The position numbers were made by a program, and so were the translations under genes. The notes beneath the pieces are model-generated. The model was not told where the DNA came from. It saw nothing but the letters and a program-made list of their open reading frames with translations, and made no database searches. Below, one piece after another: positions 1 to 64,000 of a DNA stretch of 64,000 bases. Source of the DNA: Thiobacter sp. AK1 (lineage in GTDB: Bacteria > Pseudomonadota > Gammaproteobacteria > Burkholderiales > Thiobacteraceae); NCBI RefSeq assembly GCF_039822265.1, contig NZ_JBAJEX010000001.1, positions 558,001 through 622,000 on the forward strand, in the 5' to 3' direction. Positions within the stretch are counted from its first letter, which is position 1; every line of letters begins with the position of its first letter.

Positions 1-515
1 ACGCCCACGCGCCAAGCATCGGGGTCATGGCATAGCAAACGTCCGGGGCCAACCCGGGCGGTGTCTTGTCTGCCGCTGTGGGCGCGATGCCCCCTCGCCC
101 GCGCGACGATGCTTCACGATGCCCCACCATGAAGCGGGGATCGCCTCCATCGCCGGCTTTATAGAGTTGGCGCAGCCTGCGGTCTACGTCACGGATCGCC
201 TCCCAGTCACGGGGCACGGCCAGGTAGCGCTCACGCAACGCGGCCCGTGCCCGGGCGATTTCCAGGTCCAGCTGACGCTGGCGCTCGAGCCACTCCGCCT
301 CGATGCGCGCCAAGGCCTCGCGCTGGGCTAGCCGAGGTGTCCGCTTCCACACCCCAGCCACAGCAGGTTTCGTCGGCGAACTCGTCCATCATGGACATGT
401 CATGGTGCAAGCCCGCCCAGCCGCCCTGCCAAGCCCCACCTCCGAAGGCAAGCAAACCGGTAGCCAGCAGAAGACCCGACCACACCGCAAGCCAAAGTAC
501 GGTCCGTGCGGCCAT
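1..515 (-). pseudogene. Frameshifted, partial membrane/periplasmic protein gene at the distal end of the cop operon
   Basis: Reading leftward from the ATG at 515, the product starts with a hydrophobic N-terminal segment or signal peptide (VLWLAVWSGLLLATGLLAF), then a Met/His/Asp-rich and Cys-Cys stretch that would suit metal contact. After about 58 codons this frame loses protein character and stops at 231. From about 340 leftward a different frame (+1 shift near 341) encodes a convincing charged helix (EALARIEAEWLERQRQLDL, then RYLAVPRDWEAIRDVDRRL) and stays open to the window edge. The likely explanation is one gene broken by a single-base frameshift, either real or a sequencing error; there is no long homopolymer at the shift. 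Its ATG lies 3 nt after the stop of the SHOCT gene, so it belongs to the same operon. I do not recognise the family. The true 3' end is outside the window. Confidence 0.55.
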
Positions 516-518
516 GGC

Positions 519-749
519 TCAATCCTTCAGGTCTTGGGCACGCTTGCGGAATTCTTCCTCGTCGATCTCACCGCGGGCGTAGCGTTCCTTGAGGATCTTA
601 AGCGCGCGGTTGCTGGATGGAGTCGAGCCGCCCGCGCCGGGGAGCCACTTCACCAGCGCCACGATGCCGACGATCACCAGCACCCAGAACAGGATCATGA
701 ACAGCCAGCCGAATCCCCCCATGCCATATCCGAACCCGTAGCCCATCAT
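519..749 (-). CDS. Small membrane protein with C-terminal SHOCT domain
   Basis: A 76-residue protein. It has a Gly/aromatic-rich N-terminus ([15 protein letters not shown]), one transmembrane helix at about residues 16-36, a short linker, and a C-terminal SHOCT motif at about residues 48-75 ([19 protein letters not shown]). SHOCT modules are short oligomerisation helices and such proteins often sit in metal or envelope stress operons. It follows the cytochrome c lipoprotein gene after a 107-nt gap and precedes the frameshifted gene by 3 nt. The role is not established; the context suggests envelope copper stress. Confidence 0.8.
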
Positions 750-856
750 CGTCGTGCTCCTTTCCGTGGAATCCGTGACCGCACGCCGCCTGGCGCAGCC
801 GTTAGCACACTATAGGCCAGCCGCGCCCGTTTCACCGGCTATTTGCGCGGGCCATT

Positions 857-1342
857 TCACCGGGCATTGCGCTCGATCTCCAGCCATTGTGCATAGACCG
901 CATCCGGCCAGCGTGCCACCAGCCAGTCGATGATGGCCTCGATGTCGCCCTCCGACAGCTTGTCGCGGAAGGCCGGCATGTTGCCTCCGAGACGGCCGGT
1001 GCCCTCGCGTATGGTCAGGCGCAGGATGGCGCGCGGGTGATGCCAGGCATGGGCGCTGCCGTCCAGCGGCGGGGGTGGATATTTGCCGTCGGCGCCGGGC
1101 GTGCGCCAATTGGGCGTGCCCTCGGCGCGGCTGCCGTGGCATGCCGCGCAGTGCGCGGCGAACAAGCGGGCGCCCTGTTCGGCTCGCGTGGGATCGATGC
1201 CCCGCCGGCGCGCCACCGCCGGATCGGGCAGCACGGCGGCCGCGCTCGCCACGGGCGCGGGCGGTGACGAGGCGCGTTTCTCCTCCTTGGAGCAGGCCAT
1301 AAGGGCCAGCCCCGTCAAGAGCAGGACAAGCCAGCCTTTCAC
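857..1342 (-). CDS. Monohaem cytochrome c lipoprotein
   Basis: 161 residues. The N-terminus is a lipoprotein signal with a lipobox ending at Cys17 (GLALMAC), followed by a disordered Lys/Ser/Ala/Pro region. A class I cytochrome c domain covers about residues 52-155: the haem site is CAACH (preceded by LFAAH) and the probable distal Met is in GGNMPAFRDKLSEGD. It should be a membrane-anchored periplasmic electron carrier. Its ATG overlaps the TGA of the CusF-like gene (ATGA), so the two are translationally coupled. Its place in a copper-resistance operon suggests that it accepts electrons from, or is co-expressed with, the multicopper oxidase; that is inference. Confidence 0.85.
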   Translation of the reverse strand: MKGWLVLLLTGLALMACSKEEKRASSPPAPVASAAAVLPDPAVARRRGIDPTRAEQGARLFAAHCAACHGSRAEGTPNWRTPGADGKYPPPPLDGSAHAWHHPRAILRLTIREGTGRLGGNMPAFRDKLSEGDIEAIIDWLVARWPDAVYAQWLEIERNAR

Positions 1343-1695
1343 GAACCGGCCTTTTCGATCCGCGTGATCAAAAGCCCCGCGGCGTCCTTCTCCAGCTGGA
1401 AGCGGACCTTGTCTCCGGGCGCGAGCCCCTCGAGTAGCGCCTTGTCCTTGACCCGGAAGAACATGTTCATGGCCGGCCAGCCGAGCGCAGGAATAGGCTC
1501 GTGGTCGATTCTAACCTTGCCCTGGTCGGCCTTGACCTGGCGCACCACACCGACACCCGCGATGGCGCTTTGGGCCTCGCCTTGGGCCATGTGCCTGCCA
1601 CCCGGCATGTCGCCATGGGCCATGCCGGGCTCGGCCGCTACGGGCAAGGCGATGCCCAGCGCCACCAGGCTTGCGAAGAAGATGGGGAATTTCAT
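1339..1695 (-). CDS. CusF-like periplasmic copper-binding protein
   Basis: 118 residues from the ATG at 1695, which follows an AAGGAGGT Shine-Dalgarno sequence at 1701-1708; longer in-frame starts lack this and run into the upstream gene. A cleavable signal peptide (MKFPIFFASLVALGIALPVAA) is followed by a Met/His-rich linker and a small beta-barrel with the CusF_Ec features: a WPAMNMFFRVKD segment supplying the Trp and Met pair that bind Cu(I)/Ag(I), and a C-terminal GDKVRFQLEK strand. CusF proteins are periplasmic Cu(I) chaperones for CusCBA. No cusCBA is in this window, so here it probably works with CopA, CopB and CopI. Confidence 0.85.
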   Translation of the reverse strand: MKFPIFFASLVALGIALPVAAEPGMAHGDMPGGRHMAQGEAQSAIAGVGVVRQVKADQGKVRIDHEPIPALGWPAMNMFFRVKDKALLEGLAPGDKVRFQLEKDAAGLLITRIEKAGS

Positions 1696-1726
1696 GTCGT
1701 ACCTCCTTGTGTGAAACGATGAATCG

Positions 1727-2212
1727 TCAACGAACGCGAATCCGCCCGCGCATGCCGGCCTCGAAATGGCCGGGGATGAGGCAGGCGAACTCGACCTGAC
1801 CGGCGCGGGTGAATGTCCAGGTGAGGGTGGCTTCCTGCCCCGGCGCCACCCTGACCATATTCGGGTCACTGTGTTCCATGTCGGGATAGCGCCGCATCAG
1901 CGCGGCATGTTCGGTCAGCTCCCGGCTACGCCCCAAAACGAACTCATGGGTCTGCGTGCCACGGTTACGCACCACGAAGCGCACCGTCTCGCCCCGCCGC
2001 ACCCGGATGTGGGCAGGACGAAAACGCATGTCATCGCCGGCCTCCACGACGATGCTGCGCCGGGCCGCCTCGGGCTGTCCCGGCACGCCGAAGTCCGCGC
2101 CAGGTTCGCTCCCATGCCCGCCCGCGTGCTGGCCGGACGCGACTAGCGGCAAGGGTGCGAGGAGGAGCAGCGCGAAGGCCCCTTTGAGCATGTTGCAAAA
2201 CGCGATCTTCAT
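1727..2212 (-). CDS. copI: CopI-like periplasmic cupredoxin (copper tolerance)
   Basis: 161 residues with a signal peptide (cleavage around VASGQHA), a His/Gly-rich mature N-terminus (HAGGHGSEPG) and a plastocyanin-like beta-sandwich at about residues 50-161. The type 1 copper ligands are visible: His in THEFVLG, then Cys, His and Met in ACLIPGHFEAGM. This arrangement matches CopI-type cupredoxins linked to copper tolerance in Rubrivivax and other betaproteobacteria. The gene sits 9 nt after copB and 31 nt before the CusF-like gene in the same operon. A generic cupredoxin-like name would also fit. Confidence 0.82.
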   Translation of the reverse strand: MKIAFCNMLKGAFALLLLAPLPLVASGQHAGGHGSEPGADFGVPGQPEAARRSIVVEAGDDMRFRPAHIRVRRGETVRFVVRNRGTQTHEFVLGRSRELTEHAALMRRYPDMEHSDPNMVRVAPGQEATLTWTFTRAGQVEFACLIPGHFEAGMRGRIRVR

Positions 2213-2221
2213 GGCACCCCC

Positions 2222-3028
2222 TCAGAACCACACACGCACGCCCGCGACGAAACGGGTGTCGCGCGTGCGCAGCCCTTCGTCACGGGCCATGTCGGCTGTC
2301 TGGCCAAACTTGCCCGCCCATTCCACGCCGATGTAGGGCGCGAACTCGCGGCGGATTTCGTAGCGCAGGCGCAGACCGAACACGCCATCGGCGAGCCCCG
2401 CGCCCCTCTCCAGCGCCGGGTCGCGCTTGCCATAGAAATTCGCCTCGATACGGGGACTGAGGATGAGCCGCTGGGTGAGCAACATTTCGTATTCGGCGCC
2501 AAGGCGCAAGGCGGTGCGCCCCCCTTCGCCTGCATAGGCCGTCGCATCCACGTGGAACCAGTAGGGCGCAAGACCCTGCACACCCACGGCGAGCCAGGTG
2601 CGGTCCGGCCCCACGCCGCTGTCGTGACGCAGCCCCAACTGGGTGTCCCAATAAGCCGCCACGGCGTGGCTCCAGAGCAGCTCGGTGCGGCCTTCCTGAA
2701 GCCGCCCGCCATCCACCTCGCCTTCGGCCTTGATGACTAGGCGGTCGTAGTCGCGCCCGATGAAGCCCCGGAAATCGTAGGCGTTGAAGCCATTGTCCCG
2801 GCCCTGGGCCGTCTCCAGCCGGTCCAGCATCACCCCCCAGAAGATTTTTTCGTCGTGCAGCCGCAGCGGGTGGTCCGCCGGCCGCGTGTAGCCGCCCGAA
2901 TACGCATGGGGATCACGGGCATCCGCGGGTGGGTCGCCTCCCTGCATGGTGCCCATGCCCGGTTCCGCCCACGCCGGCACAGCCAGCGCCAGCAGCAGCG
3001 CCGGCACCATCCAGTGTTTGCCTGTCAT
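2222..3028 (-). CDS. copB: CopB-type outer-membrane copper resistance protein
   Basis: 268 residues from the ATG at 3028, placed 9 nt after AGGAG; the ATGs at 3034 (3 nt from AGGAG) and 3055 (overlapping the copA stop) are alternatives. A signal peptide (MTGKHWMVPALLLALAVPAWA) is followed by a short Met-rich spacer and the CopB domain: HDEKIFWGVMLDRLE near the N-terminus, then alternating amphipathic strands typical of a 12-stranded outer-membrane barrel, ending in the terminal aromatic motif VRVWF. CopB proteins bind or pass copper at the outer membrane. The Met/His-rich N-terminal repeat region is short compared with Pseudomonas CopB. Confidence 0.92.
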   Translation of the reverse strand: MTGKHWMVPALLLALAVPAWAEPGMGTMQGGDPPADARDPHAYSGGYTRPADHPLRLHDEKIFWGVMLDRLETAQGRDNGFNAYDFRGFIGRDYDRLVIKAEGEVDGGRLQEGRTELLWSHAVAAYWDTQLGLRHDSGVGPDRTWLAVGVQGLAPYWFHVDATAYAGEGGRTALRLGAEYEMLLTQRLILSPRIEANFYGKRDPALERGAGLADGVFGLRLRYEIRREFAPYIGVEWAGKFGQTADMARDEGLRTRDTRFVAGVRVWF

Positions 3029-3054
3029 GCCCATCTGCTCCTTTCCTCTTGTCA

Positions 3055-4725
3055 TCACGCCACCACGATCTCGCGGAACATGCCGGCATCCATGTGCAGC
3101 ATCAGGTGGCAGTGCCACACCCAGCGGCCCAGGGCATCGGCGGTGACGAGAAAGCTCACGCGCTGCGCCGGCTGCACGGCGATGGTGTGCTTGCGCACGA
3201 GAAACTCACCTTCCGGCGTCTCCAGTTCGTTCCACATGCCATGCATGTGCATGGGGTGGGTCATCATGGTGTCGTTGACGAAGATGACGCGCAGGCGTTC
3301 GTTGTGGCGGAAGTGAATGGGCGTGGCGCGTCCGAATTCCAGCCCATCGATGGACCAGGTATAGCGCTCCATGTTGCCGGTCAGATGCAGCTCGATCTCG
3401 CGGCCGGGGCCACGCGGGTCGAGGGGACCGCCGACGGTATGCAAGTCGGCATAGGTGAGCACACGACGGCCGTTGTCGCGCAAGCCCACACCCGGATCGT
3501 CCAGGTTGGTGCGGGGCGTGTCCACCCGCATGTCCACGCTGGGCCCGTATTCGGTGCGGGCATGATGGGCCCGTGCCGTGCCCGTCATGTCGCCCATCAT
3601 GTCTTCCATTTCCAGCGGCTGCGGCTTGTCCAGCGCCGGCACCGGCGCGCTCAGGCCCGCGCGCGCTGCCAGCGTGGCGCGGGCAAAGCCGCTGCGGTCC
3701 ATGGACTGGGCGAAGATCGTGTAGGCCTCGTCCTTGGGCTCGACGATCACGTCGTAGGTTTCCGCCACGGCGATGCGAATCTCGTCCACCGTCACCGGCT
3801 CCACGTCCTGCCCATCCACCGCCACCACCGTCATGGGCAACCCCGGGATGCGCACGTCGAAGAAGGTCATGGCCCCCGAGTTGATGAAGCGCAACCGCAC
3901 CCGCTCGCCCGGCTTGAACAGCGCCGTCCAGTTGGCCGCCGGCGGCATGCCGTTCACCAGATAGGTGTAGGTGTAAGCCGACACGTCCGCCAGATCCATG
4001 GGGCTCATGCGCATCTCGTTCCACATCTGGCGCTTACCGAGCGCGGCCTTGAGCCCTTCGTTGGCCACGTCGCGGAAGAAATCCAGCACCGTCGCCTGGT
4101 GAAAGTTGTAATAGGCGCTGTGCATCTTGAGCTTGTGCAAGACCCGCATGGGATCTTCGTCGGTCCAGTCCGACAACTGCACCACGTACTCCCGGTCCGC
4201 GCGCACGGGCTGGCCTGCGCGCGGCTCGATGATGATGGCCCCGTACATGCCGGTTTGCTCTTGCATGCCAGAATGGGAGTGGTACCAGTAGGTGCCGCTC
4301 TGCTGCACCTTGAAGCGGTAGGTGAAGGTCTCGCCGGGGCGGATGCCGGGAAAGCTCACCCCCGGTACCCCATCCATCTGATAGGGCAGCAGAATGCCGT
4401 GCCAGTGGATGGAGCTGTCTTCTTTGAGACGATTGGTGACCCGCAGGGTGACGGTATCGCCCTCCTTCCAGCGCAGAATGGGGCCCGGCAGGCAGCCGTT
4501 GATGGTGGTCGCCAGGCGCGGCCTGCCGGTGAAGTTCACCAGCGTTTCCTCCAGCACCAGGTCGAACTCGGTGCCCGAGAGCACCGGCGGATAACCGCTC
4601 CGGGTCGCGGCGGGCACCGCAGCCGACAGACGCGGTAGCGCTAGCATCAGCCCGCCGGCCGCGAGCCCCTGCACGAAACGACGCCGGGAAAGATCCGGTA
4701 ACTCAAAGCCCAAGGCATTCCGCAT
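3055..4725 (-). CDS. copA: CopA multicopper oxidase (periplasmic copper resistance)
   Basis: 556 residues from the ATG at 4725, preceded by AAGGAG at 8-nt spacing; an ATG at 4749 lacks a site. The N-terminus carries a Tat signal (SRRRFVQGL, then a hydrophobic stretch), as expected for a copper enzyme exported folded. All four copper-ligand motifs are present: HWHG near residue 105, HSHSG near 147, HPMHMHG near 505 and the C-terminal HCHLMLHMDAGM. CopA oxidises Cu(I) in the periplasm and can store copper. There is a short Met/His segment (EMEDMMGDMTGTARAHHA) in place of the long MXXMXHXXM repeats of Pseudomonas syringae. It is the first gene of the operon and diverges from the copRS pair. Confidence 0.95.
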   Translation of the reverse strand: MRNALGFELPDLSRRRFVQGLAAGGLMLALPRLSAAVPAATRSGYPPVLSGTEFDLVLEETLVNFTGRPRLATTINGCLPGPILRWKEGDTVTLRVTNRLKEDSSIHWHGILLPYQMDGVPGVSFPGIRPGETFTYRFKVQQSGTYWYHSHSGMQEQTGMYGAIIIEPRAGQPVRADREYVVQLSDWTDEDPMRVLHKLKMHSAYYNFHQATVLDFFRDVANEGLKAALGKRQMWNEMRMSPMDLADVSAYTYTYLVNGMPPAANWTALFKPGERVRLRFINSGAMTFFDVRIPGLPMTVVAVDGQDVEPVTVDEIRIAVAETYDVIVEPKDEAYTIFAQSMDRSGFARATLAARAGLSAPVPALDKPQPLEMEDMMGDMTGTARAHHARTEYGPSVDMRVDTPRTNLDDPGVGLRDNGRRVLTYADLHTVGGPLDPRGPGREIELHLTGNMERYTWSIDGLEFGRATPIHFRHNERLRVIFVNDTMMTHPMHMHGMWNELETPEGEFLVRKHTIAVQPAQRVSFLVTADALGRWVWHCHLMLHMDAGMFREIVVA

Positions 4726-4795
4726 GGATGACGCTCCTTCTGAAACCACGCCGCCAGTCTAGCCACCCGCCGCCTGCGAGGAGATGACGCGCCGA

Positions 4796-4809
4796 TTACA
4801 AGTCGGTAA
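4796..4809. promoter_or_regulatory. Candidate CopR operator between divergent copA and copR
   Basis: The 124-bp gap between the copA (4725) and copR (4850) starts contains the inverted repeat TTAC-AAGTCG-GTAA. Response regulators of the CopR/CusR/PcoR type bind short inverted or direct repeats in exactly this position. The half-sites are only 4 bp, so chance occurrence is possible. The assignment rests on position and symmetry. Confidence 0.4.
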
Positions 4810-4849
4810 GCTTGGGCCGTCCGCCTCGGGACATGGCACCATCCCCTCC

Positions 4850-5527
4850 ATGAAAATCCTCATAATCGAAGACGAAGCCAAGACCGGCAGCTATCTGAGA
4901 CAGGGGCTGAAGGAAGCCGGTTTCGTGGTGGACTGGGTGCGCGATGGTGGCGACGGCCTGCACCAGGCCATGGCGGAACCCTACGATCTGGTGATCCTGG
5001 ATGTCATGCTGCCCGGCCTCGACGGCTGGCGTGTGTTGCAGGCGCTGCGGGCGGCGGGCAAGGCGCTGCCGGTCTTGATGCTGACGGCGCGCGACCGCCT
5101 GGAAGATCGGGTCCAGGGTCTGGAGCTGGGCGCCGACGACTATCTGGTCAAACCCTTCGCCTTTGCGGAGCTGCTGGCGCGGGTGCGCAGCTTGTTGCGT
5201 CGGGGCAGCGCCCGCGAATCGACCGTGCTGCGGGTAGCCGATCTGGAACTCGACCTGTTGCGGCGTCGGGCGTTTCGGAGCGGCCGCCGCATCGACCTCA
5301 CCGCCAAGGAGTTCGCGCTTTTGGAATTGCTGATGCGCCGCGAGGGCGAGGTCCTGCCCCGTTCCCTGATCGCCTCCCAGGTCTGGGACATGAATTTCGA
5401 CAGCGACAGCAATGTGATCGAAGTGGCCATCCGGCGCCTGCGCGCGAAGGTGGACGATCCCTTCGAGCCGAAACTGATCCACACCGTGCGCGGCATGGGC
5501 TATGTGCTGGAAGCGCCGGAACCATGA
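4850..5527 (+). CDS. copR: Heavy-metal response regulator (CopR/CusR/IrlR type)
   Basis: 225 residues, OmpR/PhoB family. The receiver domain (about residues 1-115) has the acidic pair IIEDE, the phospho-acceptor Asp51 in [10 protein letters not shown], the Thr in LMLTAR and the Lys in DDYLVKPF. A winged-helix DNA-binding domain covers about residues 125-222 ([19 protein letters not shown], then [14 protein letters not shown], ending in VRGMGYVLE). Start chosen at 4850 because residues before MKILIIEDE are not conserved in the family. It overlaps the kinase gene by 4 nt (ATGA) and diverges from copA, so it very likely activates the cop operon in response to periplasmic copper. Confidence 0.88.
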
Positions 5528-6936
5528 GCCGGCCGCTGTCCATCACGCTGCGCCTGACGCTGTCCTTTGCGCTGGCCTCGTTCATCATCCTGCTGGGTGT
5601 GGGCCAACTGGTGACCGTGGCCATGGAGCGGCATTTCGAGGCGCTCGATGCGACCGAGCTCGACGGCAAGCTGGAACTCGTCCGCCATGCCCTTTCCCTG
5701 ACCCACGACGGCCGCGAGGCAGCGGCGCTGAGCCGCCGCCTGCAAGATGCGCTGGTGGGTCATCACGCGCTGTCGGTGCGGGTGCAAGCGCCGGACGGCC
5801 AGGTGCTGGTGAGCACGGGTGAGGCGCGTTTTCCGGATGCTTTGCTCAAGCAGGCGCTGGCCGCCGAGCACATCACACCTTCCTTGCTCGCCGCCTGGTC
5901 CCAGGGCGCGCGCCACTTCCACGGCGTGGTGGTGGCCGTGCCTTCCACCCTGCCCGGCCAGCCGCCGTTCCGCGTCGGCCTGGCGCTGGACATGGTCGAG
6001 CACCAGGCTTTCATTTCCGCTCTCCGGCGCGCCATCTGGCTGGCCGTGCTCCTGGGTACGCTCGTCGCGGCCCTGCTCGCGTGGTTCGTGGCCCACCGCG
6101 CCCTCGCACCCGTGCGCAGCATCGCCCAACTGGCACGGAGCATTTCGGCGCAGCACCTCGATGCGCGCTTGCCGGCCGCCGAGGTGCCGGTGGAGCTCAA
6201 CGACCTGGCGCAGTCCTTCAACGACATGCTGGCGCGCCTGGGCGATGCCTTCCGGCGGCTGTCGGAGTTTTCCTCCGACCTCGCCCACGAGTTACGCACG
6301 CCCATCAGCAATCTCATGACCCAGACCCAGGTGGTGCTGTCCCGGGCGCGCAGCGCAGACGATTACCGGGAAACGCTCTACTCGAGCCTGGAGGAATACC
6401 AGCGCCTGGCCAGCATGATCGACGACATGCTGTTCCTGGCCAAGGCCGACAACGGTCTGATCATGCCTTCCCGGGCGCCGGTGGATCTCGCGCAGGAGAT
6501 CGCCAGCCTGTTCGCCTTTTACGAGATCCTGGCGGAAGAACGGGGCGTGCAGTTGGTTTGCCGCGGCACGGGTGAGGTCGTCGGCGACCGGTTGATGCTG
6601 CGGCGGGCGCTTTCCAATCTGCTGGCCAACGCCATTCACCACACCCCGCGGGGTGGACAAGTCCAGGTGGAAATGGGGCTTGCGCCCGACGGCTGGGTGA
6701 CGGTGGCGGTGACCAACCCCGGCCCGCCCATCCCGCCCGACAAGCTGGAGCGCATCTTCGACCGCTTCTACCGCATCGACCCCGCCCGCACCCGCAGCGG
6801 CGAAGGCGCGGGGCTGGGCCTGGCCATCACCCGCTCCATCGCCCGCGCCCACGGCGGGGACGTACGGGTGCGCTCCGGGCAGACGACCTGTTTCGAACTG
6901 CGCCTGCCCGCCGCAGCAGCCACCGCCACACCCTGA
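5524..6936 (+). CDS. copS: Heavy-metal sensor histidine kinase (CopS/CusS type)
   Basis: 470 residues. There is a TM helix at about residues 10-35, a periplasmic sensor loop of about 135 residues, and a second TM helix at about 173-195 ([20 protein letters not shown]). HAMP follows at about 196-245, then HisKA with the phospho-acceptor His in [14 protein letters not shown] (about residue 255), and a HATPase domain with N-box [14 protein letters not shown]-box [11 protein letters not shown] and G-box [10 protein letters not shown]. The layout matches the CusS/CopS/IrlS heavy-metal kinases. The gene is co-transcribed with the regulator (ATGA overlap) and probably senses periplasmic Cu(I) or Ag(I). 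The specific metal is inferred from context. Confidence 0.88.
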
Positions 6937-7239
6937 GGCCGCGACACGCGGCACCGCCCGCTCTTCGAAATTGTTGTGGACTTATGCGCCGCATGTGCGT
7001 AGTATGGAGAGCCTTGTGCGGCACAGAGCCCTTCGGCCCTGCTCCCACATTCCATCGTCCCCGACCCCTCTGGCCCGCCTTCGCGGTGCACGCCGAAATG
7101 GTTGGCGCCGGTGTAAAACGCCAATCGGCCGTGCTCGTTCCTGATCTCCCGCATCAAACCGGGCCGCGCGATTGTTCCCAGGCTCACGCCTGATCCGGCG
7201 CGCTACCCTTCTACGCGCCAGAACCCTTGGAAGGTAACC
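6937..7239. other. Intergenic region upstream of rhlE
   Basis: 303 bp with no convincing gene. Open frames here lack ribosome sites and known domains. The stretch around 7020-7055 resembles the short GC-rich intergenic repeat motif (CCTGCTCCCACA) seen elsewhere in the window. It may hold the rhlE promoter and a long 5' leader; I could not fix a promoter. Confidence 0.4.
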
Positions 7240-8706
7240 ATGACTTTCGCCCAACTCGGCCTCGATCAGGCCCTCCTGAACGCTTTGACCGCCGCAGGCT
7301 ATCAAACCCCCACCGCCGTCCAGGCACAGACCATTCCCGCCGCGCTGGAAGGCCACGATCTGCTCGTATCCTCCCACACCGGCAGCGGCAAGACCGCCGC
7401 CTTCCTGCTGCCCGGTCTGCAGCGCCTGCTAGAGCCGTCCGCCGCCGCAGGCAACGGCCCGCGCATGCTGGTGCTCACGCCGACCCGCGAGCTCGCGCTG
7501 CAGGTGGAAAAAGCCGCGCGCACCTATGGCCAGCACATGCGCAGGCTACGCACCGCCTGCCTGGTGGGTGGCAGCCCCTATGGGCTCCAGCTCAAGGCCC
7601 TGTCGCAGCCGGTGGACATCGTCATCGCCACCCCCGGCCGCCTGATGGACCACATGGAGCGTGGCCGCATCGACTTCGCGCGCCTGCAAACCCTGGTGCT
7701 GGACGAAGCGGATCGCATGCTGGACATGGGCTTCATCGACGACATCGAAGCCATCGTGCGTGCCACTCCCGCCACGCGCCAAACCCTGCTGTTTTCCGCG
7801 ACCCTCGATGGCGTGGTGGGCAACCTGGCGCGCCGCCTGACCAAAAACCCCAAGCGCATCGAAATCGCCACCACGGACGGCGCTCGTGCCAACATTGAGC
7901 AGCGCCTGATGTTCGCCGACAACGCGCATCACAAATCGCGTCTGCTGGATCATCTGCTGCGCGATGCGGCTCTTGGCCAAGCGGTGGTATTCGTCGCCAC
8001 CAAGCGCGGTGCCGAAGAACTCGCAGACCGGCTGCGCGACCAGGGTTTTGCCAGCGCCGCCCTGCACGGCGACATGCAGCAACGGGAACGCAACCGCACC
8101 CTCGACCATCTACGCCGCGGAACCACCCAGATCCTGGTGGCCACCGACGTCGCGGCACGCGGCATCGACGTGGCCGGCATCAGCCACGTCATCAATTTCG
8201 AGCCGCCGCGCCAGGCGGAAGACTACGTCCACCGCATCGGCCGGACCGGTCGGGCAGGACGCAGCGGCGTGGCCATCACCTTGGCTGCCCCGGAGGAACG
8301 ACGCATGATCCGCGAAATCGAGCGCTTCACCGGCGCACGCCTTGCCGTCAGCGCCATTCCGGGCCTGGAGCCCAAACCCCACACGGAACGCAGCGGCGGC
8401 CCGCGCCCCGGTGCCCGCGGCACACCCCGAAGCAGGAATGGCGGTCGCGAAGCGGCGCGCCGCCAAGGGTTCGACGCTCGCCCAGCCTACGCCAGCGAGG
8501 CACGCCCCAAACCCCAGGGGCGGCGCGACTGGGATGCCGTCGGCAACCGCGCGCAACCCTTGGAGCGGGCGCGTAGTGGTGGATCGGCGCGCCGTCTGAC
8601 CGGCTCCGGTCCCATGCCCGCCGACGCCCGGGACAGTCGAGGTTACGGCCGCAACGCGCACAGCACGCGTAGCCACCCGCGCGCCGCGGCACGCCGGGGA
8701 CGCTGA
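7240..8706 (+). CDS. rhlE: DEAD-box ATP-dependent RNA helicase RhlE
   Basis: 488 residues. The DEAD-box core spans about residues 1-370: Q-motif (FAQLGLDQALLNAL, then YQTPTAVQAQ), motif I SHTGSGKTAAF, Ia PTRELALQ, II DEADRMLDMGF, III SATLDG, IV VVFVATKRGAEE, V ATDVAARGIDV and VI HRIGRTGRAGR. The C-terminal 120 residues form a basic, Arg/Gly/Pro-rich tail typical of RhlE proteins and used for RNA binding. Role: ATP-dependent RNA remodelling in ribosome maturation and mRNA decay. The ATG follows a GGAAGG ribosome site. The leader is long, which often means cold-shock or post-transcriptional control. Confidence 0.93.
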   Translation: MTFAQLGLDQALLNALTAAGYQTPTAVQAQTIPAALEGHDLLVSSHTGSGKTAAFLLPGLQRLLEPSAAAGNGPRMLVLTPTRELALQVEKAARTYGQHMRRLRTACLVGGSPYGLQLKALSQPVDIVIATPGRLMDHMERGRIDFARLQTLVLDEADRMLDMGFIDDIEAIVRATPATRQTLLFSATLDGVVGNLARRLTKNPKRIEIATTDGARANIEQRLMFADNAHHKSRLLDHLLRDAALGQAVVFVATKRGAEELADRLRDQGFASAALHGDMQQRERNRTLDHLRRGTTQILVATDVAARGIDVAGISHVINFEPPRQAEDYVHRIGRTGRAGRSGVAITLAAPEERRMIREIERFTGARLAVSAIPGLEPKPHTERSGGPRPGARGTPRSRNGGREAARRQGFDARPAYASEARPKPQGRRDWDAVGNRAQPLERARSGGSARRLTGSGPMPADARDSRGYGRNAHSTRSHPRAAARRGR

Positions 8707-8761
8707 AAACCCAGCGCAAGGCGGGAGGCTCCGTGCCGAAGGACGCTAAAATGCCCCTGCC

Positions 8762-10285
8762 ATGGCCACCATCGTCCTCGCCACGCTCAATGCGCGTCAC
8801 ACCCATGCTTCCCTGGGCCTGCGCTATCTGCTCGCCAATCTGGGGCCGTTGGCCGAGCAGGCCACGCTCATGGAGTTCACCATCGCTCGCCCAGTGGCGG
8901 AGGTCGTGGAGGCGATACTCGCAGCCCGGCCACGCATCGTTGGACTGGGGGTCTATATCTGGAACGTGGAGCAAACCAGCAAACTAGTGGCCATGCTCAA
9001 GCGCGTGGCGCCGGAAGTGACGGTCGTGCTGGGCGGTCCGGAGGTCAGCCACGAAACCGAGACACAGCCCATCGTCGATGAGGCCGATTACGTCATCACG
9101 GGCTGGGGTGAGGTGAGCTTTCGCGTCCTCTGTGAAGGCGTGCTTTCCGGCCAGCCCCCCGCGCAGAAAATCATCCCGGGCGAGCAGCCTGCCTTGCGCG
9201 AGCTTTCTCTGCCCTATGCGCTCTACACCGAAGAAGACATCGCCCATCGCTTCCTTTACGTGGAGGCCTCGCGCGGCTGCCCCTACAAATGTGAGTTCTG
9301 CCTGTCCGCCTTGGACAAGACTGCCTGGGCCTTTCCCCAGGACGCCTTCCTCGCCGCGCTCGACGCGCTCTACCAACGCGGCGCGCGGCATTTCCGCTTC
9401 GTCGATCGCACCTTCAACCTCAACGTGAAGTCGAGCCTGGGCATCCTGGAGTTTTTTCTGGCGCGCCTGGACGCACAATTATTTCTCCACTTCGAGGTGA
9501 TCCCGGACCATCTGCCGGACGCCTTGAAGGCGGCGCTCGTGCGCTTCCCGCCAGGTAGCCTGCAACTGGAAATCGGCGTGCAGACTTTCGATCCCACGGT
9601 ACAGGCGCTCATCTCCCGCCGCCAGGACAACGCCCGCACCGAAGAAAATCTGCGTTGGCTCAAGGCGCATACCCATGCCCATCTCCACGTGGACCTAATC
9701 GCCGGTCTGCCGGGAGAGGATCTCTCCGGCTTTGGCGCGGGTTTTGACCGGCTGGTAGCCCTCGCGCCCCACGAGATCCAGGTGGAACTGCTCAAGCGCC
9801 TGCGCGGTGCACCCATCGCGCGTCACACGGAACGCTTTGGGCTTCGCTTCAATCCTCATCCACCCTACGAGATCCTGGCCACCGACCGCATTGGGTTTAC
9901 GGACATGCGTCGGCTGGCGCGCTTCGCCCGCTACTGGGACCTGCTGGGCAACTCGGGCCGATTCCGCCACACCCTGCCGCTCATGTTAGGCGAGGCGCCC
10001 TTCGCGCGCTTTCTCAACTTCAGCGACTGGCTATGGCGGACCGCTGGCCAGACCCACGGTTTTGCACTGGAACGCCTGTTCGCACTGGTGGCCGAAGGGC
10101 TCACGCAGGTGCTCCACATCGCCCCGGAAGCGGTGCGCGCCGCACTGGCGGCCGACTACGCTACGGTCGGCGCAGGGGCGTTGCCCGGTTTCCTGCGCGG
10201 GCCTGCCACCAAGAAACCGGCGAGTCCTGACGCTCGCCGGGCACGCCAGGCCCGACACCGCGCCGCCAGCAGCGAGTGCGGCTGA
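8762..10285 (+). CDS. B12-binding radical SAM protein (DUF4080 type)
   Basis: 507 residues. The N-terminal cobalamin-binding-like Rossmann domain (about 1-140) carries VVLGGPEVSHE but lacks the strict DxHxxG motif. The radical SAM core (about 165-390) has the [4Fe-4S]/SAM motif CPYKCEFC (residues about 178-185). A DUF4080 C-terminal region follows (about 380-480; HEIQVELLKRLRGAPI). The tail from about 480 is Arg/Ala/Pro-rich and basic. Proteins of this kind are widespread in proteobacteria but their substrates are unknown. The gene follows rhlE by 55 bp on the same strand and has no obvious strong ribosome site. Confidence 0.85.
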   Translation: MATIVLATLNARHTHASLGLRYLLANLGPLAEQATLMEFTIARPVAEVVEAILAARPRIVGLGVYIWNVEQTSKLVAMLKRVAPEVTVVLGGPEVSHETETQPIVDEADYVITGWGEVSFRVLCEGVLSGQPPAQKIIPGEQPALRELSLPYALYTEEDIAHRFLYVEASRGCPYKCEFCLSALDKTAWAFPQDAFLAALDALYQRGARHFRFVDRTFNLNVKSSLGILEFFLARLDAQLFLHFEVIPDHLPDALKAALVRFPPGSLQLEIGVQTFDPTVQALISRRQDNARTEENLRWLKAHTHAHLHVDLIAGLPGEDLSGFGAGFDRLVALAPHEIQVELLKRLRGAPIARHTERFGLRFNPHPPYEILATDRIGFTDMRRLARFARYWDLLGNSGRFRHTLPLMLGEAPFARFLNFSDWLWRTAGQTHGFALERLFALVAEGLTQVLHIAPEAVRAALAADYATVGAGALPGFLRGPATKKPASPDARRARQARHRAASSECG

Positions 10286-10489
10286 AGGCTTGCGAGCCTT
10301 GGGGGGTTGGTTCGCCCGCCCAAGGTTTCGCCCAACCCAAGTCGGCCGGCTGCGTGCGCCTCCCCACCGGGGCAGGCGTCGGTGCGCGATTCTTTCGCGA
10401 TCTCGCGCCAACCGGCCACGCCCAGCCGTCTCCGCAGGGAGGGTTGTGTAACGGAAAGTGCGGCTGGGCCACGCGGCTTTGTCGCGCAC
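10286..10489. other. Intergenic region with a long inverted repeat
   Basis: There is no gene here. A short hairpin, AAGGCT-TGCG-AGCCTT, lies right after the radical SAM stop. A perfect 9-bp inverted repeat (GCCCAGCCG at 10420-10428 and CGGCTGGGC at 10461-10469) encloses 32 nt with a smaller CTCC-GCAG-GGAG hairpin. It lies just beyond the minus-strand terminator at 10490-10526. Its function is unknown. Confidence 0.5.
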
Positions 10490-10526
10490 AAAAAAACCCA
10501 CGCATCGTTGGAAACGAGGCGTGGGT
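10490..10526 (-). terminator. Rho-independent terminator
   Basis: On the minus strand the stem ACCCACGC/GCGTGGGT encloses an inner stem CGTT/AACG with a 3-nt loop, and seven T follow (10496-10490). It ends transcription of the candidate RNA and of the GGDEF-EAL gene upstream of it. Confidence 0.88.
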
Positions 10527-10650
10527 CAGGAGGCGCAGAGGATGACTCCGTTCCAGGCGGAGGCCCGAACGGAAGTGGCGGAGGATCCACCACCCCGGGC
10601 AAGTCACCCAAACTTGCCCGTCGCCGGCGGCAAACACAGATTGACCGCCG
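10490..10650 (-). ncRNA. Candidate structured small RNA: five consecutive hairpins ending in an intrinsic terminator
   Basis: Read leftward, the minus strand folds into five hairpins. H1 is CGGCGG/CCGCCG (10650-10625). H2 is a perfect 9-bp stem (10620-10596). H3 is an 8-bp stem with loop UCC (10593-10575). H4 is a 10-bp stem with one bulge and loop CUCC (10572-10548). H5 is an 8 + 5 bp stem with loop UCC (10526-10496) followed by seven U. H3 and H4 each hold a pair that is G-U on the minus strand but A-C on the plus strand, so the minus strand is the RNA strand. Loops and linkers repeat UCC/CCUCC, complementary to Shine-Dalgarno sequences. A TATAAC box at 10718-10713 could give a 5' end near 10705; otherwise this is the 3' UTR of the GGDEF-EAL gene. 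No known RNA family was recognised. Confidence 0.6.
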
Positions 10651-10734
10651 AACGCCATGATCATGACCGAAACCGGAGCGGCCCGGAATTTGCCGATGGC
10701 CATATGCCGAAAGTTATAGGCGGAGGACAGAGAC

Positions 10735-12555
10735 TCAGTGACGGGCCGCAGGATTGCCGAAGGGCAGCAGGTTCACGTAATAGCCCGCCAGGCCCTGCAG
10801 CACGTGCATGCTGCGCCCGTCGCGCAGGAGCCGCTCGAATTCCTGCGCGGGAAGCGGATAGCTGAAAGAATAGCCTTGAATCTCGTTGCAGCCTTGGGCA
10901 CGTAGGAAGCTCAACTGAGCCTCCGTTTCCACCCCCTCGGCCAGCACGTTGAGGCGCAGGTTGCAGGCCATGGCGATGATAGCGGAAACGATGGCGGCTC
11001 CGTCCGAATCCAAGGTGATGTCGCGCACGAAGCTCTGGTCGATTTTCAGAGTGTGGATGGGCAGGCGCTTGAGATAGGAGAGCGAGGAGTAGCCCGTACC
11101 GAAATCGTCGATGGCGATGTGCACGCCCAGGTCGCGCAAACGCTCCAGCGTGGAGGCATTGGCGGCATTGTGTTCCAGCAACACCTCCTCGGTGATTTCC
11201 AGCTCGAGCCATTCAGGCGCAAGCCTGGTCTCGGCCAGGGTGAGCCCCACCATGCCGGCCAGGTCCTTTTGCATGAACTGGCGCGCCGAGAGATTCACTG
11301 CCATGCGCACCGGCGGCAGTCCCAGATCCTGCCAGGAACGGTTCTGGCGGCACGCCTCACGCAGCACCCATTCCCCCACCTGGATAATGATGCCGGTTTC
11401 CTCCAGGATGGCCACGAACTCGCCAGGCGGCACCAGCCCCAAGTCCGGATGGCGCCAGCGCAACAACGCCTCCGCGCCGATCACCCGGCCGGTCCTGAGA
11501 TCCACGCGTGGCTGATAGTGCAGCACGAACTCTTCGCGCCCCAGGGCCCGGCGCAGCGCATTTTCCAAAAGCAGCCGCTCGCGTGCCCGCTGATTAATTT
11601 CCGGAGAATAGAACTGGAAGTTGTTGCGACCGTGTTGCTTGGCCCGGTACATGGCCGAATCGGCGTTACGCAGTAGATGATCCAGATGTTCGCCGTCGTC
11701 CGGATAGAGGGTGATGCCCACGCTGGGCGTGACGAACACCTCGTGCCCACCGAGGTAGAAAGCCTGGCTGAAGGTATCGAGAATCTTTTGTGCCACCACG
11801 GCCGCCGTGTCCCGGTCGGCCACGTCCTCCACGATCACGGTGAACTCGTCACCACCGAGGCGCGCCACGGTATCACAGTCGCGCACGCAGCTGCGTAAGC
11901 GGTCCGCGACGACGCGCAGCAGCTGGTCGCCCACGTTGTGGCCAAGAGTGTCGTTGATGGCCTTGAAGCGATCGAGATCCAGGAACATCACCGCCAGCTT
12001 TTGTTGATAGCGGTCGGCCTGGGCCATGGCATGGGTGAGGCGGTCGCGGAAAAGGGTGCGATTGGGCAGACCGGTGAGCGCGTCGTGATGCGCCATGTGG
12101 CGCATTGCGCGCTCGGTGCGCTTGCGTTGTTCGAGATCGTGACGCAGCCGCTCGTTGACCTGCTCAAGTTCGGCGGTGCGCGCCGCCACCGCTCGCTCCA
12201 GCGCTTCGTTGGCCGCGCTCAGGGCGTTACGGGTCTCTTTCAGCTGGCGCACCAGGGGCAGCCAGCGCCAAAAGCCCAACGCCAGCAGCAGATTGCCCGT
12301 GACCCAGGCGGTGTAGCGGACGACCTCCACCCCTTCCGGGAAGGGCGCTCGCCACAGGGAGTGCCCGGCCTCGCCCCAGGCCAGATTGATTAGATCGCCC
12401 AACAGCACGATCCACAAGCCGGCAAGCAGCATGCCCCAGCCGGGATGCCGGGCCAGGTCGGGCTCGCGCCGGCTCACCCAGAATAGCGCCAGGCCGATGG
12501 TGGTCACCACCGCGGCCTTGATCGCCTTCAGGGCGACCACCTCACCTGCAAACAC
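10735..12555 (-). CDS. Membrane GGDEF-EAL c-di-GMP signalling protein
   Basis: 606 residues. Three N-terminal hydrophobic helices (about 10-27, 40-60 and 83-103) are followed by a coiled coil (about 105-150, RNALSAANEALERAVAARTAELEQ). The GGDEF domain (about 160-325) has an intact RLGGDEF active site and RxxD-like RSCVRDCD just upstream of it. The EAL domain (about 340-590) has GAEALLRW, the metal-binding ELEITE, and the DDFGTGYSS loop, so both cyclase and phosphodiesterase signatures are present. It lacks a recognisable sensor other than the membrane part. Transcription would run through the structured RNA to the terminator at 10490. Confidence 0.93.
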   Translation of the reverse strand: MFAGEVVALKAIKAAVVTTIGLALFWVSRREPDLARHPGWGMLLAGLWIVLLGDLINLAWGEAGHSLWRAPFPEGVEVVRYTAWVTGNLLLALGFWRWLPLVRQLKETRNALSAANEALERAVAARTAELEQVNERLRHDLEQRKRTERAMRHMAHHDALTGLPNRTLFRDRLTHAMAQADRYQQKLAVMFLDLDRFKAINDTLGHNVGDQLLRVVADRLRSCVRDCDTVARLGGDEFTVIVEDVADRDTAAVVAQKILDTFSQAFYLGGHEVFVTPSVGITLYPDDGEHLDHLLRNADSAMYRAKQHGRNNFQFYSPEINQRARERLLLENALRRALGREEFVLHYQPRVDLRTGRVIGAEALLRWRHPDLGLVPPGEFVAILEETGIIIQVGEWVLREACRQNRSWQDLGLPPVRMAVNLSARQFMQKDLAGMVGLTLAETRLAPEWLELEITEEVLLEHNAANASTLERLRDLGVHIAIDDFGTGYSSLSYLKRLPIHTLKIDQSFVRDITLDSDGAAIVSAIIAMACNLRLNVLAEGVETEAQLSFLRAQGCNEIQGYSFSYPLPAQEFERLLRDGRSMHVLQGLAGYYVNLLPFGNPAARH

Positions 12556-12623
12556 AACGCCTCCCTCCGTTGTGACCGCACTTCCCCTGGCGCCTTCAGC
12601 TCGGCTCGGCCAGCGCCCCGTCG

Positions 12624-13019
12624 CTACAACTTGGGCCGGCCCTCATGGGCATAGAGCTGGTCGCGCTTGGTCTGGCAGACGAAACAACGCGCCGCCGCCG
12701 GATTGGCCTTGAGGCGCTCGTAGCCCACGGGCGCGCCGCAGTCCACGCACACCCCGTAGCTACCCTGCGCCAGACGCGCCCGCGCTGCTTCCAGCTCGCG
12801 CAACTCGCGCACATGGCGGTCGATCATGGCGGCATTCAAGTCGGCGAGCATGTCGGCCACGGATTCATCGCCAGTATCGGTCACCCGACCCGCGAGCTCG
12901 ATGTACTGCTGTTGGCCAGAGCGCTCCAATTCGTCGCGCACTGCCTCCAGCACGCGCTGGTACTCCTCCTGCAGGCGCTTTTCCAGAGTTTGCAGTTCTT
13001 TTTTGGTGAGCACGGACAT
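12624..13019 (-). CDS. DksA/TraR-family zinc-finger transcription factor
   Basis: 131 residues from the ATG at 13019 (MSVLTKKELQTLEKRL). A long coiled-coil hairpin occupies about residues 5-85 and a C4 zinc finger is at about 96-122 (CVDC-X17-CFVC), the exact spacing of DksA. DksA binds the RNA polymerase secondary channel and acts with ppGpp at rRNA and biosynthetic promoters. The protein is shorter than E. coli DksA (151 residues), and the hairpin tip reads ESVADMLADLNAAMIDRH rather than the classic tip, so it may be a DksA paralogue. Residues before 13019 in the same frame are not family-like. Confidence 0.82.
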   Translation of the reverse strand: MSVLTKKELQTLEKRLQEEYQRVLEAVRDELERSGQQQYIELAGRVTDTGDESVADMLADLNAAMIDRHVRELRELEAARARLAQGSYGVCVDCGAPVGYERLKANPAAARCFVCQTKRDQLYAHEGRPKL

Positions 13020-13120
13020 GATCGATTCCAGACTGTTCGAAAAACCGGCTTCATTGTCGGCCCAATGGCGGCGAATTTCAACCAAACGTCCTGATCTTTT
13101 GGGCTACAATACGCCGCCCC

Positions 13121-13193
13121 GCCCCGGTAGCTCAGTGGATAGAGCAACCCCCTCCTAAGGGGTAGGTCACACGTTCGATTCGTGTTCGGGGCG
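13121..13193 (+). tRNA. tRNA-Arg (anticodon CCT)
   Basis: The full cloverleaf is visible. The acceptor is GCCCCGG/TCGGGGC, the D-arm contains AGCTCAGTGGATAGAGC, and the anticodon stem is ACCCC/GGGGT with loop CTCCTAA (anticodon CCT at 13154-13156). The T-arm is ACACG-TTCGATT-CGTGT and the discriminator is G. CCA is not encoded. It reads AGG codons. Confidence 0.95.
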
Positions 13194-13270
13194 CTTTGCC
13201 TTTCGCTGCTCGATCGCATCCACTCCATTTGCGGCGCAATCGGTCGCGCGGCAGCTTTCTTTGCGGAACG

Positions 13271-14956
13271 TCACTCTTCTTCCACCATCGCGATGTAGCC
13301 CACCGGACACTCGTGGGCGCACAAGCCGCACCCCTTGCAGTAGTCATAGTCGAATACGTAATGGGAACCATCGGTGAGGGGCGCGCGCGTCTTCAGCACG
13401 GCATTGTCCGGACAGAGGGTGAAACAGTTGTCGCAGGCCATGCAGTTGCCGCAGGAAAAGCAGCGCAAAGCCTCGGCGTGGGCGGCCTGTTGGTCGAGAC
13501 CACCTTGCACTTCCCGGTCGCCGGCACGCTCGGACACGGGCAACACCGGCGGTTCCTGGCGGGGTGCGTGATCGAAGTAATGGAGATTGAGCCGATCGAG
13601 GCCGACCACCGCGCCGCGCTGGGGCCGGGTCTCGTGGCGTCCCAGCAGATCGGCGATGGCCGCCGCCGCGCGCGCGCCGTCGAAGATGGCACCCGCCACC
13701 GTGCCCAGCCCCGGCCGACAGTCGCCGCCGGCGAAGATGCGGCTGGTGCCGGGCACGCGCCCATCGGCCTCTACCCGCAAGAATTCCCGCTGGCCCAGCA
13801 ACTGCGCCAGCCCCTCCTCGTTTACCACTTGGCCGATAGCGGGAATCACTTGGTCCACCTTGAGCACGGATTCCGTGCCCTCGAAGGCTTGCACGCGCAC
13901 CCGCTCGCCTTCCTTGAGTTTGCGGGCATGCACGATCTCCACGCCTACTACCCGTTCGCCACGGAGGATGAGACGACGCACCATGCGGTTCTCGTGGATC
14001 AGCACGCCTTCTTCCAGGGCCTGGACGATCTCGTCCGGCGCGGCACGCATGCGTTCATAGTCGGGCACTTGGGCATGGGGCATGCGCTCGTGGGTGATGA
14101 GATGCACCTCGCGCACCCCGGCGCGTTTCAGGATGCGGGCCACGTCCACCGCGGTGTTGCCTCCGCCGATGATGGCCACGCTATCCATGACCGGCACCGC
14201 ACCTTCCGCGATCCAGTGGCGCAAAAGGTCTAAGCCGAAGCGCAGATCCCGTGGCACGACCCCTTCCACACTGTAGGGGCGGCTCTTCTGCGTGCCCACC
14301 GCGAGGAACACGGCGGCGAAGTCTGTTTCCAGTTCCTCCAGCGAAAAATCGCGCCCCAGGCGCTGGTGCGGCCTAAACTCGATGCCCGTGGCCAGCAGCC
14401 GCTCGATTTCGCCGTCCAACACCGCGCGTGGCAGGCGGTAAGGCGGAATCGCCGTGCGCGGCACGCCACCCGCCTGGTTGAGCGCCTCTAGCAGCACCGG
14501 ACGAATGCCCCGCCGCAAAAGCTGCCAGGCGCAGGACAACCCAGCCGGCCCCGCGCCCACCACCGCCACCGCTGGCACGTCCCGGCCAATGGCGGGCGCG
14601 GGACAGGCCCAACCCGCGGCGAGTGCCGCATCCCCTAGCCAGCGTTCCAGGCCGTGCACGTTGAGGGGGGCGTCGTAGCCACCGCGATTACACGCGGTCT
14701 CGCAGGGATGGGGGCAGACCCGGCCGGTGCTGGCAGGCAGGGGGTTGGCAGCGATCAGACGTTGCCAGGCACCCGCCACATCCCCCTCGGCCAGGCTGGC
14801 GATCCAGGCCTGAGGATCCTCACCGGCGAGGCAGGCGTGGTGGCAGGGCGCGATGCCGTGCACATGCTCGGGACGTTGGATGCGCCACGTACCGGTGCGA
14901 AAGCCCATGGCAGTGCCCGGCGCGGCGAAGCCGCCCGGCGTGACCTTCACGCCCAT
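13271..14956 (-). CDS. GltD-like NAD(P)-dependent oxidoreductase fused to a 2[4Fe-4S] ferredoxin (Por-associated)
   Basis: 561 residues. An N-terminal Fe-S-binding helical domain (about 35-110; CHHACLAG, CPHPCETACNRGG) precedes an FAD/NAD(P)-binding module with AVVGAGPAGLSCA (about 130), IIGGGNTAVDVARI (about 260) and IFAGGDCRPG (about 415), as in glutamate synthase small subunit. A C-terminal ferredoxin domain (about 490-555) carries two clusters: CFSCGNCMACDNCFTLCP and CKGCGLCAHECP. It overlaps porB by 10 nt. The fusion replaces a stand-alone PorD delta subunit and would pass electrons between the oxidoreductase and NAD(P)H. It is not a true gltD: no gltB is next to it. Confidence 0.85.
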   Translation of the reverse strand: MGVKVTPGGFAAPGTAMGFRTGTWRIQRPEHVHGIAPCHHACLAGEDPQAWIASLAEGDVAGAWQRLIAANPLPASTGRVCPHPCETACNRGGYDAPLNVHGLERWLGDAALAAGWACPAPAIGRDVPAVAVVGAGPAGLSCAWQLLRRGIRPVLLEALNQAGGVPRTAIPPYRLPRAVLDGEIERLLATGIEFRPHQRLGRDFSLEELETDFAAVFLAVGTQKSRPYSVEGVVPRDLRFGLDLLRHWIAEGAVPVMDSVAIIGGGNTAVDVARILKRAGVREVHLITHERMPHAQVPDYERMRAAPDEIVQALEEGVLIHENRMVRRLILRGERVVGVEIVHARKLKEGERVRVQAFEGTESVLKVDQVIPAIGQVVNEEGLAQLLGQREFLRVEADGRVPGTSRIFAGGDCRPGLGTVAGAIFDGARAAAAIADLLGRHETRPQRGAVVGLDRLNLHYFDHAPRQEPPVLPVSERAGDREVQGGLDQQAAHAEALRCFSCGNCMACDNCFTLCPDNAVLKTRAPLTDGSHYVFDYDYCKGCGLCAHECPVGYIAMVEEE

Positions 14957-15933
14957 TGGCCCCCTCCTCGCCGCACGGTGTCGGCGCTTTCCGTATCCAG
15001 ACCAGCACCGCCTGCGCGCAGGCCGTAGCGCTCGATGTTGGCATCGGCCAGGGCCTGCAAGTGGGCAAGCTCCTCGCGCGCCCGGGGGTCGTCGGCGAAC
15101 AGGTGGGCGAAGCGTCCTTGCAGCGCGAGGTAATCCCTCACCGGCTTGGGTGCGCGCAGGGGCAACACGCCCACCAGGGAGCCCCGCTCCATTTCCACCA
15201 AGGGGAACAGCCCGGTCTCCACCGCCAGACGCGCCACCTCGATGGACAGCGCGCCATCATGCCCCCAGCCCAGGGGACAGGGCGAATGAACCAGCAGGAA
15301 ACTCGGCCCCGGCACCGCCAGGGCGCGCCGCACCTTCTTGCGCACGTCGGCGGGGTAAGCCACCGAAGCCGTGGCCGCATAGGGAATGTGATGGGCGGCG
15401 ATGATGGCGAGGATGTCCTTCTTGAGATGGCGCTTGCCCATGCGTGCGCGGCCGGCGGGCGAGGTGGTGGTGGCGGCGGCGTGGGGCGTGGAGCTGGAAC
15501 GCTGGATGCCCGTATTCATGTAGGCCTCGTTGTCATAGCAGACATAGAGCACCTCGTGTCCCCGCTCCAGCATTCCCGACAAGGCCTGGAAGCCGATGTC
15601 GAAGGTGCCGCCATCGCCACCGAAGGCGAGCACCTTCGTGGATTTGCCCTGGGCTTTGAGGGCCGCCTCCATGCCCGCCGCCACCGCGCCCGTGTTCTCG
15701 AACAGGGAATGTAGCCAGGGCAGCCGCCAGGCCGACTCGGGCCAAGGCGTGGTGAAGATCTCCAGGCAGCCGGTGGCGTTGGCGACAATCACGTCGGGGC
15801 CCGCCGCCTCGGTGACCAGGCGTGCCGCCAGCGCCTGGCCACAGCCGAGGCAAGCACGGTGGCCCGCGGTAAGACCGGCATAGCGAGGCTGCTGGCTGCG
15901 CAGCGCCTCGATGGAGATGGTCTGCCCATTCAT
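14947..15933 (-). CDS. porB: Pyruvate/2-oxoacid:ferredoxin oxidoreductase, beta subunit
   Basis: 328 residues from the ATG at 15933, which overlaps the porA stop as ATGA; the longer frame upstream lies inside porA. The thiamine diphosphate site is clear: GGDGGTFDIGFQAL followed by CYDNEAYMNTG. Cys residues in HRACLGCGQAL and a later SPCPLGWGH are the usual ligands of the proximal [4Fe-4S] cluster. The length matches archaeal/thermophile-type PorB. Together with porA and porG it would catalyse reversible pyruvate + CoA to acetyl-CoA + CO2 with reduced ferredoxin. The exact 2-oxoacid cannot be fixed from sequence. Confidence 0.9.
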   Translation of the reverse strand: MNGQTISIEALRSQQPRYAGLTAGHRACLGCGQALAARLVTEAAGPDVIVANATGCLEIFTTPWPESAWRLPWLHSLFENTGAVAAGMEAALKAQGKSTKVLAFGGDGGTFDIGFQALSGMLERGHEVLYVCYDNEAYMNTGIQRSSSTPHAAATTTSPAGRARMGKRHLKKDILAIIAAHHIPYAATASVAYPADVRKKVRRALAVPGPSFLLVHSPCPLGWGHDGALSIEVARLAVETGLFPLVEMERGSLVGVLPLRAPKPVRDYLALQGRFAHLFADDPRAREELAHLQALADANIERYGLRAGGAGLDTESADTVRRGGGQWA

Positions 15934-17099
15934 AGTGCCTCCTGCGGCAGTTTGTCTGGATCGAGATCGAAGATGCGGAAAGGCCCGGGCGTCTCGGGCA
16001 GGCTGGCCAGCAGACGCGGCAGTAGATCCAGCGGCACGTCGCGCCCCCCCAGCCCCACGGCGAAGCCATGCACACAAGGCGGCTTAAGCAATTCCGCCAG
16101 CGCCGCGCGCACTTCGGCGGTGACGATGCCTGAAGCGCCTGGGGAGATCGCCCGCTCCAGCACCACCAGGCGCTCGAGTCCCGCACACGCCGCGCGCAAC
16201 GCCGCCGCCGGAAAGGGGCGAAAGCTGCGCAAGTGCATCAGCCGCACCGGCCCACAGGCGGGATCGATCGCCACCGCGTCGGCCAGCGTGCCGAAAATGG
16301 AACCGAGGGTGAGCACGCCGGTGCGCGCCGCGGGATCACCTTCCACGCGCAGCAGGCCGCCGCAGCTGCGACCGCTCACTTCTTGCCAGGCCGCGTCCAC
16401 CGCGGGGATCAGCTCCAGGGCGTCAAGTAGCGCCTGGTGATGCAGTTGCCGCATCTCTGCGTAGTATTCGGGCGCCACCAGTGTGCCGAAACTTAAGGGG
16501 TTGCGGGGATTGAGCGTGCGCGCAAAGCGATAGGGAGGCAAGAAATGGTCCACCTGTTCCTGCGCCGGCAGGTCGATGGCCTCCAGGGTGTGGGTCAGGG
16601 TGAAGCCATCTACGCACACCATCACCGGCACTTCTAGGGTTTCCGCGATGCGGAAGGCCTGCAGCGTCGTGTCCACTGCCTCCTGGTTGTCGCTGCAATA
16701 GAGCTGCACCCAGCCCGCATCGCGCATGGCCATGGAATCCTGCTGGTCGTTCCAGATGGACAGCGGCGCGGAGACCGCCCGGTTGGCCACCGTCATCACC
16801 AAGGGCACGCGCAGGCCGGCGATGTTGTAGAGAACCTCGCCCATGAGCAGGAGACCCTGGGAGGCAGTGGCGGTATAGGCGCGCGAGCCCGCCACGGCCG
16901 CCCCCAGCACCACGGAGGCCGCGGAAAACTCGGATTCCACACTCACCAGCTCGCAGGTCGCCTCACCGTCGGCGACGAGCTTGGCGATGTGTTCGACGAT
17001 GTGGGTCTGGGGCGTGATGGGATAGGCCGCCACCACCTGGGCGCGCGCCGCCACCACTGCACGCGCGATGGCCTGGGAACCTTCAAGCGGCAGCCGCAT
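15930..17099 (-). CDS. porA: Pyruvate/2-oxoacid:ferredoxin oxidoreductase, alpha subunit
   Basis: 389 residues. The N-terminal pyrimidine-binding domain has the start typical for PorA (LEGSQAIARAVVAARAQVVAAYPITPQT), the conserved VESEFSAASVVLGAA and the YTATASQGLLLMGE stretch. The C-terminal transketolase-like domain is at about 265-370. It overlaps porG by 17 nt and porB by 4 nt, so the operon is translationally coupled. PorA over VorB/KorA is chosen from the PITPQT/ESEFSA signatures and subunit order gamma-alpha-beta; substrate specificity stays open. Confidence 0.9.
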   Translation of the reverse strand: MRLPLEGSQAIARAVVAARAQVVAAYPITPQTHIVEHIAKLVADGEATCELVSVESEFSAASVVLGAAVAGSRAYTATASQGLLLMGEVLYNIAGLRVPLVMTVANRAVSAPLSIWNDQQDSMAMRDAGWVQLYCSDNQEAVDTTLQAFRIAETLEVPVMVCVDGFTLTHTLEAIDLPAQEQVDHFLPPYRFARTLNPRNPLSFGTLVAPEYYAEMRQLHHQALLDALELIPAVDAAWQEVSGRSCGGLLRVEGDPAARTGVLTLGSIFGTLADAVAIDPACGPVRLMHLRSFRPFPAAALRAACAGLERLVVLERAISPGASGIVTAEVRAALAELLKPPCVHGFAVGLGGRDVPLDLLPRLLASLPETPGPFRIFDLDPDKLPQEAL

Positions 17100-17640
17100 G
17101 GACGCGCTCCCGCCAGCGGCCTGCCTCCACCTGGGCAGCCGCTGCCTCGATCAGACGCAGATTTTTTTCCAGCACTGGCCCCTTGAAGCGGGCCGCCAGA
17201 GCATGCCTTAAGGCGGACAAGGGCAAAAACCCAGTGAGGCTGAAGAACGCTGCGGCCAGCGCGGTGTTGGGCACCGGACGGCCCAGGTAGGCCTTGGCAA
17301 GCCGGGTAGCGGGCAGTGCCACGGCCTCCACGCCTTCAGGCACCCGGTTGCCATCCAAGACCACCGCGCCAGTGGACTTAAGCCCATCCAGCACGCCTGG
17401 CACGTGCAGCAGCGCGGGATCCTGGATGATGAGAAAATCCGGATGCACGATTTGATTGCGCCGGCGGAAGGGATCGCGCGCGATGCGCACGAAGGCCGTC
17501 ACCGGCGCGCCGCGGCGCTCCGCGCCAAAAGCCGGAAACGCCTGGGCATGCCAGCCTTCGAGGATGGCGGCGGTGGCGATGAGATAGGCCGCCACCACGT
17601 TGCCTTGGCCGCCGCGCCCATGGATGCGCAGTTCAATCAT
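17083..17640 (-). CDS. porG: Pyruvate/2-oxoacid:ferredoxin oxidoreductase, gamma subunit
   Basis: 185 residues from the ATG at 17640 (MIELRIHGRGGQGNVVAAYL). Family signatures are GRGGQG near the N-terminus, SYGAE-like FPAFGAERRGAPVTAFVRI, and the C-terminal helix rich in Glu/Ala. The frame extends further upstream, but those residues are not family-like and overlap the decayed oxygenase on the other strand. This is the first gene of the four-gene por operon on the minus strand. Confidence 0.88.
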   Translation of the reverse strand: MIELRIHGRGGQGNVVAAYLIATAAILEGWHAQAFPAFGAERRGAPVTAFVRIARDPFRRRNQIVHPDFLIIQDPALLHVPGVLDGLKSTGAVVLDGNRVPEGVEAVALPATRLAKAYLGRPVPNTALAAAFFSLTGFLPLSALRHALAARFKGPVLEKNLRLIEAAAAQVEAGRWRERVHAAAA

Positions 17641-17679
17641 GGGACAATCGTGCCATGGTTGTGTCAACGCAACAACCGC

Positions 17680-17920
17680 ATGAGCGATATCGATTTCCCT
17701 CGCAGTGCTGAAGCAATCGCCGTCGCCCTCGCCGAGCGTGGCTTTCTGGTGCTGGAGGGCTTCCTGCAATGACCGCCGTGGCCGCCTTGCACGGTGCTAT
17801 GCGCTCTATCCGGCCGGCGCCCGCTATGCGCGCCATCACGCCCAGTTGCGGGGCGACGCACGCAAGCGGTGAAGCCCGCATCCCGCAGCGCCTTATCTCA
17901 CCGGCTGGTTCCGCGCCCGC
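17680..17920 (+). pseudogene. Remnant of a SM-20/EGL-9-like 2OG-Fe(II) oxygenase
   Basis: Three separated pieces on the plus strand resemble one family in the right order. The first is an N-terminal 30-codon piece (AIAVALAERGFLVLEGFL) that stops at 17770. The second, in another frame at about 17795-17869, reads CYALYPAGARYARHHAQLRG, like the segment before the metal site. The third, PYLTGWFRAR at 17891-17920, resembles the usual C-terminal SLTGWFRR end. The iron-binding HxD...H core and most of the middle are missing, with at least one frameshift and a stop. It lies between the divergent por operon and the GTPase gene. Confidence 0.6.
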
Positions 17921-18081
17921 AGCTGGCGAGCCGGCTTTGGTTGCGCCGCATGCTTGGCAGGGGCTCGGGCAGACGCACCGCAACAGGCGTCGGGCGGTCG
18001 TTTGGTTTATGACGGCGCTCTTGGCCATGGCGGCTCCGGTAGGCACTGGCGCGGTCTTGCCCCTTGCTCCACAATGGGGTG

Positions 18082-19437
18082 ATGAATGCTGACAACGGCC
18101 GTCGCACCCGCGTCCTCATCATGGGGGCGGGGGGGCGTGATTTCCACAACTTCAACACCGTCTTCCGAGACCACCCGCAATACGAGGTGGTGGCCTTCAC
18201 CGCCACCCAGATTCCGGATCTCGCTGGCCGCGTCTATCCCGCGGCCCTCGCTGGCAGCCTTTATCCCGATGGCATTGCCATCGTGGATGAAGTAGAGCTG
18301 CCGCGGCTAATACGCGAGGCTGCCATCGACGAAGTGGTGTTCTCCTACAGCGACGTCTCCCATGAGCACGTGATGCATGTGGCTGCCCGTGTACAGGCCT
18401 TGGGTGCGGGCTTTCGCCTGCTGGCACCGCGCCAGACCATGCTTTGCAGCAGCAAGCCCGTGATCAGCATCACCGCGGTGCGCACTGGCTGCGGCAAGAG
18501 TCCGGTGGCGCGTCATGTGGCCGCCTTGCTGGATGCGGCGGGACTGCGCCCCGGCATCGTGCGTCACCCCATGGCCTACGGTGACCTCGTGGTCCAGGCG
18601 GCGCAGCGTTTTGCCAAGCTCGCGGATCTTTCGCGCCAGCACTGCACCATCGAGGAAATGGAGGAGTACGAGCCGCACCTGGCAGCCGGCCACGGCATCT
18701 ACGCCGGGGTGGATTACACCCGGGTACTGGCGCTTGCCGAAGCCGAAGCCGACGTCATCGTCTGGGACGGGGGCAACAACGATCTACCCCTGATCACCCC
18801 GGACCTGGACATCGTGCTGGTGGATCCCCACCGCGCGGGCCACGAACGGAGCCATTTCCCTGGGGAAGCCAACCTGCTGCGCGCCCAGGTGGTGGTAATC
18901 ACCAAGACCGATACCGCCCAAAGCGAACAGCTCGAGGCGGTGCGCGCTAGCATTCGCCGTAACAACCCCGCCGCCATCGTCATTGAATCGGCCATGCCCA
19001 TCAGCGCCGATGCACCCCAGCATGTGCGCGGCCAGCGGGTACTGGTGGTGGAGGACGGCCCTACCCTCACCCATGGCGGCATGGCCTATGGCGCGGGCAC
19101 GCTGGCGGCTCGCCGCCTCGGTGCCGCCGAGCTGGTGGATGCGCGTCCCTACGCGGTAGGCAGCATCCGCACAGCCTTCGCCCAGTATCCCCATCTGGGG
19201 CCGGTGCTGCCCGCGCTGGGCTATGGCATGCAGCAAATCGAAGAGTTGGAAGCGACCATCGCCGCCACCGACTGCGATAGCGTGCTCATCGCCACCCCCG
19301 TGGATCTCACCCGCATCATGCGGATAAGCCGGCCAGTGTGCCGCGTGCGCTACGAATATGCCGATCGTGGCCAGCCCACGCTCGGTGACGTGATACGCCA
19401 GTGGCTTGCCGACCTGGCCGCGCGCGCCGCCCTGTGA
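18082..19437 (+). CDS. GTPase of the cyclic 2,3-diphosphoglycerate synthetase type (COG2403-like)
   Basis: 451 residues from the ATG at 18082; a TTG at 18064 is possible but has no ribosome site. An N-terminal Rossmann-like segment (VLIMGAGGRDFHNFNTVFRD) is followed by a P-loop in ITAVRTGCGKSPVARHVA (about residues 137-154), then DVIVWDGGNNDLP, DIVLVDPHRAGHE and VVITKTDTA as the nucleotide-specificity motif. In Methanothermus the homologue closes 2,3-diphosphoglycerate to its cyclic form, but bacterial members are of unknown function, so the enzyme name should not be transferred. The gene stands alone, 63 bp before the GcvR-like gene. Confidence 0.78.
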   Translation: MNADNGRRTRVLIMGAGGRDFHNFNTVFRDHPQYEVVAFTATQIPDLAGRVYPAALAGSLYPDGIAIVDEVELPRLIREAAIDEVVFSYSDVSHEHVMHVAARVQALGAGFRLLAPRQTMLCSSKPVISITAVRTGCGKSPVARHVAALLDAAGLRPGIVRHPMAYGDLVVQAAQRFAKLADLSRQHCTIEEMEEYEPHLAAGHGIYAGVDYTRVLALAEAEADVIVWDGGNNDLPLITPDLDIVLVDPHRAGHERSHFPGEANLLRAQVVVITKTDTAQSEQLEAVRASIRRNNPAAIVIESAMPISADAPQHVRGQRVLVVEDGPTLTHGGMAYGAGTLAARRLGAAELVDARPYAVGSIRTAFAQYPHLGPVLPALGYGMQQIEELEATIAATDCDSVLIATPVDLTRIMRISRPVCRVRYEYADRGQPTLGDVIRQWLADLAARAAL

Positions 19438-19500
19438 ACTCTCGCCAGCGCCGGGACCACGCAGTAACATAGCCCCATCTCCCATATCGGTATCTGTCCC

Positions 19501-20040
19501 ATGCAAGCCAGCAATGACTATCTCGTGATCACCGCCGCCGGCGACGACAAGGTGGGTCTGGTGGAAGCCTTTTCCGCGAAGATCACCGAAACCGGCTGCA
19601 ACATCGAGGACAGCCGCATGACCGTGCTGGGTGGCCAGTTCGCCATCCTGATGCTGGTGTCCGGACCATGGAACGCCCTCTCCAAACTGGAAAGCCAGTT
19701 GGATGGCCTGGGCCGCCAACTGGGCCTCACCATCACCCACAAGCGCACGCGGGAGCGGGAACGCCGCCAACCCACCCTGCCCTATCACGTGGAAGTGGTG
19801 GCGCTCGACCATCCGGGCATCGTGCACAAGCTGGCCCGCTTCTTCGCCGGCCATGGCATCAACATCGAGGAACTGTCCACCGACACCTATCCTGCGCCCC
19901 ATACCGGCACGCGCATGTTCTCGGTCCACATGGAGGTGGGCGTGCCCGCCAGCACGCACATCCCCACCCTGCGCGCGGACTTCTTCGATTACTGCGACGA
20001 TCTCAACCTGGACGCCACCTTCGAGCCCTCGCGCAGCTGA
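19501..20040 (+). CDS. gcvR: GcvR-like glycine cleavage repressor with two ACT domains
   Basis: 179 residues made of two ACT domains, at about 7-85 (VITAAGDDKVGLVEAFSAKI) and 94-170 (VVALDHPGIVHKLARFFAGHGINIEELSTD). This is the layout of GcvR, which binds glycine and blocks GcvA activation of the gcv operon. No gcvA or gcvTHP is in the window, so the target is inferred. The AF1514-like gene starts 1 nt after the stop, which suggests coupled translation. Confidence 0.8.
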   Translation: MQASNDYLVITAAGDDKVGLVEAFSAKITETGCNIEDSRMTVLGGQFAILMLVSGPWNALSKLESQLDGLGRQLGLTITHKRTRERERRQPTLPYHVEVVALDHPGIVHKLARFFAGHGINIEELSTDTYPAPHTGTRMFSVHMEVGVPASTHIPTLRADFFDYCDDLNLDATFEPSRS

Positions 20041-20041
20041 C

Positions 20042-20359
20042 ATGACCGACGCTCCCGCCTGCCCTCTGCGCACGCCGCCCGACCTGACCAGCGTCGAGGT
20101 GGTGTCTCTGACGGGCGCCGCCGATTACCGCGTTGCGCTGGCGCGCGCCAACGCGGAAGCGGCGCGTCGGCTCGCCGAGCCCATGCTGCTATCCTGGTAT
20201 GACCGCGACCGGGATTTCGAAGCGCCTCAGCACATCTCGGAATGCCACCAGGATTCAGCGGTGCCGGGTTATGTGGACTATGCCCTGGCGCGCGGCGCGC
20301 GTCTCAAGATCGATTTCGACCATGGCCGTTTCGTGTTTTTTTACCGTGACGCGGCTTGA
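20042..20359 (+). CDS. Small AF1514-like protein (DUF5619 type), function unknown
   Basis: 105 residues with no signal peptide or TM helix. The central helix (YRVALARANAEAARRL) and the stretch LLSWYDRDRDFEAPQHISECHQDSA, then GYVDYALARGARLKIDF and a C-terminal FVFFYR strand, resemble the small AF1514 family of Archaeoglobus and several sulfur- and hydrogen-oxidising bacteria. No activity is known. It starts 1 nt after gcvR, with the zinc-ribbon protein gene 25 nt downstream. Confidence 0.6.
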   Translation: MTDAPACPLRTPPDLTSVEVVSLTGAADYRVALARANAEAARRLAEPMLLSWYDRDRDFEAPQHISECHQDSAVPGYVDYALARGARLKIDFDHGRFVFFYRDAA

Positions 20360-20384
20360 GCAGGCCGCCTGACCACGCCTCGCC

Positions 20385-20735
20385 ATGCCGGAAGACACGC
20401 TGGTCTGCGTAAGATGCGGCGCTGCCCTCGACGACCTGCCGCTGCCCCTCTCGCGCTTGGCGCAATGCCCCGCCTGTCGCGCGCCGCTCCACACGTGCCG
20501 CATGTGCCGTTTCTATGACCCCAGCGCAGCGCGCCAGTGCCTGGAGCCGGTGGCGGAAGAAGTGCGCGACAAGGACCAAGCCAATTTCTGTGGCTATTTC
20601 CAGCCCCGCCTCGGGGCTTTCACGCCACGACCAGATACAGCCGCCGCGCGCGCCGCGCTCGATGCCCTGTTTGGCGCCGCGAGTCCGGCGCCTACCCGCC
20701 CCAATCCCCTGGACGAGCTGTTCGGCAAGGACTGA
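20385..20735 (+). CDS. Small zinc-ribbon protein, function unknown
   Basis: 116 residues. The N-terminal third holds a run of Cys pairs (CVRCGAAL, CPACRAPLHTCRMC), followed by a lone Cys in ARQCLEP and one in NFCGYFQPR, enough for one or two zinc sites. The C-terminal half is Ala/Pro-rich and ends in NPLDELFGKD. I do not recognise a named family; a cytosolic zinc-binding protein is all that can be said. It is in a run of three small unknown genes after gcvR. Confidence 0.65.
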   Translation: MPEDTLVCVRCGAALDDLPLPLSRLAQCPACRAPLHTCRMCRFYDPSAARQCLEPVAEEVRDKDQANFCGYFQPRLGAFTPRPDTAAARAALDALFGAASPAPTRPNPLDELFGKD

Positions 20736-20797
20736 CCGTGCAACTGCGCGGGCTTGGGCGTAAAATGGCGCGTTTCCGATCGCTTCCGTGGAAGACC

Positions 20798-21115
20798 ATG
20801 CCCATGATGGACAGTCCTGAAAACGAGCCTTCCCTGTTCGACGACGCGGCCGCGGCGGTGGTGGATCTCGGCAACCGCCTGATGGACCAGAACCGCGACG
20901 CGGATCCGTGGGACGTGGCCTCCGGCCTTCTCGCCGGTGCCATCCAGTACTGGCTCTACGCCCACCAGCCCTGCCCGGACCCCTATTGCGAATCCTGCGC
21001 GGAAGTGGCAACGGCGGAACAGCGCATGAAGCTTTTGCAGGAAGAAATCCGCGAGTTCGCGGAGGAAAGCGACTACTACCACAGCCCCACCGACAGCAAC
21101 GTGGGCCGGGCATGA
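20798..21115 (+). CDS. Small acidic protein, function unknown
   Basis: 105 residues from the ATG at 20798, which has GGAAG five bases upstream; ATGs at 20804 and 20807 are equally plausible. It is acidic, with DPWDVASGLLAGAIQYWLYAHQP and a possible metal site in CPDPYCESCAEV, then a helix EQRMKLLQEEIREFAEESDYYHS. No signal peptide is seen. I do not recognise the family. It converges on lolD, with 7 nt between the stops. Confidence 0.6.
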   Translation: MPMMDSPENEPSLFDDAAAAVVDLGNRLMDQNRDADPWDVASGLLAGAIQYWLYAHQPCPDPYCESCAEVATAEQRMKLLQEEIREFAEESDYYHSPTDSNVGRA

Positions 21116-21122
21116 GCTGGGT

Positions 21123-21812
21123 TCAAGCCGGCTTCAGTATCCCGTCTTCCAGGGCCAGCACCCGCTGCGCCCGGGCCGCGAGCTGGGGGTCGTGGGTGAC
21201 GATGACGAAGCTGGTGCCCAGGGTCTCGTTCAGGCTCAGCATCAAATCGAACACCGCAGCCGCGGTCTTGCGGTCCAGGTTACCAGTGGGCTCGTCCGCC
21301 AGCACGCAGGCGGGCTGGGTCACCAGCGCCCGCGCTACCGCCGCTCGCTGACGCTCGCCGCCCGACAATTCCCCCGGCTTGTGTCCCAGGCGGTGCGAAA
21401 GCCCCACGCGGGCGAGCATGTCCTGAGCCGCCGCACGCGCCGTGGCGGAGCTTTGCCGCCGAATCAGAAGCGGCATCATCACGTTCTCCAGGGCGGTGAA
21501 TTCCGGCAAAAGATGGTGGAACTGATAGACGAAGCCCAACGCCTCGTTGCGCAGCCGGCCCCGTTCGGTGTCGCTCAAGGCCTGCATGTCGCGGCCAAGG
21601 ATGCGCACCTCGCCCCGGTCGGCCGTATCCAGCCCGCCCAACAAATGCAGAAGCGTGCTCTTGCCGGAGCCCGATGCGCCAACGATGGCCACCCGCTCAC
21701 CCCGCCCCACCTCGAGATTCACATCCATGAGCACCGGCACCTCCACTCGCCCCTGCCAGTAGGACTTGGCCAGGCCCCGGCAGGTGAGCACGGGCGCACG
21801 CGCTTCACTCAT
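21123..21812 (-). CDS. lolD: LolD, ATPase of the lipoprotein-releasing ABC transporter
   Basis: 229 residues from the ATG at 21812, overlapping the lolC/E stop by 8 nt; the longer frame upstream lies in lolC. The ABC ATPase motifs are Walker [11 protein letters not shown]-loop [12 protein letters not shown] (the HLLPEF stretch is typical of LolD), signature [15 protein letters not shown] and Walker [12 protein letters not shown] with the switch His in IVTHD. It powers release of outer-membrane lipoproteins from the inner membrane to LolA. Confidence 0.93.
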
Positions 21813-23049
21813 AGCGCAGCGCCTCCGCCGGATGGGTGCGCGCCGCGCGCCAGGAAGGGTAGAGGGTCGCCAGCAGCGAAAGCAGGAACGATACCACGCC
21901 GATGGAAATGACGTCGGTGGCCTGCACCTGCGAGGGCAGTTCCGAGATGTAGTACACGTCCTTGGCGAGAAAATGCACGCCGAACAGGCGTTCGATGGCG
22001 GGCACCACCACGTCGATGTGGGAGGCGAGCAGAACACCCCCCACCACGCCGGCAACGGTGCCGATGAGGCCGATTAGCGTTCCCTGGACGATGAAGATCT
22101 TCATGATGCTGGCCGGTGTCGCACCCAGGGTGCGCAGGATGGCGATGTCTGCCTGCTTGTCGGTGACCACCATCACCAGGGTGGAGACGATGTTGAAGGC
22201 AGCCACCGCGACGATGAAGAACATGATCACGAACATCACCCGCTTTTCCATCTGGATGGCGCGGAAGAAATTGGCGTTCTGCTGGGTCCAGTCGCGAATG
22301 AGCAAATTGCCCGGCAACTGGGCGGCGAGCTCCCGGCTCACCTCGGGCGCGGCGAACAGGTCGGCGAGCTTCAGCCGCACGCCGGACACCGCATCCCCCA
22401 TGCGATAAAGGCGCGCGGCATCCTGGATGTGGATGAGGGCCAGCCCCGAGTCATAGACGTTCATGTCCACCTCGAAGATGCCCACCACCGTGAACTGCTT
22501 GAGGCGCGGCAAAATGCCAGCGGGGGTCACAGTGCCCTGGGGCGCGATCACCGTCAACTTATCCCCCACGCGCACCCCCAGAGCCTGGGCGAGTTCGATG
22601 CCGAGCACGATGCCGAAACCACCAGGCTTGAGATCGGTAAGCCGACCCCGTTTCATGTGGCGGCCGATGTCCGCCACCGTGTCCTCCTCCTTTGGCTCGA
22701 TGCCGCGGATGACTGCGCCCTGCACCGCCTGGTCGTAGGACAGCATGCCCTGAGCCATGATGTAAGGGGCCGCGCCCTGCACCCGAGGGTGGGTTTGCGC
22801 CTGGCGGATGACTTCCCGCCAATCTTCGAGCGGCCCTGCGAAGGCGGAGATTTCCACGTGCGAGGCGACACCCAGGATGCGCGAACGCAATTCCTCCTGA
22901 AAGCCATTCATCACCGACAGCACGGTGATGAGCACCACGATCCCCAGCGCGATCCCCAGCGTGGAGATGAGCGAAATGAAGGAGATGAAATGGTTTCGGC
23001 GCTTGGCGCGCATGTAGCGCAGGCCGACGAAGAGTTCGTAAGGTGGCAT
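21805..23049 (-). CDS. lolC: LolC/LolE, membrane subunit of the lipoprotein-releasing ABC transporter
   Basis: 414 residues from the ATG at 23049 ([32 protein letters not shown], abbreviated here; the [15 protein letters not shown] part is diagnostic). One TM helix is near the N-terminus (about 22-45), a MacB-like periplasmic domain follows (about 50-240), and three C-terminal TM helices are present (about 270-300, 315-350 and 375-400). LolC and LolE are hard to separate from sequence and only one such gene is next to lolD; it could be a LolF-type single subunit. Residues further upstream in this frame are not conserved. Confidence 0.9.
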
Positions 23050-23251
23050 GGGGCGAGACACGGGGCGGGAGTGTGCCACAGGGCCTGTGCGCTGGCCAGC
23101 CTCTTTGTTGTTTCGCTGCGGCAGAGTGAGCCTTATACGAATCACTGGCAACGCCCCTCAGTGGAGGCGTTTGGGAGTGGCCCATTGCGTTGCGAAGCTT
23201 AGGGGCGAGCCAATCGCGCCGACTTTCATGGCAAGCCACCGCCCGATGATT

Positions 23252-23402
23252 TATTGAGCATTACGTGAATAGGTGACACCTTTGTGTCGTCCCCGCGAAA
23301 GCGGGGACCCAGCAACATGGCGAGAAATACCCTGGATTCCCGCTTTCGCGGGAATGACGTTTGAGTTACGCAGCCTGCCAACGACTTACGTAACGCTCAA
23401 TA
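23252..23402. mobile_element. MITE-like element, copy 1 (151 bp)
   Basis: The element is bounded by TA on both sides and by terminal inverted repeats of about 27 bp. The left end reads TATTGAGCATTACGTGAAT and the right end, reverse-complemented, reads TATTGAGCGTTACGTAAGT. Inside are two hairpins built on CCCCGCGAAAGCGGGG and TTCCCGCTTTCGCGGGAA. It carries no transposase. Two more copies of identical length lie at 29646 and 63318. TA duplication suggests mobilisation by an IS630/Tc1-mariner type transposase located elsewhere. Confidence 0.85.
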
Positions 23403-23504
23403 AGAAGCGTTGCGCCAGGATCGTTGCCTCACCCCAGCCCGCTCGCCCCACCAGCGAGGGGACGAAGGAACCGCCCCGCCTTGGCGAAAGCTCTAGTCCG
23501 GCCT

Positions 23505-23533
23505 TTGACAGCCGCTAACATTATCAGGACAAT
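23505..23533 (+). promoter_or_regulatory. Candidate sigma-70 promoter for the signalling operon
   Basis: A perfect -35 box TTGACA (23505-23510) is followed, 17 bp later, by GACAAT (23528-23533) as -10. It lies 45 bp before the start of the first gene of the operon at 23578 and about 100 bp after MITE copy 1. Confidence 0.5.
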
Positions 23534-23577
23534 GCGGTCCCGTTATCGCCTAGCGGCCGGCGCACCGAGGGTAACCC

Positions 23578-23910
23578 ATGGACAATCATACACATAGCAT
23601 AAGCCTGACGATCTCCGAGTTTCTGCTGCCGCCCATCGAGGATGGACTGGTGATGGGCGCGCGATCCCCCATCGGGCCGCTGGCCATGAGCCGGGCGCTC
23701 GCGCTGCTGAGCACCACCGCCTACCGCCACCTGGCGGTGGAGGACGACGTGGTGAGCGGCATCCTGATCCGGGAAGCCATCCTGCGCAAGCTGGACGAAG
23801 GGGAACTGGTGGCGGTGGTGCTGCGCAACATCAAGCCCTTCATGGCAGCCGATGAGATCATCCATCTGCGCCTCGAGGTGAGCACCCATATCGAGATCAA
23901 CCGGCTATGA
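23578..23910 (+). CDS. Small protein of unknown function, first gene of a signalling operon
   Basis: 110 residues, no signal peptide or TM helix. It has an N-terminal beta-rich stretch (HSISLTISEFLLPPIEDGLVMG), a predicted helix AMSRALALLSTTAYRHLAVEDD and a C-terminal part with repeated hydrophobic strands (GELVAVVLRNIKPFMAADEIIHLRLEVS, abbreviated in meaning: helix then strand). I do not recognise the family. Its stop overlaps the start of the CBS-PAS-GGDEF-EAL gene by 4 nt (ATGA), so the two products are made together, and it may be a regulatory partner of that enzyme. Confidence 0.7.
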   Translation: MDNHTHSISLTISEFLLPPIEDGLVMGARSPIGPLAMSRALALLSTTAYRHLAVEDDVVSGILIREAILRKLDEGELVAVVLRNIKPFMAADEIIHLRLEVSTHIEINRL

Positions 23911-26012
23911 TCCACCGCGACGACCCTCGGGTTTGCGACTGTCTCGCAAACGACTGTGCCCGGGTCGGCCCCGAGGCACGTTACTGCGACCTCGCGCCGG
24001 AGAAGCGGGCCCAGGTACTCGCGGTTTTCGATAACGACCGCTATCTGGGCGTCGTGCTGGCGCGCCAGGCGGCGCTCTTTCCCAATCGCATCTTCGCCGA
24101 TCTATTGACCGCGACGCGCCAGCCACCGGCGCTGGCTGGCGACACGCCCCTGGAAGAGGCCCTCGCCCAGCTCGAACACGGCCGCTATGACTGTCTGCCG
24201 GTCATCGATACACAAGGCCGGTTTCTGGGGGTGGTCTCCGCCAGCAGTCTGTTCCGGTGCCTGGCCCAACGGGAGCGCGTCGCCCGGGAGCGCCTGGCCT
24301 GCGCGGTGCAGGTGCTGGAAGAGGAGCTGGTGCATCACCGCATGGCCACCGCCGTGTTCGACACCACCAGCGAGGGCATCATGGTGACGGATGCCGATGC
24401 CCGCATCCTCTATGTCAACCGCGCCTTCGTCGAGACCACCGGCTATACGCTGGAAGAAGTGCAGGGCAAGTCGCCCCACGTGCTAGCCTCGGGCAGACAC
24501 GATGCCGAGTTCTACCGCGCCCTCTGGCAGCAGCTCAAGGACACCGGCCACTGGAGCGGGGAAATCTGGAATCGGCGCAAGAACGGCGAAATCTACCCGG
24601 AATACCTGCACATCGACACCATACGCGACAAGGAAGGCAGGCCCTACCGCTACGTGGGGGTGTTCTCGGACATCAGCGATGACCGCCTGATTCAGCGTCA
24701 ACTCTATGAGCTGGCTTTCCATGATCCCCTCACCGGTCTGGCCAACCGGGCTTTGCTGCGGGAGCGCCTTGCGGCCGCCGTCGGGCAGGCCAGCCGCAAC
24801 GGGGGCCGCTTCGCGGTGGTGTTGCTCGATCTGGATCGCTTCAAGAACGTCAACGACAGCCTGGGACACGGTGCGGGCGATGAACTGCTGAAACAGGTGG
24901 GTCGGCGCCTCGAGGATCTGGTGCGGGAGACCGACACCGTCGCCCGCATGGGAGGCGATGAGTTCACCCTGCTGTTGTGCGAGCAACCGGACACGGCCAG
25001 CATCAAAAAGATCGCGCCCAAGATCCTGGATGCCGTGCGCCGTCCCATCCTGGTAGAGGGCCATGAGCTGCGGGTCGAGGCCAGTCTGGGCATCGCCTAC
25101 TTTCCGGAGGACGGCACCGACGCCGAGACCCTGCTGCGCCATGCCGATACCGCCCTCTATCACGCCAAGGCGGCGTCCGGCCCGGGCTGGGCCCGCTACG
25201 AAGCCGGCATGGGGCGCCGCGCCAAGGAAAACCTGGAACTGGAAACCGCCTTGCGCGCCGCCCTCGAATCCGGAGCGGGACTACATCTGGCCTGGCAACC
25301 GCAGGTGCGGCTTGCCGACGGGCGCATCACGGGCGTGGAGGCCCTGGCCCGTTGGATCCACCCCCAGCTCGGCCCCATCAGTCCCGCCCGTTTCATTCCC
25401 GTGGTGGAGCAGACGGGTCTGGCGCCGGCATTCGGGAGCTGGCTAATAGAAACCTTCATCGCCGATGCCGAACGCCTGCTCGCTGCCTTGAGCGATGAGC
25501 ACGTGCGCTTCGCGTTGAACGTCTCCCCCCACAATCTCCATGACGACAGATTTCTCCGTCTGCTGACCGATGCCCTCCGCCACCTGGAGATATTGCCCGA
25601 CCGGATCGAGGTGGAACTGACCGAATCCAGCCTCATGGAAGACGAAGGCACGCAGACCCACATGCTCCGCGCGCTGCGGGATGCCGGCTTCGGCTTGGCG
25701 GTGGACGACTTCGGCAGTGGCTATTCGAACCTGGCCTATCTCATGCGCTTCGCCGTGGATCGCCTCAAGATCGACATGCAATTCATCGCCGGGCTGGAAC
25801 ACAGCGCCGCGAACCGCAGACTGGTGGAAGCCATGCTGCGCATGGCCGACAGCCTGCAGATGGAAGTCGTCGCGGAAGGGGTGGAGCGGGAAAGCCAGCG
25901 GCAGATTCTATTGGAGCTGGGCTGCCAGTTCGCTCAAGGCTATCTGTTTGCCCAACCCATGGCCGCGGACGAACTGATTCGGCATCTGCGCGGCCAGGCA
26001 CTGACAGCTTGA
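23907..26012 (+). CDS. CBS-PAS-GGDEF-EAL c-di-GMP signalling protein
   Basis: 701 residues, soluble. N-terminal CBS-like pair at about 10-120 (DTPLEEALAQLEHGRYDCLPVID, then GRFLGVVSASSLF), short coiled coil, PAS/PAC domain at about 145-260 (FDTTSEGIMVTDADARILYVN, WNRRKNGEIYPEYLHI). The GGDEF domain (about 270-430) has an intact ARMGGDEF; the EAL domain (about 445-690) has GVEALARW, EVELTESSL and DDFGSGYSN. CBS domains usually bind adenine nucleotides, so the protein may link energy state and a PAS input (redox, oxygen or ligand) to c-di-GMP. It is 30 nt upstream of the MCP gene. Confidence 0.9.
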   Translation: MIHRDDPRVCDCLANDCARVGPEARYCDLAPEKRAQVLAVFDNDRYLGVVLARQAALFPNRIFADLLTATRQPPALAGDTPLEEALAQLEHGRYDCLPVIDTQGRFLGVVSASSLFRCLAQRERVARERLACAVQVLEEELVHHRMATAVFDTTSEGIMVTDADARILYVNRAFVETTGYTLEEVQGKSPHVLASGRHDAEFYRALWQQLKDTGHWSGEIWNRRKNGEIYPEYLHIDTIRDKEGRPYRYVGVFSDISDDRLIQRQLYELAFHDPLTGLANRALLRERLAAAVGQASRNGGRFAVVLLDLDRFKNVNDSLGHGAGDELLKQVGRRLEDLVRETDTVARMGGDEFTLLLCEQPDTASIKKIAPKILDAVRRPILVEGHELRVEASLGIAYFPEDGTDAETLLRHADTALYHAKAASGPGWARYEAGMGRRAKENLELETALRAALESGAGLHLAWQPQVRLADGRITGVEALARWIHPQLGPISPARFIPVVEQTGLAPAFGSWLIETFIADAERLLAALSDEHVRFALNVSPHNLHDDRFLRLLTDALRHLEILPDRIEVELTESSLMEDEGTQTHMLRALRDAGFGLAVDDFGSGYSNLAYLMRFAVDRLKIDMQFIAGLEHSAANRRLVEAMLRMADSLQMEVVAEGVERESQRQILLELGCQFAQGYLFAQPMAADELIRHLRGQALTA

Positions 26013-26042
26013 AATGCTCTACGTCATCCAGGAGAACGCGCC

Positions 26043-27281
26043 ATGCAAACCCATCTGACCCTGCAGCAACGCCTCTGGCTCTGGGCGGCTTTCGCCACCC
26101 TGGTGTTCTACATCGCCATCGGCGTGGGCTGGCTGGCCCTCGATCACACGGTGATGCTGGCCGCCCAAAGCGCCCCTTCCCTTCTGCCCGGCCTGACTAA
26201 GATCCAGACCCAGGCCCGGCTGGCCTTCGGCATCCTGGCCGTCGTCGCGGCCGTGGCCGGCACGGGCATCGGCTTGTCCGCTTTGCGGCGGCTGCGGGCG
26301 GGCCTCAAGGAAGCCATGGAAGCCGCGGACACCATCGCCCAGGGCGATCTTACCTGCCGGATCGATGTGGGCGGACAGGATGAGTTGACACGCCTGGCAT
26401 CCCACATTGCTTCCATGCGCGATCAACTTCGCGCCCTCGTGGGGGAAACGGGTGCCCAGATCGATCTGCTTTCGCGCAGCGCCACGGGGCTCAAGACGTC
26501 TGCCGCCAACGATACACGGGTCATCGCCGATCTGGTCACGCAGGCGAACGGGGTGACCCAATCGGTCTGTCTGCTCACCCAGCGCCTGGAAGAGATCGCT
26601 TCCCGCACCGATCAGGCACGGGGGCTCGCCATCCAGTCCACCCAAGGGGCCGATCGGGCCGGAGAACTGATCGTCACCACCGCGGCCGAAACCCAGACCA
26701 TGGCGGAGCAGGTCGCCCATGCCGCCGCCACCCTGCAGGGGCTGCGCAAACTGACCGATGACATCAGCCGCTTCGTCACCATCATCCGTGAGCTCTCCGA
26801 CCAGACCAACCTGCTCGCCCTCAACGCTGCCATCGAGGCGGCCCGTGCCGGCGAGCACGGAAGGGGGTTTGCAGTGGTGGCGGACGAAGTGCGCAAACTC
26901 GCCGAACGTACCAGCGCGTCCAGCGGCGAAATCGGGGGCCTGGTTGGCCAGGTACAAGCCGCGACCCAGGAGGCAGTGGTCATCATGGAGAAAAGCGCGC
27001 AAACCGTTCGGGCCAGCGTGGCCCGCTCCACGCAAGCCGTGGCCGGCACGCGCAAAATCAGCGCGGCCCAAGAGCAGGTGCTCGAGGCGGTTGCCGCCAT
27101 GGGGCAGGCCGTAGCCGACCAGCTGGGTGCCACCCGCGCCATCGACACGCAACTTGCGCGCATGCGCGAAGCTACCGCCCACCTTGCATCCAGTACCCAG
27201 GACACCAGCACCTCAGCCTCAGGGCTCGCCGACTGCGCGGCCAAGGCCGCCCGGCTGGTGGCACGCTTCCGAATCGCATGA
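26043..27281 (+). CDS. Methyl-accepting chemotaxis protein with minimal periplasmic region
   Basis: 412 residues. TM helices are at about 12-34 and 58-80, with only some 25 periplasmic residues between them, so there is almost no external ligand domain. HAMP is at about 82-135. The signalling domain (about 140-400) holds the conserved hairpin tip [20 protein letters not shown], then [18 protein letters not shown]. No C-terminal CheR-docking pentapeptide is seen. The start has AGGAG at 8-nt spacing. With no sensor of its own, it may take its signal from a partner, and the ODP-like gene 13 nt downstream is a candidate. Confidence 0.9.
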
Positions 27282-27294
27282 CAGGGGATCGAAT

Positions 27295-28077
27295 ATGGCG
27301 ACCGAACTCTACAACGACGGCAAGCACATCGCGCTCGCCTTCACCGATCTGGTGCAAGACGAGTGTGCGGTGGATCACTGTGCGGTGCAGAGCAACCAGT
27401 TCCTGATCGTGGACGATCACATGGGTGCGCTCATCGACCCCGGCGGCAACATGACCTACAACAGCCTGTTCATGGCCATGCATGCCTACTTCCCGCCGCG
27501 CCGGCTGGCCTATGTGCTGGCCTCCCACGCCGATCCGGACATCGTGGCCTCGGCCAACAAGTGGATGGTGCACACGGACTGCAAGATTTACATCTCCAGG
27601 CTGTGGGCCCGCTTCGTGCCGCACTTCTGCAGCGTGGGCAACACGGCAGGGCGCATCGTGGCGATTCCCGACGAGGGCATGCGCATCCCCCTGGGAAAAA
27701 GCGAGATCGTGGCGCTGCCGGCGCACTTCCTCCACGCCGAGGGCAATTTCCACTTTTACGACCCCGTGGCGAAGATCCTGTTTTCGGGGGACGTGGGCGC
27801 AGCCATGGTGGCCACCGCCGATGCGGCACACCCCGTGGAGGATTTCGACGCCCACATTCCCTACATGCAGCCCTTCCACCAGCGCATCATGGTCTCCAAC
27901 CGCGCCGCGCGCGGCTGGGTGAAGATGGTGCGCGGGCTCGACGTGGAATGGCTGGTGCCCCAACACGGCCCGCCCCTGCGGGGCAAGGCCATGGTGAAAC
28001 GCTTCCTCGACTGGTTCGAACAGCTGCCCTGCGGCATCGACCTCATGGGCCCGGAGACCTATCGCGTGCCGGCTTGA
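27295..28077 (+). CDS. ODP-like di-iron metallo-beta-lactamase-fold protein (probable oxygen sensor)
   Basis: 260 residues with the metallo-beta-lactamase fold of the flavodiiron family but no flavodoxin domain. Di-iron ligands line up with that family: His78-x-Asp80-x-Asp82 (SHADPD), His147 (LHAEGNFHFYD), Asp166 (FSGDVGAA) and His224 (VPQHGPP). The second ligand position is Asp rather than the common Glu. In Treponema denticola the stand-alone homologue ODP binds oxygen reversibly and tunes CheA signalling. The position 13 nt after an MCP gene, with AGGGG before the ATG, supports such a role here. Catalytic O2 or NO reduction is less likely without a flavin domain. Confidence 0.8.
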   Translation: MATELYNDGKHIALAFTDLVQDECAVDHCAVQSNQFLIVDDHMGALIDPGGNMTYNSLFMAMHAYFPPRRLAYVLASHADPDIVASANKWMVHTDCKIYISRLWARFVPHFCSVGNTAGRIVAIPDEGMRIPLGKSEIVALPAHFLHAEGNFHFYDPVAKILFSGDVGAAMVATADAAHPVEDFDAHIPYMQPFHQRIMVSNRAARGWVKMVRGLDVEWLVPQHGPPLRGKAMVKRFLDWFEQLPCGIDLMGPETYRVPA

Positions 28078-28080
28078 GTT

Positions 28081-28530
28081 TCACAACAGGTCCGGGGCCA
28101 TCACCGCCCGCAGCACCGTCTGCGCCTCGCCGCCGCGCACCCGGTTGCTGAACCACCAAATGGCACCCTTCTTCACCGACCAGTCCTGCTCTTCGCCCGC
28201 CAGTAACAGCGCGGCCACCCGCCCCAGGGTGGGTTGGTGACCCACCACGACCACCGTCCCGTTGTCCGGCCAGCCCGCCGCGGCCAGCACTGCGGCCGCG
28301 CTTGCCCCCACGTCCAGGGCCGGCACGATCTGCGGCTTTTCGACCAAGGCACTCGCGGTCTGCAATGCGCGCTTAGCGGGGCTCGACAGGATTTGCGTCT
28401 CCCGCGGCAGGCGAGACTTGAGCCAGGCGGCCATCGCCCGCGCCTGTTTTTCGCCTTTGGCGGTGAGTTTGCGACTCTTGTCCGGTAGGCCGTCTTCGGC
28501 TTCCGCGTGGCGCCACAGGATTAAATCCAA
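28081..28530 (-). CDS. sixA: SixA-type phosphohistidine phosphatase
   Basis: 149 residues. The histidine-phosphatase motif RHAEAED near the N-terminus (family RHG/RHA), SSPAKRALQTA in the middle and VVVGHQPTLG near residue 95 are all present. The start is TTG at 28530: it is preceded at ideal distance by GGAGGG, while the nearby ATG at 28535 is out of frame. SixA dephosphorylates HPt domains or phosphocarrier Npr. It converges on the ODP gene with 3 nt between the stops. Confidence 0.88.
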   Translation of the reverse strand: MDLILWRHAEAEDGLPDKSRKLTAKGEKQARAMAAWLKSRLPRETQILSSPAKRALQTASALVEKPQIVPALDVGASAAAVLAAAGWPDNGTVVVVGHQPTLGRVAALLLAGEEQDWSVKKGAIWWFSNRVRGGEAQTVLRAVMAPDLL

Positions 28531-28554
28531 TTCATGCCCTCCGCTTTAGGGGGT

Positions 28555-28578
28555 AATGTAACAATGCGATGTTACATT
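28555..28578. promoter_or_regulatory. Perfect 9-bp inverted repeat, candidate operator
   Basis: AATGTAACA and TGTTACATT are separated by six bases (ATGCGA), midway between sixA (start 28530) and the COG4255-type gene (start 28585). A dimeric regulator bound here would cover both promoters. No regulator gene is adjacent. The core is close to, but distinct from, a TyrR-box (TGTAAA-N6-TTTACA). Confidence 0.5.
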
Positions 28579-28584
28579 TAGCGC

Positions 28585-29643
28585 ATGCAGCTGACACTGG
28601 TGATTCCGGATCTCATTCCGCCCAGACCGCAAGGCGCGCTCACCGACGTCTATCTTGACCTGCACGCCCCCGATCTCGCCTTCCTCCTGGCGCGCGGCAA
28701 GCGCCGCAGCATGCCGGGAACCTCGCTGGAAAATTGGCTGGGCGCCCGTTTCGGACTGTCCTGGGAACGCAACCTACCCGCGGCCCCCTTGAGCCTGCTG
28801 GCGGAACACGGTGATCCCGGTGAGGCATGGTGGCTATGTGTGGACCCGGTGCATCTCGCGGCCCACCAGGACCAGGTCTTGCTCACCGGACCGGAAGCCC
28901 TCGGCATCTCGCGCGCAGAAGCCGAACAGTGGCTTAACGCGCTCAACCGTCATTTCGCCGGCGAAGGGGTGAGCTTCCACCACATCCGCCCGGATCGCTG
29001 GTATGCCCGCTTCGCCACGCCCCTGGTCGTGGAGAACGCGGCGCTGATGGAAGTCGCCGGTCGCGCCATCAACGACCATCTGCCCCGCGGCGAGCAGGCG
29101 CGGCGTCTCATGCGCCTGGTGAACGAAATCCAGATGCTGCTTTTTTCTCATCCCTTGAATCAAACGCGGGAAGCGGCCGGCCGGCCCACGGTCAACAGCG
29201 TCTGGGCTTGGGGAGGCGGGCGACTGCCCACGGTTCCGATTCGACCGAATGGTCGCCTGTGGGCGGACGACTTGCTGGCCCAGGGGCTGGCACGCGCCAC
29301 GCACATGCCCCACTCGGCATTGCCGCGTGATGCCCGCAGCGTAATCGAGGTGGCAGATAGCCACCTGGTGGTGCTGGATGCCCTACGCGCACCGGCGGCA
29401 TACGGCGACGCCGATGCCTGGCGCCGCAGTCTGCGCAGGCTGGAAGAGAAATGGTTTGCGCCGCTGGCCCATGCCTTTCGCAAGGGGCGCCTAACCTCTC
29501 TATGCCTGCTCGCCCTGGATGCATGCCACAGCATGGAATTCACGCTCACGGGTCAAGCCCGCTGGAAATTCTGGCGGCGCGTTCGTCCCTTGAGTCATTA
29601 CGCCAAGGCTGCGCCCCGGATCGCCGCCCCGGATCGCCGCTAA
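28585..29643 (+). CDS. COG4255-type conserved protein, function unknown
   Basis: 352 residues, soluble. It starts LTLVIPDLIPPRPQG and contains a WLGARFGL stretch, WLCVDPVHLAAHQDQVLL in the middle, NEIQMLLFSHPLN and a C-terminal SVWAWGGGRLP segment. The protein resembles COG4255, sometimes labelled phosphoglycerate mutase because of a weak alkaline-phosphatase-superfamily likeness; I see no metal-binding set that proves catalysis. There is no clear Shine-Dalgarno sequence, and a perfect inverted repeat ends 6 nt before the ATG. Homologues are often near recJ in betaproteobacteria, as here. Confidence 0.7.
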   Translation: MQLTLVIPDLIPPRPQGALTDVYLDLHAPDLAFLLARGKRRSMPGTSLENWLGARFGLSWERNLPAAPLSLLAEHGDPGEAWWLCVDPVHLAAHQDQVLLTGPEALGISRAEAEQWLNALNRHFAGEGVSFHHIRPDRWYARFATPLVVENAALMEVAGRAINDHLPRGEQARRLMRLVNEIQMLLFSHPLNQTREAAGRPTVNSVWAWGGGRLPTVPIRPNGRLWADDLLAQGLARATHMPHSALPRDARSVIEVADSHLVVLDALRAPAAYGDADAWRRSLRRLEEKWFAPLAHAFRKGRLTSLCLLALDACHSMEFTLTGQARWKFWRRVRPLSHYAKAAPRIAAPDRR

Positions 29644-29645
29644 AT

Positions 29646-29796
29646 TATTGAGCATTACGTAAGTAGGTGACACCTTTGTGTCGTCCCCGCGAAAGCGGGG
29701 ACCCAGGAACATGGCGAGGAATACCCTGGATTCCCGCTTTCGCGGGAATGACGTTTGACTGACGCAGCCTGTCAACGACTTACGTAACGCTCAATA
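29646..29796. mobile_element. MITE-like element, copy 2 (151 bp)
   Basis: Same structure and length as the copy at 23252 and the same orientation: TA-flanked ends TTGAGCATTACGTAAGT and ACTTACGTAACGCTCAA, and two internal CCCGCGAAAGCGGG hairpins. It begins 3 bp after the stop codon of the COG4255-type gene. Confidence 0.87.
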
Positions 29797-29994
29797 GCTC
29801 CCACAAGCCTGGTCGCAAAGCCACTGTGGAAGGGGCTCTCACCGAGAGAGTCTATTCTTGCCCAAGCGGGAATCCAGTCTGAGTCCCCCACCGCTGCCCG
29901 GATTCCGGCACAACGCGCTCGGCCGCCATGACGACAAGGAAGCCCCCACCCGCCGGCATCATCCGTAGCCTGGATTATCTGGGATAATCGCGCG

Positions 29995-31692
29995 ATGACC
30001 CGCATCACCGTGCGCGAGGCGCCGCCCCATGTCGTCCAACGTCTTTGCCGCCACGGTTTGCCGCCTCTCCTCGCGCGCCTGTATGCGGCGCGCGGCATTG
30101 AGGACGTCAGTCAACTGGAACCCGCACCCGAGCGCCTGCTACCGCCCCAGGCGCTCACCCACGCCGCTGAAATGGCGCGCCGGTTAGCCGATGCCATCGC
30201 GGAAGGAAAGCGCCTCCTGATCATCGCCGATTACGATGCCGACGGCGCCACCGCCTGCGCCGTGGCCCTGCGGGCCCTGCGCGCCTTCGGCGCCCAAGTG
30301 GATTACCTGGTGCCAAACCGCTTCGAATACGGCTATGGCCTCACGCCCGAGATCGTGCGTCTGGCCGCGCAGCGCGCGCCCGACATCCTGATCACGGTGG
30401 ACAATGGCATCGCCAGCCACGCTGGCGTGGCGCAAGCCAAGCGGCTCGGCATGGAGGTGTTCATCACCGACCACCATCTGCCCGCCGCCGGTGGCGATCT
30501 GCCGGATGCGGCGGTGATCGTCAATCCCAATCAGCCTGGCTGCGGTTTCCCCAGCAAGCACCTGGCCGGCGTGGGGGTGATTTTCTACGTGATGCTGGCC
30601 CTGCGCGCCGAACTGCGCAAGCGGGGTGCCTTTGCTTTGGGTAGTGAACCCAACCTGGGTCGCCTGCTGGACCTGGTGGCATTGGGCACGGTGGCGGACG
30701 TGGTGAAGCTGGACGACAACAACCGTCGGCTGGTGCGCGAAGGCCTAAGCCGCATACGCAAAGGCGCTGCCTGTGTCGGCATCGATGCCCTGTTCCGTGT
30801 CGCGCAACGCGCCCCCAGTCGCGCCGCGCCTTGGGATCTTGGCTTCGTGCTCGGCCCGCGCCTCAATGCGGCAGGCCGCCTCACCGACATGTCCCTGGGC
30901 ATTGAGCTGCTCACCACGGACGATGCGGCACGCGCCCTGTTGCTCGCCCAGCAGCTGGATACCCTCAACCGGGAACGGCGCGAGATCGAGGCGGACATGC
31001 AGGATACGGCGCTCGCCGCCCTGGAGCAGATCCAGGTGGACGACAACCACAGCCTGGTCTTATTCGACCCCAGCTGGCACCAGGGCGTGATCGGCATTCT
31101 GGCCTCCCGCCTCAAGGAAAAGTTTCACCGCCCGGCGATTGCCTTCGCCCCGGGCGTTGAGGGCGAGCTCAAGGGTTCCGGCCGCTCCATCGCCGGCTTC
31201 CACCTGCGCGATGCGTTGGATCTGGTGGCCAAGCGGCATCCCACTTTGCTCAGGAAATTCGGTGGCCACGCCATGGCCGCAGGACTCTCCATCGCAGCAG
31301 TCGATTTTCCCCGCTTTGCCCACGCCTTCGAGACCGTAGCGCGGGAACTCATTCCGCCCCACCAGCTCACGCGCACCCTGGAGACCGATGGCAGCCTCCC
31401 GCCGGAAGAAGCGAGTCTAAAGCTGGCGCGCCGGCTCGGCGACGAGGTATGGGGACAAGGCTTCCCCCAGCCCACTTTCTTCGACCGTTTTCAGGTGCAA
31501 GCCCAGCGCATCGTCGGTGAGACGCACACTAAGCTCACCCTCGCGCGCGCAGGCCGCCGGTTCGAGGCCATGCTGTTCTTCCGCGCCGAGACGCTGCCCG
31601 AGGAAATCGAGGCGGTCTACCGCCTGGACGTCAACCACTACAATGGCACCGAGAGCCTGCAACTGATCCTGGAACACTGGCAGGCCGCGTGA
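29995..31692 (+). CDS. recJ: RecJ single-stranded-DNA-specific 5'-3' exonuclease
   Basis: 565 residues, the usual RecJ length. The DHH-family motifs are visible: IADYDADGATACAVAL (motif I), ITVDNGIASH (II), FITDHHLP (III, DHH) and NPNQPGC (IV region), followed by GTVADVVKL, the DHHA1 domain (KGSGRSIAGFHL, KFGGHAMAAGLS) and a C-terminal OB-fold-like region. RecJ degrades 5' ends in RecF-pathway recombination and mismatch repair. A GATAAT box at 29983-29988 lies immediately upstream of the ATG at 29995, too close to be its promoter unless the mRNA is leaderless. Confidence 0.95.
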   Translation: MTRITVREAPPHVVQRLCRHGLPPLLARLYAARGIEDVSQLEPAPERLLPPQALTHAAEMARRLADAIAEGKRLLIIADYDADGATACAVALRALRAFGAQVDYLVPNRFEYGYGLTPEIVRLAAQRAPDILITVDNGIASHAGVAQAKRLGMEVFITDHHLPAAGGDLPDAAVIVNPNQPGCGFPSKHLAGVGVIFYVMLALRAELRKRGAFALGSEPNLGRLLDLVALGTVADVVKLDDNNRRLVREGLSRIRKGAACVGIDALFRVAQRAPSRAAPWDLGFVLGPRLNAAGRLTDMSLGIELLTTDDAARALLLAQQLDTLNRERREIEADMQDTALAALEQIQVDDNHSLVLFDPSWHQGVIGILASRLKEKFHRPAIAFAPGVEGELKGSGRSIAGFHLRDALDLVAKRHPTLLRKFGGHAMAAGLSIAAVDFPRFAHAFETVARELIPPHQLTRTLETDGSLPPEEASLKLARRLGDEVWGQGFPQPTFFDRFQVQAQRIVGETHTKLTLARAGRRFEAMLFFRAETLPEEIEAVYRLDVNHYNGTESLQLILEHWQAA

Positions 31693-31699
31693 CCGCACC

Positions 31700-32962
31700 A
31701 TGGACAGCTTCTTCGCCCCGGATTCCCCCTTCCATGCGATCTTCCCGTTTTTGGTGAGTCTGGGGCTGGGCCTACTCATCGGTCTGGAGCGGGAACGCAA
31801 CCCTCGCGCCAAGGCAGGGCTGCGCACCTTCGCCCTCACTTCGCTGCTGGGCACGCTATGCGCCATGCTCTCGCAACAAATCGGCTCGCCGTGGCTTCTG
31901 GTAGTGGGCTTCGCCGCCGTGGCCGCCACCATCGTCACCGCCTATCTAGGCGAGACTCCGCCAGAAACCGAACCGGGCACCACCACCGAGGCAGCCCTGC
32001 TGGTGAGTTACGTCCTGGGCGCGCTGGTGTGGCAAGGCGAGCGGGAGCTTTCCATCATGCTCGCCATCGTCACCACCGTCCTGCTCTATCTCAAGCCGGA
32101 GATGCAGGGCATCGCAAGGCGGCTGACGCGGCGCGATTTGGTGTCCATACTGCAGTTCGCGGTGCTCTCCTTCGTCATCCTACCCGTGCTGCCGGACCGC
32201 GACTTCGGCCCTTACCACGCCTTCAATCCGCACCAGACCTGGCTTATGGTGGTGCTCATTTCCGGCATCAGTCTCGCCGGTTACGTGGCCTTGCGCGTCC
32301 TGGGCCAACGCTATGGCACCCTGCTTTTGGGTTTTCTCGGCGGGCTGGTATCCAGCACCGCCACCACGCTGGTCTATGCACGGCATGGCCGCGCCCACAT
32401 CGAGATGGTGCCCATCGCCGCCACCGTGATCGCCCTGGCCAATCTGGTGGTGCTAGTCCGTCTCGCGCTACTCGCCGCTGCCGTCGCTTGCGCCGCCCTG
32501 CCTGCGTTGCTGCCCGTACTGGGCGGTGGCTTCACACTGGGCCTTCTGATCACCGCCTTGCAATGGCAGCGCTCGGCGCCCGCGGCAAACCTGCCCCTAC
32601 CAGAAACCGCCAACCCCACCGAACTGCGCACGGCGCTGGCGTTTGGCGTGCTCTATGCGCTGATCCTGTTCGTGGCAAGCCTGGTAGCCGCACGCGGCAA
32701 CCTCGCAGGACTCTATGGCGTGGCGGCGGTGGCGGGAATCACGGACGTGGATGCCATCACCCTTTCCAGCCTGCGCCTGTTCAACCTGGGCAGCCTCGAG
32801 GCGGCGGAAGTGGCGCGGGTGATCCTGGTGGGCTTCCTCGCCAACCTCCTCGTCAAGCTGGGTCTGGCTTTTGCCGTGGGCGGGCGGGCGCTGGGCCTGC
32901 GCTGCCTGGCACCACTTCTTGCCACCGGCTTCGGGTCGCTGGCCGGCCTGATCGTCGCGTAA
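31700..32962 (+). CDS. MgtC/SapB-DUF4010 family integral membrane protein
   Basis: 420 residues with about 11-12 predicted TM helices. The N-terminal MgtC/SapB module carries the signature [16 protein letters not shown] and [14 protein letters not shown]; the C-terminal half is the DUF4010 membrane domain ([34 protein letters not shown]). The function of this fusion is not known; MgtC itself inhibits F-ATP synthase and helps growth at low magnesium. It starts 8 nt after recJ, so it is probably in the same transcript. Confidence 0.85.
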
Positions 32963-32978
32963 GCCAGGCGCTTCGCGA

Positions 32979-32984
32979 TAGAAT
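32979..32984 (+). promoter_or_regulatory. Possible -10 box of the prfB-jet-lysS transcript
   Basis: TAGAAT lies 25 bp before the prfB ATG. No good -35 is seen at 16-18 bp, so support is weak. Confidence 0.3.
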
Positions 32985-33008
32985 TACGGCTTTTTCGGAG
33001 CACACGCC

Positions 33009-34113
33009 ATGGAAGCGGAACGCCTCAATCTCCTCGCGCACCGGCTTGCCGATCTTGCCCAGCGCACCGCCGAATTACGGAGGTATCTTTGACTTCGACG
33101 GCAAGCAAACCCGCCTGGCCGAAGTCGCCCAACAGTTGGAAGACCCCAACGCCTGGACCGACCCCAAGCTCGCCGAAGCCCTGGGCCGCGAGCGGCGCAG
33201 CCTGGAGGCGGTGGTCCACACGTTGAGCCAGCTTGACCGCGAGCTCAGTGACGCCCGCGAGCTATTCGAAATGGCGCGCGCAGAGCACGACGACGCCACC
33301 CTGGAAGCCCTCGACGCCGACACGCGCCGCCTGGAGCAGACCGTCGCCGATTTGGAATTCCGGCGCATGTTCTCCAACCCCATGGATCCCAACAACTGCT
33401 TCATCGACATCCAGGCTGGGGCGGGCGGCACCGAGGCCTGCGACTGGGCCGCCATGCTGCTGCGGCAGTACCTGAAATACGCCGAGCGCAAGGGCTTCAA
33501 GACGGAAATCCTGGAACAGACCGAAGGCGACGTGGCGGGTATCCGTTCCGCCACCATCAAGGTGGAAGGCGACTACGCCTACGGCTATTTGCGCACGGAA
33601 ACCGGCGTGCATCGGCTGGTGCGCAAGTCGCCGTTCGATTCCGCCGGCGGCCGTCACACCTCCTTCGCCAGCGTATTCGTCTATCCCGAGGTGGACGAGT
33701 CCATCGAGATCGACATCAATCCCGCAGACCTCAAGATCGACACTTTCCGCGCCTCGGGCGCCGGCGGCCAGCACATCAACAAGACCGATTCCGCGGTGCG
33801 CATCACCCACCTTCCCACTGGCATCGTGGTGCAATGCCAGAACGATCGCTCCCAGCACCGCAACAAGGCCGAGGCCATGGCCATGCTCAAGTCGCGCCTC
33901 TATGAGCTCGAGCTACGCAAGCGCCAGGCGGAACAGGAGAAGCTGGAAGCGGCCAAGTCCGACGTGGGCTGGGGCCATCAAATCCGTTCCTACGTGCTGG
34001 ACCAGTCGCGCATCAAGGACCTGCGCACCAACGTGGAAATCTCCAACACACAGAAGGTGCTCGACGGCGATTTGGACGCCTTCATCGAGGCGGCCCTGAA
34101 ACAGGGTGTGTGA
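33009..34113 (+). CDS. prfB: Peptide chain release factor 2, with programmed +1 frameshift
   Basis: Two frames joined: 27 codons from the ATG at 33009 end at the in-frame TGA at 33090-33092, and after skipping one T reading continues from GAC at 33091 for 340 codons, giving 367 residues. The shift site is GGAGG-TAT-CTT-TGA, the known autoregulatory RF2 site. In the main frame [15 protein letters not shown] holds the SPF anticodon tripeptide that reads UGA/UAA, and [15 protein letters not shown] holds the catalytic GGQ. Its TGA overlaps the ATG of jetA (TGATG), so the defence genes are translationally coupled to it. Confidence 0.97.
33079..33093 (+). promoter_or_regulatory. prfB programmed frameshift site
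   Basis: An internal Shine-Dalgarno-like GGAGG precedes TAT CTT TGA C. When RF2 is scarce, the ribosome slips +1 from CTT onto TTT and bypasses TGA. The usual site has AGGGGG before TAT; here the element is GGAGG, one of the known variants. Confidence 0.93.
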
Positions 34114-35375
34114 TGGAGGATAAGCTCGATCTGTCGGCTTTTCTCGCGCCAGGCGTCGAGGCGGGGGATGTACCCTCGCTGTTTCCCCTGCTCGCCGGCC
34201 GCCGCCTGATCGGCGCGCTGGTTGCCCTGTTCCGGGGCGGTGATGAGGAAGTGCTGGTGCGCCTGGCGGTTCTCCGAGAAATCGGTGCCCGCGCCGAGGC
34301 CCCGGAATGGAGCCCGCGAGAGCTGGAAACCCATCTTGCCTTCATCGACCCCATTAAGCTGGACACAGTCCTCAAGCGCCTGCGCGAGCACGACCTTTTG
34401 GTGTGGGATGGTGAGCGCCGCCTGTATCAGCTCTCGCCGGTGGGGCGCATGGTGCTCTCGGCGCTTTCGACCTTGCTCGCCTTCGCCACCGACGAAGGTA
34501 GCGAGCTGGGTTTCCTCGCCTCCCAGGTGGCGGCGGGAGGCGCCACCGGCCGCCTGTTAAGCGAGACCCTGGCCCATCTCGCGGCTCGGCTGGCGGAGCT
34601 GGAGGAAGAGTTCACCCAGGCCGTGGCCTCGGGCTCGGAGTTCCGTCTGCGTGCGGCCCAGAATAAGCTCGCTTCCGTGTGGCGCTGGATGGAAAAGGGT
34701 AACGAGATCATCGCCGCGCTCTCCGAGGATGGGTTCAGTGACGATGCCAGCTGGCGCATGGCCCAGGACATTGGCAGCCGACAATCGCGCATGATGCGCA
34801 TGGCCAGTGTGTTCCAGCGCGAGCTGGCTGCCATCGCCCGCCAGCGCGTGCACCTGTCGGAAGGTGGCCTTACCTCCTCGGAGCTGGCCGGCTGGCTGCG
34901 CGGCTTGGACGTGGACCGGCTGGCGGCGCTGGCCAGCCCGGGTCCCGCCATCGTACCGGAGCCGATCTTCGTGCTGCCTGACGTGATGCTGGACAACACC
35001 GAGGAATTCCTGGATCGCACACGACAGACCCGCCGCGTCTCGGTGCTGCCGCCGCCCACCGAGGTCCGGCAAACCACGGAGGTCCCGCGCGAGCCGCCAC
35101 CCCATCTGGCGGCGCTAACACGGCTTTTGGCGCAAACCGAACACGCCTTGCCCCTGACCGATGCAGTGGTGGGGGAAGATTTCAGCGCCGCCTCCTATCG
35201 CCTATCGCTGTTGTCTTTCCTCGGTGAGCAGAACGTGGATCCGGAACTGGCGCCATTGGCTAGCCTGCCTCTAGCGGTGGTGTGGGAAGAGGGCGATGCC
35301 CTGGTCCCAGTGCAACGGGGCGAGGTGGCGGCCATGACGCCTGGCCGCATCGAACCAACGAAGAGAACGAGCTGA
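34113..35375 (+). CDS. jetA: Wadjet JetA-type kleisin (MukF/MksF-like)
   Basis: 420 residues. An N-terminal winged-helix-like part (about 10-115; LRREHD-type LKRLREHDLLVWDGERRLY), a long alpha-helical middle (about 150-260; LAHLAARLAELEEEFTQAV, WMEKGNEIIAAL) and a flexible Pro-rich linker (about 300-340) followed by a C-terminal domain fit the kleisin subunit of MukBEF/Wadjet complexes. Sequence identity to named families is not obvious by eye; the assignment rests on the four-gene order kleisin, KITE, SMC, TOPRIM. The gene starts on the prfB stop codon (TGATG) and ends 1 nt before jetB. Confidence 0.8.
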   Translation: MEDKLDLSAFLAPGVEAGDVPSLFPLLAGRRLIGALVALFRGGDEEVLVRLAVLREIGARAEAPEWSPRELETHLAFIDPIKLDTVLKRLREHDLLVWDGERRLYQLSPVGRMVLSALSTLLAFATDEGSELGFLASQVAAGGATGRLLSETLAHLAARLAELEEEFTQAVASGSEFRLRAAQNKLASVWRWMEKGNEIIAALSEDGFSDDASWRMAQDIGSRQSRMMRMASVFQRELAAIARQRVHLSEGGLTSSELAGWLRGLDVDRLAALASPGPAIVPEPIFVLPDVMLDNTEEFLDRTRQTRRVSVLPPPTEVRQTTEVPREPPPHLAALTRLLAQTEHALPLTDAVVGEDFSAASYRLSLLSFLGEQNVDPELAPLASLPLAVVWEEGDALVPVQRGEVAAMTPGRIEPTKRTS

Positions 35376-35376
35376 C

Positions 35377-36036
35377 ATGGAGCGAGACGCCCACGCGCGC
35401 TTGATCGCCAGGCTTTTGGCCCTACGCTGGTTGCCGCGCGAAGACGCGGAGGCTCGCCGCCTGCTGGTGGACCTGAGTTTCCGGGAAGAGGTGGAAAGCC
35501 GGCTGGCCGCCTGCGGACTGCGCCTGCTGGACCACCCCTTCGCCGATCACATCGCGGTGGCCCTGGCCCAGTCCACGGAAAGCGCGGTATTCGAGACCGG
35601 CGGCCAGTGGGCTGCCACCACCATCGCCCTGCCCAAGGACGCCATCGCCCTGTTGGTCATTCTCTGGGCGCTCATCATCCTGCCCAAGCGCGAGCGCCAG
35701 CTCGCCCGCGCCAATGGCGAGGAAGGCCAGATGGACATGTTCGGCGGTGTGCCCGGGCAGCTTACCGCCGACGCCTCACGGGGCATCCCCGAGAACGTGC
35801 TGCTGGAAGACTATGCCCGGCTTTTGGGCGGACGCGCCCGCATCACCCAGTTCATCCTGCCGCAGCTTTCGCGCCTGGGCTTCATCGAACGGCGCAACAA
35901 GGTGATCTACGAAGGCCCACTCTTGGATCTTGCCTTCGATTACGGCGAGATGGCGCCGCGCATTCTGCAGGGGGCGTTGGCCGATCTGCTGCGCAAACAG
36001 GATGAACCCCGTAACACGGAAGGAGACGCAAGCTGA
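35377..36036 (+). CDS. jetB: Wadjet JetB-type KITE subunit (MukE/MksE-like)
   Basis: 219 residues, two winged-helix units as in MukE/DUF4194 proteins. Recognisable pieces are the N-terminal helix LIARLLALRWLPREDAEARRL, a central helix ALLVILWALIILPKRERQLAR and the C-terminal wing RITQFILPQLSRLGFIERRNK (abbreviated in length; wing ends in VIYEGPLLDL). KITE dimers bind the kleisin and DNA in SMC complexes. The start is 1 nt after jetA and the stop overlaps the jetC ATG by 1 nt. Confidence 0.82.
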   Translation: MERDAHARLIARLLALRWLPREDAEARRLLVDLSFREEVESRLAACGLRLLDHPFADHIAVALAQSTESAVFETGGQWAATTIALPKDAIALLVILWALIILPKRERQLARANGEEGQMDMFGGVPGQLTADASRGIPENVLLEDYARLLGGRARITQFILPQLSRLGFIERRNKVIYEGPLLDLAFDYGEMAPRILQGALADLLRKQDEPRNTEGDAS

Positions 36037-38819
36037 TGTTTCGCCTACTGGAACTGGAGGTGGTGCACTGGGACTTCTGGCAGCGTTTCCGTCTGCCCCT
36101 CGATGCCGCCATCATTACCATCGTGGGTCCGAACGGCTCCGGCAAAACCACCCTGCTCGACGCGCTGCGCACCCTGCTCGCCCTCGAATGCTCCCGTAAA
36201 CGTGATTACAAGCGCTACGTGCGTCGCAGTGGCGAGGATTTCTGCTGGCTGCGCGGCGTGGTGGACAACCAACGGCCCCAGGGCAGCAGCCGCCGACCCT
36301 TCGGCCTACCCTTTCAAAACGACCGCATCACTCTTGCCTGCCGGATCGACCGCAAGGGCGGCGACTGGGTGCGCAAGTATTGGGTCGCGGAAGGTAACGT
36401 GCCCATCGAAGCAATGGAAAGCCAAGGGCAGGAGTTCGGTGTGCGCGACTATCAGCGGCTTTTGCAGAGCGCCGGCCTGTCGCCCGCCATCGCCCGTGTG
36501 CTGTCTCTGGAGCAGGGACAAACCGATAAGCTCACCGAGCTCGCGCCCCGTGAACTGCTGGATCTGGTGTTCCAGGTGTTCGGCGACAAGGAGGTACTCG
36601 ACCGTTACCAGGAGGCACGTCATCACCAGGAAGCCACCGCGCGGGAACTGAACGAGGTGGAACGACAGCTGGAAATGCTCGCCGCCAGCCTGGAAAAACA
36701 CGACAGCCGCGTCAATCGCTATCTGGAATGGCGACGCCTGCGCGACGAGCAGACGGCGCTTGCCTCGGAAGTCCTGCCCCGTCTGGAGTACCATCTGTTG
36801 CAGCGAGAAGTGCAGAGCGCACGCCGTGTCCTCACCGTCCAGCGACGGGAATGGCGTGAGTTGCGCGCCGCCAAGCACATGCTCGGCGAACGGATCGCGG
36901 CCCAGCGTCGCCTGATCGAAGAAGCGCGGGCCACCAAGCTCGCCGCGGAGGCCCTGGAGCAGGCCCGCTACGAAGAGCTCAACGAGATCAACCGCGCGCT
37001 GGGCAAATACCAGGCGCTGGTGGAACAGCACGACACCCTGCTTGCGCAGGCCGCTCAAGCCGGGGGCGATCCGAGCACCGATCAGGCCGCGCTGGAACAA
37101 TTGGAAGACGAGCGGGACCGGCTGCGCCTGCAAGCGGCCACCCTCAGGCAGGAACAGGCCGCCACTGCTGAGCTCTTGGAAAACCTTGCCGCCGGACGCC
37201 GGACCGATCCCGCCGATGTGGCGGCGTTCCGCCTAGCCTTGTCCAGTGCCGACATCGACCACGATCTGCTCACCGATTTGGTGGAAATCATCGATCCCGC
37301 ATGGCAGGCGGCGGTGGAAGCCGTGCTCGCGCCCTTCGCCCACATCGTCCTGCTGGCACGACAGCAGGATGCCGAGCGCGCCTTCGCCCTGGGCGAGAAA
37401 CTGCGCTATCGTCATTACATCGTGCCGGAACGCACGCCCGCGCCGTTGCCCACCCAGGGCTCGCTGCTGGAAGTGGTGCGCTTCAAGAAAGCGGTGCCGG
37501 AGTGGTTGATCCGTCTGCTGGAACGCACTCAGCGCGTGGAGGACGCCGCCGCCGGCGCCAAACTTCCCCGCGCCCAGGACTGGGTGACCCGATCCGGTTA
37601 CCTGCGCGAACGGCGCGGCGCGCGCTACGCCGCACCGGAACAGGCTCGTTTCGGCCAGGCGCGCATCGAGGCACTTAAGAACCGGCTCCAGGCGCTTGAC
37701 GCCGCCATCGCCCCGCTTCTCGGTCGGCTGGATGCGCTCGGGCGCGAGATTGCCGCCATCCGTGGCCGCCTCACCGGCATCGACGCCGGCACCCAGCTCG
37801 CCGCCCGGGCCGCGGAATTCGCCGAGGCGCGACGGCAACAGGAAGCCCTCACGGCGCAGCGGCGCGCGGTGGGTGAGGCGGTACACGCGGCGCGCGAAGC
37901 ACGTGGCCGAGCGGAGGCCACCCTCCAGGCGCATTTGCAGGACCAAAACCGACAGGAACTGCAACTCGCCGCGATCGAGCGCGAGCTCGCCCAACGCGCC
38001 AACTCCGCCGGGCGAAAGGAACAGGCCGATCGCATTCGCCGCCTGCGTCACCTGAACAGGACCCTGCCCGCCGCCTGGCGGGATCACAGCGCCAACCAGG
38101 TACTCACGGACAAATGGCGCGATACCACCAACGTGCGCCGGCGCATCGAGGAGATCGAAGCGCGTTTTGCCACGGAATCGTGGGAGACGGACGAATCGGT
38201 GATCGCCCTGCGCGACAAGATCCGCGCCGACTACGAACGCCAGAGCCAGGAGCTTGCACAGCGACGGCGCGACAACGCCATGGCGCAGGCTCAGACCGAC
38301 GCTGCGCGCGCCCAGTACAGCAAGGTGCTCGCCCATAGCGTGCGCCGTTATGGCCGCAATCTGCGCACCCTGGGTGAGATGGCGGGCATCCGCGTGGAAT
38401 ACGAGCCATTGGGAAGCGACTTAAGCGACCTGGCGCTCGCCCAGGCGGGACTCGTGGTCAAGTTCGACTTCGACGAAAAAGGCCTGATGGGCCTCAACGA
38501 TGGCGATGCCTCCGGCGGCCAGCAGGTGATGAAATCCCTCATCCTGCTGGTGGCGTTGATGATGGAAGAGTCCCGTCCCGGTGGCTTCGTCTTCATCGAT
38601 GAGCCCTTCGCCCATCTGGACATCGTCAACATCGAGCGCGTGGCCGCCTTCCTCAAAGCGACACGGGCCCAGTATCTGCTCACCACGCCGGTGACCCACA
38701 ACGTCAACGTCTATGATCCCGCCATGCTTACCCTGGTCACCTTCAAGAAGCGGCCAGGCGAGACCTGGGCGCCACGGGTGGGCGTGCTCGTGCGCGATGC
38801 CGCCAATGACGGACACTGA
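36036..38819 (+). CDS. jetC: Wadjet JetC-type SMC ATPase
   Basis: 927 residues. The head has Walker A GPNGSGKTT (31-39), the LEQGQTDKLTEL segment (about 159-170), the ABC signature as ASGGQQ (about 824) and Walker B FVFIDEPFAHLD (about 850-861). Two long coiled-coil arms (about 195-370 and 540-780) flank a hinge at about 400-500 (LVEIIDPAWQAAVEAVLAPFAHIVLL, SMC-hinge-like). The length is short next to MukB and many JetC proteins (over 1,000 residues), so the arms are short. JetC is the loop-extruding motor that detects circular DNA. The gene overlaps jetD by 14 nt. Confidence 0.9.
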   Translation: MFRLLELEVVHWDFWQRFRLPLDAAIITIVGPNGSGKTTLLDALRTLLALECSRKRDYKRYVRRSGEDFCWLRGVVDNQRPQGSSRRPFGLPFQNDRITLACRIDRKGGDWVRKYWVAEGNVPIEAMESQGQEFGVRDYQRLLQSAGLSPAIARVLSLEQGQTDKLTELAPRELLDLVFQVFGDKEVLDRYQEARHHQEATARELNEVERQLEMLAASLEKHDSRVNRYLEWRRLRDEQTALASEVLPRLEYHLLQREVQSARRVLTVQRREWRELRAAKHMLGERIAAQRRLIEEARATKLAAEALEQARYEELNEINRALGKYQALVEQHDTLLAQAAQAGGDPSTDQAALEQLEDERDRLRLQAATLRQEQAATAELLENLAAGRRTDPADVAAFRLALSSADIDHDLLTDLVEIIDPAWQAAVEAVLAPFAHIVLLARQQDAERAFALGEKLRYRHYIVPERTPAPLPTQGSLLEVVRFKKAVPEWLIRLLERTQRVEDAAAGAKLPRAQDWVTRSGYLRERRGARYAAPEQARFGQARIEALKNRLQALDAAIAPLLGRLDALGREIAAIRGRLTGIDAGTQLAARAAEFAEARRQQEALTAQRRAVGEAVHAAREARGRAEATLQAHLQDQNRQELQLAAIERELAQRANSAGRKEQADRIRRLRHLNRTLPAAWRDHSANQVLTDKWRDTTNVRRRIEEIEARFATESWETDESVIALRDKIRADYERQSQELAQRRRDNAMAQAQTDAARAQYSKVLAHSVRRYGRNLRTLGEMAGIRVEYEPLGSDLSDLALAQAGLVVKFDFDEKGLMGLNDGDASGGQQVMKSLILLVALMMEESRPGGFVFIDEPFAHLDIVNIERVAAFLKATRAQYLLTTPVTHNVNVYDPAMLTLVTFKKRPGETWAPRVGVLVRDAANDGH

Positions 38820-39990
38820 TCCCTTCATCGTCGAAGCACTGGACGACCGTCCCCTGCCCCGCCGACGGCGACGCTACCGGGCGCAGCGCGGTGCCAGCGT
38901 GGAGACCCTGCCCCAACCTTGGCGCGCGTTGCTTGTGCGCTGGATCGCCCGCGGCGGACGCAGCCGCTGGGAGACGCTGGCTAAGGAAGCCGGTGCGGCC
39001 GAATTGCAGACCGCGCAAGCCCTGCTCGATTGGCTGGTGCGCCAGGGCTGGGCGAGGGTGGAAGAAGCGCGCCGCCACGGCGACTGGTGGCCTGTGCGCG
39101 TGGAACTGATCGACCTTCCCACCCTGCGCACCGCACTGGGCTTGCCGGACGAGGCGGCGCTGGCCGAGCAATGGCGCCTGCTACGCGAGGCCCTACAAGC
39201 CCGGTGCGAGCCCCTGTTTGCCCAGGCAGTGGCCGAGCTCGATGGATTGCCCCCAGCCCGCGCGCTGGCCCGCGGCCAGCTGCTGGCGGCGGCTAAGCGC
39301 TGGCACGAGGAAGAACGCAGCGGCACGCGGCGCGACTTCGCCCTTTACGCGCGCGGCAGCACCAAGGCGGTCACCGACGCCGAATGGTTTTGGCTGGAGA
39401 CGCGGATAGACCTCTCCGAGCTTGGCATCGAACGCCACACACCCCTGCTATTGATCGCGGCACCGCTCACCCTCATCACCCCAACGGGCCGCCTGGAGCT
39501 CGCGGCAGGAACGGATTTCTGCGCCATCACCCCCGCCACCGTACACGCCGCCCGGCAGGGGGAACAGAGTGTGGCACGCTGGCGCCTGGTGGAGAACCGC
39601 ACCAGCTTCGAACGCCTGGCGCGGGCCCGGGAAGCGGACACCGGCGTGGTCTGGTTGCCCGGCTTTGCACCCACTTGGTGGCGGGAGGCCATGGCACGGC
39701 TGATTGCCCTGGCGCCCGCTCCCGCCGAGATCGCCTGCGACCCGGACCCCGCCGGCATCGAGATCGCACTCGATGCGGGCAGGCTATGGGAGGCGCGGGG
39801 ACTACCCTGGCGGCCGTGGCGCATGGCGCCGGCCGACATCGCGGCGCTTCCCCACCGCGCCGCGCTCACACCCCGCGACCGGGAACGTCTGGCCGCGCTC
39901 GATCAAGCACGCTTGCCCAAGCAGCTCGCCGCGCTTGCCCAATGGATGCTTGCCCACGGCGAAAAAGGCGAGCAGGAAGGCTTGCTGTAA
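38806..39990 (+). CDS. jetD: Wadjet JetD-type TOPRIM nuclease (MksG-like)
   Basis: 394 residues from the ATG at 38806. The N-terminal two-thirds are a DUF3322-like arm (winged helix [17 protein letters not shown], then a coiled coil). The C-terminal DUF2220-like TOPRIM fold has the acidic set: Glu in [12 protein letters not shown] (about 264) and Asp-x-Asp in [12 protein letters not shown] (about 310-312), plus [10 protein letters not shown] and GLPWRPWRM. JetD cleaves plasmid DNA once the SMC complex has extruded it. The 14-nt overlap with jetC means coupled translation. lysS starts 53 nt downstream. Confidence 0.9.
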
Positions 39991-40043
39991 GATGCGGCCT
40001 GTCGCGCCATGAGTCAAACGAAACCTTCTGCCCGAGACGATCC

Positions 40044-41549
40044 ATGACCCAGCACGAAGCCATCCCCTCCCACGACGAGAACGCCCTCATTGCCGAACGG
40101 CGCGCCAAGCTCAAGGCCTTGCGTGAACAAGGCGTGGCCTTTCCCAATGATTTCGAGCGCGAGCATCTGGCCGAGGCACTCGCCGCAGCCTACGAGGACA
40201 AGTCCAAGGCGGAACTGGAGACCTTGGCAGTACCGGTGGCGGTGGCCGGCCGCATCATGCTCAAGCGCGTGATGGGCAAGGCGAGCTTCGCCACCCTGCA
40301 AGACATGAGCGGGCGCATCCAGATCTACGTCTCTGACGACCACACCGGTGCCGCCGCCCACGAGACCTTCAAGCACTACGACCTGGGCGACATCATCGGC
40401 GTGCGCGGTACCCTGTTCAAGACCAACAAGGGCGAGCTGTCCGTGCGAGCGAAGGATGTGCGCCTCCTCACCAAGGCCATCCGGCCACTACCGGACAAGT
40501 TCCACGGCCTGGCCGACCAGGAGCTCAAATACCGCCAGCGCTACGTGGACCTCATCATGAACGAGGATACGCGGCTCACCTTCGTGCTGCGCTCGCGCAT
40601 CATCCAGGCCTTTCGCGACTTCCTCAACGCGCGCGGCTTTTTGGAAGTGGAGACACCGATGATGCACCCCATCCCAGGTGGCGCGGCGGCACGCCCCTTC
40701 ATTACCCACCACAACGCCTTGGACATGCCGCTTTATCTGCGCATCGCGCCCGAGCTCTATCTCAAGCGCCTGGTGGTGGGTGGCTTCGAACGGGTGTTCG
40801 AGATCAATCGCAATTTCCGCAACGAGGGGCTCTCCCCCCGCCACAATCCCGAGTTCACCATGCTGGAGTTTTACGCGGCCTACAAGGACTACCGCTTTCT
40901 GATGGATTTCGTGGAAGAGATGCTGCGGGACATCACGGTCAGGGTACTGGGCCGCACCGCGATCGAATACCAGGGCCGCGGCATCGAGTTCGGCCAGCCA
41001 TTCCGCCGCCTGACCATGGTGCAGGCGGTCGTCGCGCATCACCCCCAATTCACCACTGCACAGTTGAACGACCGCGCCTTCCTCATCGACTATTTCGAAA
41101 AACACGGCATCGAATACCGCAAGGAAGACGGTCTGGGTGGGCTGCAGACCACCCTGTTCGAAGAGACCACCGAGCACCTGCTGTTCGAACCCACCTTCAT
41201 CATCGACTACCCGGCGGAGACCTCGCCGCTGGCGCGCCGCAGCGACAAGCATCCGGAGATCACGGAGCGATTCGAACTGTTCGTCGCCGGCCGCGAGCTA
41301 GCCAACGGCTTTTCCGAGCTCAATGACCCGGAGGATCAGGCCGAGCGTTTCCTGGAACAGGCGCGGCAGAAGGAAGCGGGCAACGTGGAGGCCATGCACT
41401 ACGACGCCGACTACATCCGCGCTCTGGAATATGGCCTGCCCCCCACCGCCGGCTGCGGCATCGGCATCGACCGCTTCGTGATGCTGCTCACGGACAAGCC
41501 CAACATCCGCGACGTGATCCTATTTCCCCACATGCGGCCGGAGTCTTGA
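40044..41549 (+). CDS. lysS: Lysyl-tRNA synthetase, class II
   Basis: 501 residues, normal length. The OB-fold anticodon-binding domain is at about 65-150 ([21 protein letters not shown]). Class II motifs are motif 1 around [21 protein letters not shown], motif 2 [18 protein letters not shown] and motif 3 [15 protein letters not shown]. Start ATG at 40044. In many proteobacteria lysS follows prfB directly; here four jet genes lie between them on the same strand. Confidence 0.97.
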
Positions 41550-41573
41550 TCCGCGGTTGGGTAGAGACCCCCT

Positions 41574-42809
41574 TCAGCCAAAACGCCGCGCCACCAGCAC
41601 GGCGTTGCTCCCGCCGAAGGCGAAGGAATTGGACATGACGGCGCCTAGCGCGACGCCGCTGCGCCCCACCAGCGGCACATAGTCGAGGTCGCAAGCAGGG
41701 TCCGGCATGTGCAGGTTGGCGGTGGGCGGAATCGCCTGCTTGGCCAGCGCGAGCAGGCTAACCACCATCTCCAGGCCACCAGCAGCACCCAGGGTATGGC
41801 CGTGCATGGATTTGGTGGAACTCACGGCAAGCCGGTAGGCATGCTCACCAAACACTTCCCTGATGGCGGCGGTTTCCGATTCATCCCCCACCTGGGTGGC
41901 CGTGCCATGGGCGTTGATATAGCCGATCGCTTCCGGGTCCAGCCCCGCATCCAGCAGCGCACCGCGGATGGCACGCACCTGACCCTCCGCGGAAGGCTTG
42001 GTGATGTGAGCGGCGTCGCTGGACACGCCATAGCCCACCATTTCACCGTATATCTTGCCCGCTCCGCGTGCGCGGGCGTGCTCGAGGGATTCCAGGATCA
42101 GCATGCCCGCACCCTCGCCCAGCACCAGGCCGGTGCGGTCCTTGGCGAAGGGACGGGAAGACGCCTCCGGTCCTTCCGGTGCCTCCAGCGCCAGCGTATG
42201 CAAGGCCTGCCAAGCCTTGACCACACCGTAGGCGAGCAAGGCCTCGGCTCCGCCCGCCACCACCACATCGGCCTGACCATGTTGGATGAGACGCATGGCC
42301 TCGCCGATGGCCACGGCGGAAGAGGCACAGGCGACGCTAAAGGTGAGGGTCGGACCCTTGAAGCCATAGGCCAGCGAGATGTGTGCAGTGGGCGCGTTGT
42401 TCATCACCCGCAGCACCGTGGTGGGTTTCAGGCGCACGGCCTTCTTGTCGTAGATTTCCCTGTAGGATTCGTCCAGTGTGTTGGCCCCGCCCATGCCGGT
42501 TCCCAGATAGACCCCCACGCGCGTTGCATCCAGCGTCGCCGGATCGAGGCCTGCATCCTCGATGGCCTGCTGGGCGGCGATCATGGCGAGCTGGGTGACG
42601 CGGTCGGTTCCCACCGCCTCCCGCGGCAGGTGGGGCGCCAAATCTTCGGTGATGCGCGCCGCCACGCCCTGCATTGGATGGGGACCCATGTCCACCGGCA
42701 GGCGGCTCACGCCGGAGCGGCCGGCCATGAGGTTGGCAAAGAAGGGCTCGCAACCGATGCCGCAGGCCGAAGCCACACCGAGACCGGTCACCACCACGCG
42801 AGGCGTCAT
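41574..42809 (-). CDS. fabF: Beta-ketoacyl-ACP synthase II-type enzyme
   Basis: 411 residues, thiolase fold. The catalytic triad is Cys in FSVACASSAVAIG, His in YINAHGTATQVGD and His in KSMHGHTLGAAGG. The Cys motif is VACASS, not the TACATG/TACSTG-like form of the main FabF, so this is probably a second, specialised KAS II. It is coupled to the ACP gene by an ATGA overlap and there are no other fab genes nearby. It could act in lipid A, quorum-signal or polyketide-like acyl chain extension; none of that can be decided here. It converges on lysS. Confidence 0.85.
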   Translation of the reverse strand: MTPRVVVTGLGVASACGIGCEPFFANLMAGRSGVSRLPVDMGPHPMQGVAARITEDLAPHLPREAVGTDRVTQLAMIAAQQAIEDAGLDPATLDATRVGVYLGTGMGGANTLDESYREIYDKKAVRLKPTTVLRVMNNAPTAHISLAYGFKGPTLTFSVACASSAVAIGEAMRLIQHGQADVVVAGGAEALLAYGVVKAWQALHTLALEAPEGPEASSRPFAKDRTGLVLGEGAGMLILESLEHARARGAGKIYGEMVGYGVSSDAAHITKPSAEGQVRAIRGALLDAGLDPEAIGYINAHGTATQVGDESETAAIREVFGEHAYRLAVSSTKSMHGHTLGAAGGLEMVVSLLALAKQAIPPTANLHMPDPACDLDYVPLVGRSGVALGAVMSNSFAFGGSNAVLVARRFG

Positions 42810-43063
42810 GCGGGTGTCCCTCCCCCCGCTTGCTTTGCGGCCAACAGCCGGTCCACCATGTTGACGATGTCCTGAAGCGTGTTGATCTGCTCCCGCTCCT
42901 CGGAGAGCACGATGTCGAACTCGGTCTCCAGGGTGAACATAAATTCGATCACCGACAGGGAATCCAGCCCGAAGTCTTCCAATCGGCTCTCCGGTTTGAG
43001 ATCGGCTTCGTTGAGATTGAATTCCTTCGCGATCAGGCTGCGGATGCGTTCGTAGGTATCCAT
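42806..43063 (-). CDS. Acyl carrier protein
   Basis: 85 residues, acidic. The phosphopantetheine attachment Ser is in DFGLDSLSVIEFMFTLE, with helices II-III typical of ACP (FDIVLSEEREQINTLQD). The tail is Ala/Gly-rich and longer than in AcpP. The start ATG at 43063 follows GGAAAC; residues further upstream in the frame are not ACP-like. It forms an operon with the KAS II gene and probably feeds it directly. Confidence 0.9.
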   Translation of the reverse strand: MDTYERIRSLIAKEFNLNEADLKPESRLEDFGLDSLSVIEFMFTLETEFDIVLSEEREQINTLQDIVNMVDRLLAAKQAGGGTPA

Positions 43064-43512
43064 GGTGTTTCCTTCCTGAGCTAGCTGGCCGGCGGTGCCG
43101 GAAGCCAGACTATACCCCGCCGTAGTTCGGTACATGACCGATGCCATTGTCAAGCATAGTCGGCCTGCTGGCAACCGGCCACGGCGGGAAACGAGGTGTG
43201 TCTATGTTCCCAATATCGGTCACCGGTGCGCCGGCTTTAACCTATTGAGCGTCATGTCGCGGCTGAAGCCTTCCCACAGAGTCACCCTCATCAGGCTCGT
43301 GGGAAGCACTTTCGCGGCGCGCCGGCTTGTGGGAAGCGCTTTAGCGGCGATCCTCTTCGGTCCGTGTTGGCCGCAGCGAAGTGGGCTCAAGAGTTCCGCT
43401 TGCGCGGGAATAACGGTCCAATCCTTGGCCTGTCACCAACTTTCCCGAGCCTGAATAGAAACCATGTCCGGCAGCGGTTTCTAGGTTTGACGCCGTGCAT
43501 GTCGAATCCTTC
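43064..43512. other. Intergenic region with GC-rich direct repeats
   Basis: About 450 bp between the divergent ACP and copper ATPase genes. It holds two near-copies of GTGGGAAGCACTTTCGCGGCG (43300-43350; second copy GTGGGAAGCGCTTTAGCGG), a motif also recognisable at about 48430. No convincing gene; the open frame at 43095-43454 lacks any ribosome site or known domain. Confidence 0.4.
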
Positions 43513-43541
43513 TTGACGGCCGACGTCAGGCCGTATACCCT
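43513..43541 (+). promoter_or_regulatory. Candidate promoter of the copper ATPase operon
   Basis: TTGACG (43513-43518) and TACCCT (43536-43541) are 17 bp apart. The -10 lies inside the CsoR-type operator, as expected for a repressed promoter. It would start transcription about 3 nt before the ATG at 43552. Confidence 0.45.
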
Positions 43542-43552
43542 ACATGGGTATA
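43534..43552. promoter_or_regulatory. CsoR-type operator
   Basis: TATACCCTACATGGGTATA is a perfect 7-bp inverted repeat with a 5-bp spacer. It strongly resembles the Bacillus subtilis copZA CsoR site (TACCCTACGGGGGTA core). A CsoR gene lies at 46416 in the same operon. The last base of the operator is the first base of the ATPase start codon. Confidence 0.75.
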
Positions 43553-45984
43553 TGACGGAGATCGCCCCGTCCCCCCGTGCCGATGCGCCATCCACCTGCA
43601 CACTCGACGTGCCGGTCGCCGGCATGACCTGCGCCGCCTGCGCGGTGCGCATCGAGAAAGCCTTGAACCGCCAGCCCGGGGTCAAGGCCCAAGTCAACCT
43701 AGCGGCGGAGCGAGCGCGCATCGAATACGATCCCGGCGCGACCTCACCCGCTGAGCTGATCGAGCTCATCCGCAAGACGGGCTATGAGGTGCCGAAACAG
43801 CGCGCCGAGCTCGCCATCAGCGGCATGACCTGTGCCGCCTGTGCCGCACGCATCGAAAAAGTGCTCAATGCCCTGCCGGGTGTGGAGGCCCAGGTCAATT
43901 TTGCCGCCGAGAAGGCCCTGGTGTATTACACGCCGGGTACCGTGACGCTGCGCGATCTGATCGCCGCGGTGGAACGCGCAGGCTACGGTGCGCGCGAAAT
44001 GGTGGGTGCCGAGCGCGAAGCCCTGCGCCGCGAGAAGGAAGCGGCCTACCGCCATGAATTCCGCGTGTTCTGGGTCGCCGCCGCGCTCACCCTGCCTTTG
44101 CTGCTGCAGATGCTCGCGCCGCTGGCAGGCCTGCCCCACGATCTTCTGCCACGGGGACTACAGTTTTTCCTCGCCACGCCGGTGCAGTTCTGGGCGGGCA
44201 AGCGCTTCTACGTAGGGGCCTGGCATGCCCTGCGCGGCGGGGGCGCCAACATGGACGTGCTGGTGGCCCTGGGCACCAGCATGGCCTGGCTGTATTCAAC
44301 CGTCGTCACGCTGCTTGGCCTAAATCATCTACACGTGTATTTCGAAGCCGGCGCAGCGGTGATCACTTTGGTGCTGCTGGGCAAGCTGTTGGAAGCGCGC
44401 GCCAAAAGCAAGACATCGGCCGCCGTGGAGGCCTTGTTACGCCTCACGCCGCGCACCGCCTGGGTGGAACGGGATGGCCAGGCGCAGGAAGTCCCCATCG
44501 AGCTGATTCGCGCTGGTGACGTCTGCCGCGTGCGGGCGGCCGAACGCATCCCGGTAGATGGCGAGGTGCTGGAGGGAGATTCCAGCGTGGACGAATCCAT
44601 GCTCACCGGGGAAAGCCGGCCACGGCACAAGACTGTGGGCAGCAAAGTCTATGCGGGCACCCAGAATCTGGAAGGCACGCTGCGCCTACGCGCCACCAGC
44701 GTCGGCGCGGATACGCAGCTCGCCCACATCGTGCGGCTGGTGGAAGAAGCCCAGGGCTCGAAAGCACCCATCGCACGCCTCGCCGACCGCATCTCCGGCA
44801 TCTTCGTGCCGGTGGTGCTTAGCATCGCCGTGGTCACCTTTGGTCTGTGGTGGGGGATTGCTGGCGATTTCACCCAGGCCCTCATCAATGCAGTGGCCGT
44901 GCTGGTCATCGCCTGTCCCTGCGCTCTGGGGCTAGCCACGCCCACCGCCATCATGGTGGGCATGGGGCGCGGTGCCCAGGCCGGCATCCTGGTGCGCGAT
45001 GCCCGCGCCCTGGAACTGGCGGGTCGCATCGACACGGTGATCCTGGACAAGACCGGCACCCTCACCGAAGGGCGGCCAGGGCTCACCGATTGCCTGCCCG
45101 CTGCCGGTGTCACGGAGGCGGAATTGCTGGCTACCGCTGCCGCGCTGGAACAGGGCTCGCTTCATCCGCTGGCGCTGGCCATCGTCGAGGAAGCGCGTCG
45201 GCGCGGCCTGCGCCTTCCCGCTGTCACCGAGTTTCGTAGCATCGCTGGCAAGGGCGTCACGGGCCGGGTGGGGGATGAGACGTTCCACCTCGGCGCACCC
45301 GCCTGGTTCGCGGAACTCAACATCACTGTGCCGTCCGCCCCCCTGCTTGCCGAGCAGGGCAAGACCGTGGTCGCCGTGGCAAGCGCCACACGCTTTCTCG
45401 GTCATCTGGCGCTTGCCGACCGCCTACGAGCGGATTCAGCGGCGGCGGTGGCCCGTCTGCAGACACTGGGGCTGGAAGTAATCATGCTCACCGGCGACAA
45501 CGAAGCGACGGCGCGCGCCATCGCCACGCAGGCGGGCATCCGCCACTACGTGGCCGAGGTGCTGCCCCAGGACAAGGCGGCAGAAGTCAGCCGGCGGCGC
45601 GAGGCGGGACGGCGCGTGGGCATGGTGGGTGACGGCATCAACGACGCCCCTGCACTGGCCGCCGCCGACGTGGGCTTCGCCATTGGTGCCGGTGCCGACG
45701 TGGCCATCGAAGCCGCGGACGTCACCCTCATGCGCGACAGCCTGATGGGCGTAGCGGACGCCATTTCCCTGTCACGCGCCACCCTCGCCAAGATCCGCCA
45801 AAACCTCTTCTTCGCGTTCATCTACAACGTGCTGGGCATCCCCCTGGCGGCACTGGGCATGCTCAGTCCGGTGATCGCGGGTGCAGCCATGGCCATGAGC
45901 TCGGTGTCGGTGGTGAGCAACGCCCTTTTGCTCAAGCGTTGGCGTCCGGCATCGGCCCTTCCCTTGCCCGCTTCGCGAGGATGA
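43552..45984 (+). CDS. copA: Copper-exporting P1B-type ATPase
   Basis: 810 residues from the ATG at 43552. Two N-terminal HMA domains (about 20-80 and 87-150) each have GMTCAAC. Eight TM helices are predicted, with the CPC transport motif in VIACPCALGLATPT (about 453). The P-domain has DKTGTLTEG (phospho-Asp about 500), HP in SLHPLALAI, and GDGINDAPAL; the A-domain has MLTGES. C-terminal YN and MxxSS-type residues (AMAMSSVSVV) support Cu(I). A GTG at 43495 would add 19 residues but overlaps the promoter and operator. The operon continues with copZ and csoR. Confidence 0.93.
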   Translation: MTEIAPSPRADAPSTCTLDVPVAGMTCAACAVRIEKALNRQPGVKAQVNLAAERARIEYDPGATSPAELIELIRKTGYEVPKQRAELAISGMTCAACAARIEKVLNALPGVEAQVNFAAEKALVYYTPGTVTLRDLIAAVERAGYGAREMVGAEREALRREKEAAYRHEFRVFWVAAALTLPLLLQMLAPLAGLPHDLLPRGLQFFLATPVQFWAGKRFYVGAWHALRGGGANMDVLVALGTSMAWLYSTVVTLLGLNHLHVYFEAGAAVITLVLLGKLLEARAKSKTSAAVEALLRLTPRTAWVERDGQAQEVPIELIRAGDVCRVRAAERIPVDGEVLEGDSSVDESMLTGESRPRHKTVGSKVYAGTQNLEGTLRLRATSVGADTQLAHIVRLVEEAQGSKAPIARLADRISGIFVPVVLSIAVVTFGLWWGIAGDFTQALINAVAVLVIACPCALGLATPTAIMVGMGRGAQAGILVRDARALELAGRIDTVILDKTGTLTEGRPGLTDCLPAAGVTEAELLATAAALEQGSLHPLALAIVEEARRRGLRLPAVTEFRSIAGKGVTGRVGDETFHLGAPAWFAELNITVPSAPLLAEQGKTVVAVASATRFLGHLALADRLRADSAAAVARLQTLGLEVIMLTGDNEATARAIATQAGIRHYVAEVLPQDKAAEVSRRREAGRRVGMVGDGINDAPALAAADVGFAIGAGADVAIEAADVTLMRDSLMGVADAISLSRATLAKIRQNLFFAFIYNVLGIPLAALGMLSPVIAGAAMAMSSVSVVSNALLLKRWRPASALPLPASRG

Positions 45985-46222
45985 TGTCGGTGCGTAGGAC
46001 AATTCCTTCCTCCACGCAAAACCGGCCGCCAGGAAAACGGCCATGGAAGACTCTGATTCACGGGATGAGGCCAGGACCGTCAGCCAGGCCGAGCCAAACG
46101 AGCGCCGGAATCCAAAAGCGGCAGGCACGTGGGACTGGATTGCCGCTTGCGCGGCAATGGCGTTGTACGCCCAGCGTGGGATCGACCGCTATAAACCTTC
46201 GTCACCAAAGAAAGGAGCACTC

Positions 46223-46429
46223 ATGGAATCCATCACTCTCGACGTCAAGGGCATGACCTGCGGCGGCTGTGTCAACAGCGTCAAGCGCGTACTCACCTCC
46301 ATCGACGGCGTCTCCCTGGTGGAGGTCAGCCTGGACAGCGGCAAGGTGCAGGTGGGTTACGATCCCGCGCGGGCGCAACCGGACCAGTTCAAGGCTGCCA
46401 TCCGGGACGCTGGATATGAAGTCAGCTGA
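46223..46429 (+). CDS. copZ: CopZ-type copper chaperone (HMA domain)
   Basis: 68 residues: a single ferredoxin-like HMA domain with the Cu(I) motif GMTCGGCVNSV (Cys pair at about 12 and 15). Start fixed by AAAGGAGCACTC before the ATG at 46223. The frame stays open 60 codons upstream, but without a ribosome site and with low-complexity residues. It is 238 bp after the ATPase and overlaps csoR by 14 nt. It would carry Cu(I) to the ATPase or to CsoR. Confidence 0.9.
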   Translation: MESITLDVKGMTCGGCVNSVKRVLTSIDGVSLVEVSLDSGKVQVGYDPARAQPDQFKAAIRDAGYEVS

Positions 46430-46745
46430 CGCATCCTGTCACGGCGGCCGGCCCACGCCCGCGCACGCAGGCAAGAGCGTGGTGCAGCCCCACAAGCGGG
46501 CCCTCATCAAGCGCTTGAACCGCATCGAAGGCCAGGTGCGAGGCGTGGCGCGCATGGTGGAGGAGGACCGTTACTGCATCGACATCCTCACCCAGATCTC
46601 AGCCATCCGTTCTGCGCTGGATGCCGCCGCGCTCGTCATCCTGGAGGACCACACGCGCGGCTGCGTGCAGAATGCGGTCCGTCAGGGCTCGGGCGAGGCC
46701 GCCATCGGCGAGCTAATGGATGTGGTGCGACGCTTCGTGAGATAG
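46416..46745 (+). CDS. csoR: CsoR-family copper-sensing repressor
   Basis: 109 residues, all-helical DUF156 protein. The Cu(I) ligand set Cys-His-Cys is visible: YCIDILTQI (Cys), then DHTRGCV (His and Cys). RLNRIEGQVRGVARMVEED is the family signature of helix 1. The N-terminus has an extra His/Cys-rich segment (SCHGGRPTPAHA). Holo-CsoR releases DNA; the predicted target is the operator at 43534. The ATG at 46416 overlaps copZ by 14 nt. Confidence 0.9.
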   Translation: MKSADASCHGGRPTPAHAGKSVVQPHKRALIKRLNRIEGQVRGVARMVEEDRYCIDILTQISAIRSALDAAALVILEDHTRGCVQNAVRQGSGEAAIGELMDVVRRFVR

Positions 46746-46833
46746 CCCGTGGCCTGCCCATCTGGAGCATGGACGCTGGCGCGGCAAGCGGGTAGAGTGT
46801 TCGGTTGTCCAGCATCGAGCGAGGAAAGCCCCC

Positions 46834-47130
46834 ATGAACAACCCGACTTCCACCAATGAGCTGACCAAGGAGCAGCAGATCCTGCGCGTGATGCGCAAGG
46901 TGCTGGCCGCCGTGGTCAAAGACGTCACCCCCGTTGCCGGTCGCCCCAACCCCTTGCGCGAGAGCACCATCCGAGACATCCGCGAATGCTTCGGCCTGAT
47001 CGCCGCCCGCGAGCGGGAACTCGCGGAAATGCTCGGCCTGGCCCCGATGCGTCCCTACTACCCGGGCGAGGAACCCAAATCTGCCAAGGTGGTGCAACTG
47101 GTCAGGCCGGCGAAAAACGACGGCGAGTGA
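46834..47130 (+). CDS. Small soluble protein, function unknown
   Basis: 98 residues with a ribosome site GAGGAAAG before the ATG. It is mainly helical (TKEQQILRVMRKVLAAVVKD, then STIRDIRECFGLIAARERELAEM cut here in description) with a Pro/Tyr-rich segment MRPYYPGEEPKS near the C-terminus. No TM helix or metal motif. I do not recognise a named family; it looks like a conserved betaproteobacterial protein. It is 88 bp after csoR and could be independent. Confidence 0.65.
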   Translation: MNNPTSTNELTKEQQILRVMRKVLAAVVKDVTPVAGRPNPLRESTIRDIRECFGLIAARERELAEMLGLAPMRPYYPGEEPKSAKVVQLVRPAKNDGE

Positions 47131-47214
47131 AGGGCTACGGCACGGCCCCCGCGGCAATCGCGGTTTAAGCCGCTCGCACCAGGCCCAGCTCGCGCCACGG
47201 CCCGGCAGGTCTGC

Positions 47215-48255
47215 TCAGAGCACGGCTTGGTCGGCCAAGGCCGCAAGCCTGCGGTCGGCCTCGGGATCATGGCGATCGAGGGCGACGATTGAGCGGGCGA
47301 TGGCTTCCCAGTGTGCCCGGCCACGCTCGGTCATGTCCTTCAGGGCCTGCCAATGGCCTGCCTCCACGCCGCGGCGATAGGCCTGATAGGCGCCAGGAAA
47401 GAGCTTGAGCCGCATGCCAGTGAAGTTGCCGAAAAAGAAGTGGATGGAGCTATCCATGCCACGCGAAAGCAGAGTGGGCAGGGTCACCATGCAGTCGGCC
47501 AGGTTGTCGCGCACGGCGCGCGCCACGATCTCGGGCTTGTGACGGCTGCACCCCGCGAGTAACGCCTGCCAGCGCGCTTCGCCCAGCAACTCGCCCGCCA
47601 GGGCCTCGCCCAATTCGTGTAGGATCATGGCCTCACCTTCCACCTCGGTCATGCGTTCCAGCGCGGCATCCGGGTCAGTGTCGAAGTCATAGTAGGCCAG
47701 CGCCCGTCCCAGGGCGTTGTCCTGGCGCTTCCAGTTCCATTCCTCTAGCTTGCTCCAGAGAAAATCCTGTACCGCCTCCCGGCGCAGATAAATGGTGCGG
47801 TCAAGCAGTGCCGCCGGCGGCGCGATGAGATCCCGGGCGTACTCGCAATCGGCGATGAGCACGGTGACACCATGGCGCACCTCACGCCGACCAAGCCTGG
47901 CAAGAAAGAAATGGGGCCGGTTGAAACGGCCAATGCCGCCGCCATAGACGTAACCTTCGGGCACCAGATCGGCATTGATGGCCTCCGTCTCGAATGGATC
48001 GCGCGGACCAGAGGCCACGGGCACCGGGCGGTAATCCTGGTTCTCCAGTCCCTGCCACAACGCCTCGCGCTCCGTGAGCCATGCGCCAAGCTCATCCTTG
48101 GGCAGGCGTTGGGAATGGGGCAGACTGTGTTCCCAGCGATAGAACTGTCGCATCTCCAGGAGGTAGGTGCACATGGTCATGTCCTGGGCGTGACGCGCAT
48201 CGTTGATGTAGCAGTTGGTCTGCACAGCTTCGACGATGTGGTGGAAGTTCTCCAT
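47215..48255 (-). CDS. Sfum_1244-like conserved protein, function unknown
   Basis: 346 residues from the ATG at 48255 (MENFHHIVEAVQTNCYINDA). Soluble, helical, with conserved-looking MCTYLLEMRQFYRWEHSLP, a GGIGRFNRPHFFLARL segment, then EGEAMILHELGEALAGELLG and a C-terminal FFFGNFTGMRLKLFPGAY. This matches a family known by the Syntrophobacter locus tag Sfum_1244, found in many sulfur and metal bacteria; no function is known. HELGE recalls a zinc-peptidase HExxH only loosely, so I do not call it an enzyme. Confidence 0.7.
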   Translation of the reverse strand: MENFHHIVEAVQTNCYINDARHAQDMTMCTYLLEMRQFYRWEHSLPHSQRLPKDELGAWLTEREALWQGLENQDYRPVPVASGPRDPFETEAINADLVPEGYVYGGGIGRFNRPHFFLARLGRREVRHGVTVLIADCEYARDLIAPPAALLDRTIYLRREAVQDFLWSKLEEWNWKRQDNALGRALAYYDFDTDPDAALERMTEVEGEAMILHELGEALAGELLGEARWQALLAGCSRHKPEIVARAVRDNLADCMVTLPTLLSRGMDSSIHFFFGNFTGMRLKLFPGAYQAYRRGVEAGHWQALKDMTERGRAHWEAIARSIVALDRHDPEADRRLAALADQAVL

Positions 48256-48435
48256 GGCGGCCTCTTGCTCGTGTCCTGCCGGAATGCTAACACCGCCGGG
48301 CGCATTTGCGGGCAACAGCTTTACTCGTGGTCGGGACGCTGGCCACTTGCGTCAGCAGTCGCGGCTAGGTGCGCTCCCACAGGTCTTGCCGATGGGGGAC
48401 GGACAAGCGGCGAGCACGCCCGTCACTCGGTGCCG

Positions 48436-49743
48436 CTAAAGCCGCGCCCACAGGTCATGCACGTCGCTGTCGGTGATGGTAACCTCGGCGAACTCACCGG
48501 GTTTGAGCGACTGGCCGTCGGTGACGAACACCAATCCGTCGATCTCCGGCGCATCGGCGAAGGAGCGGGCGATGGCCCCTTCCTCGTCCACTTCGTCCAC
48601 CAGCACCCGCAGGCGGCGGCCAATGCGCGCGGCGAGCTTGCCTGCGCTGATGTCCTCTTGCGTTAGCATCAGCCGCTGCCGGCGTTCCTCTTTCACTTCC
48701 TCCGGCACCGGATTGGCCAATGCATTCGCCGCCGCGCCCTGCACCGGCGAATAGGTGAAGCAGCCCACGCGGTCGAGGCGGGCTGCCTCCAAAAATTCCA
48801 GCAACTGCTGGAAGTCCTCTTCCGTCTCGCCGGGAAAGCCGACGATGAAAGTGCTGCGGATGACGAGGTCCGGGCAGATCTCGCGCCAGCGTTCGATCCG
48901 CCGCAGAGTATCTTCGGCGGCAGCGGGCCGCTTCATGGCCTTGAGGATGCGCGGGCTGGCGTGCTGGAAGGGAATGTCCAGATAGGGGAGCAGCTTGCCC
49001 TCCGCCATGAGGGGAATCAGCTGGTCCACGTGGGGATAGGGATAAACATAGTGTAGCCGCACCCATACGCCCAGCTCGCCCAGGGCGCGCGCCAGCTCCG
49101 TGATGTGAGTGCGCAACGGGCGGCCAGCGTGAAAGCCCGTGCGGTATTTCACGTCCACCCCGTAGGCGCTGGTGTCCTGGGAGATGACCAGGATCTCCTT
49201 CACGCCGGCCTTGACCAAACGTTCCGCCTCGCCCATCACCTCGTGCAACGGGCGGCTCACCAAATCGCCGCGCAGGGCGGGAATGATGCAGAAGGTGCAG
49301 CGATGATTGCAGCCTTCGGAAATCTTGAGATAGGCGTAGTGACGCGGCGTGAGGCGCACGCCCTGCGGGGGCACCAGGTCTGTGTAAGGGTCGTGGGGTT
49401 TGGGCAGGTGGGCATGAACCGCTTCCATCACCGCTTCTGTGGCGTGGGGGCCGGTCACCGCCAATACCTGGGGATGGACATGCCTCACCACGTTCCCTTT
49501 AGCTCCGAGACAGCCGGTGACGATCACGCGACCATTTTCCGCCAGCGCCTCGCCAATGGTTTCCAGCGATTCCTCCACGGCGGCATCGATGAAGCCACAG
49601 GTATTGACGATCACCAAATCCGCTTCGGCGTAGTTGCCCACGATGTCATAGCCCTCCGCGCGCAGGCGGGTGAGGATGTGCTCGGAATCCACCGTGGCCT
49701 TGGGGCAGCCTAGGGATACGAAACCGACTTTGGGTGTTTTCAT
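48436..49743 (-). CDS. rimO: Ribosomal protein S12 methylthiotransferase RimO
   Basis: 435 residues from the ATG at 49743, which has GGAG 6 nt upstream; an ATG at 49755 would overlap that site. The UPF0004 domain has conserved Cys in [21 protein letters not shown] and TGCLGAK. The radical SAM core has CNHRCTFC (about 145-152), and a TRAM domain closes the C-terminus (about 365-430). RimO adds a methylthio group to Asp88 of S12. RimO rather than MiaB is supported by [10 protein letters not shown] and [14 protein letters not shown]. Confidence 0.93.
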
Positions 49744-49764
49744 GCAAAACTCCATCCCAGCGCT

Positions 49765-50541
49765 TCACGCAAGGTGGCCAACCAGATGTTCAGTCGCCAC
49801 GATGGAGGCCACGCCCAAGGCGATGAGCAGCACCTGCTGCAAGGTGGCACCCAGCTCGGCGCGGCGGTGCAAGCCTGGAATGAGATCCGCCACTGCCACG
49901 TAGATCATGCTCGACGCCGCCAGCGCAAGGGCGAAGGGCACCCAACCATGCACGGCTTCCAGTGCGTACCAAGCCAGCACGCCGCCCACCAAGGTAGCCA
50001 GACTGGAAAGCAGGTTGAGGGCGAAGGCCTGCGCCTTGCTGTAGCCGGAATGGAGCAAGATCAGAAAATCGCCCACTTCCTGGGGAATCTCATGGGCGAT
50101 GATGGCCAGGGCAGTGATCATCCCCAGCGGCACGCTGGTGAGGAAGGCAGCCGCGATGATCACCCCGTCCACGAAGTTGTGGAAGGTGTCCCCAATGGTG
50201 ATCATCAGCCCGCTGCGCCCGTGATCATGGCCCGGCTGCTGCGGCGCATGGGCCTCGCAGGCGGTCGTATGACAATGGCGCCAGAGCACGAGTTTCTCCA
50301 GCAGGAAGAAAAGCAGGATGCCCGCGAGCAAAGTCGCGCTGACAATACTCACGCTCGCCCCTTCCTTGAGGGCATGGGGAAGAATCTCCAGAAAGGCCGC
50401 GCCTAAGAGCGCGCCGATGGCATAACTCACCAGCACCGGCACCAGGGCCGCGCTGGCGGAAAAGGCGACCATCGCCGCCACCAGGAGGCTCAGCACGCCG
50501 CCGGCGAGGCTGGCAAGAATGATGTAACTCAGGCTGCTCAC
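49765..50541 (-). CDS. ZIP-family divalent metal transporter
   Basis: 258 residues, eight predicted TM helices. The ZIP metal-binding motifs are HNFVDGVIIAAAF in TM4 and HEIPQEVGDFLIL in TM5, and a His-rich cytoplasmic loop precedes them (HCHTTACEAHAPQQPGHDH). HEIPQE places it with the broad GufA/ZIP13-like group. Likely substrates are Zn, Fe or Mn; direction and metal cannot be set. It begins 21 nt after rimO on the same strand. Confidence 0.88.
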   Translation of the reverse strand: MSSLSYIILASLAGGVLSLLVAAMVAFSASAALVPVLVSYAIGALLGAAFLEILPHALKEGASVSIVSATLLAGILLFFLLEKLVLWRHCHTTACEAHAPQQPGHDHGRSGLMITIGDTFHNFVDGVIIAAAFLTSVPLGMITALAIIAHEIPQEVGDFLILLHSGYSKAQAFALNLLSSLATLVGGVLAWYALEAVHGWVPFALALAASSMIYVAVADLIPGLHRRAELGATLQQVLLIALGVASIVATEHLVGHLA

Positions 50542-50597
50542 GGCTTCCCCGACAAAAGCGGGGAATTATCCCAGTTTTCCCGCTCCCTGGGGACGCT

Positions 50598-53348
50598 TCA
50601 TGCCTGCTCAGCCAGCCGGGCGGTCAGCCGCGCCTCGATCTCCGTGGCTGGCATGGGCCGACCGAAGAAATAACCCTGGGCGAAATCGCAACCGTGGGCG
50701 CGCAGCCATTGCCACTGGGCCTCTGTCTCCACGCCTTCGGCCACCACCGACAGGTGTAGGCTGTGGGCGAGATCGATGATGGCGCCGGCGATGGTGGCAT
50801 CGCTGGGATCGTCTACCACGCCGTCAATGAAGGAGCGGTCGATCTTCAAGGCAGTGAGGGGAAAACGCTTGAGGTAGCTCAAGCTGGAATAACCTGTGCC
50901 GAAATCGTCGACGGACAAGGATAGCCCCATGGCACGCAAGCCCTCCAGCAGAGTGATGCTACGGCGCTGGTCGCCCATGAGAATGCTCTCCGTCACTTCC
51001 AGTTCAATCTGCTTGGCGCAGGTGCCCATGCCTTCGGCGCTCAGGATGGCGGCCACGTCGTCCAAAAGCCCAGGCTTGGCAAACTGACGCGCAGAGAGAT
51101 TCACCGCCACCCGCACAGACGGCAAGCCGCGCCGCTTCCACTCGTTAATTTGGCGACAGACCTGCGCCAGGACCCACTCTCCGATGGGCTCGATGAGCCC
51201 ACTATCTTCCGCCACCGGGATGAACTCGTCGGGCGACACCAACCCTCGCTCGGGATGATGCCAGCGCACAAGCGCTTCCAACCCCACCCAACAGCCGTTT
51301 TCCACCGCCACCTGGGGCTGATAGAACACCTCGAACTGTCCCTCCCGCAGCGCCCGGCGCAGGCCAGTCTCCAACTCCAGCCGGCGCTTGACTTCGGCAT
51401 TCATCTCGGCCGTGTAGTAACTGTAGCGGTTACGGCCTTCCCGCTTGGCGCGATACATGGCGGTATCCGCGTTACGCAGCAAGTGCTCGGCATCGGCGTC
51501 GTCCAGGGGATAGAGGGTGATGCCAATGCTAGCGGAAACGTTGACCTCCCGCCCCTCGATCTGGTAGGGCTTGGCCACTACCGCCAGCAGCTTGTCCGCC
51601 ACCCGTGTCACGTCCGGGATCTGGCGGACACCCGCGATGAGCAGGGTGAACTCGTCCCCACCCTGGCGGGCCACCACGTCCGCGGCGCGCACGGCGCCAC
51701 GGATACGAGCCGCCACCTGCTTGAGCAAGGCGTCCCCTGCACCGTGGCCCAGGGTATCGTTGATGGTCTTGAAACCATCCAGGTCCAGGAACATCACCGC
51801 CAGAAGGGTCTCGTCCCGGTCTGCCTGCATCATGGCCTGCTGCAAGAGCTGGCGGAACAACATTTGGTTGGGTAGCCCCGTGAGGGCATCATGGGTGGCC
51901 TGGCGCAGGAGCTCTTCTTCGAAGCGCTTGCGCTCGCTCGCATCACGCACCGCGGCCACCACCTTAAAGCCCTGTTCCGTGGGCAACGGCCCCAGGCTCA
52001 CGTCTACCGGAAAGACGCTGCCATCCTTGCGCCGGGCGAGGACATGCGTACCCGGTTTGCCCATTGGCCGCGGCCGCGGTGCAGCCCAGTATTCGGCCCG
52101 TAGGCGCACATGAAGGTCGCGCTGCGCTTCCGGCACCAGCAACTCGATGGACTGGCCCTTGAGCTCGTCGGGGCGGTAGCCGAACAGCGCCTCGCAGCGG
52201 GCATTGGCCATGGCGATAGAGCCCTGGACATCGGTGACCAGGATCGCTTCCGGCACCACGTCCATGATTCGTTCCAGCATCCCCCGGGACTGCTCCAGGT
52301 TGGCAGCCATGGCACCCAGGCTGTGCGTCAGTTCACTAAGTTCTCCCTCGCCTGCCGGCTCGGGCCGCGCCGACAGGTCCCCCTGGGCAAGCCGCCGGGA
52401 AAAGTCGCGCAAACGCCGCACGGGTGCGAGCACGGTTTTCTCCGCAAACATCCAGCCCAGTGCGAATACGCCCAGCGTCATACCCAACACCAGCAGGAAG
52501 CGCCAGCGCAGCGCCTCCTCGACGGGTGCCTCCACCATGCGCACGGGCACACTGACTGCCACGTAGGCCAGCGCCACACCGCGCCAGTCAAGCGGCGTGT
52601 AGGCGATCAGGCTAGGCGCATCGCCGCCCACTTCCAGGATCCCGCCAGGACCCCCCGTTTGCGCCGCCTTAACCAGGGCCGCAGCGGGATGGGGTTTACC
52701 CAAGTATCGCGGCTCGGCCGGCAGGCGGGCCACCACCGTGCCCTGGCGGTCCAGGAGGGTGACGACGGTGGCAGGAGGCAAAGCCGCAAGGGTGAGTCGG
52801 GATGCCAGCCAGTCGGCACCAATGGCGGCATAGATGACGCGCGTCACCTCGCCCCTCTCATCGACAATGGGAGAGGCCAGGGGCATCACGGCCTGGCCGG
52901 AGACGCGGCCGATGATGTAGTGCCCCGCCACGAAGCCGCGCCTTGCGCGCGCGGCCTGGAAATAGCTCCGATCCCCCAGGTAGGTGCCGGCACCCCCCAT
53001 GAGGTCGCACACGAGCCGGCCATCGGGACCGATCACACCCACGTTGACATAGCCCCGGCTGCGGGTCTTAAGCATGGCCAGCCGTGCGCCACAGGCCGCG
53101 GTATCACCGCGTGCGACTTCCGGCAGCGCAGCGAGCACGCTCAGAAATGTGCGCGCCTCCTCCACGACCTGACGCTGCTCCCACGCCGCCTGGGTGGCAA
53201 ACGCCTCCACCTTGGCAACCGCCTCGGTATGGGCCGCCTGACGGATCTGCAATAAGCCATAGCCCGTCGCCACCACCCAGGGCAGGACGGCCAGCATGAG
53301 CAGCAGAAAAAGCCGGGCCCGCAGGCCGTGGAAGTGGGGAGTACGCAT
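50598..53348 (-). CDS. dCache-HAMP-PAS-GGDEF-EAL c-di-GMP signalling protein
   Basis: 916 residues. TM1 is at about 12-32 (LFLLLMLAVLPWVVATGYGLL), an extracytoplasmic dCache domain covers about 35-280, TM2 about 282-302, and HAMP about 305-357. A PAS domain follows (about 362-475; MDVVPEAILVTDVQGSIAMANA), then GGDEF (about 490-650) with RQGGDEF and EAL (about 665-905) with GLEALVRW, ELEVTESIL and DDFGTGYSS. Both catalytic signatures look intact. The dCache suggests small-molecule sensing in the periplasm. It is the third GGDEF-EAL protein in this window. Confidence 0.93.
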   Translation of the reverse strand: MRTPHFHGLRARLFLLLMLAVLPWVVATGYGLLQIRQAAHTEAVAKVEAFATQAAWEQRQVVEEARTFLSVLAALPEVARGDTAACGARLAMLKTRSRGYVNVGVIGPDGRLVCDLMGGAGTYLGDRSYFQAARARRGFVAGHYIIGRVSGQAVMPLASPIVDERGEVTRVIYAAIGADWLASRLTLAALPPATVVTLLDRQGTVVARLPAEPRYLGKPHPAAALVKAAQTGGPGGILEVGGDAPSLIAYTPLDWRGVALAYVAVSVPVRMVEAPVEEALRWRFLLVLGMTLGVFALGWMFAEKTVLAPVRRLRDFSRRLAQGDLSARPEPAGEGELSELTHSLGAMAANLEQSRGMLERIMDVVPEAILVTDVQGSIAMANARCEALFGYRPDELKGQSIELLVPEAQRDLHVRLRAEYWAAPRPRPMGKPGTHVLARRKDGSVFPVDVSLGPLPTEQGFKVVAAVRDASERKRFEEELLRQATHDALTGLPNQMLFRQLLQQAMMQADRDETLLAVMFLDLDGFKTINDTLGHGAGDALLKQVAARIRGAVRAADVVARQGGDEFTLLIAGVRQIPDVTRVADKLLAVVAKPYQIEGREVNVSASIGITLYPLDDADAEHLLRNADTAMYRAKREGRNRYSYYTAEMNAEVKRRLELETGLRRALREGQFEVFYQPQVAVENGCWVGLEALVRWHHPERGLVSPDEFIPVAEDSGLIEPIGEWVLAQVCRQINEWKRRGLPSVRVAVNLSARQFAKPGLLDDVAAILSAEGMGTCAKQIELEVTESILMGDQRRSITLLEGLRAMGLSLSVDDFGTGYSSLSYLKRFPLTALKIDRSFIDGVVDDPSDATIAGAIIDLAHSLHLSVVAEGVETEAQWQWLRAHGCDFAQGYFFGRPMPATEIEARLTARLAEQA

Positions 53349-53507
53349 GATTTTTGGTCGCTGAACCGCTTATAGCGAACCAATGTGTGCGGACTTGAGG
53401 GCCAGTCCGGCCCGAAGGGGGAAGTCGTCGCGCTTCAAGCCGCGCCCACCACCTCTTCCTAGGAGGCGCTCTAGCAGTGACTGCGGTGCCTGCAATTGAG
53501 CTGCATT

Positions 53508-54242
53508 TCACAGGCCGGGGTCGAGCCAGATGAGGCTGGCCATGCGGCCGGTGGCGCCGTCCCGGCGATAGGAGAAAAAGCGCGTGGGATCTGAGAAGGT
53601 ACACAAGCCGCCGCCGAAAACCGCCTGCACGCCGGCGCGGGCAAGCCGCATACGCGCCAGCGCGTAGAGATCGGCGCGCCATCTGCCGGGGCCATCAGCT
53701 CGGAAGGCCTCTGCCGCCGCGGCATCCACGGCGAGAAAGGCTAAACGCACCTCCTCGCCCACTTGGAAAGCCTCGGGCCCGATGGCGGGGCCAAGCCAGG
53801 ACATAATCTGCCCGGGATCGGTCTGCATGGCAGCCACGGTCCGTTCCAGCACACCTGCACACAGGCCACGCCAGCCCGCATGGGCCGCCGCCACCACCGT
53901 TCCGGCGCGGTCCGCAAAGAGCACGGGCAGACAGTCCGCGGTGAGCACGGCGCACACCTGCCCGGCGGTGCGGCTCACACTGGCATCGGCGCGCCCCGGA
54001 GCGCCCGCTTCCATGCGCCATACGGCGGTGCCATGGACCTGTTCCAGCCACAGGGGCTCGGCGGGCAGGAGTCGACGCAGACGGGCGCGATTCTCCGCCA
54101 CCGCGGCGGGATCGTCGCCCACGTGGGCGGCGAGATTGAGGCTGGCGTAAGGCCCCACGCTCACGCCACCGGCGCGGGTGGTGACCAAGGCCCGCACATG
54201 CGGTGGCGTCGGCCAATCTGGAAGGATAGCGGCAAGCGTCAT
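53508..54242 (-). CDS. pgeF: PgeF/YfiH-type peptidoglycan editing factor (laccase domain)
   Basis: 244 residues, Cu-oxidase_4/YfiH fold. The metal ligands are His in EQVHGTAV, Cys in LTADCLPVLF and His in AAAHAGWRGL. TTRAGGVSVGPYASLNLAAHVGDD is the typical N-terminus (shown in part). In E. coli PgeF removes misincorporated L-Ser from muropeptides; older names are polyphenol oxidase and laccase-domain protein. The ATG overlaps the rluD stop by 4 nt, an order (rluD then pgeF) common in gammaproteobacteria and betaproteobacteria. Confidence 0.93.
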   Translation of the reverse strand: MTLAAILPDWPTPPHVRALVTTRAGGVSVGPYASLNLAAHVGDDPAAVAENRARLRRLLPAEPLWLEQVHGTAVWRMEAGAPGRADASVSRTAGQVCAVLTADCLPVLFADRAGTVVAAAHAGWRGLCAGVLERTVAAMQTDPGQIMSWLGPAIGPEAFQVGEEVRLAFLAVDAAAAEAFRADGPGRWRADLYALARMRLARAGVQAVFGGGLCTFSDPTRFFSYRRDGATGRMASLIWLDPGL

Positions 54243-55192
54243 GACGCACGCAGCCGCGAAAGCAGTTGCACCAGGTCTGCTGGCAGGGGCGCACGCCAGC
54301 GCATGGGTTCACGGCTTGCGGGATGGATCAGGGCAAGTTCGGTGGCGTGCAGGGCCTGGCGCTGGAACAGGCTTCGCCCCTGCCGTGAGCCATAGACCGG
54401 ATCGCCCACCAGCGGATGCCCCAGGGCCTGCATGTGCACGCGAATCTGATGGGTGCGGCCGGTCTCCAATCGGCATTCCACCAGGGTATGGCGGGGAAGG
54501 ATCTCCAGCACCCGGTAATGGGTGACGGCCGGTTTACCCCGCTCCACCACCGCCATCTTCGTGCGCTCGCGGGGATGACGGCCAATGGGCGCCTGCACCG
54601 TGCCCCCTTCAGTGAGCCGGCCCTCGACGATGGCGAGATAGACGCGGCGTACGCTGCGCGCGGCCAGTTGCCGTACCAGGTCGGTCTGGGCCTGTACGGT
54701 CTTGGCCACCACCATGAGGCCGCTGGTGTCCTTGTCCAGACGGTGCACAATGCCGGCGCGCGGCACCTGGGCCAGTTCGGGCGCGTGATGGAGCAGGACA
54801 TTCATGAGTGTGCCGCGCCAGTTGCCGCTACCCGGATGCACCACCAGCCCTGCCGGTTTGTCCAGCACCAGGAGGGTCGTGTCCTCGTACACGATGGGAA
54901 GCGCCATGGCTTCGGGCTCCGCCTGGACCTCGGAAGGATGCAGAAGCGGCGCCACGTCGATATGTGTCCCGGGCCAGACCTTCTGCTTGGCGCGCGCCCG
55001 CGCACCCTCTACCGTAACGCGCCCCGCCTCGATCCAGGACTGGATGCGGGAGCGGGAATACTCGGGCATAAGCTCGGCCAGCGCCTGGTCCAGACGCCGC
55101 CCGCCCAATGACGCCGGCACCAGGAAGCGGCGGGGCGGAAGGCCCACGGGGCTTGCGCTATAATCGCCTGACTTCGTTGCGGATATCACCAT
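54239..55192 (-). CDS. rluD: RluD-type 23S rRNA pseudouridine synthase
   Basis: 317 residues. An N-terminal S4 domain (about 25-85; RRLDQALAELMPEYSRSRIQSWI in part) precedes the RluA-family catalytic core with GIVHRLDKDTSGLMVVAK, whose Asp is the catalytic residue, and RTHQIRVHMQALGHPLVGDP. RluD makes pseudouridines 1911, 1915 and 1917 in helix 69. The start ATG at 55192 overlaps the bamD start on the other strand (CATG); a GTG at 55147 would remove 15 poorly conserved residues and is a real alternative. Confidence 0.93.
   Translation of the reverse strand: MVISATKSGDYSASPVGLPPRRFLVPASLGGRRLDQALAELMPEYSRSRIQSWIEAGRVTVEGARARAKQKVWPGTHIDVAPLLHPSEVQAEPEAMALPIVYEDTTLLVLDKPAGLVVHPGSGNWRGTLMNVLLHHAPELAQVPRAGIVHRLDKDTSGLMVVAKTVQAQTDLVRQLAARSVRRVYLAIVEGRLTEGGTVQAPIGRHPRERTKMAVVERGKPAVTHYRVLEILPRHTLVECRLETGRTHQIRVHMQALGHPLVGDPVYGSRQGRSLFQRQALHATELALIHPASREPMRWRAPLPADLVQLLSRLRAS
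55159..55164 (+). promoter_or_regulatory. Probable -10 box of bamD
   Basis: A perfect TATAAT 27 bp before the bamD ATG, inside the 5' end of the rluD frame. The -35 region is poor. It implies that bamD is transcribed from within rluD. Confidence 0.45.
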
Positions 55193-55979
55193 GCGCTTGA
55201 GTTTAGCTTTGATCCTCGCCCTTTGGCTCGTGGGCTGCAGTCTGTTGCCGGAAGTGCAGGACGAAACCCGCGGCTGGTCCGCCCAGAAGCTCTATAGCGA
55301 GGCCAAGGCCGCCCTCGGCGAGGGGGACTACGAAAAGGCCATCAAGTATTACGAGACCCTGGAGGCTCGCTATCCCTATGGCCGCTACGCCCAGCAGGCC
55401 CAGCTGGAAATCGCCTATGCCTATTACAAAGACCGCGAGCCCGCCTCGGCGCTGGCGGCCTGCGACCGCTTCATCAAGCTCCACCCCAATCATCCCCACG
55501 TGGACTACGCCTACTACCTGAAGGGACTGATCAACTTCAACGACGATCTCGGCTTCCTGGGCTACGTGGTGAAACAGGATCTCTCTGACCGCGATCCGCA
55601 GGCAGCGCGCGATTCCTTCGACGCCTTCAAGGAGTTGGTGACGCGCTTTCCGGACAGCAAATACACGCCGGACGCGCTGGCGCGCATGCATTATCTGGTC
55701 GATGCCATGGCCCGACACGAGGCCGCCGTCGCCCACTACTACTACCGGCGGGGCGCCTATGTGGCGGCGGTGAACCGGGCCAAGGAACTCATCCGCCAAT
55801 ACCCGCAAGCACCGGCCAACGAGGACGCCCTGGCCATCCTCTGGCGCGCCTACGAAAAGATGAAACTTCCAGATCTCGCCGCCGACAGCCGGCGCGTGCT
55901 GGAACGCAACTTTCCGGACAGCGCCTACCTGAAGGGCCGCCAGCCCGGCGGCGTGCGGCCCTGGTACCAGTTCTGGTAG
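55191..55979 (+). CDS. bamD: BamD, lipoprotein subunit of the outer-membrane assembly machine
   Basis: 262 residues. The lipoprotein signal MRLSLALILALWLVGC sets the start at 55191, with the acylated Cys at 16. Then come TPR repeats (about 30-230; LYSEAKAALGEGDYEKAIKY, PYGRYAQQAQLEIAYAYYK, PASALAACDRFIKLHPNHP). Also known as ComL/YfiO. BamD binds BamA and the C-terminal beta-signal of outer-membrane proteins. It diverges from rluD with overlapping start codons and converges on the PII gene (4-nt gap). Confidence 0.95.
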   Translation: MRLSLALILALWLVGCSLLPEVQDETRGWSAQKLYSEAKAALGEGDYEKAIKYYETLEARYPYGRYAQQAQLEIAYAYYKDREPASALAACDRFIKLHPNHPHVDYAYYLKGLINFNDDLGFLGYVVKQDLSDRDPQAARDSFDAFKELVTRFPDSKYTPDALARMHYLVDAMARHEAAVAHYYYRRGAYVAAVNRAKELIRQYPQAPANEDALAILWRAYEKMKLPDLAADSRRVLERNFPDSAYLKGRQPGGVRPWYQFW

Positions 55980-55983
55980 CGAG

Positions 55984-57936
<1,953 letters not shown>

Positions 57937-57940
<4 letters not shown>

Positions 57941-58827
57941 GCTGCTGGGCTCATCCCTTGACCCAGGGCGGCCTGCATGGCCACGCCGATCTCCGCTGGC
58001 GAGCGGGCCACGATCACACCCGCCGCCTCGAGCGCGCGGATCTTGTCCGCTGCCGTGCCCCTGCCGCCGCTGATGATGGCGCCGGCATGGCCCATGCGTT
58101 TGCCGCGCGGCGCACTCACACCGGCGATATAGGCCGCCACTGGCTTCTTCACGTGTGCCTTGATGTATTCCGCCGCTTCCTCCTCCCGCGTGCCGCCAAT
58201 CTCGCCCACCAGGACGATGCCTTCCGTGGCGGGATCTTGCTCGAACATCTTAAGGCAGTCGATGAAATCCAGGCCCTTGATGGGATCGCCACCGATGCCC
58301 ACGCAGGTGGTCTGCCCCAGCCCGAGCTGGGTGGTCTGGTGCACGGCTTCGTAGGTGAGCGTGCCAGAACGGGAGACGATGCCGATCTTACCGGGCTTGT
58401 GGATGAAGCCGGGCATGATGCCGATCTTGCATTCGCCGGCGGTGATGATGCCGGGACAGTTGGGACCGATGAGCTTGGCGCCATTGGCCCTGAGCGCCGC
58501 CTTGACGTTGAGCATGTCCAGCACCGGAATGCCTTCGGTGATGCAGACGATGAGCTCGATGCCGGCATCGGCAGCCTCCATGATGGAATCGGCCGCAAAA
58601 GGCGAAGGCACGTAGATCACGCTGGCCTGGGCGCCGGTGGCCGCCACAGCCTCGCGCATGGTGTCAAACACCGGCAGGCCGAGATGGGTCTGGCCACCCT
58701 TGCCTGGGGTAACCCCACCGACCATGCGCGTGCCGTAGGCGATGGCCTGTTCGGAATGGAACGTGCCCTGCTTGCCAGTGAAACCCTGGCATAGAACCTT
58801 GGTGTGTTTATCGACGAGAATGCTCAT
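57937..58827 (-). CDS. sucD: Succinyl-CoA ligase, alpha subunit
   Basis: 296 residues. The N-terminal CoA-binding Rossmann domain has [19 protein letters not shown], and the active-site phosphohistidine is in [14 protein letters not shown] (about residue 246). [12 protein letters not shown] is also conserved. The alpha subunit needs SucC, normally encoded immediately upstream, but here the upstream gene is rfbD; no sucC is in the window. It is the first gene of sucD-nadE-PII on the minus strand. Confidence 0.95.
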
Positions 58828-58899
58828 GACGGGCGGTTTCCGGAAGGGCGCGGGCGAATCTCTATTCTACTGGTGAAGCGCGCGGCCTTGCACGCGCCT

Positions 58900-59787
58900 T
58901 CAGGGCATCATATCCGCCAGACAGGAAAGCAGGGACAGCCGCCAGTCCGGCAGCGCCACGCCGAAGACGCGCGCAGCGCGGCTACTGTCCAGCACGGAAT
59001 AGGCCGGACGCGGCGCCGGCAGGGGATATTCGCGGCTGGGAATGGGCACCACCGGTGGCCGTCGCGCCAGCAGCGGCGCGTGGGCGATGATGGCCTGGGC
59101 GAAGCCACACCAGCTGGTCTGGCCAGCGCTAGCGAGATGGTAGAGGCCACCCTTGTCCGCCAGGAATTCGGCAATGCCACCGTGGGCGTGCGCCTGGGCG
59201 ACGATGGCGGCGCTCGCCTCGGCGATCAGCCGGCTCCAGGTGGGCGCCCCAATCTGGTCGTCCACCACGCGCAGCTCATCGCGCTCCTTGGCAAGCAGCA
59301 GGATGGTGCGCAGGAAATTGCCGCCCCGCAGTCCATACACCCAGCTCAGGCGCAGGATGAGATAACTGGGGGCCAGCGCCTCGATGGCCCGCTCCCCCTC
59401 CAGCTTGGATTCACCATAGACGTTCAAGGGGCGGGGCGCGTCGATTTCTTGGTAGGGCGCGTTCTTTCCCCCGTCGAACACGTAATCGGTGGAATAATGG
59501 ATGAGGGCCGCGCCGAGCCGCTTCGCCTCCTCGGCGAGGATGCGCGGCGCAGCGGCATTGACCGCGAAGACCGTCTCCCGCTCTTGCTGGGCCCGATCCA
59601 CGGCGGTGTAGGCCGCGGCATTGACGATGAGGGCCGGTCCCACGTGACGCACCGCCTGACGGATGGCCTCGGCGTCCGTCAGATCCAGCTCTGCGCGGGA
59701 AAGAGCGGTGAGCCGGCCCAGGGGCGAGAGGGCGCGGGCAAGCTCCCAGCCCAGCTGGCCATTCTTGCCAATGAGCAAAATGTTCAC
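58900..59787 (-). CDS. rfbD: dTDP-4-dehydrorhamnose reductase
   Basis: 295 residues, short-chain dehydrogenase type with NAD(P)-binding LIGKNGQLGWELAR at the N-terminus, the YxxxK pair in NVYGESKLEGE, and STDYVFDGGKNAPYQEID. The C-terminus is the RfbD-type domain. It makes dTDP-L-rhamnose in the last step. The ATG overlaps the rfbC stop by 4 nt. The first two pathway genes, rfbA and rfbB, are not in the window. Confidence 0.93.
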   Translation of the reverse strand: MNILLIGKNGQLGWELARALSPLGRLTALSRAELDLTDAEAIRQAVRHVGPALIVNAAAYTAVDRAQQERETVFAVNAAAPRILAEEAKRLGAALIHYSTDYVFDGGKNAPYQEIDAPRPLNVYGESKLEGERAIEALAPSYLILRLSWVYGLRGGNFLRTILLLAKERDELRVVDDQIGAPTWSRLIAEASAAIVAQAHAHGGIAEFLADKGGLYHLASAGQTSWCGFAQAIIAHAPLLARRPPVVPIPSREYPLPAPRPAYSVLDSSRAARVFGVALPDWRLSLLSCLADMMP

Positions 59788-60329
59788 GGATAGACCTCCG
59801 CCTGCGCCAGAGACACCCCCTGCCGGTCCTTGGCAGAAAGCAGCGGCTTGCCGGCGAGCGGCCAGACGATGCCCACGCTGGCATCATCCCAGCGCAGGCA
59901 GCGTTCGTGCTCAGGCGCGTAGTAGTCCGTGGTCTTGTAGAGGAACTCGGCCGCCTCGGAGAGCACCAGAAAGCCGTGGGCGAAGCCTGGCGGAATCCAC
60001 ACCATGCGCTTGTTCTGGGCCGACAGATGCACCCCCACCCAGTGTCCGAAATGGGGAGAGGAACGGCGCAGATCCACGGCCACGTCGAACACCTCGCCCG
60101 CCACCACCCGCACCAGCTTGCCCTGGGGCTGCCGGATCTGATAGTGCAGGCCGCGCAGCACGTTGCGTACCGAACGCGAGTGATTGTCTTGCACGAATTC
60201 GCAATCGACGCCAGTCGCCTGGGCGAAGGCGCGCCGGTTGTAGCTTTCGAAAAAGAATCCGCGCTCGTCGCCGAACACCTTGGGCTCGAGCACCAGCACG
60301 TCTGGTAGATGGGTCGGCACCACTCTCAC
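59784..60329 (-). CDS. rfbC: dTDP-4-dehydrorhamnose 3,5-epimerase
   Basis: 181 residues, cupin-fold epimerase. The catalytic His is in LRGLHYQIRQPQGKLVRV and the Tyr in FLYKTTDYYAPEHE. FGDERGFFFESYNRRAFA is the family N-terminus. The start is GTG at 60329; the Shine-Dalgarno sequence is poor. Overlap with rfbD shows coupling. 85 nt separate it from the ATP-grasp gene upstream. Confidence 0.94.
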   Translation of the reverse strand: MRVVPTHLPDVLVLEPKVFGDERGFFFESYNRRAFAQATGVDCEFVQDNHSRSVRNVLRGLHYQIRQPQGKLVRVVAGEVFDVAVDLRRSSPHFGHWVGVHLSAQNKRMVWIPPGFAHGFLVLSEAAEFLYKTTDYYAPEHERCLRWDDASVGIVWPLAGKPLLSAKDRQGVSLAQAEVYP

Positions 60330-60414
60330 TTGGAATCACGCCTTTGCATGTGGCCGCGCCGCGCGCACGAACGGCGCCACGCTGGAAGAACGAGGCGAGC
60401 AGGGCGCAGCCATT

Positions 60415-61662
60415 CTATCCATCGCTTGGCACCAGCTCCACTTCCGGACGGATGCGCAAGGCAAGCTGGGCATGGGCTGCGCGCAGGGCGGTCTCGGCAG
60501 CAGTCGCATCGGCTGCGCGCGCGAAGATGAAGCCGAGGTAGGACGCACCCTCCGGCACGGGTTTGAGCAGCGTGCCTGCTTCCACGGTGATCTGGATGTC
60601 GGTGATCCCGGGCACGGCAGCGGCCTTCTGCAAATGATCCACGCCCTCGTAGATGCCACGACGGGGGATGGGAATCATCATCACCCCGGCACCCTCCCCT
60701 GCCGTCGCTTCGGGCACGGGCTGCCCGAGCGCATGACGCAGAATCAGTTCCTCCAGACTCATGCCCAGGGCGTGGCGCAACACGCGCCCACACAGACCAC
60801 CGATGGCGCGCGGCGCGATTTCCAGCAACCACACGCCGGCGTCATTGACACGCATTTCCGCGTGCACCGGGCCGGTCACCAGGCCGGCGGCACGACAAGC
60901 CCGTTGCACCGCATCCGCGATCGCCTGCTGAGTCGCCGCTGGCAGGCGCGACGGTGTGACATAAAGGGTCTCCTCGAAATAGGGCCCATCCAGGGGGTCC
61001 GGTTTGTCGAACAGGGCGAGCACGCGCAGACGTCCATCGTCGAGCAGGCCTTCCAAAGCATATTCGCGCCCGGGAATGAAGGCTTCCACTAAAAGCCCCA
61101 GCTGCCCCGCCTGTCGGTCGGCGTAGCGCTGGATTCTGCGCGCCTGGCGCACCGCGCTCGCGAAGGAGGCCGCATCGTCCGCACGCACCACGGCGCGGCT
61201 GGCAGACAGCCGGCGCGCCTTCACCACCACAGGGTAGTCACAGGGCGGCTGCCAGGTATCTGGCTCGACCTCGTCTGGCAGGTGGGCAAATGGGGGACAA
61301 GAAAGCGCCGCCTCGCGCAGCAGCTGGCGAAACTCAAGTTTGTCCCGTAGGCGAGCCACCGCCGCGGGGGGATTGCCCGCCAGGCCGAGCCGCTCGCGCA
61401 AAAGCGCGGCGAGTTCTACCCCATGATCGTCGGCGGCAAGCACCGCATCGGGCCGCGCCGTGAGATGTTTGAGGACGATTTCCACTGCCAGCTGCGGCCG
61501 GTCGAAGGGCACCGCAGCCAAAGGCGACAGACCCCAGCGGGGCGCCAGACGGGGACAGTAGTCGGCGATGGCAATCACCTCGACCTCGAGGCGTTGCGCG
61601 GCGGCGAGAAAATCCTCGTTGCGATAGCCCGCCACCGGCAGCAGAAGCAGCACGCGCGCCAT
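60415..61662 (-). CDS. ATP-grasp ligase, partner of the CCAEP radical SAM protein
   Basis: 415 residues from the ATG at 61662. An N-terminal Rossmann-like pre-ATP-grasp domain (about 1-100) is followed by the ATP-grasp fold: YPVVVKARRLSASRAVV (P-loop Lys, about 150), then LLVEAFIPGREYALEGLL, and the metal-binding EMRVNDAGVWLLEIAPRAIGG (about 275-295). A C-terminal domain of about 100 residues resembles the biotin carboxylase C-type extension. It should form an amide or similar bond between a carboxylate and an amine, substrate unknown. It starts 7 nt after the radical SAM gene, so the two work in one pathway. Confidence 0.85.
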   Translation of the reverse strand: MARVLLLLPVAGYRNEDFLAAAQRLEVEVIAIADYCPRLAPRWGLSPLAAVPFDRPQLAVEIVLKHLTARPDAVLAADDHGVELAALLRERLGLAGNPPAAVARLRDKLEFRQLLREAALSCPPFAHLPDEVEPDTWQPPCDYPVVVKARRLSASRAVVRADDAASFASAVRQARRIQRYADRQAGQLGLLVEAFIPGREYALEGLLDDGRLRVLALFDKPDPLDGPYFEETLYVTPSRLPAATQQAIADAVQRACRAAGLVTGPVHAEMRVNDAGVWLLEIAPRAIGGLCGRVLRHALGMSLEELILRHALGQPVPEATAGEGAGVMMIPIPRRGIYEGVDHLQKAAAVPGITDIQITVEAGTLLKPVPEGASYLGFIFARAADATAAETALRAAHAQLALRIRPEVELVPSDG

Positions 61663-61669
61663 ATCGATC

Positions 61670-63115
61670 TCAAAAGCTTTGCAACTGCTTCGCGGTGGGT
61701 TCGGCGCAGCAGTACCAGGGTTCGGACAGATGGGGAATGGGCGCGCCCAGATCGCGCCCGGCCAGACTGGGCGCCGCCCGTCCCAGAGCCCGGTGCGCCG
61801 CCTGCCAGATAGTTTCGAAGATGGCGCGGCGCGGTAAGCCGGCTTGCTCGCCTGCCGCCGCGAGGCGCTCCACCTCCTGCTGGAGACGATCCACACGGCA
61901 ATCCGCGTGGTGCCAGGGATGGCCCAACAAACGCGCGTCGAACGGACCGAGCCGCTGCGCGAGCTCCGGCAACTCCATGAGCCGCGAGCCCGCGGGCACC
62001 AGCAGGCGGATGGCCAGCTGCACCGGCGGCACCGCCTCCACCAGGCGCAGTTCCACCAGCGTCTTAAGCAAGTCGAGATAGCCCTCCAGGGTGGACCAGG
62101 GGTGGAAGGCCACCCAGGTGGGCGCCAGGGGCAAACCGATGGTCCGCAGCGATTCGACCGCCCGCACAAAGTCAGCGCGTGTATGGTTCTTCGCCAGATG
62201 GGCGAGCACACGGTCGTCCACCGACTCCACCGCGCTGATGACGAAGGCACACCCGGCCGCCTTGAGTAGCGGCAGCACCTCGGCATGGCGAATGAGATGC
62301 TCGATCTTGATGGTGGCGTCGAAGCTGAGCGAAGGAAAGCGAGCGTGCATGGCCCGCACCACCCTCAAGGCGTGGCTGGGCCCATTGAGGAAATCGTGAT
62401 CGGTAAAGGAAATGTGTTCTGCCCCCATCGCCACCTGCTGCTCGATGTCCGCCATCACAACCGGCAGGGGCACGGCGCGGAAGCGCCCTTGGTACACGGG
62501 CACCACGGGGCAATGCCGGCACAGGTGCTTGCAGCCGCGGGTGGTCTCCACGAATCCCACGGTGCGACGGCCCCCATCCGGCAGGACCAGATGGGCATAG
62601 CGCGCTAGAGGTGGCAGGCCCGAGCGATCCGGCAGCAAAAACTCGATGCGCCCGGTGTGCACGCGGGTCGGGCGCGGCGCAACATGGCCTGCACGTAGCG
62701 TCTGCGCCCAGGCCAGCAAATCGGGCTCCGATTCGCCACCGAACACGGCCGCCACCCCCAACGCGCGCAACAACGATTCGTTCACGGGCGCATACAGCCC
62801 AAAGGCGGCGAAGGCAGCCTGGGGGGCGAGGGCACGCGCCCGCGGCAGCGCCTCCATGGCGATGCGGGTGGCCGTGTACATGCCCAGGTAGAAGGCGACC
62901 ACCTGGGCGCCGGCAAGCACGTTCGGATCGAGCTTCTGCAGCGACAAGTCGAGGCAGTCCACGGCCATGCCCGCACGCTTAAGCCAGGCTGCGGCGTGGG
63001 CTAGGGCGAACGGCTGGCGACCCAGTTCATATGGGCTCACCAGCACCACCCGGAAGCTCCCCGGGGTCGTGGCAGCGGGAGCAGGATAGACATCAGGCAG
63101 GGGATCGCGACGCAT
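61670..63115 (-). CDS. B12-binding radical SAM protein with C-terminal CCAEP tail
   Basis: 481 residues from the ATG at 63115, with GGAA 7 nt upstream; an ATG at 63142 would add 9 residues. An N-terminal cobalamin-binding-like domain (about 25-150; VVLVSPYELGRQPFALAHAA) precedes a radical SAM core with CKHLCRHC (about 200-207). The C-terminal end is EPWYCCAEPTAKQLQSF. From memory, a family of CUAEP/CCAEP-tail radical SAM proteins exists in which the first residue pair is Cys-Sec or Cys-Cys; this would be a Cys-Cys member. The function is unknown. It is immediately upstream of the ATP-grasp gene. Confidence 0.85.
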   Translation of the reverse strand: MRRDPLPDVYPAPAATTPGSFRVVLVSPYELGRQPFALAHAAAWLKRAGMAVDCLDLSLQKLDPNVLAGAQVVAFYLGMYTATRIAMEALPRARALAPQAAFAAFGLYAPVNESLLRALGVAAVFGGESEPDLLAWAQTLRAGHVAPRPTRVHTGRIEFLLPDRSGLPPLARYAHLVLPDGGRRTVGFVETTRGCKHLCRHCPVVPVYQGRFRAVPLPVVMADIEQQVAMGAEHISFTDHDFLNGPSHALRVVRAMHARFPSLSFDATIKIEHLIRHAEVLPLLKAAGCAFVISAVESVDDRVLAHLAKNHTRADFVRAVESLRTIGLPLAPTWVAFHPWSTLEGYLDLLKTLVELRLVEAVPPVQLAIRLLVPAGSRLMELPELAQRLGPFDARLLGHPWHHADCRVDRLQQEVERLAAAGEQAGLPRRAIFETIWQAAHRALGRAAPSLAGRDLGAPIPHLSEPWYCCAEPTAKQLQSF

Positions 63116-63317
63116 GGCAGGTTTCCGGCAAACGAGTGCCAAGCCTACCGGTCGCCACGCGCCGAGGCAATTGCCCCGTCGAACATGACCTCAACGCGGA
63201 CCACGTTTTCACGCAAATGACGGTGCGTTTCGCGCCCGCTGAGTGAAGCGCCCGTGGTGAAGCGATCCCGATCCCGGCTAAAGCCCCTGCCACTAACCTT
63301 CCTCAATGCCGCTTGCT

Positions 63318-63468
63318 TATTGAGGGTTAGGTAAGTACTTGACAGGCTGCGTAAGTCAAACGTCATTCCCGCGAAAGCGGGAATCCAGGGTATTCCTCGC
63401 CATGTTCCTGGGTCGCCGCTTGCGCGGGGACGACACAAGGGTGTCACCTACTTACGTAATGCTCAATA
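63318..63468. mobile_element. MITE-like element, copy 3 (151 bp, inverted)
   Basis: Same length and TA-flanked ends as the copies at 23252 and 29646, in the opposite orientation. The left end (TATTGAGGGTTAGGTAAGT) has more changes than the others. The inner hairpin nearest the right end has drifted (CGCCGCTTGCGCGGGGA). Confidence 0.85.
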
Positions 63469-63491
63469 GCATGATGGGCCCGGCGAAGCGC

Positions 63492-64000
63492 CTACTTTCG
63501 CGAGTCTTCATTGGACGCAGCCAATTCCCCCAGGAATGCGAGATAGGCGGGCGCGGACCAATCGCGGCCACCTAGGGCGAGATAGCGCAGGCGGCCGTCT
63601 GGGTCCACCAGAAAAGTGGAAGGCAGGCCACGGGGCTGCCAGCGGGCGGTGGCCTGGCCATCCCGATCCAGCAGCGTGGACAGTTCCGGTGCCACGCTGG
63701 CGAGGAAGGCAAAGGCGTCGTCCTCGCTTTCCGCGGTATTGACCAGGAGCACCGTCAGCCGCTCGGGCGGCAGCGTGCGCATCACAGTGACCAGCGTAGG
63801 CATCTCGCGCCGGCAAGGCCCGCACCAGCTCGCCCAGAAGTGCACCATCACCCAGCGTCCCCGCAGGCTCGCCAGGTCCACCGTCCGCCCGTCCAGGTCC
63901 GTGAGCTTGAGCGCCGGGGCAGGCCGCCCGTCCAGGGCCATCAATCCGGCTGGCGGCTGGGCGGCGTGGCCCGCCGTCGCCACGAAAAGCAATAAGAGCA
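63492..64000 (-). CDS. TlpA/ResA-like periplasmic thioredoxin (partial)
   Basis: The frame is open from 63492 to the window edge, so the N-terminal start is missing; visible residues begin inside a hydrophobic signal peptide ending near AGHAAQPP. The mature part is an AhpC/TSA-type thioredoxin fold with the redox motif ASWCGPCRREMP and cis-Pro in GLPSTFLVDPDG. TlpA-like proteins reduce apocytochrome c or other periplasmic disulfides. It lies beyond MITE copy 3 and is separate from the radical SAM operon (377 bp away). Confidence 0.9.
   Translation of the reverse strand, partial: LLLLFVATAGHAAQPPAGLMALDGRPAPALKLTDLDGRTVDLASLRGRWVMVHFWASWCGPCRREMPTLVTVMRTLPPERLTVLLVNTAESEDDAFAFLASVAPELSTLLDRDGQATARWQPRGLPSTFLVDPDGRLRYLALGGRDWSAPAYLAFLGELAASNEDSRK

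Follow-up and report, generated by a model that had tools for sequence, protein, structure and literature searches.

What is encoded in the short stretch that separates the gene for a c-di-GMP enzyme from its convergent neighbor in Thiobacter sp. AK1, and what might it do? The source genome comprises 2.54 Mb in 32 contigs. The window, which is the whole 64,000-nucleotide stretch that was analysed, includes a GGDEF-EAL gene on the minus strand (10735-12555; Pfam EAL 5.5e-76, GGDEF 2.1e-55) and, convergent to it on the plus strand, a B12-binding radical-SAM gene (8762-10285; DUF4080 by Pfam). Between the two genes, an earlier note on this DNA had described five stems within about 160 nt of the minus strand, the last of them an intrinsic terminator. 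Five hairpins are indeed present in 162 nt (10650-10489, minus strand): H1 (10625-10650), H2 (10596-10620), H3 (10575-10593), H4 (10548-10572), and a terminator hairpin (10526-10496) that is followed by seven U, so that the hairpin and the U tract together occupy 10489-10526. These limits run from H1 to the U tract; the RNA could start near 10712. A simple terminator scan left this terminator unflagged and returned a sole match elsewhere, at 10472-10460.

The fold is more stable than those of dinucleotide-shuffled sequences. The minus-strand RNA from 10705 to 10488 has a minimum free energy of -104.5 kcal/mol, as compared with -83.9 +/- 4.7 kcal/mol for 200 shuffled sequences (z -4.37), and 0 of the 200 equal it. 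On the plus strand, a somewhat longer stretch (10488-10740) gives a z of -3.0, equaled by 1 of 200 shuffles, and the RNA of a congener, G001, gives a z of -5.0, equaled by 0 of 200. The DNA 3′ of the gene for the c-di-GMP enzyme very probably encodes a genuine structured RNA of small size.

The stems also covary between the two species. In an alignment made from sequence only, with the structure taken from the window RNA and a 32-nt extension of H4 trimmed from the congener row, 36 pairs are counted and 35 have letters in both species. Seven of these 35 pairs are changed on both sides (H2, four; H3, H4, and the terminator, one each), four are changed on one side (two in H3 and two in the terminator), and none is broken. 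H1 is left out of the count because the congener hairpin at the same place pairs partly differently. A count this high is reached in 3 of 500 shuffles, and when the partners are slid by 1 to 3 columns, 34.7-45.1% of cells are paired rather than 100%. Every one of the 18 changed bases is a transition; when 18 transitions are placed randomly, all pairs are kept in 0.0365% of 200,000 trials. Compensatory changes, which the earlier note had proposed as a check, are thus seen in H2, H3, H4, and the terminator, and the lack of covariation that it had named as evidence against the RNA is not what is found; the pairs covary in one relative only, and two sequences represent a single branch. Its argument from wobble pairing also holds. 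Strand-specific G-U pairs in the four stems compared (one in the window RNA, three in the congener) become A-C on the plus strand, and because these four pairs would break there, the RNA strand is the minus strand.

The same comparison bears on a reading of the opposite strand as a small protein gene. Opposite the linker that joins H4 to the terminator, the plus strand reads AGGAGG followed, after 8 nt, by an ATG (10542), from which a frame is open (10542-10865). This frame is open in both species (107 aa in the window, 71 aa in G001), and in a single BLASTP comparison the two products match over 26 aa at E 1e-4. However, the similarity stops within the residues encoded by a conserved 18-mer (described below), the DNA alignment has gaps of 1 and 32 nt within the frame, and the window product has no Pfam family at E 0.001, while the observed changes track base pairs, and four G-U pairs fit the minus strand only. 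The frame is judged non-coding, and a protein gene at this place is highly improbable.

Two blocks are 100% identical between the window and the congener: a 19-nt linker just 5′ of the terminator and the 18-mer. The linker, UCAUCCUCUGCGCCUCCUG (10527-10545, minus strand), is identical at 19/19 positions, and the surrounding stretches at 50/74 and 43/80. The earlier note had instead drawn attention to repeated UCC and CUCC in the loops. These repeats are present in the window RNA (UCC in the loops of H3 and the terminator, CUCC in that of H4), but their importance is not borne out by the congener, in which the H3 loop is GCC, the H4 loop is unconserved, and the terminator loop differs from UCC; the H2 loop, UUGGGUG, is invariant. 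As the two blocks are identical while the UCC and CUCC loops vary, the linker is the part constrained as sequence, and this corrects the view of which part of the RNA is conserved. The linker is also the likely pairing region of the RNA. In the window RNA it is predicted to be mostly open (mean unpaired 0.67 to 0.84). The full-length RNA of the congener is predicted to have a mostly paired linker (mean unpaired 0.16), and when the 5′ part of the congener RNA is removed, the mean unpaired values are 0.84 and 0.91. By eye, a pseudoknot is possible between GGGUG(A) of the H2 loop (10602-10614) and (U)CAUCC of the linker (10540-10545, minus strand); covariation cannot test this pairing because both parts are invariant.

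The 18-mer, CTATAACTTTCGGCATAT (10702-10719, minus strand), is identical at 18/18 positions, with 5/15 and 43/80 in its flanks. It starts 15 nt past the EAL stop codon and includes a TATAAC hexamer; elsewhere in the two genomes it is absent at up to 2 mismatches and occurs at one place with 3. It is a possible promoter or processing element, and a conserved block with TATAAC directly after the EAL stop codon favors, as sequence, a promoter belonging to the RNA itself. No clear -35 element was seen, and a sigma-70 scan gave no site. In the congener, an inverted repeat, TGTGAC-N5-GTCACA, lies just 5′ of the TATAAC (L002, 1284-1300, plus strand); none was seen in the window.

The position of the RNA invites a simpler explanation, in which the GGDEF-EAL mRNA simply ends in this structured 3′ UTR and terminator, which protect the end of that message and stop transcription before the radical-SAM gene, with no role in trans. 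The RNA lies on the strand of the gene and immediately downstream of it in both species, a clear promoter was not found, and terminators that separate convergent genes are commonplace. Yet five hairpins are more than a protective end requires, as are a single-stranded linker identical at 19/19 positions and an 18-mer identical at 18/18, and in two genomes of the sister genus the two genes nearly abut without any such stretch. A purely terminal role is doubtful, if by no means far-fetched.

The distribution of the RNA is narrow. A 261-base stretch compared with 100 genomes, the source genome included, matches only the source genome and G001, in which the gene order is the same and the RNA lies on the strand of the GGDEF-EAL gene. 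In the sister genus, the radical-SAM gene is found in 8 genomes. In two of the eight, a GGDEF-EAL gene is convergent to it, and the two genes nearly abut, too close together for the RNA to fit between them; in the flank examined in the other six, a GGDEF-EAL relative was not found. Among 469 proteins related to the radical-SAM protein, the best 80 reach at most 63% identity to it, in a collection that may omit records near the source genome. The linker pattern, with up to 2 mismatches, has 35 matches in 32 genomes among 250 of the order, and among the 30 of these 35 loci that were read and judged by eye, only those of the source genome (G000) and the congener are this RNA.

Searches with a covariance model of the RNA (R1), made with stricter filters, give the same picture. 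Among 41 relatives, matches at E <=1 occur in 4 genomes, of which the source genome and the congener are real; three other matches (19.0, 18.8, and 15.5 bits) were discarded by alignment. Among 369 genomes of the class, three weak matches (22.8, 22.6, and 22.0 bits) accompany that of the source genome. None of them has the linker or the neighboring genes; one (L196) is located in a long reading frame and has a near-identical counterpart in L197. Within the window, the model finds no other strong match, the best being 12.5 bits at 3552-3690. One exact match to the linker in IMG/VR was judged not to be this RNA, and a plasmid search gave one match of 29 bases. The RNA has so far been found in just two species, this one and a sister species, with no homologue seen outside the genus, and it is apparently a real structured sRNA or 3′-UTR RNA confined to the genus; “genus-restricted” is a statement on these searches, since the sets overlap, the model is built from two sequences, and the filters are strict.

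No Rfam family accounts for the RNA at threshold, in keeping with the failure of the earlier note to recognize one. At the gathering threshold, Rfam reports only tRNA in the window (a gene at 13121-13193 on the plus strand, 64.6 bits). At E <=10, the best match for the RNA is sX13 (RF02232), which aligns over the full model but scores 22.6 bits as compared with a cut-off of 50. When sX13 is searched in the source genome, the RNA locus is unlisted and the sole match, of 14.8 bits, lies at another place; the congener RNA has no sX13 match at E <=5. Over 60 genomes, sX13 gives 29 matches, with 16 of the 60 genomes having one at E <=10 and none above the cut-off; nine of the 29 were folded, and two loci were scanned against Rfam.

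The likeness to sX13, an sRNA of the Xanthomonadaceae, lies in several stable stems, a terminator, and C-rich pairing stretches (PMC3771888). The C-rich loops of sX13 act on G-rich sites near translation starts, and its gene adjoins polA (PMC3771888). The differences are as plain. The 4C/5C motifs of sX13 occupy apical loops (PMC3771888), whereas the loops here are UUGGGUG, UCC, CUCC, and UCC, and the conserved C-rich part here is the linker rather than a loop. The RNA does not adjoin polA, as sX13 does in that account: the sole DNA_pol_A match in the genome is on contig 2 (287475-288599), whereas the RNA lies near 568500 of contig 1. The 6-kb neighborhood of polA has no Rfam match at E <=5 and contains one hairpin with a U tract, which is unconvincing. 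On the tests made, the RNA is not a member of sX13, given its low score, its lack of CCCC loops, and the distance of polA. By analogy, it may nonetheless work similarly; repression by sX13 of mRNAs with G-rich sites is Hfq-independent.

Other named systems are more distant. Anti-hemB (RF02837) is likewise an sRNA family with a C-rich loop, occurs in a genome of this order (L033), and is also weakly sX13-like, but at its gathering cut-off of 49.5 bits, and even at E <=10, it has no match at the RNA locus. The L033 locus (1500-1588, minus strand) surfaced through a weak sX13 score and is a clear anti-hemB (68.7 bits, cut-off 49.5); the two Rfam models overlap; L034 is weakly anti-hemB (25.8 bits). 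The RNA scores 12.3 bits with alpha-r7 (RF02342), below the gathering cut-off of 60. In Sinorhizobium, AbcR1/2 and NfeR1 have anti-Shine-Dalgarno pairing stretches, one of which lies between two stem-loops, and AbcR1/2 bear an 8-nt motif, CUCCUCCC, in the loop of the 5′ hairpin (PMC8844928). This motif is absent from 10489-10712 (minus strand), the number of hairpins in AbcR1/2 and NfeR1 is unlike that here, and there is no Rfam match here. The resemblance to alphaproteobacterial anti-Shine-Dalgarno sRNAs that the earlier note had perceived therefore shrinks to a short C-rich stretch, and it is weakened again by the start-site comparison given below.

A different parallel is offered by OppZ and CarZ of Vibrio cholerae, 3′-UTR sRNAs that repress the translation of their own transcript by pairing (PMC7398697). 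The RNA described here is similarly situated at the 3′ end of a gene, on the same strand, and has its own terminator. It is related to OppZ and CarZ by nothing tested, and it may have its own promoter; RNAs of their kind are released by RNase E processing, whereas the 18-mer here could instead be a promoter. Among the titles listed by a limited literature search on UTR-derived sRNAs and c-di-GMP, none names an autoregulated GGDEF-EAL gene.

The linker contains GCGCCUCCU, which is complementary to Shine-Dalgarno sequences. Against 373 predicted start sites drawn from the window and 400 kb of the genome, its mean longest pairing run is 5.70, as compared with 5.82 for shuffled linkers, and 70 of 100 shuffles do at least as well. 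Runs of at least 9 occur at 14 of the 373 sites, as compared with 13.8 for shuffled linkers. For the 44 genes of the window, 86 of 200 shuffled linkers are as good, and the comparison with inner coding stretches gives p 0.27. A general anti-Shine-Dalgarno role is unsupported because the linker pairs no better than its shuffles at start sites.

One candidate target is singled out by its position. The Shine-Dalgarno sequence before the GTG start of the GGDEF-EAL gene is GGGAGGCGU here (12557-12565, minus strand) and AGGAGGCGU in the congener, and each can form 9 bp with the linker, G-U pairs included (two in the window). Among 5,000 shuffled linkers, 9.9% are as good on the window's site alone and 0.94% on the sites of both species, which are orthologous and not independent. 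In two sister-genus GGDEF-EAL orthologues, from genomes without the RNA, the linker-pairing site is absent. The gene is one of the 14 whose start site pairs over a run of at least 9, and it ranks 30th of 373 by energy; GGAGGCG is present in 7 of the 373. On this complementarity, which is suggestive only, the adjacent GGDEF-EAL mRNA is the most attractive candidate target of the linker.

The explanation that we propose, and to which we give about even credence, is that of an sRNA or 3′-UTR RNA whose linker represses G-rich ribosome-binding sites, with the GGDEF-EAL mRNA as the leading target. The RNA would be made from the minus strand just past the GGDEF-EAL gene, whether transcribed from a promoter of its own or released by cleavage of the mRNA at its 3′ end. 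With the hairpins as a scaffold, the invariant 19 nt that link H4 to the terminator would pair through GCGCCUCCU with G-rich ribosome-binding sites, so that translation would be repressed. An hfq gene is present in the genome, and Hfq would probably act at the U tail. If the GGDEF-EAL mRNA is the target, the c-di-GMP enzyme would come under feedback from the RNA, and we offer this loop as a hypothesis. The fuller version, in which a lineage-specific sRNA and the matching Shine-Dalgarno sequence were gained in the genus or lost in the sister genus and create GGDEF-EAL feedback through an anti-Shine-Dalgarno linker flanked by the covarying scaffold hairpins and the terminator, is rather unlikely as a whole. 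If the feedback is real, a c-di-GMP enzyme is controlled by an RNA encoded right behind its own gene, and the sister-genus genomes that have the gene without the RNA offer a natural comparison. Independently of any target, this is a new RNA without an Rfam family and is comparatively well supported.

Alternatively, the RNA could act in trans on targets elsewhere, and the match at the GGDEF-EAL start would be due to chance. Thirteen further start sites of the 373 pair with the linker over at least 9 bases; the GGDEF-EAL site, however, belongs to the adjacent gene, recurs in the congener, and is missing from the two orthologues without the RNA. Distant targets of this sort are a tentative but reasonable possibility.

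Other sites complementary to the linker can be listed. Its 18-nt complement, with up to 3 mismatches, has 25 sites (2 of them the RNA itself) as compared with 3 for the reversed pattern, and among the 24 of the 25 listed there is no convincing start site common to both species. The pattern GGAGGCGC-N2-9-ATG has 100 matches as compared with 17 when reversed, with 28 loci among the matches listed. The reversed pattern is a weak control for both excesses because it ignores codon use. At 21810-21826 of the window (minus strand), GGAGGCGC lies five bases 5′ of an ATGAG start and is a possible linker target; from its sequence, we take the gene that begins there to encode a LolD-like ABC protein. Two of the thirteen start sites mentioned above, at L253 (about 11853, minus strand) and L248 (about 2502, plus strand), pair with the linker over 9 and 10 bp, and these genes are presumably a hybrid sensor kinase and cheZ, respectively.
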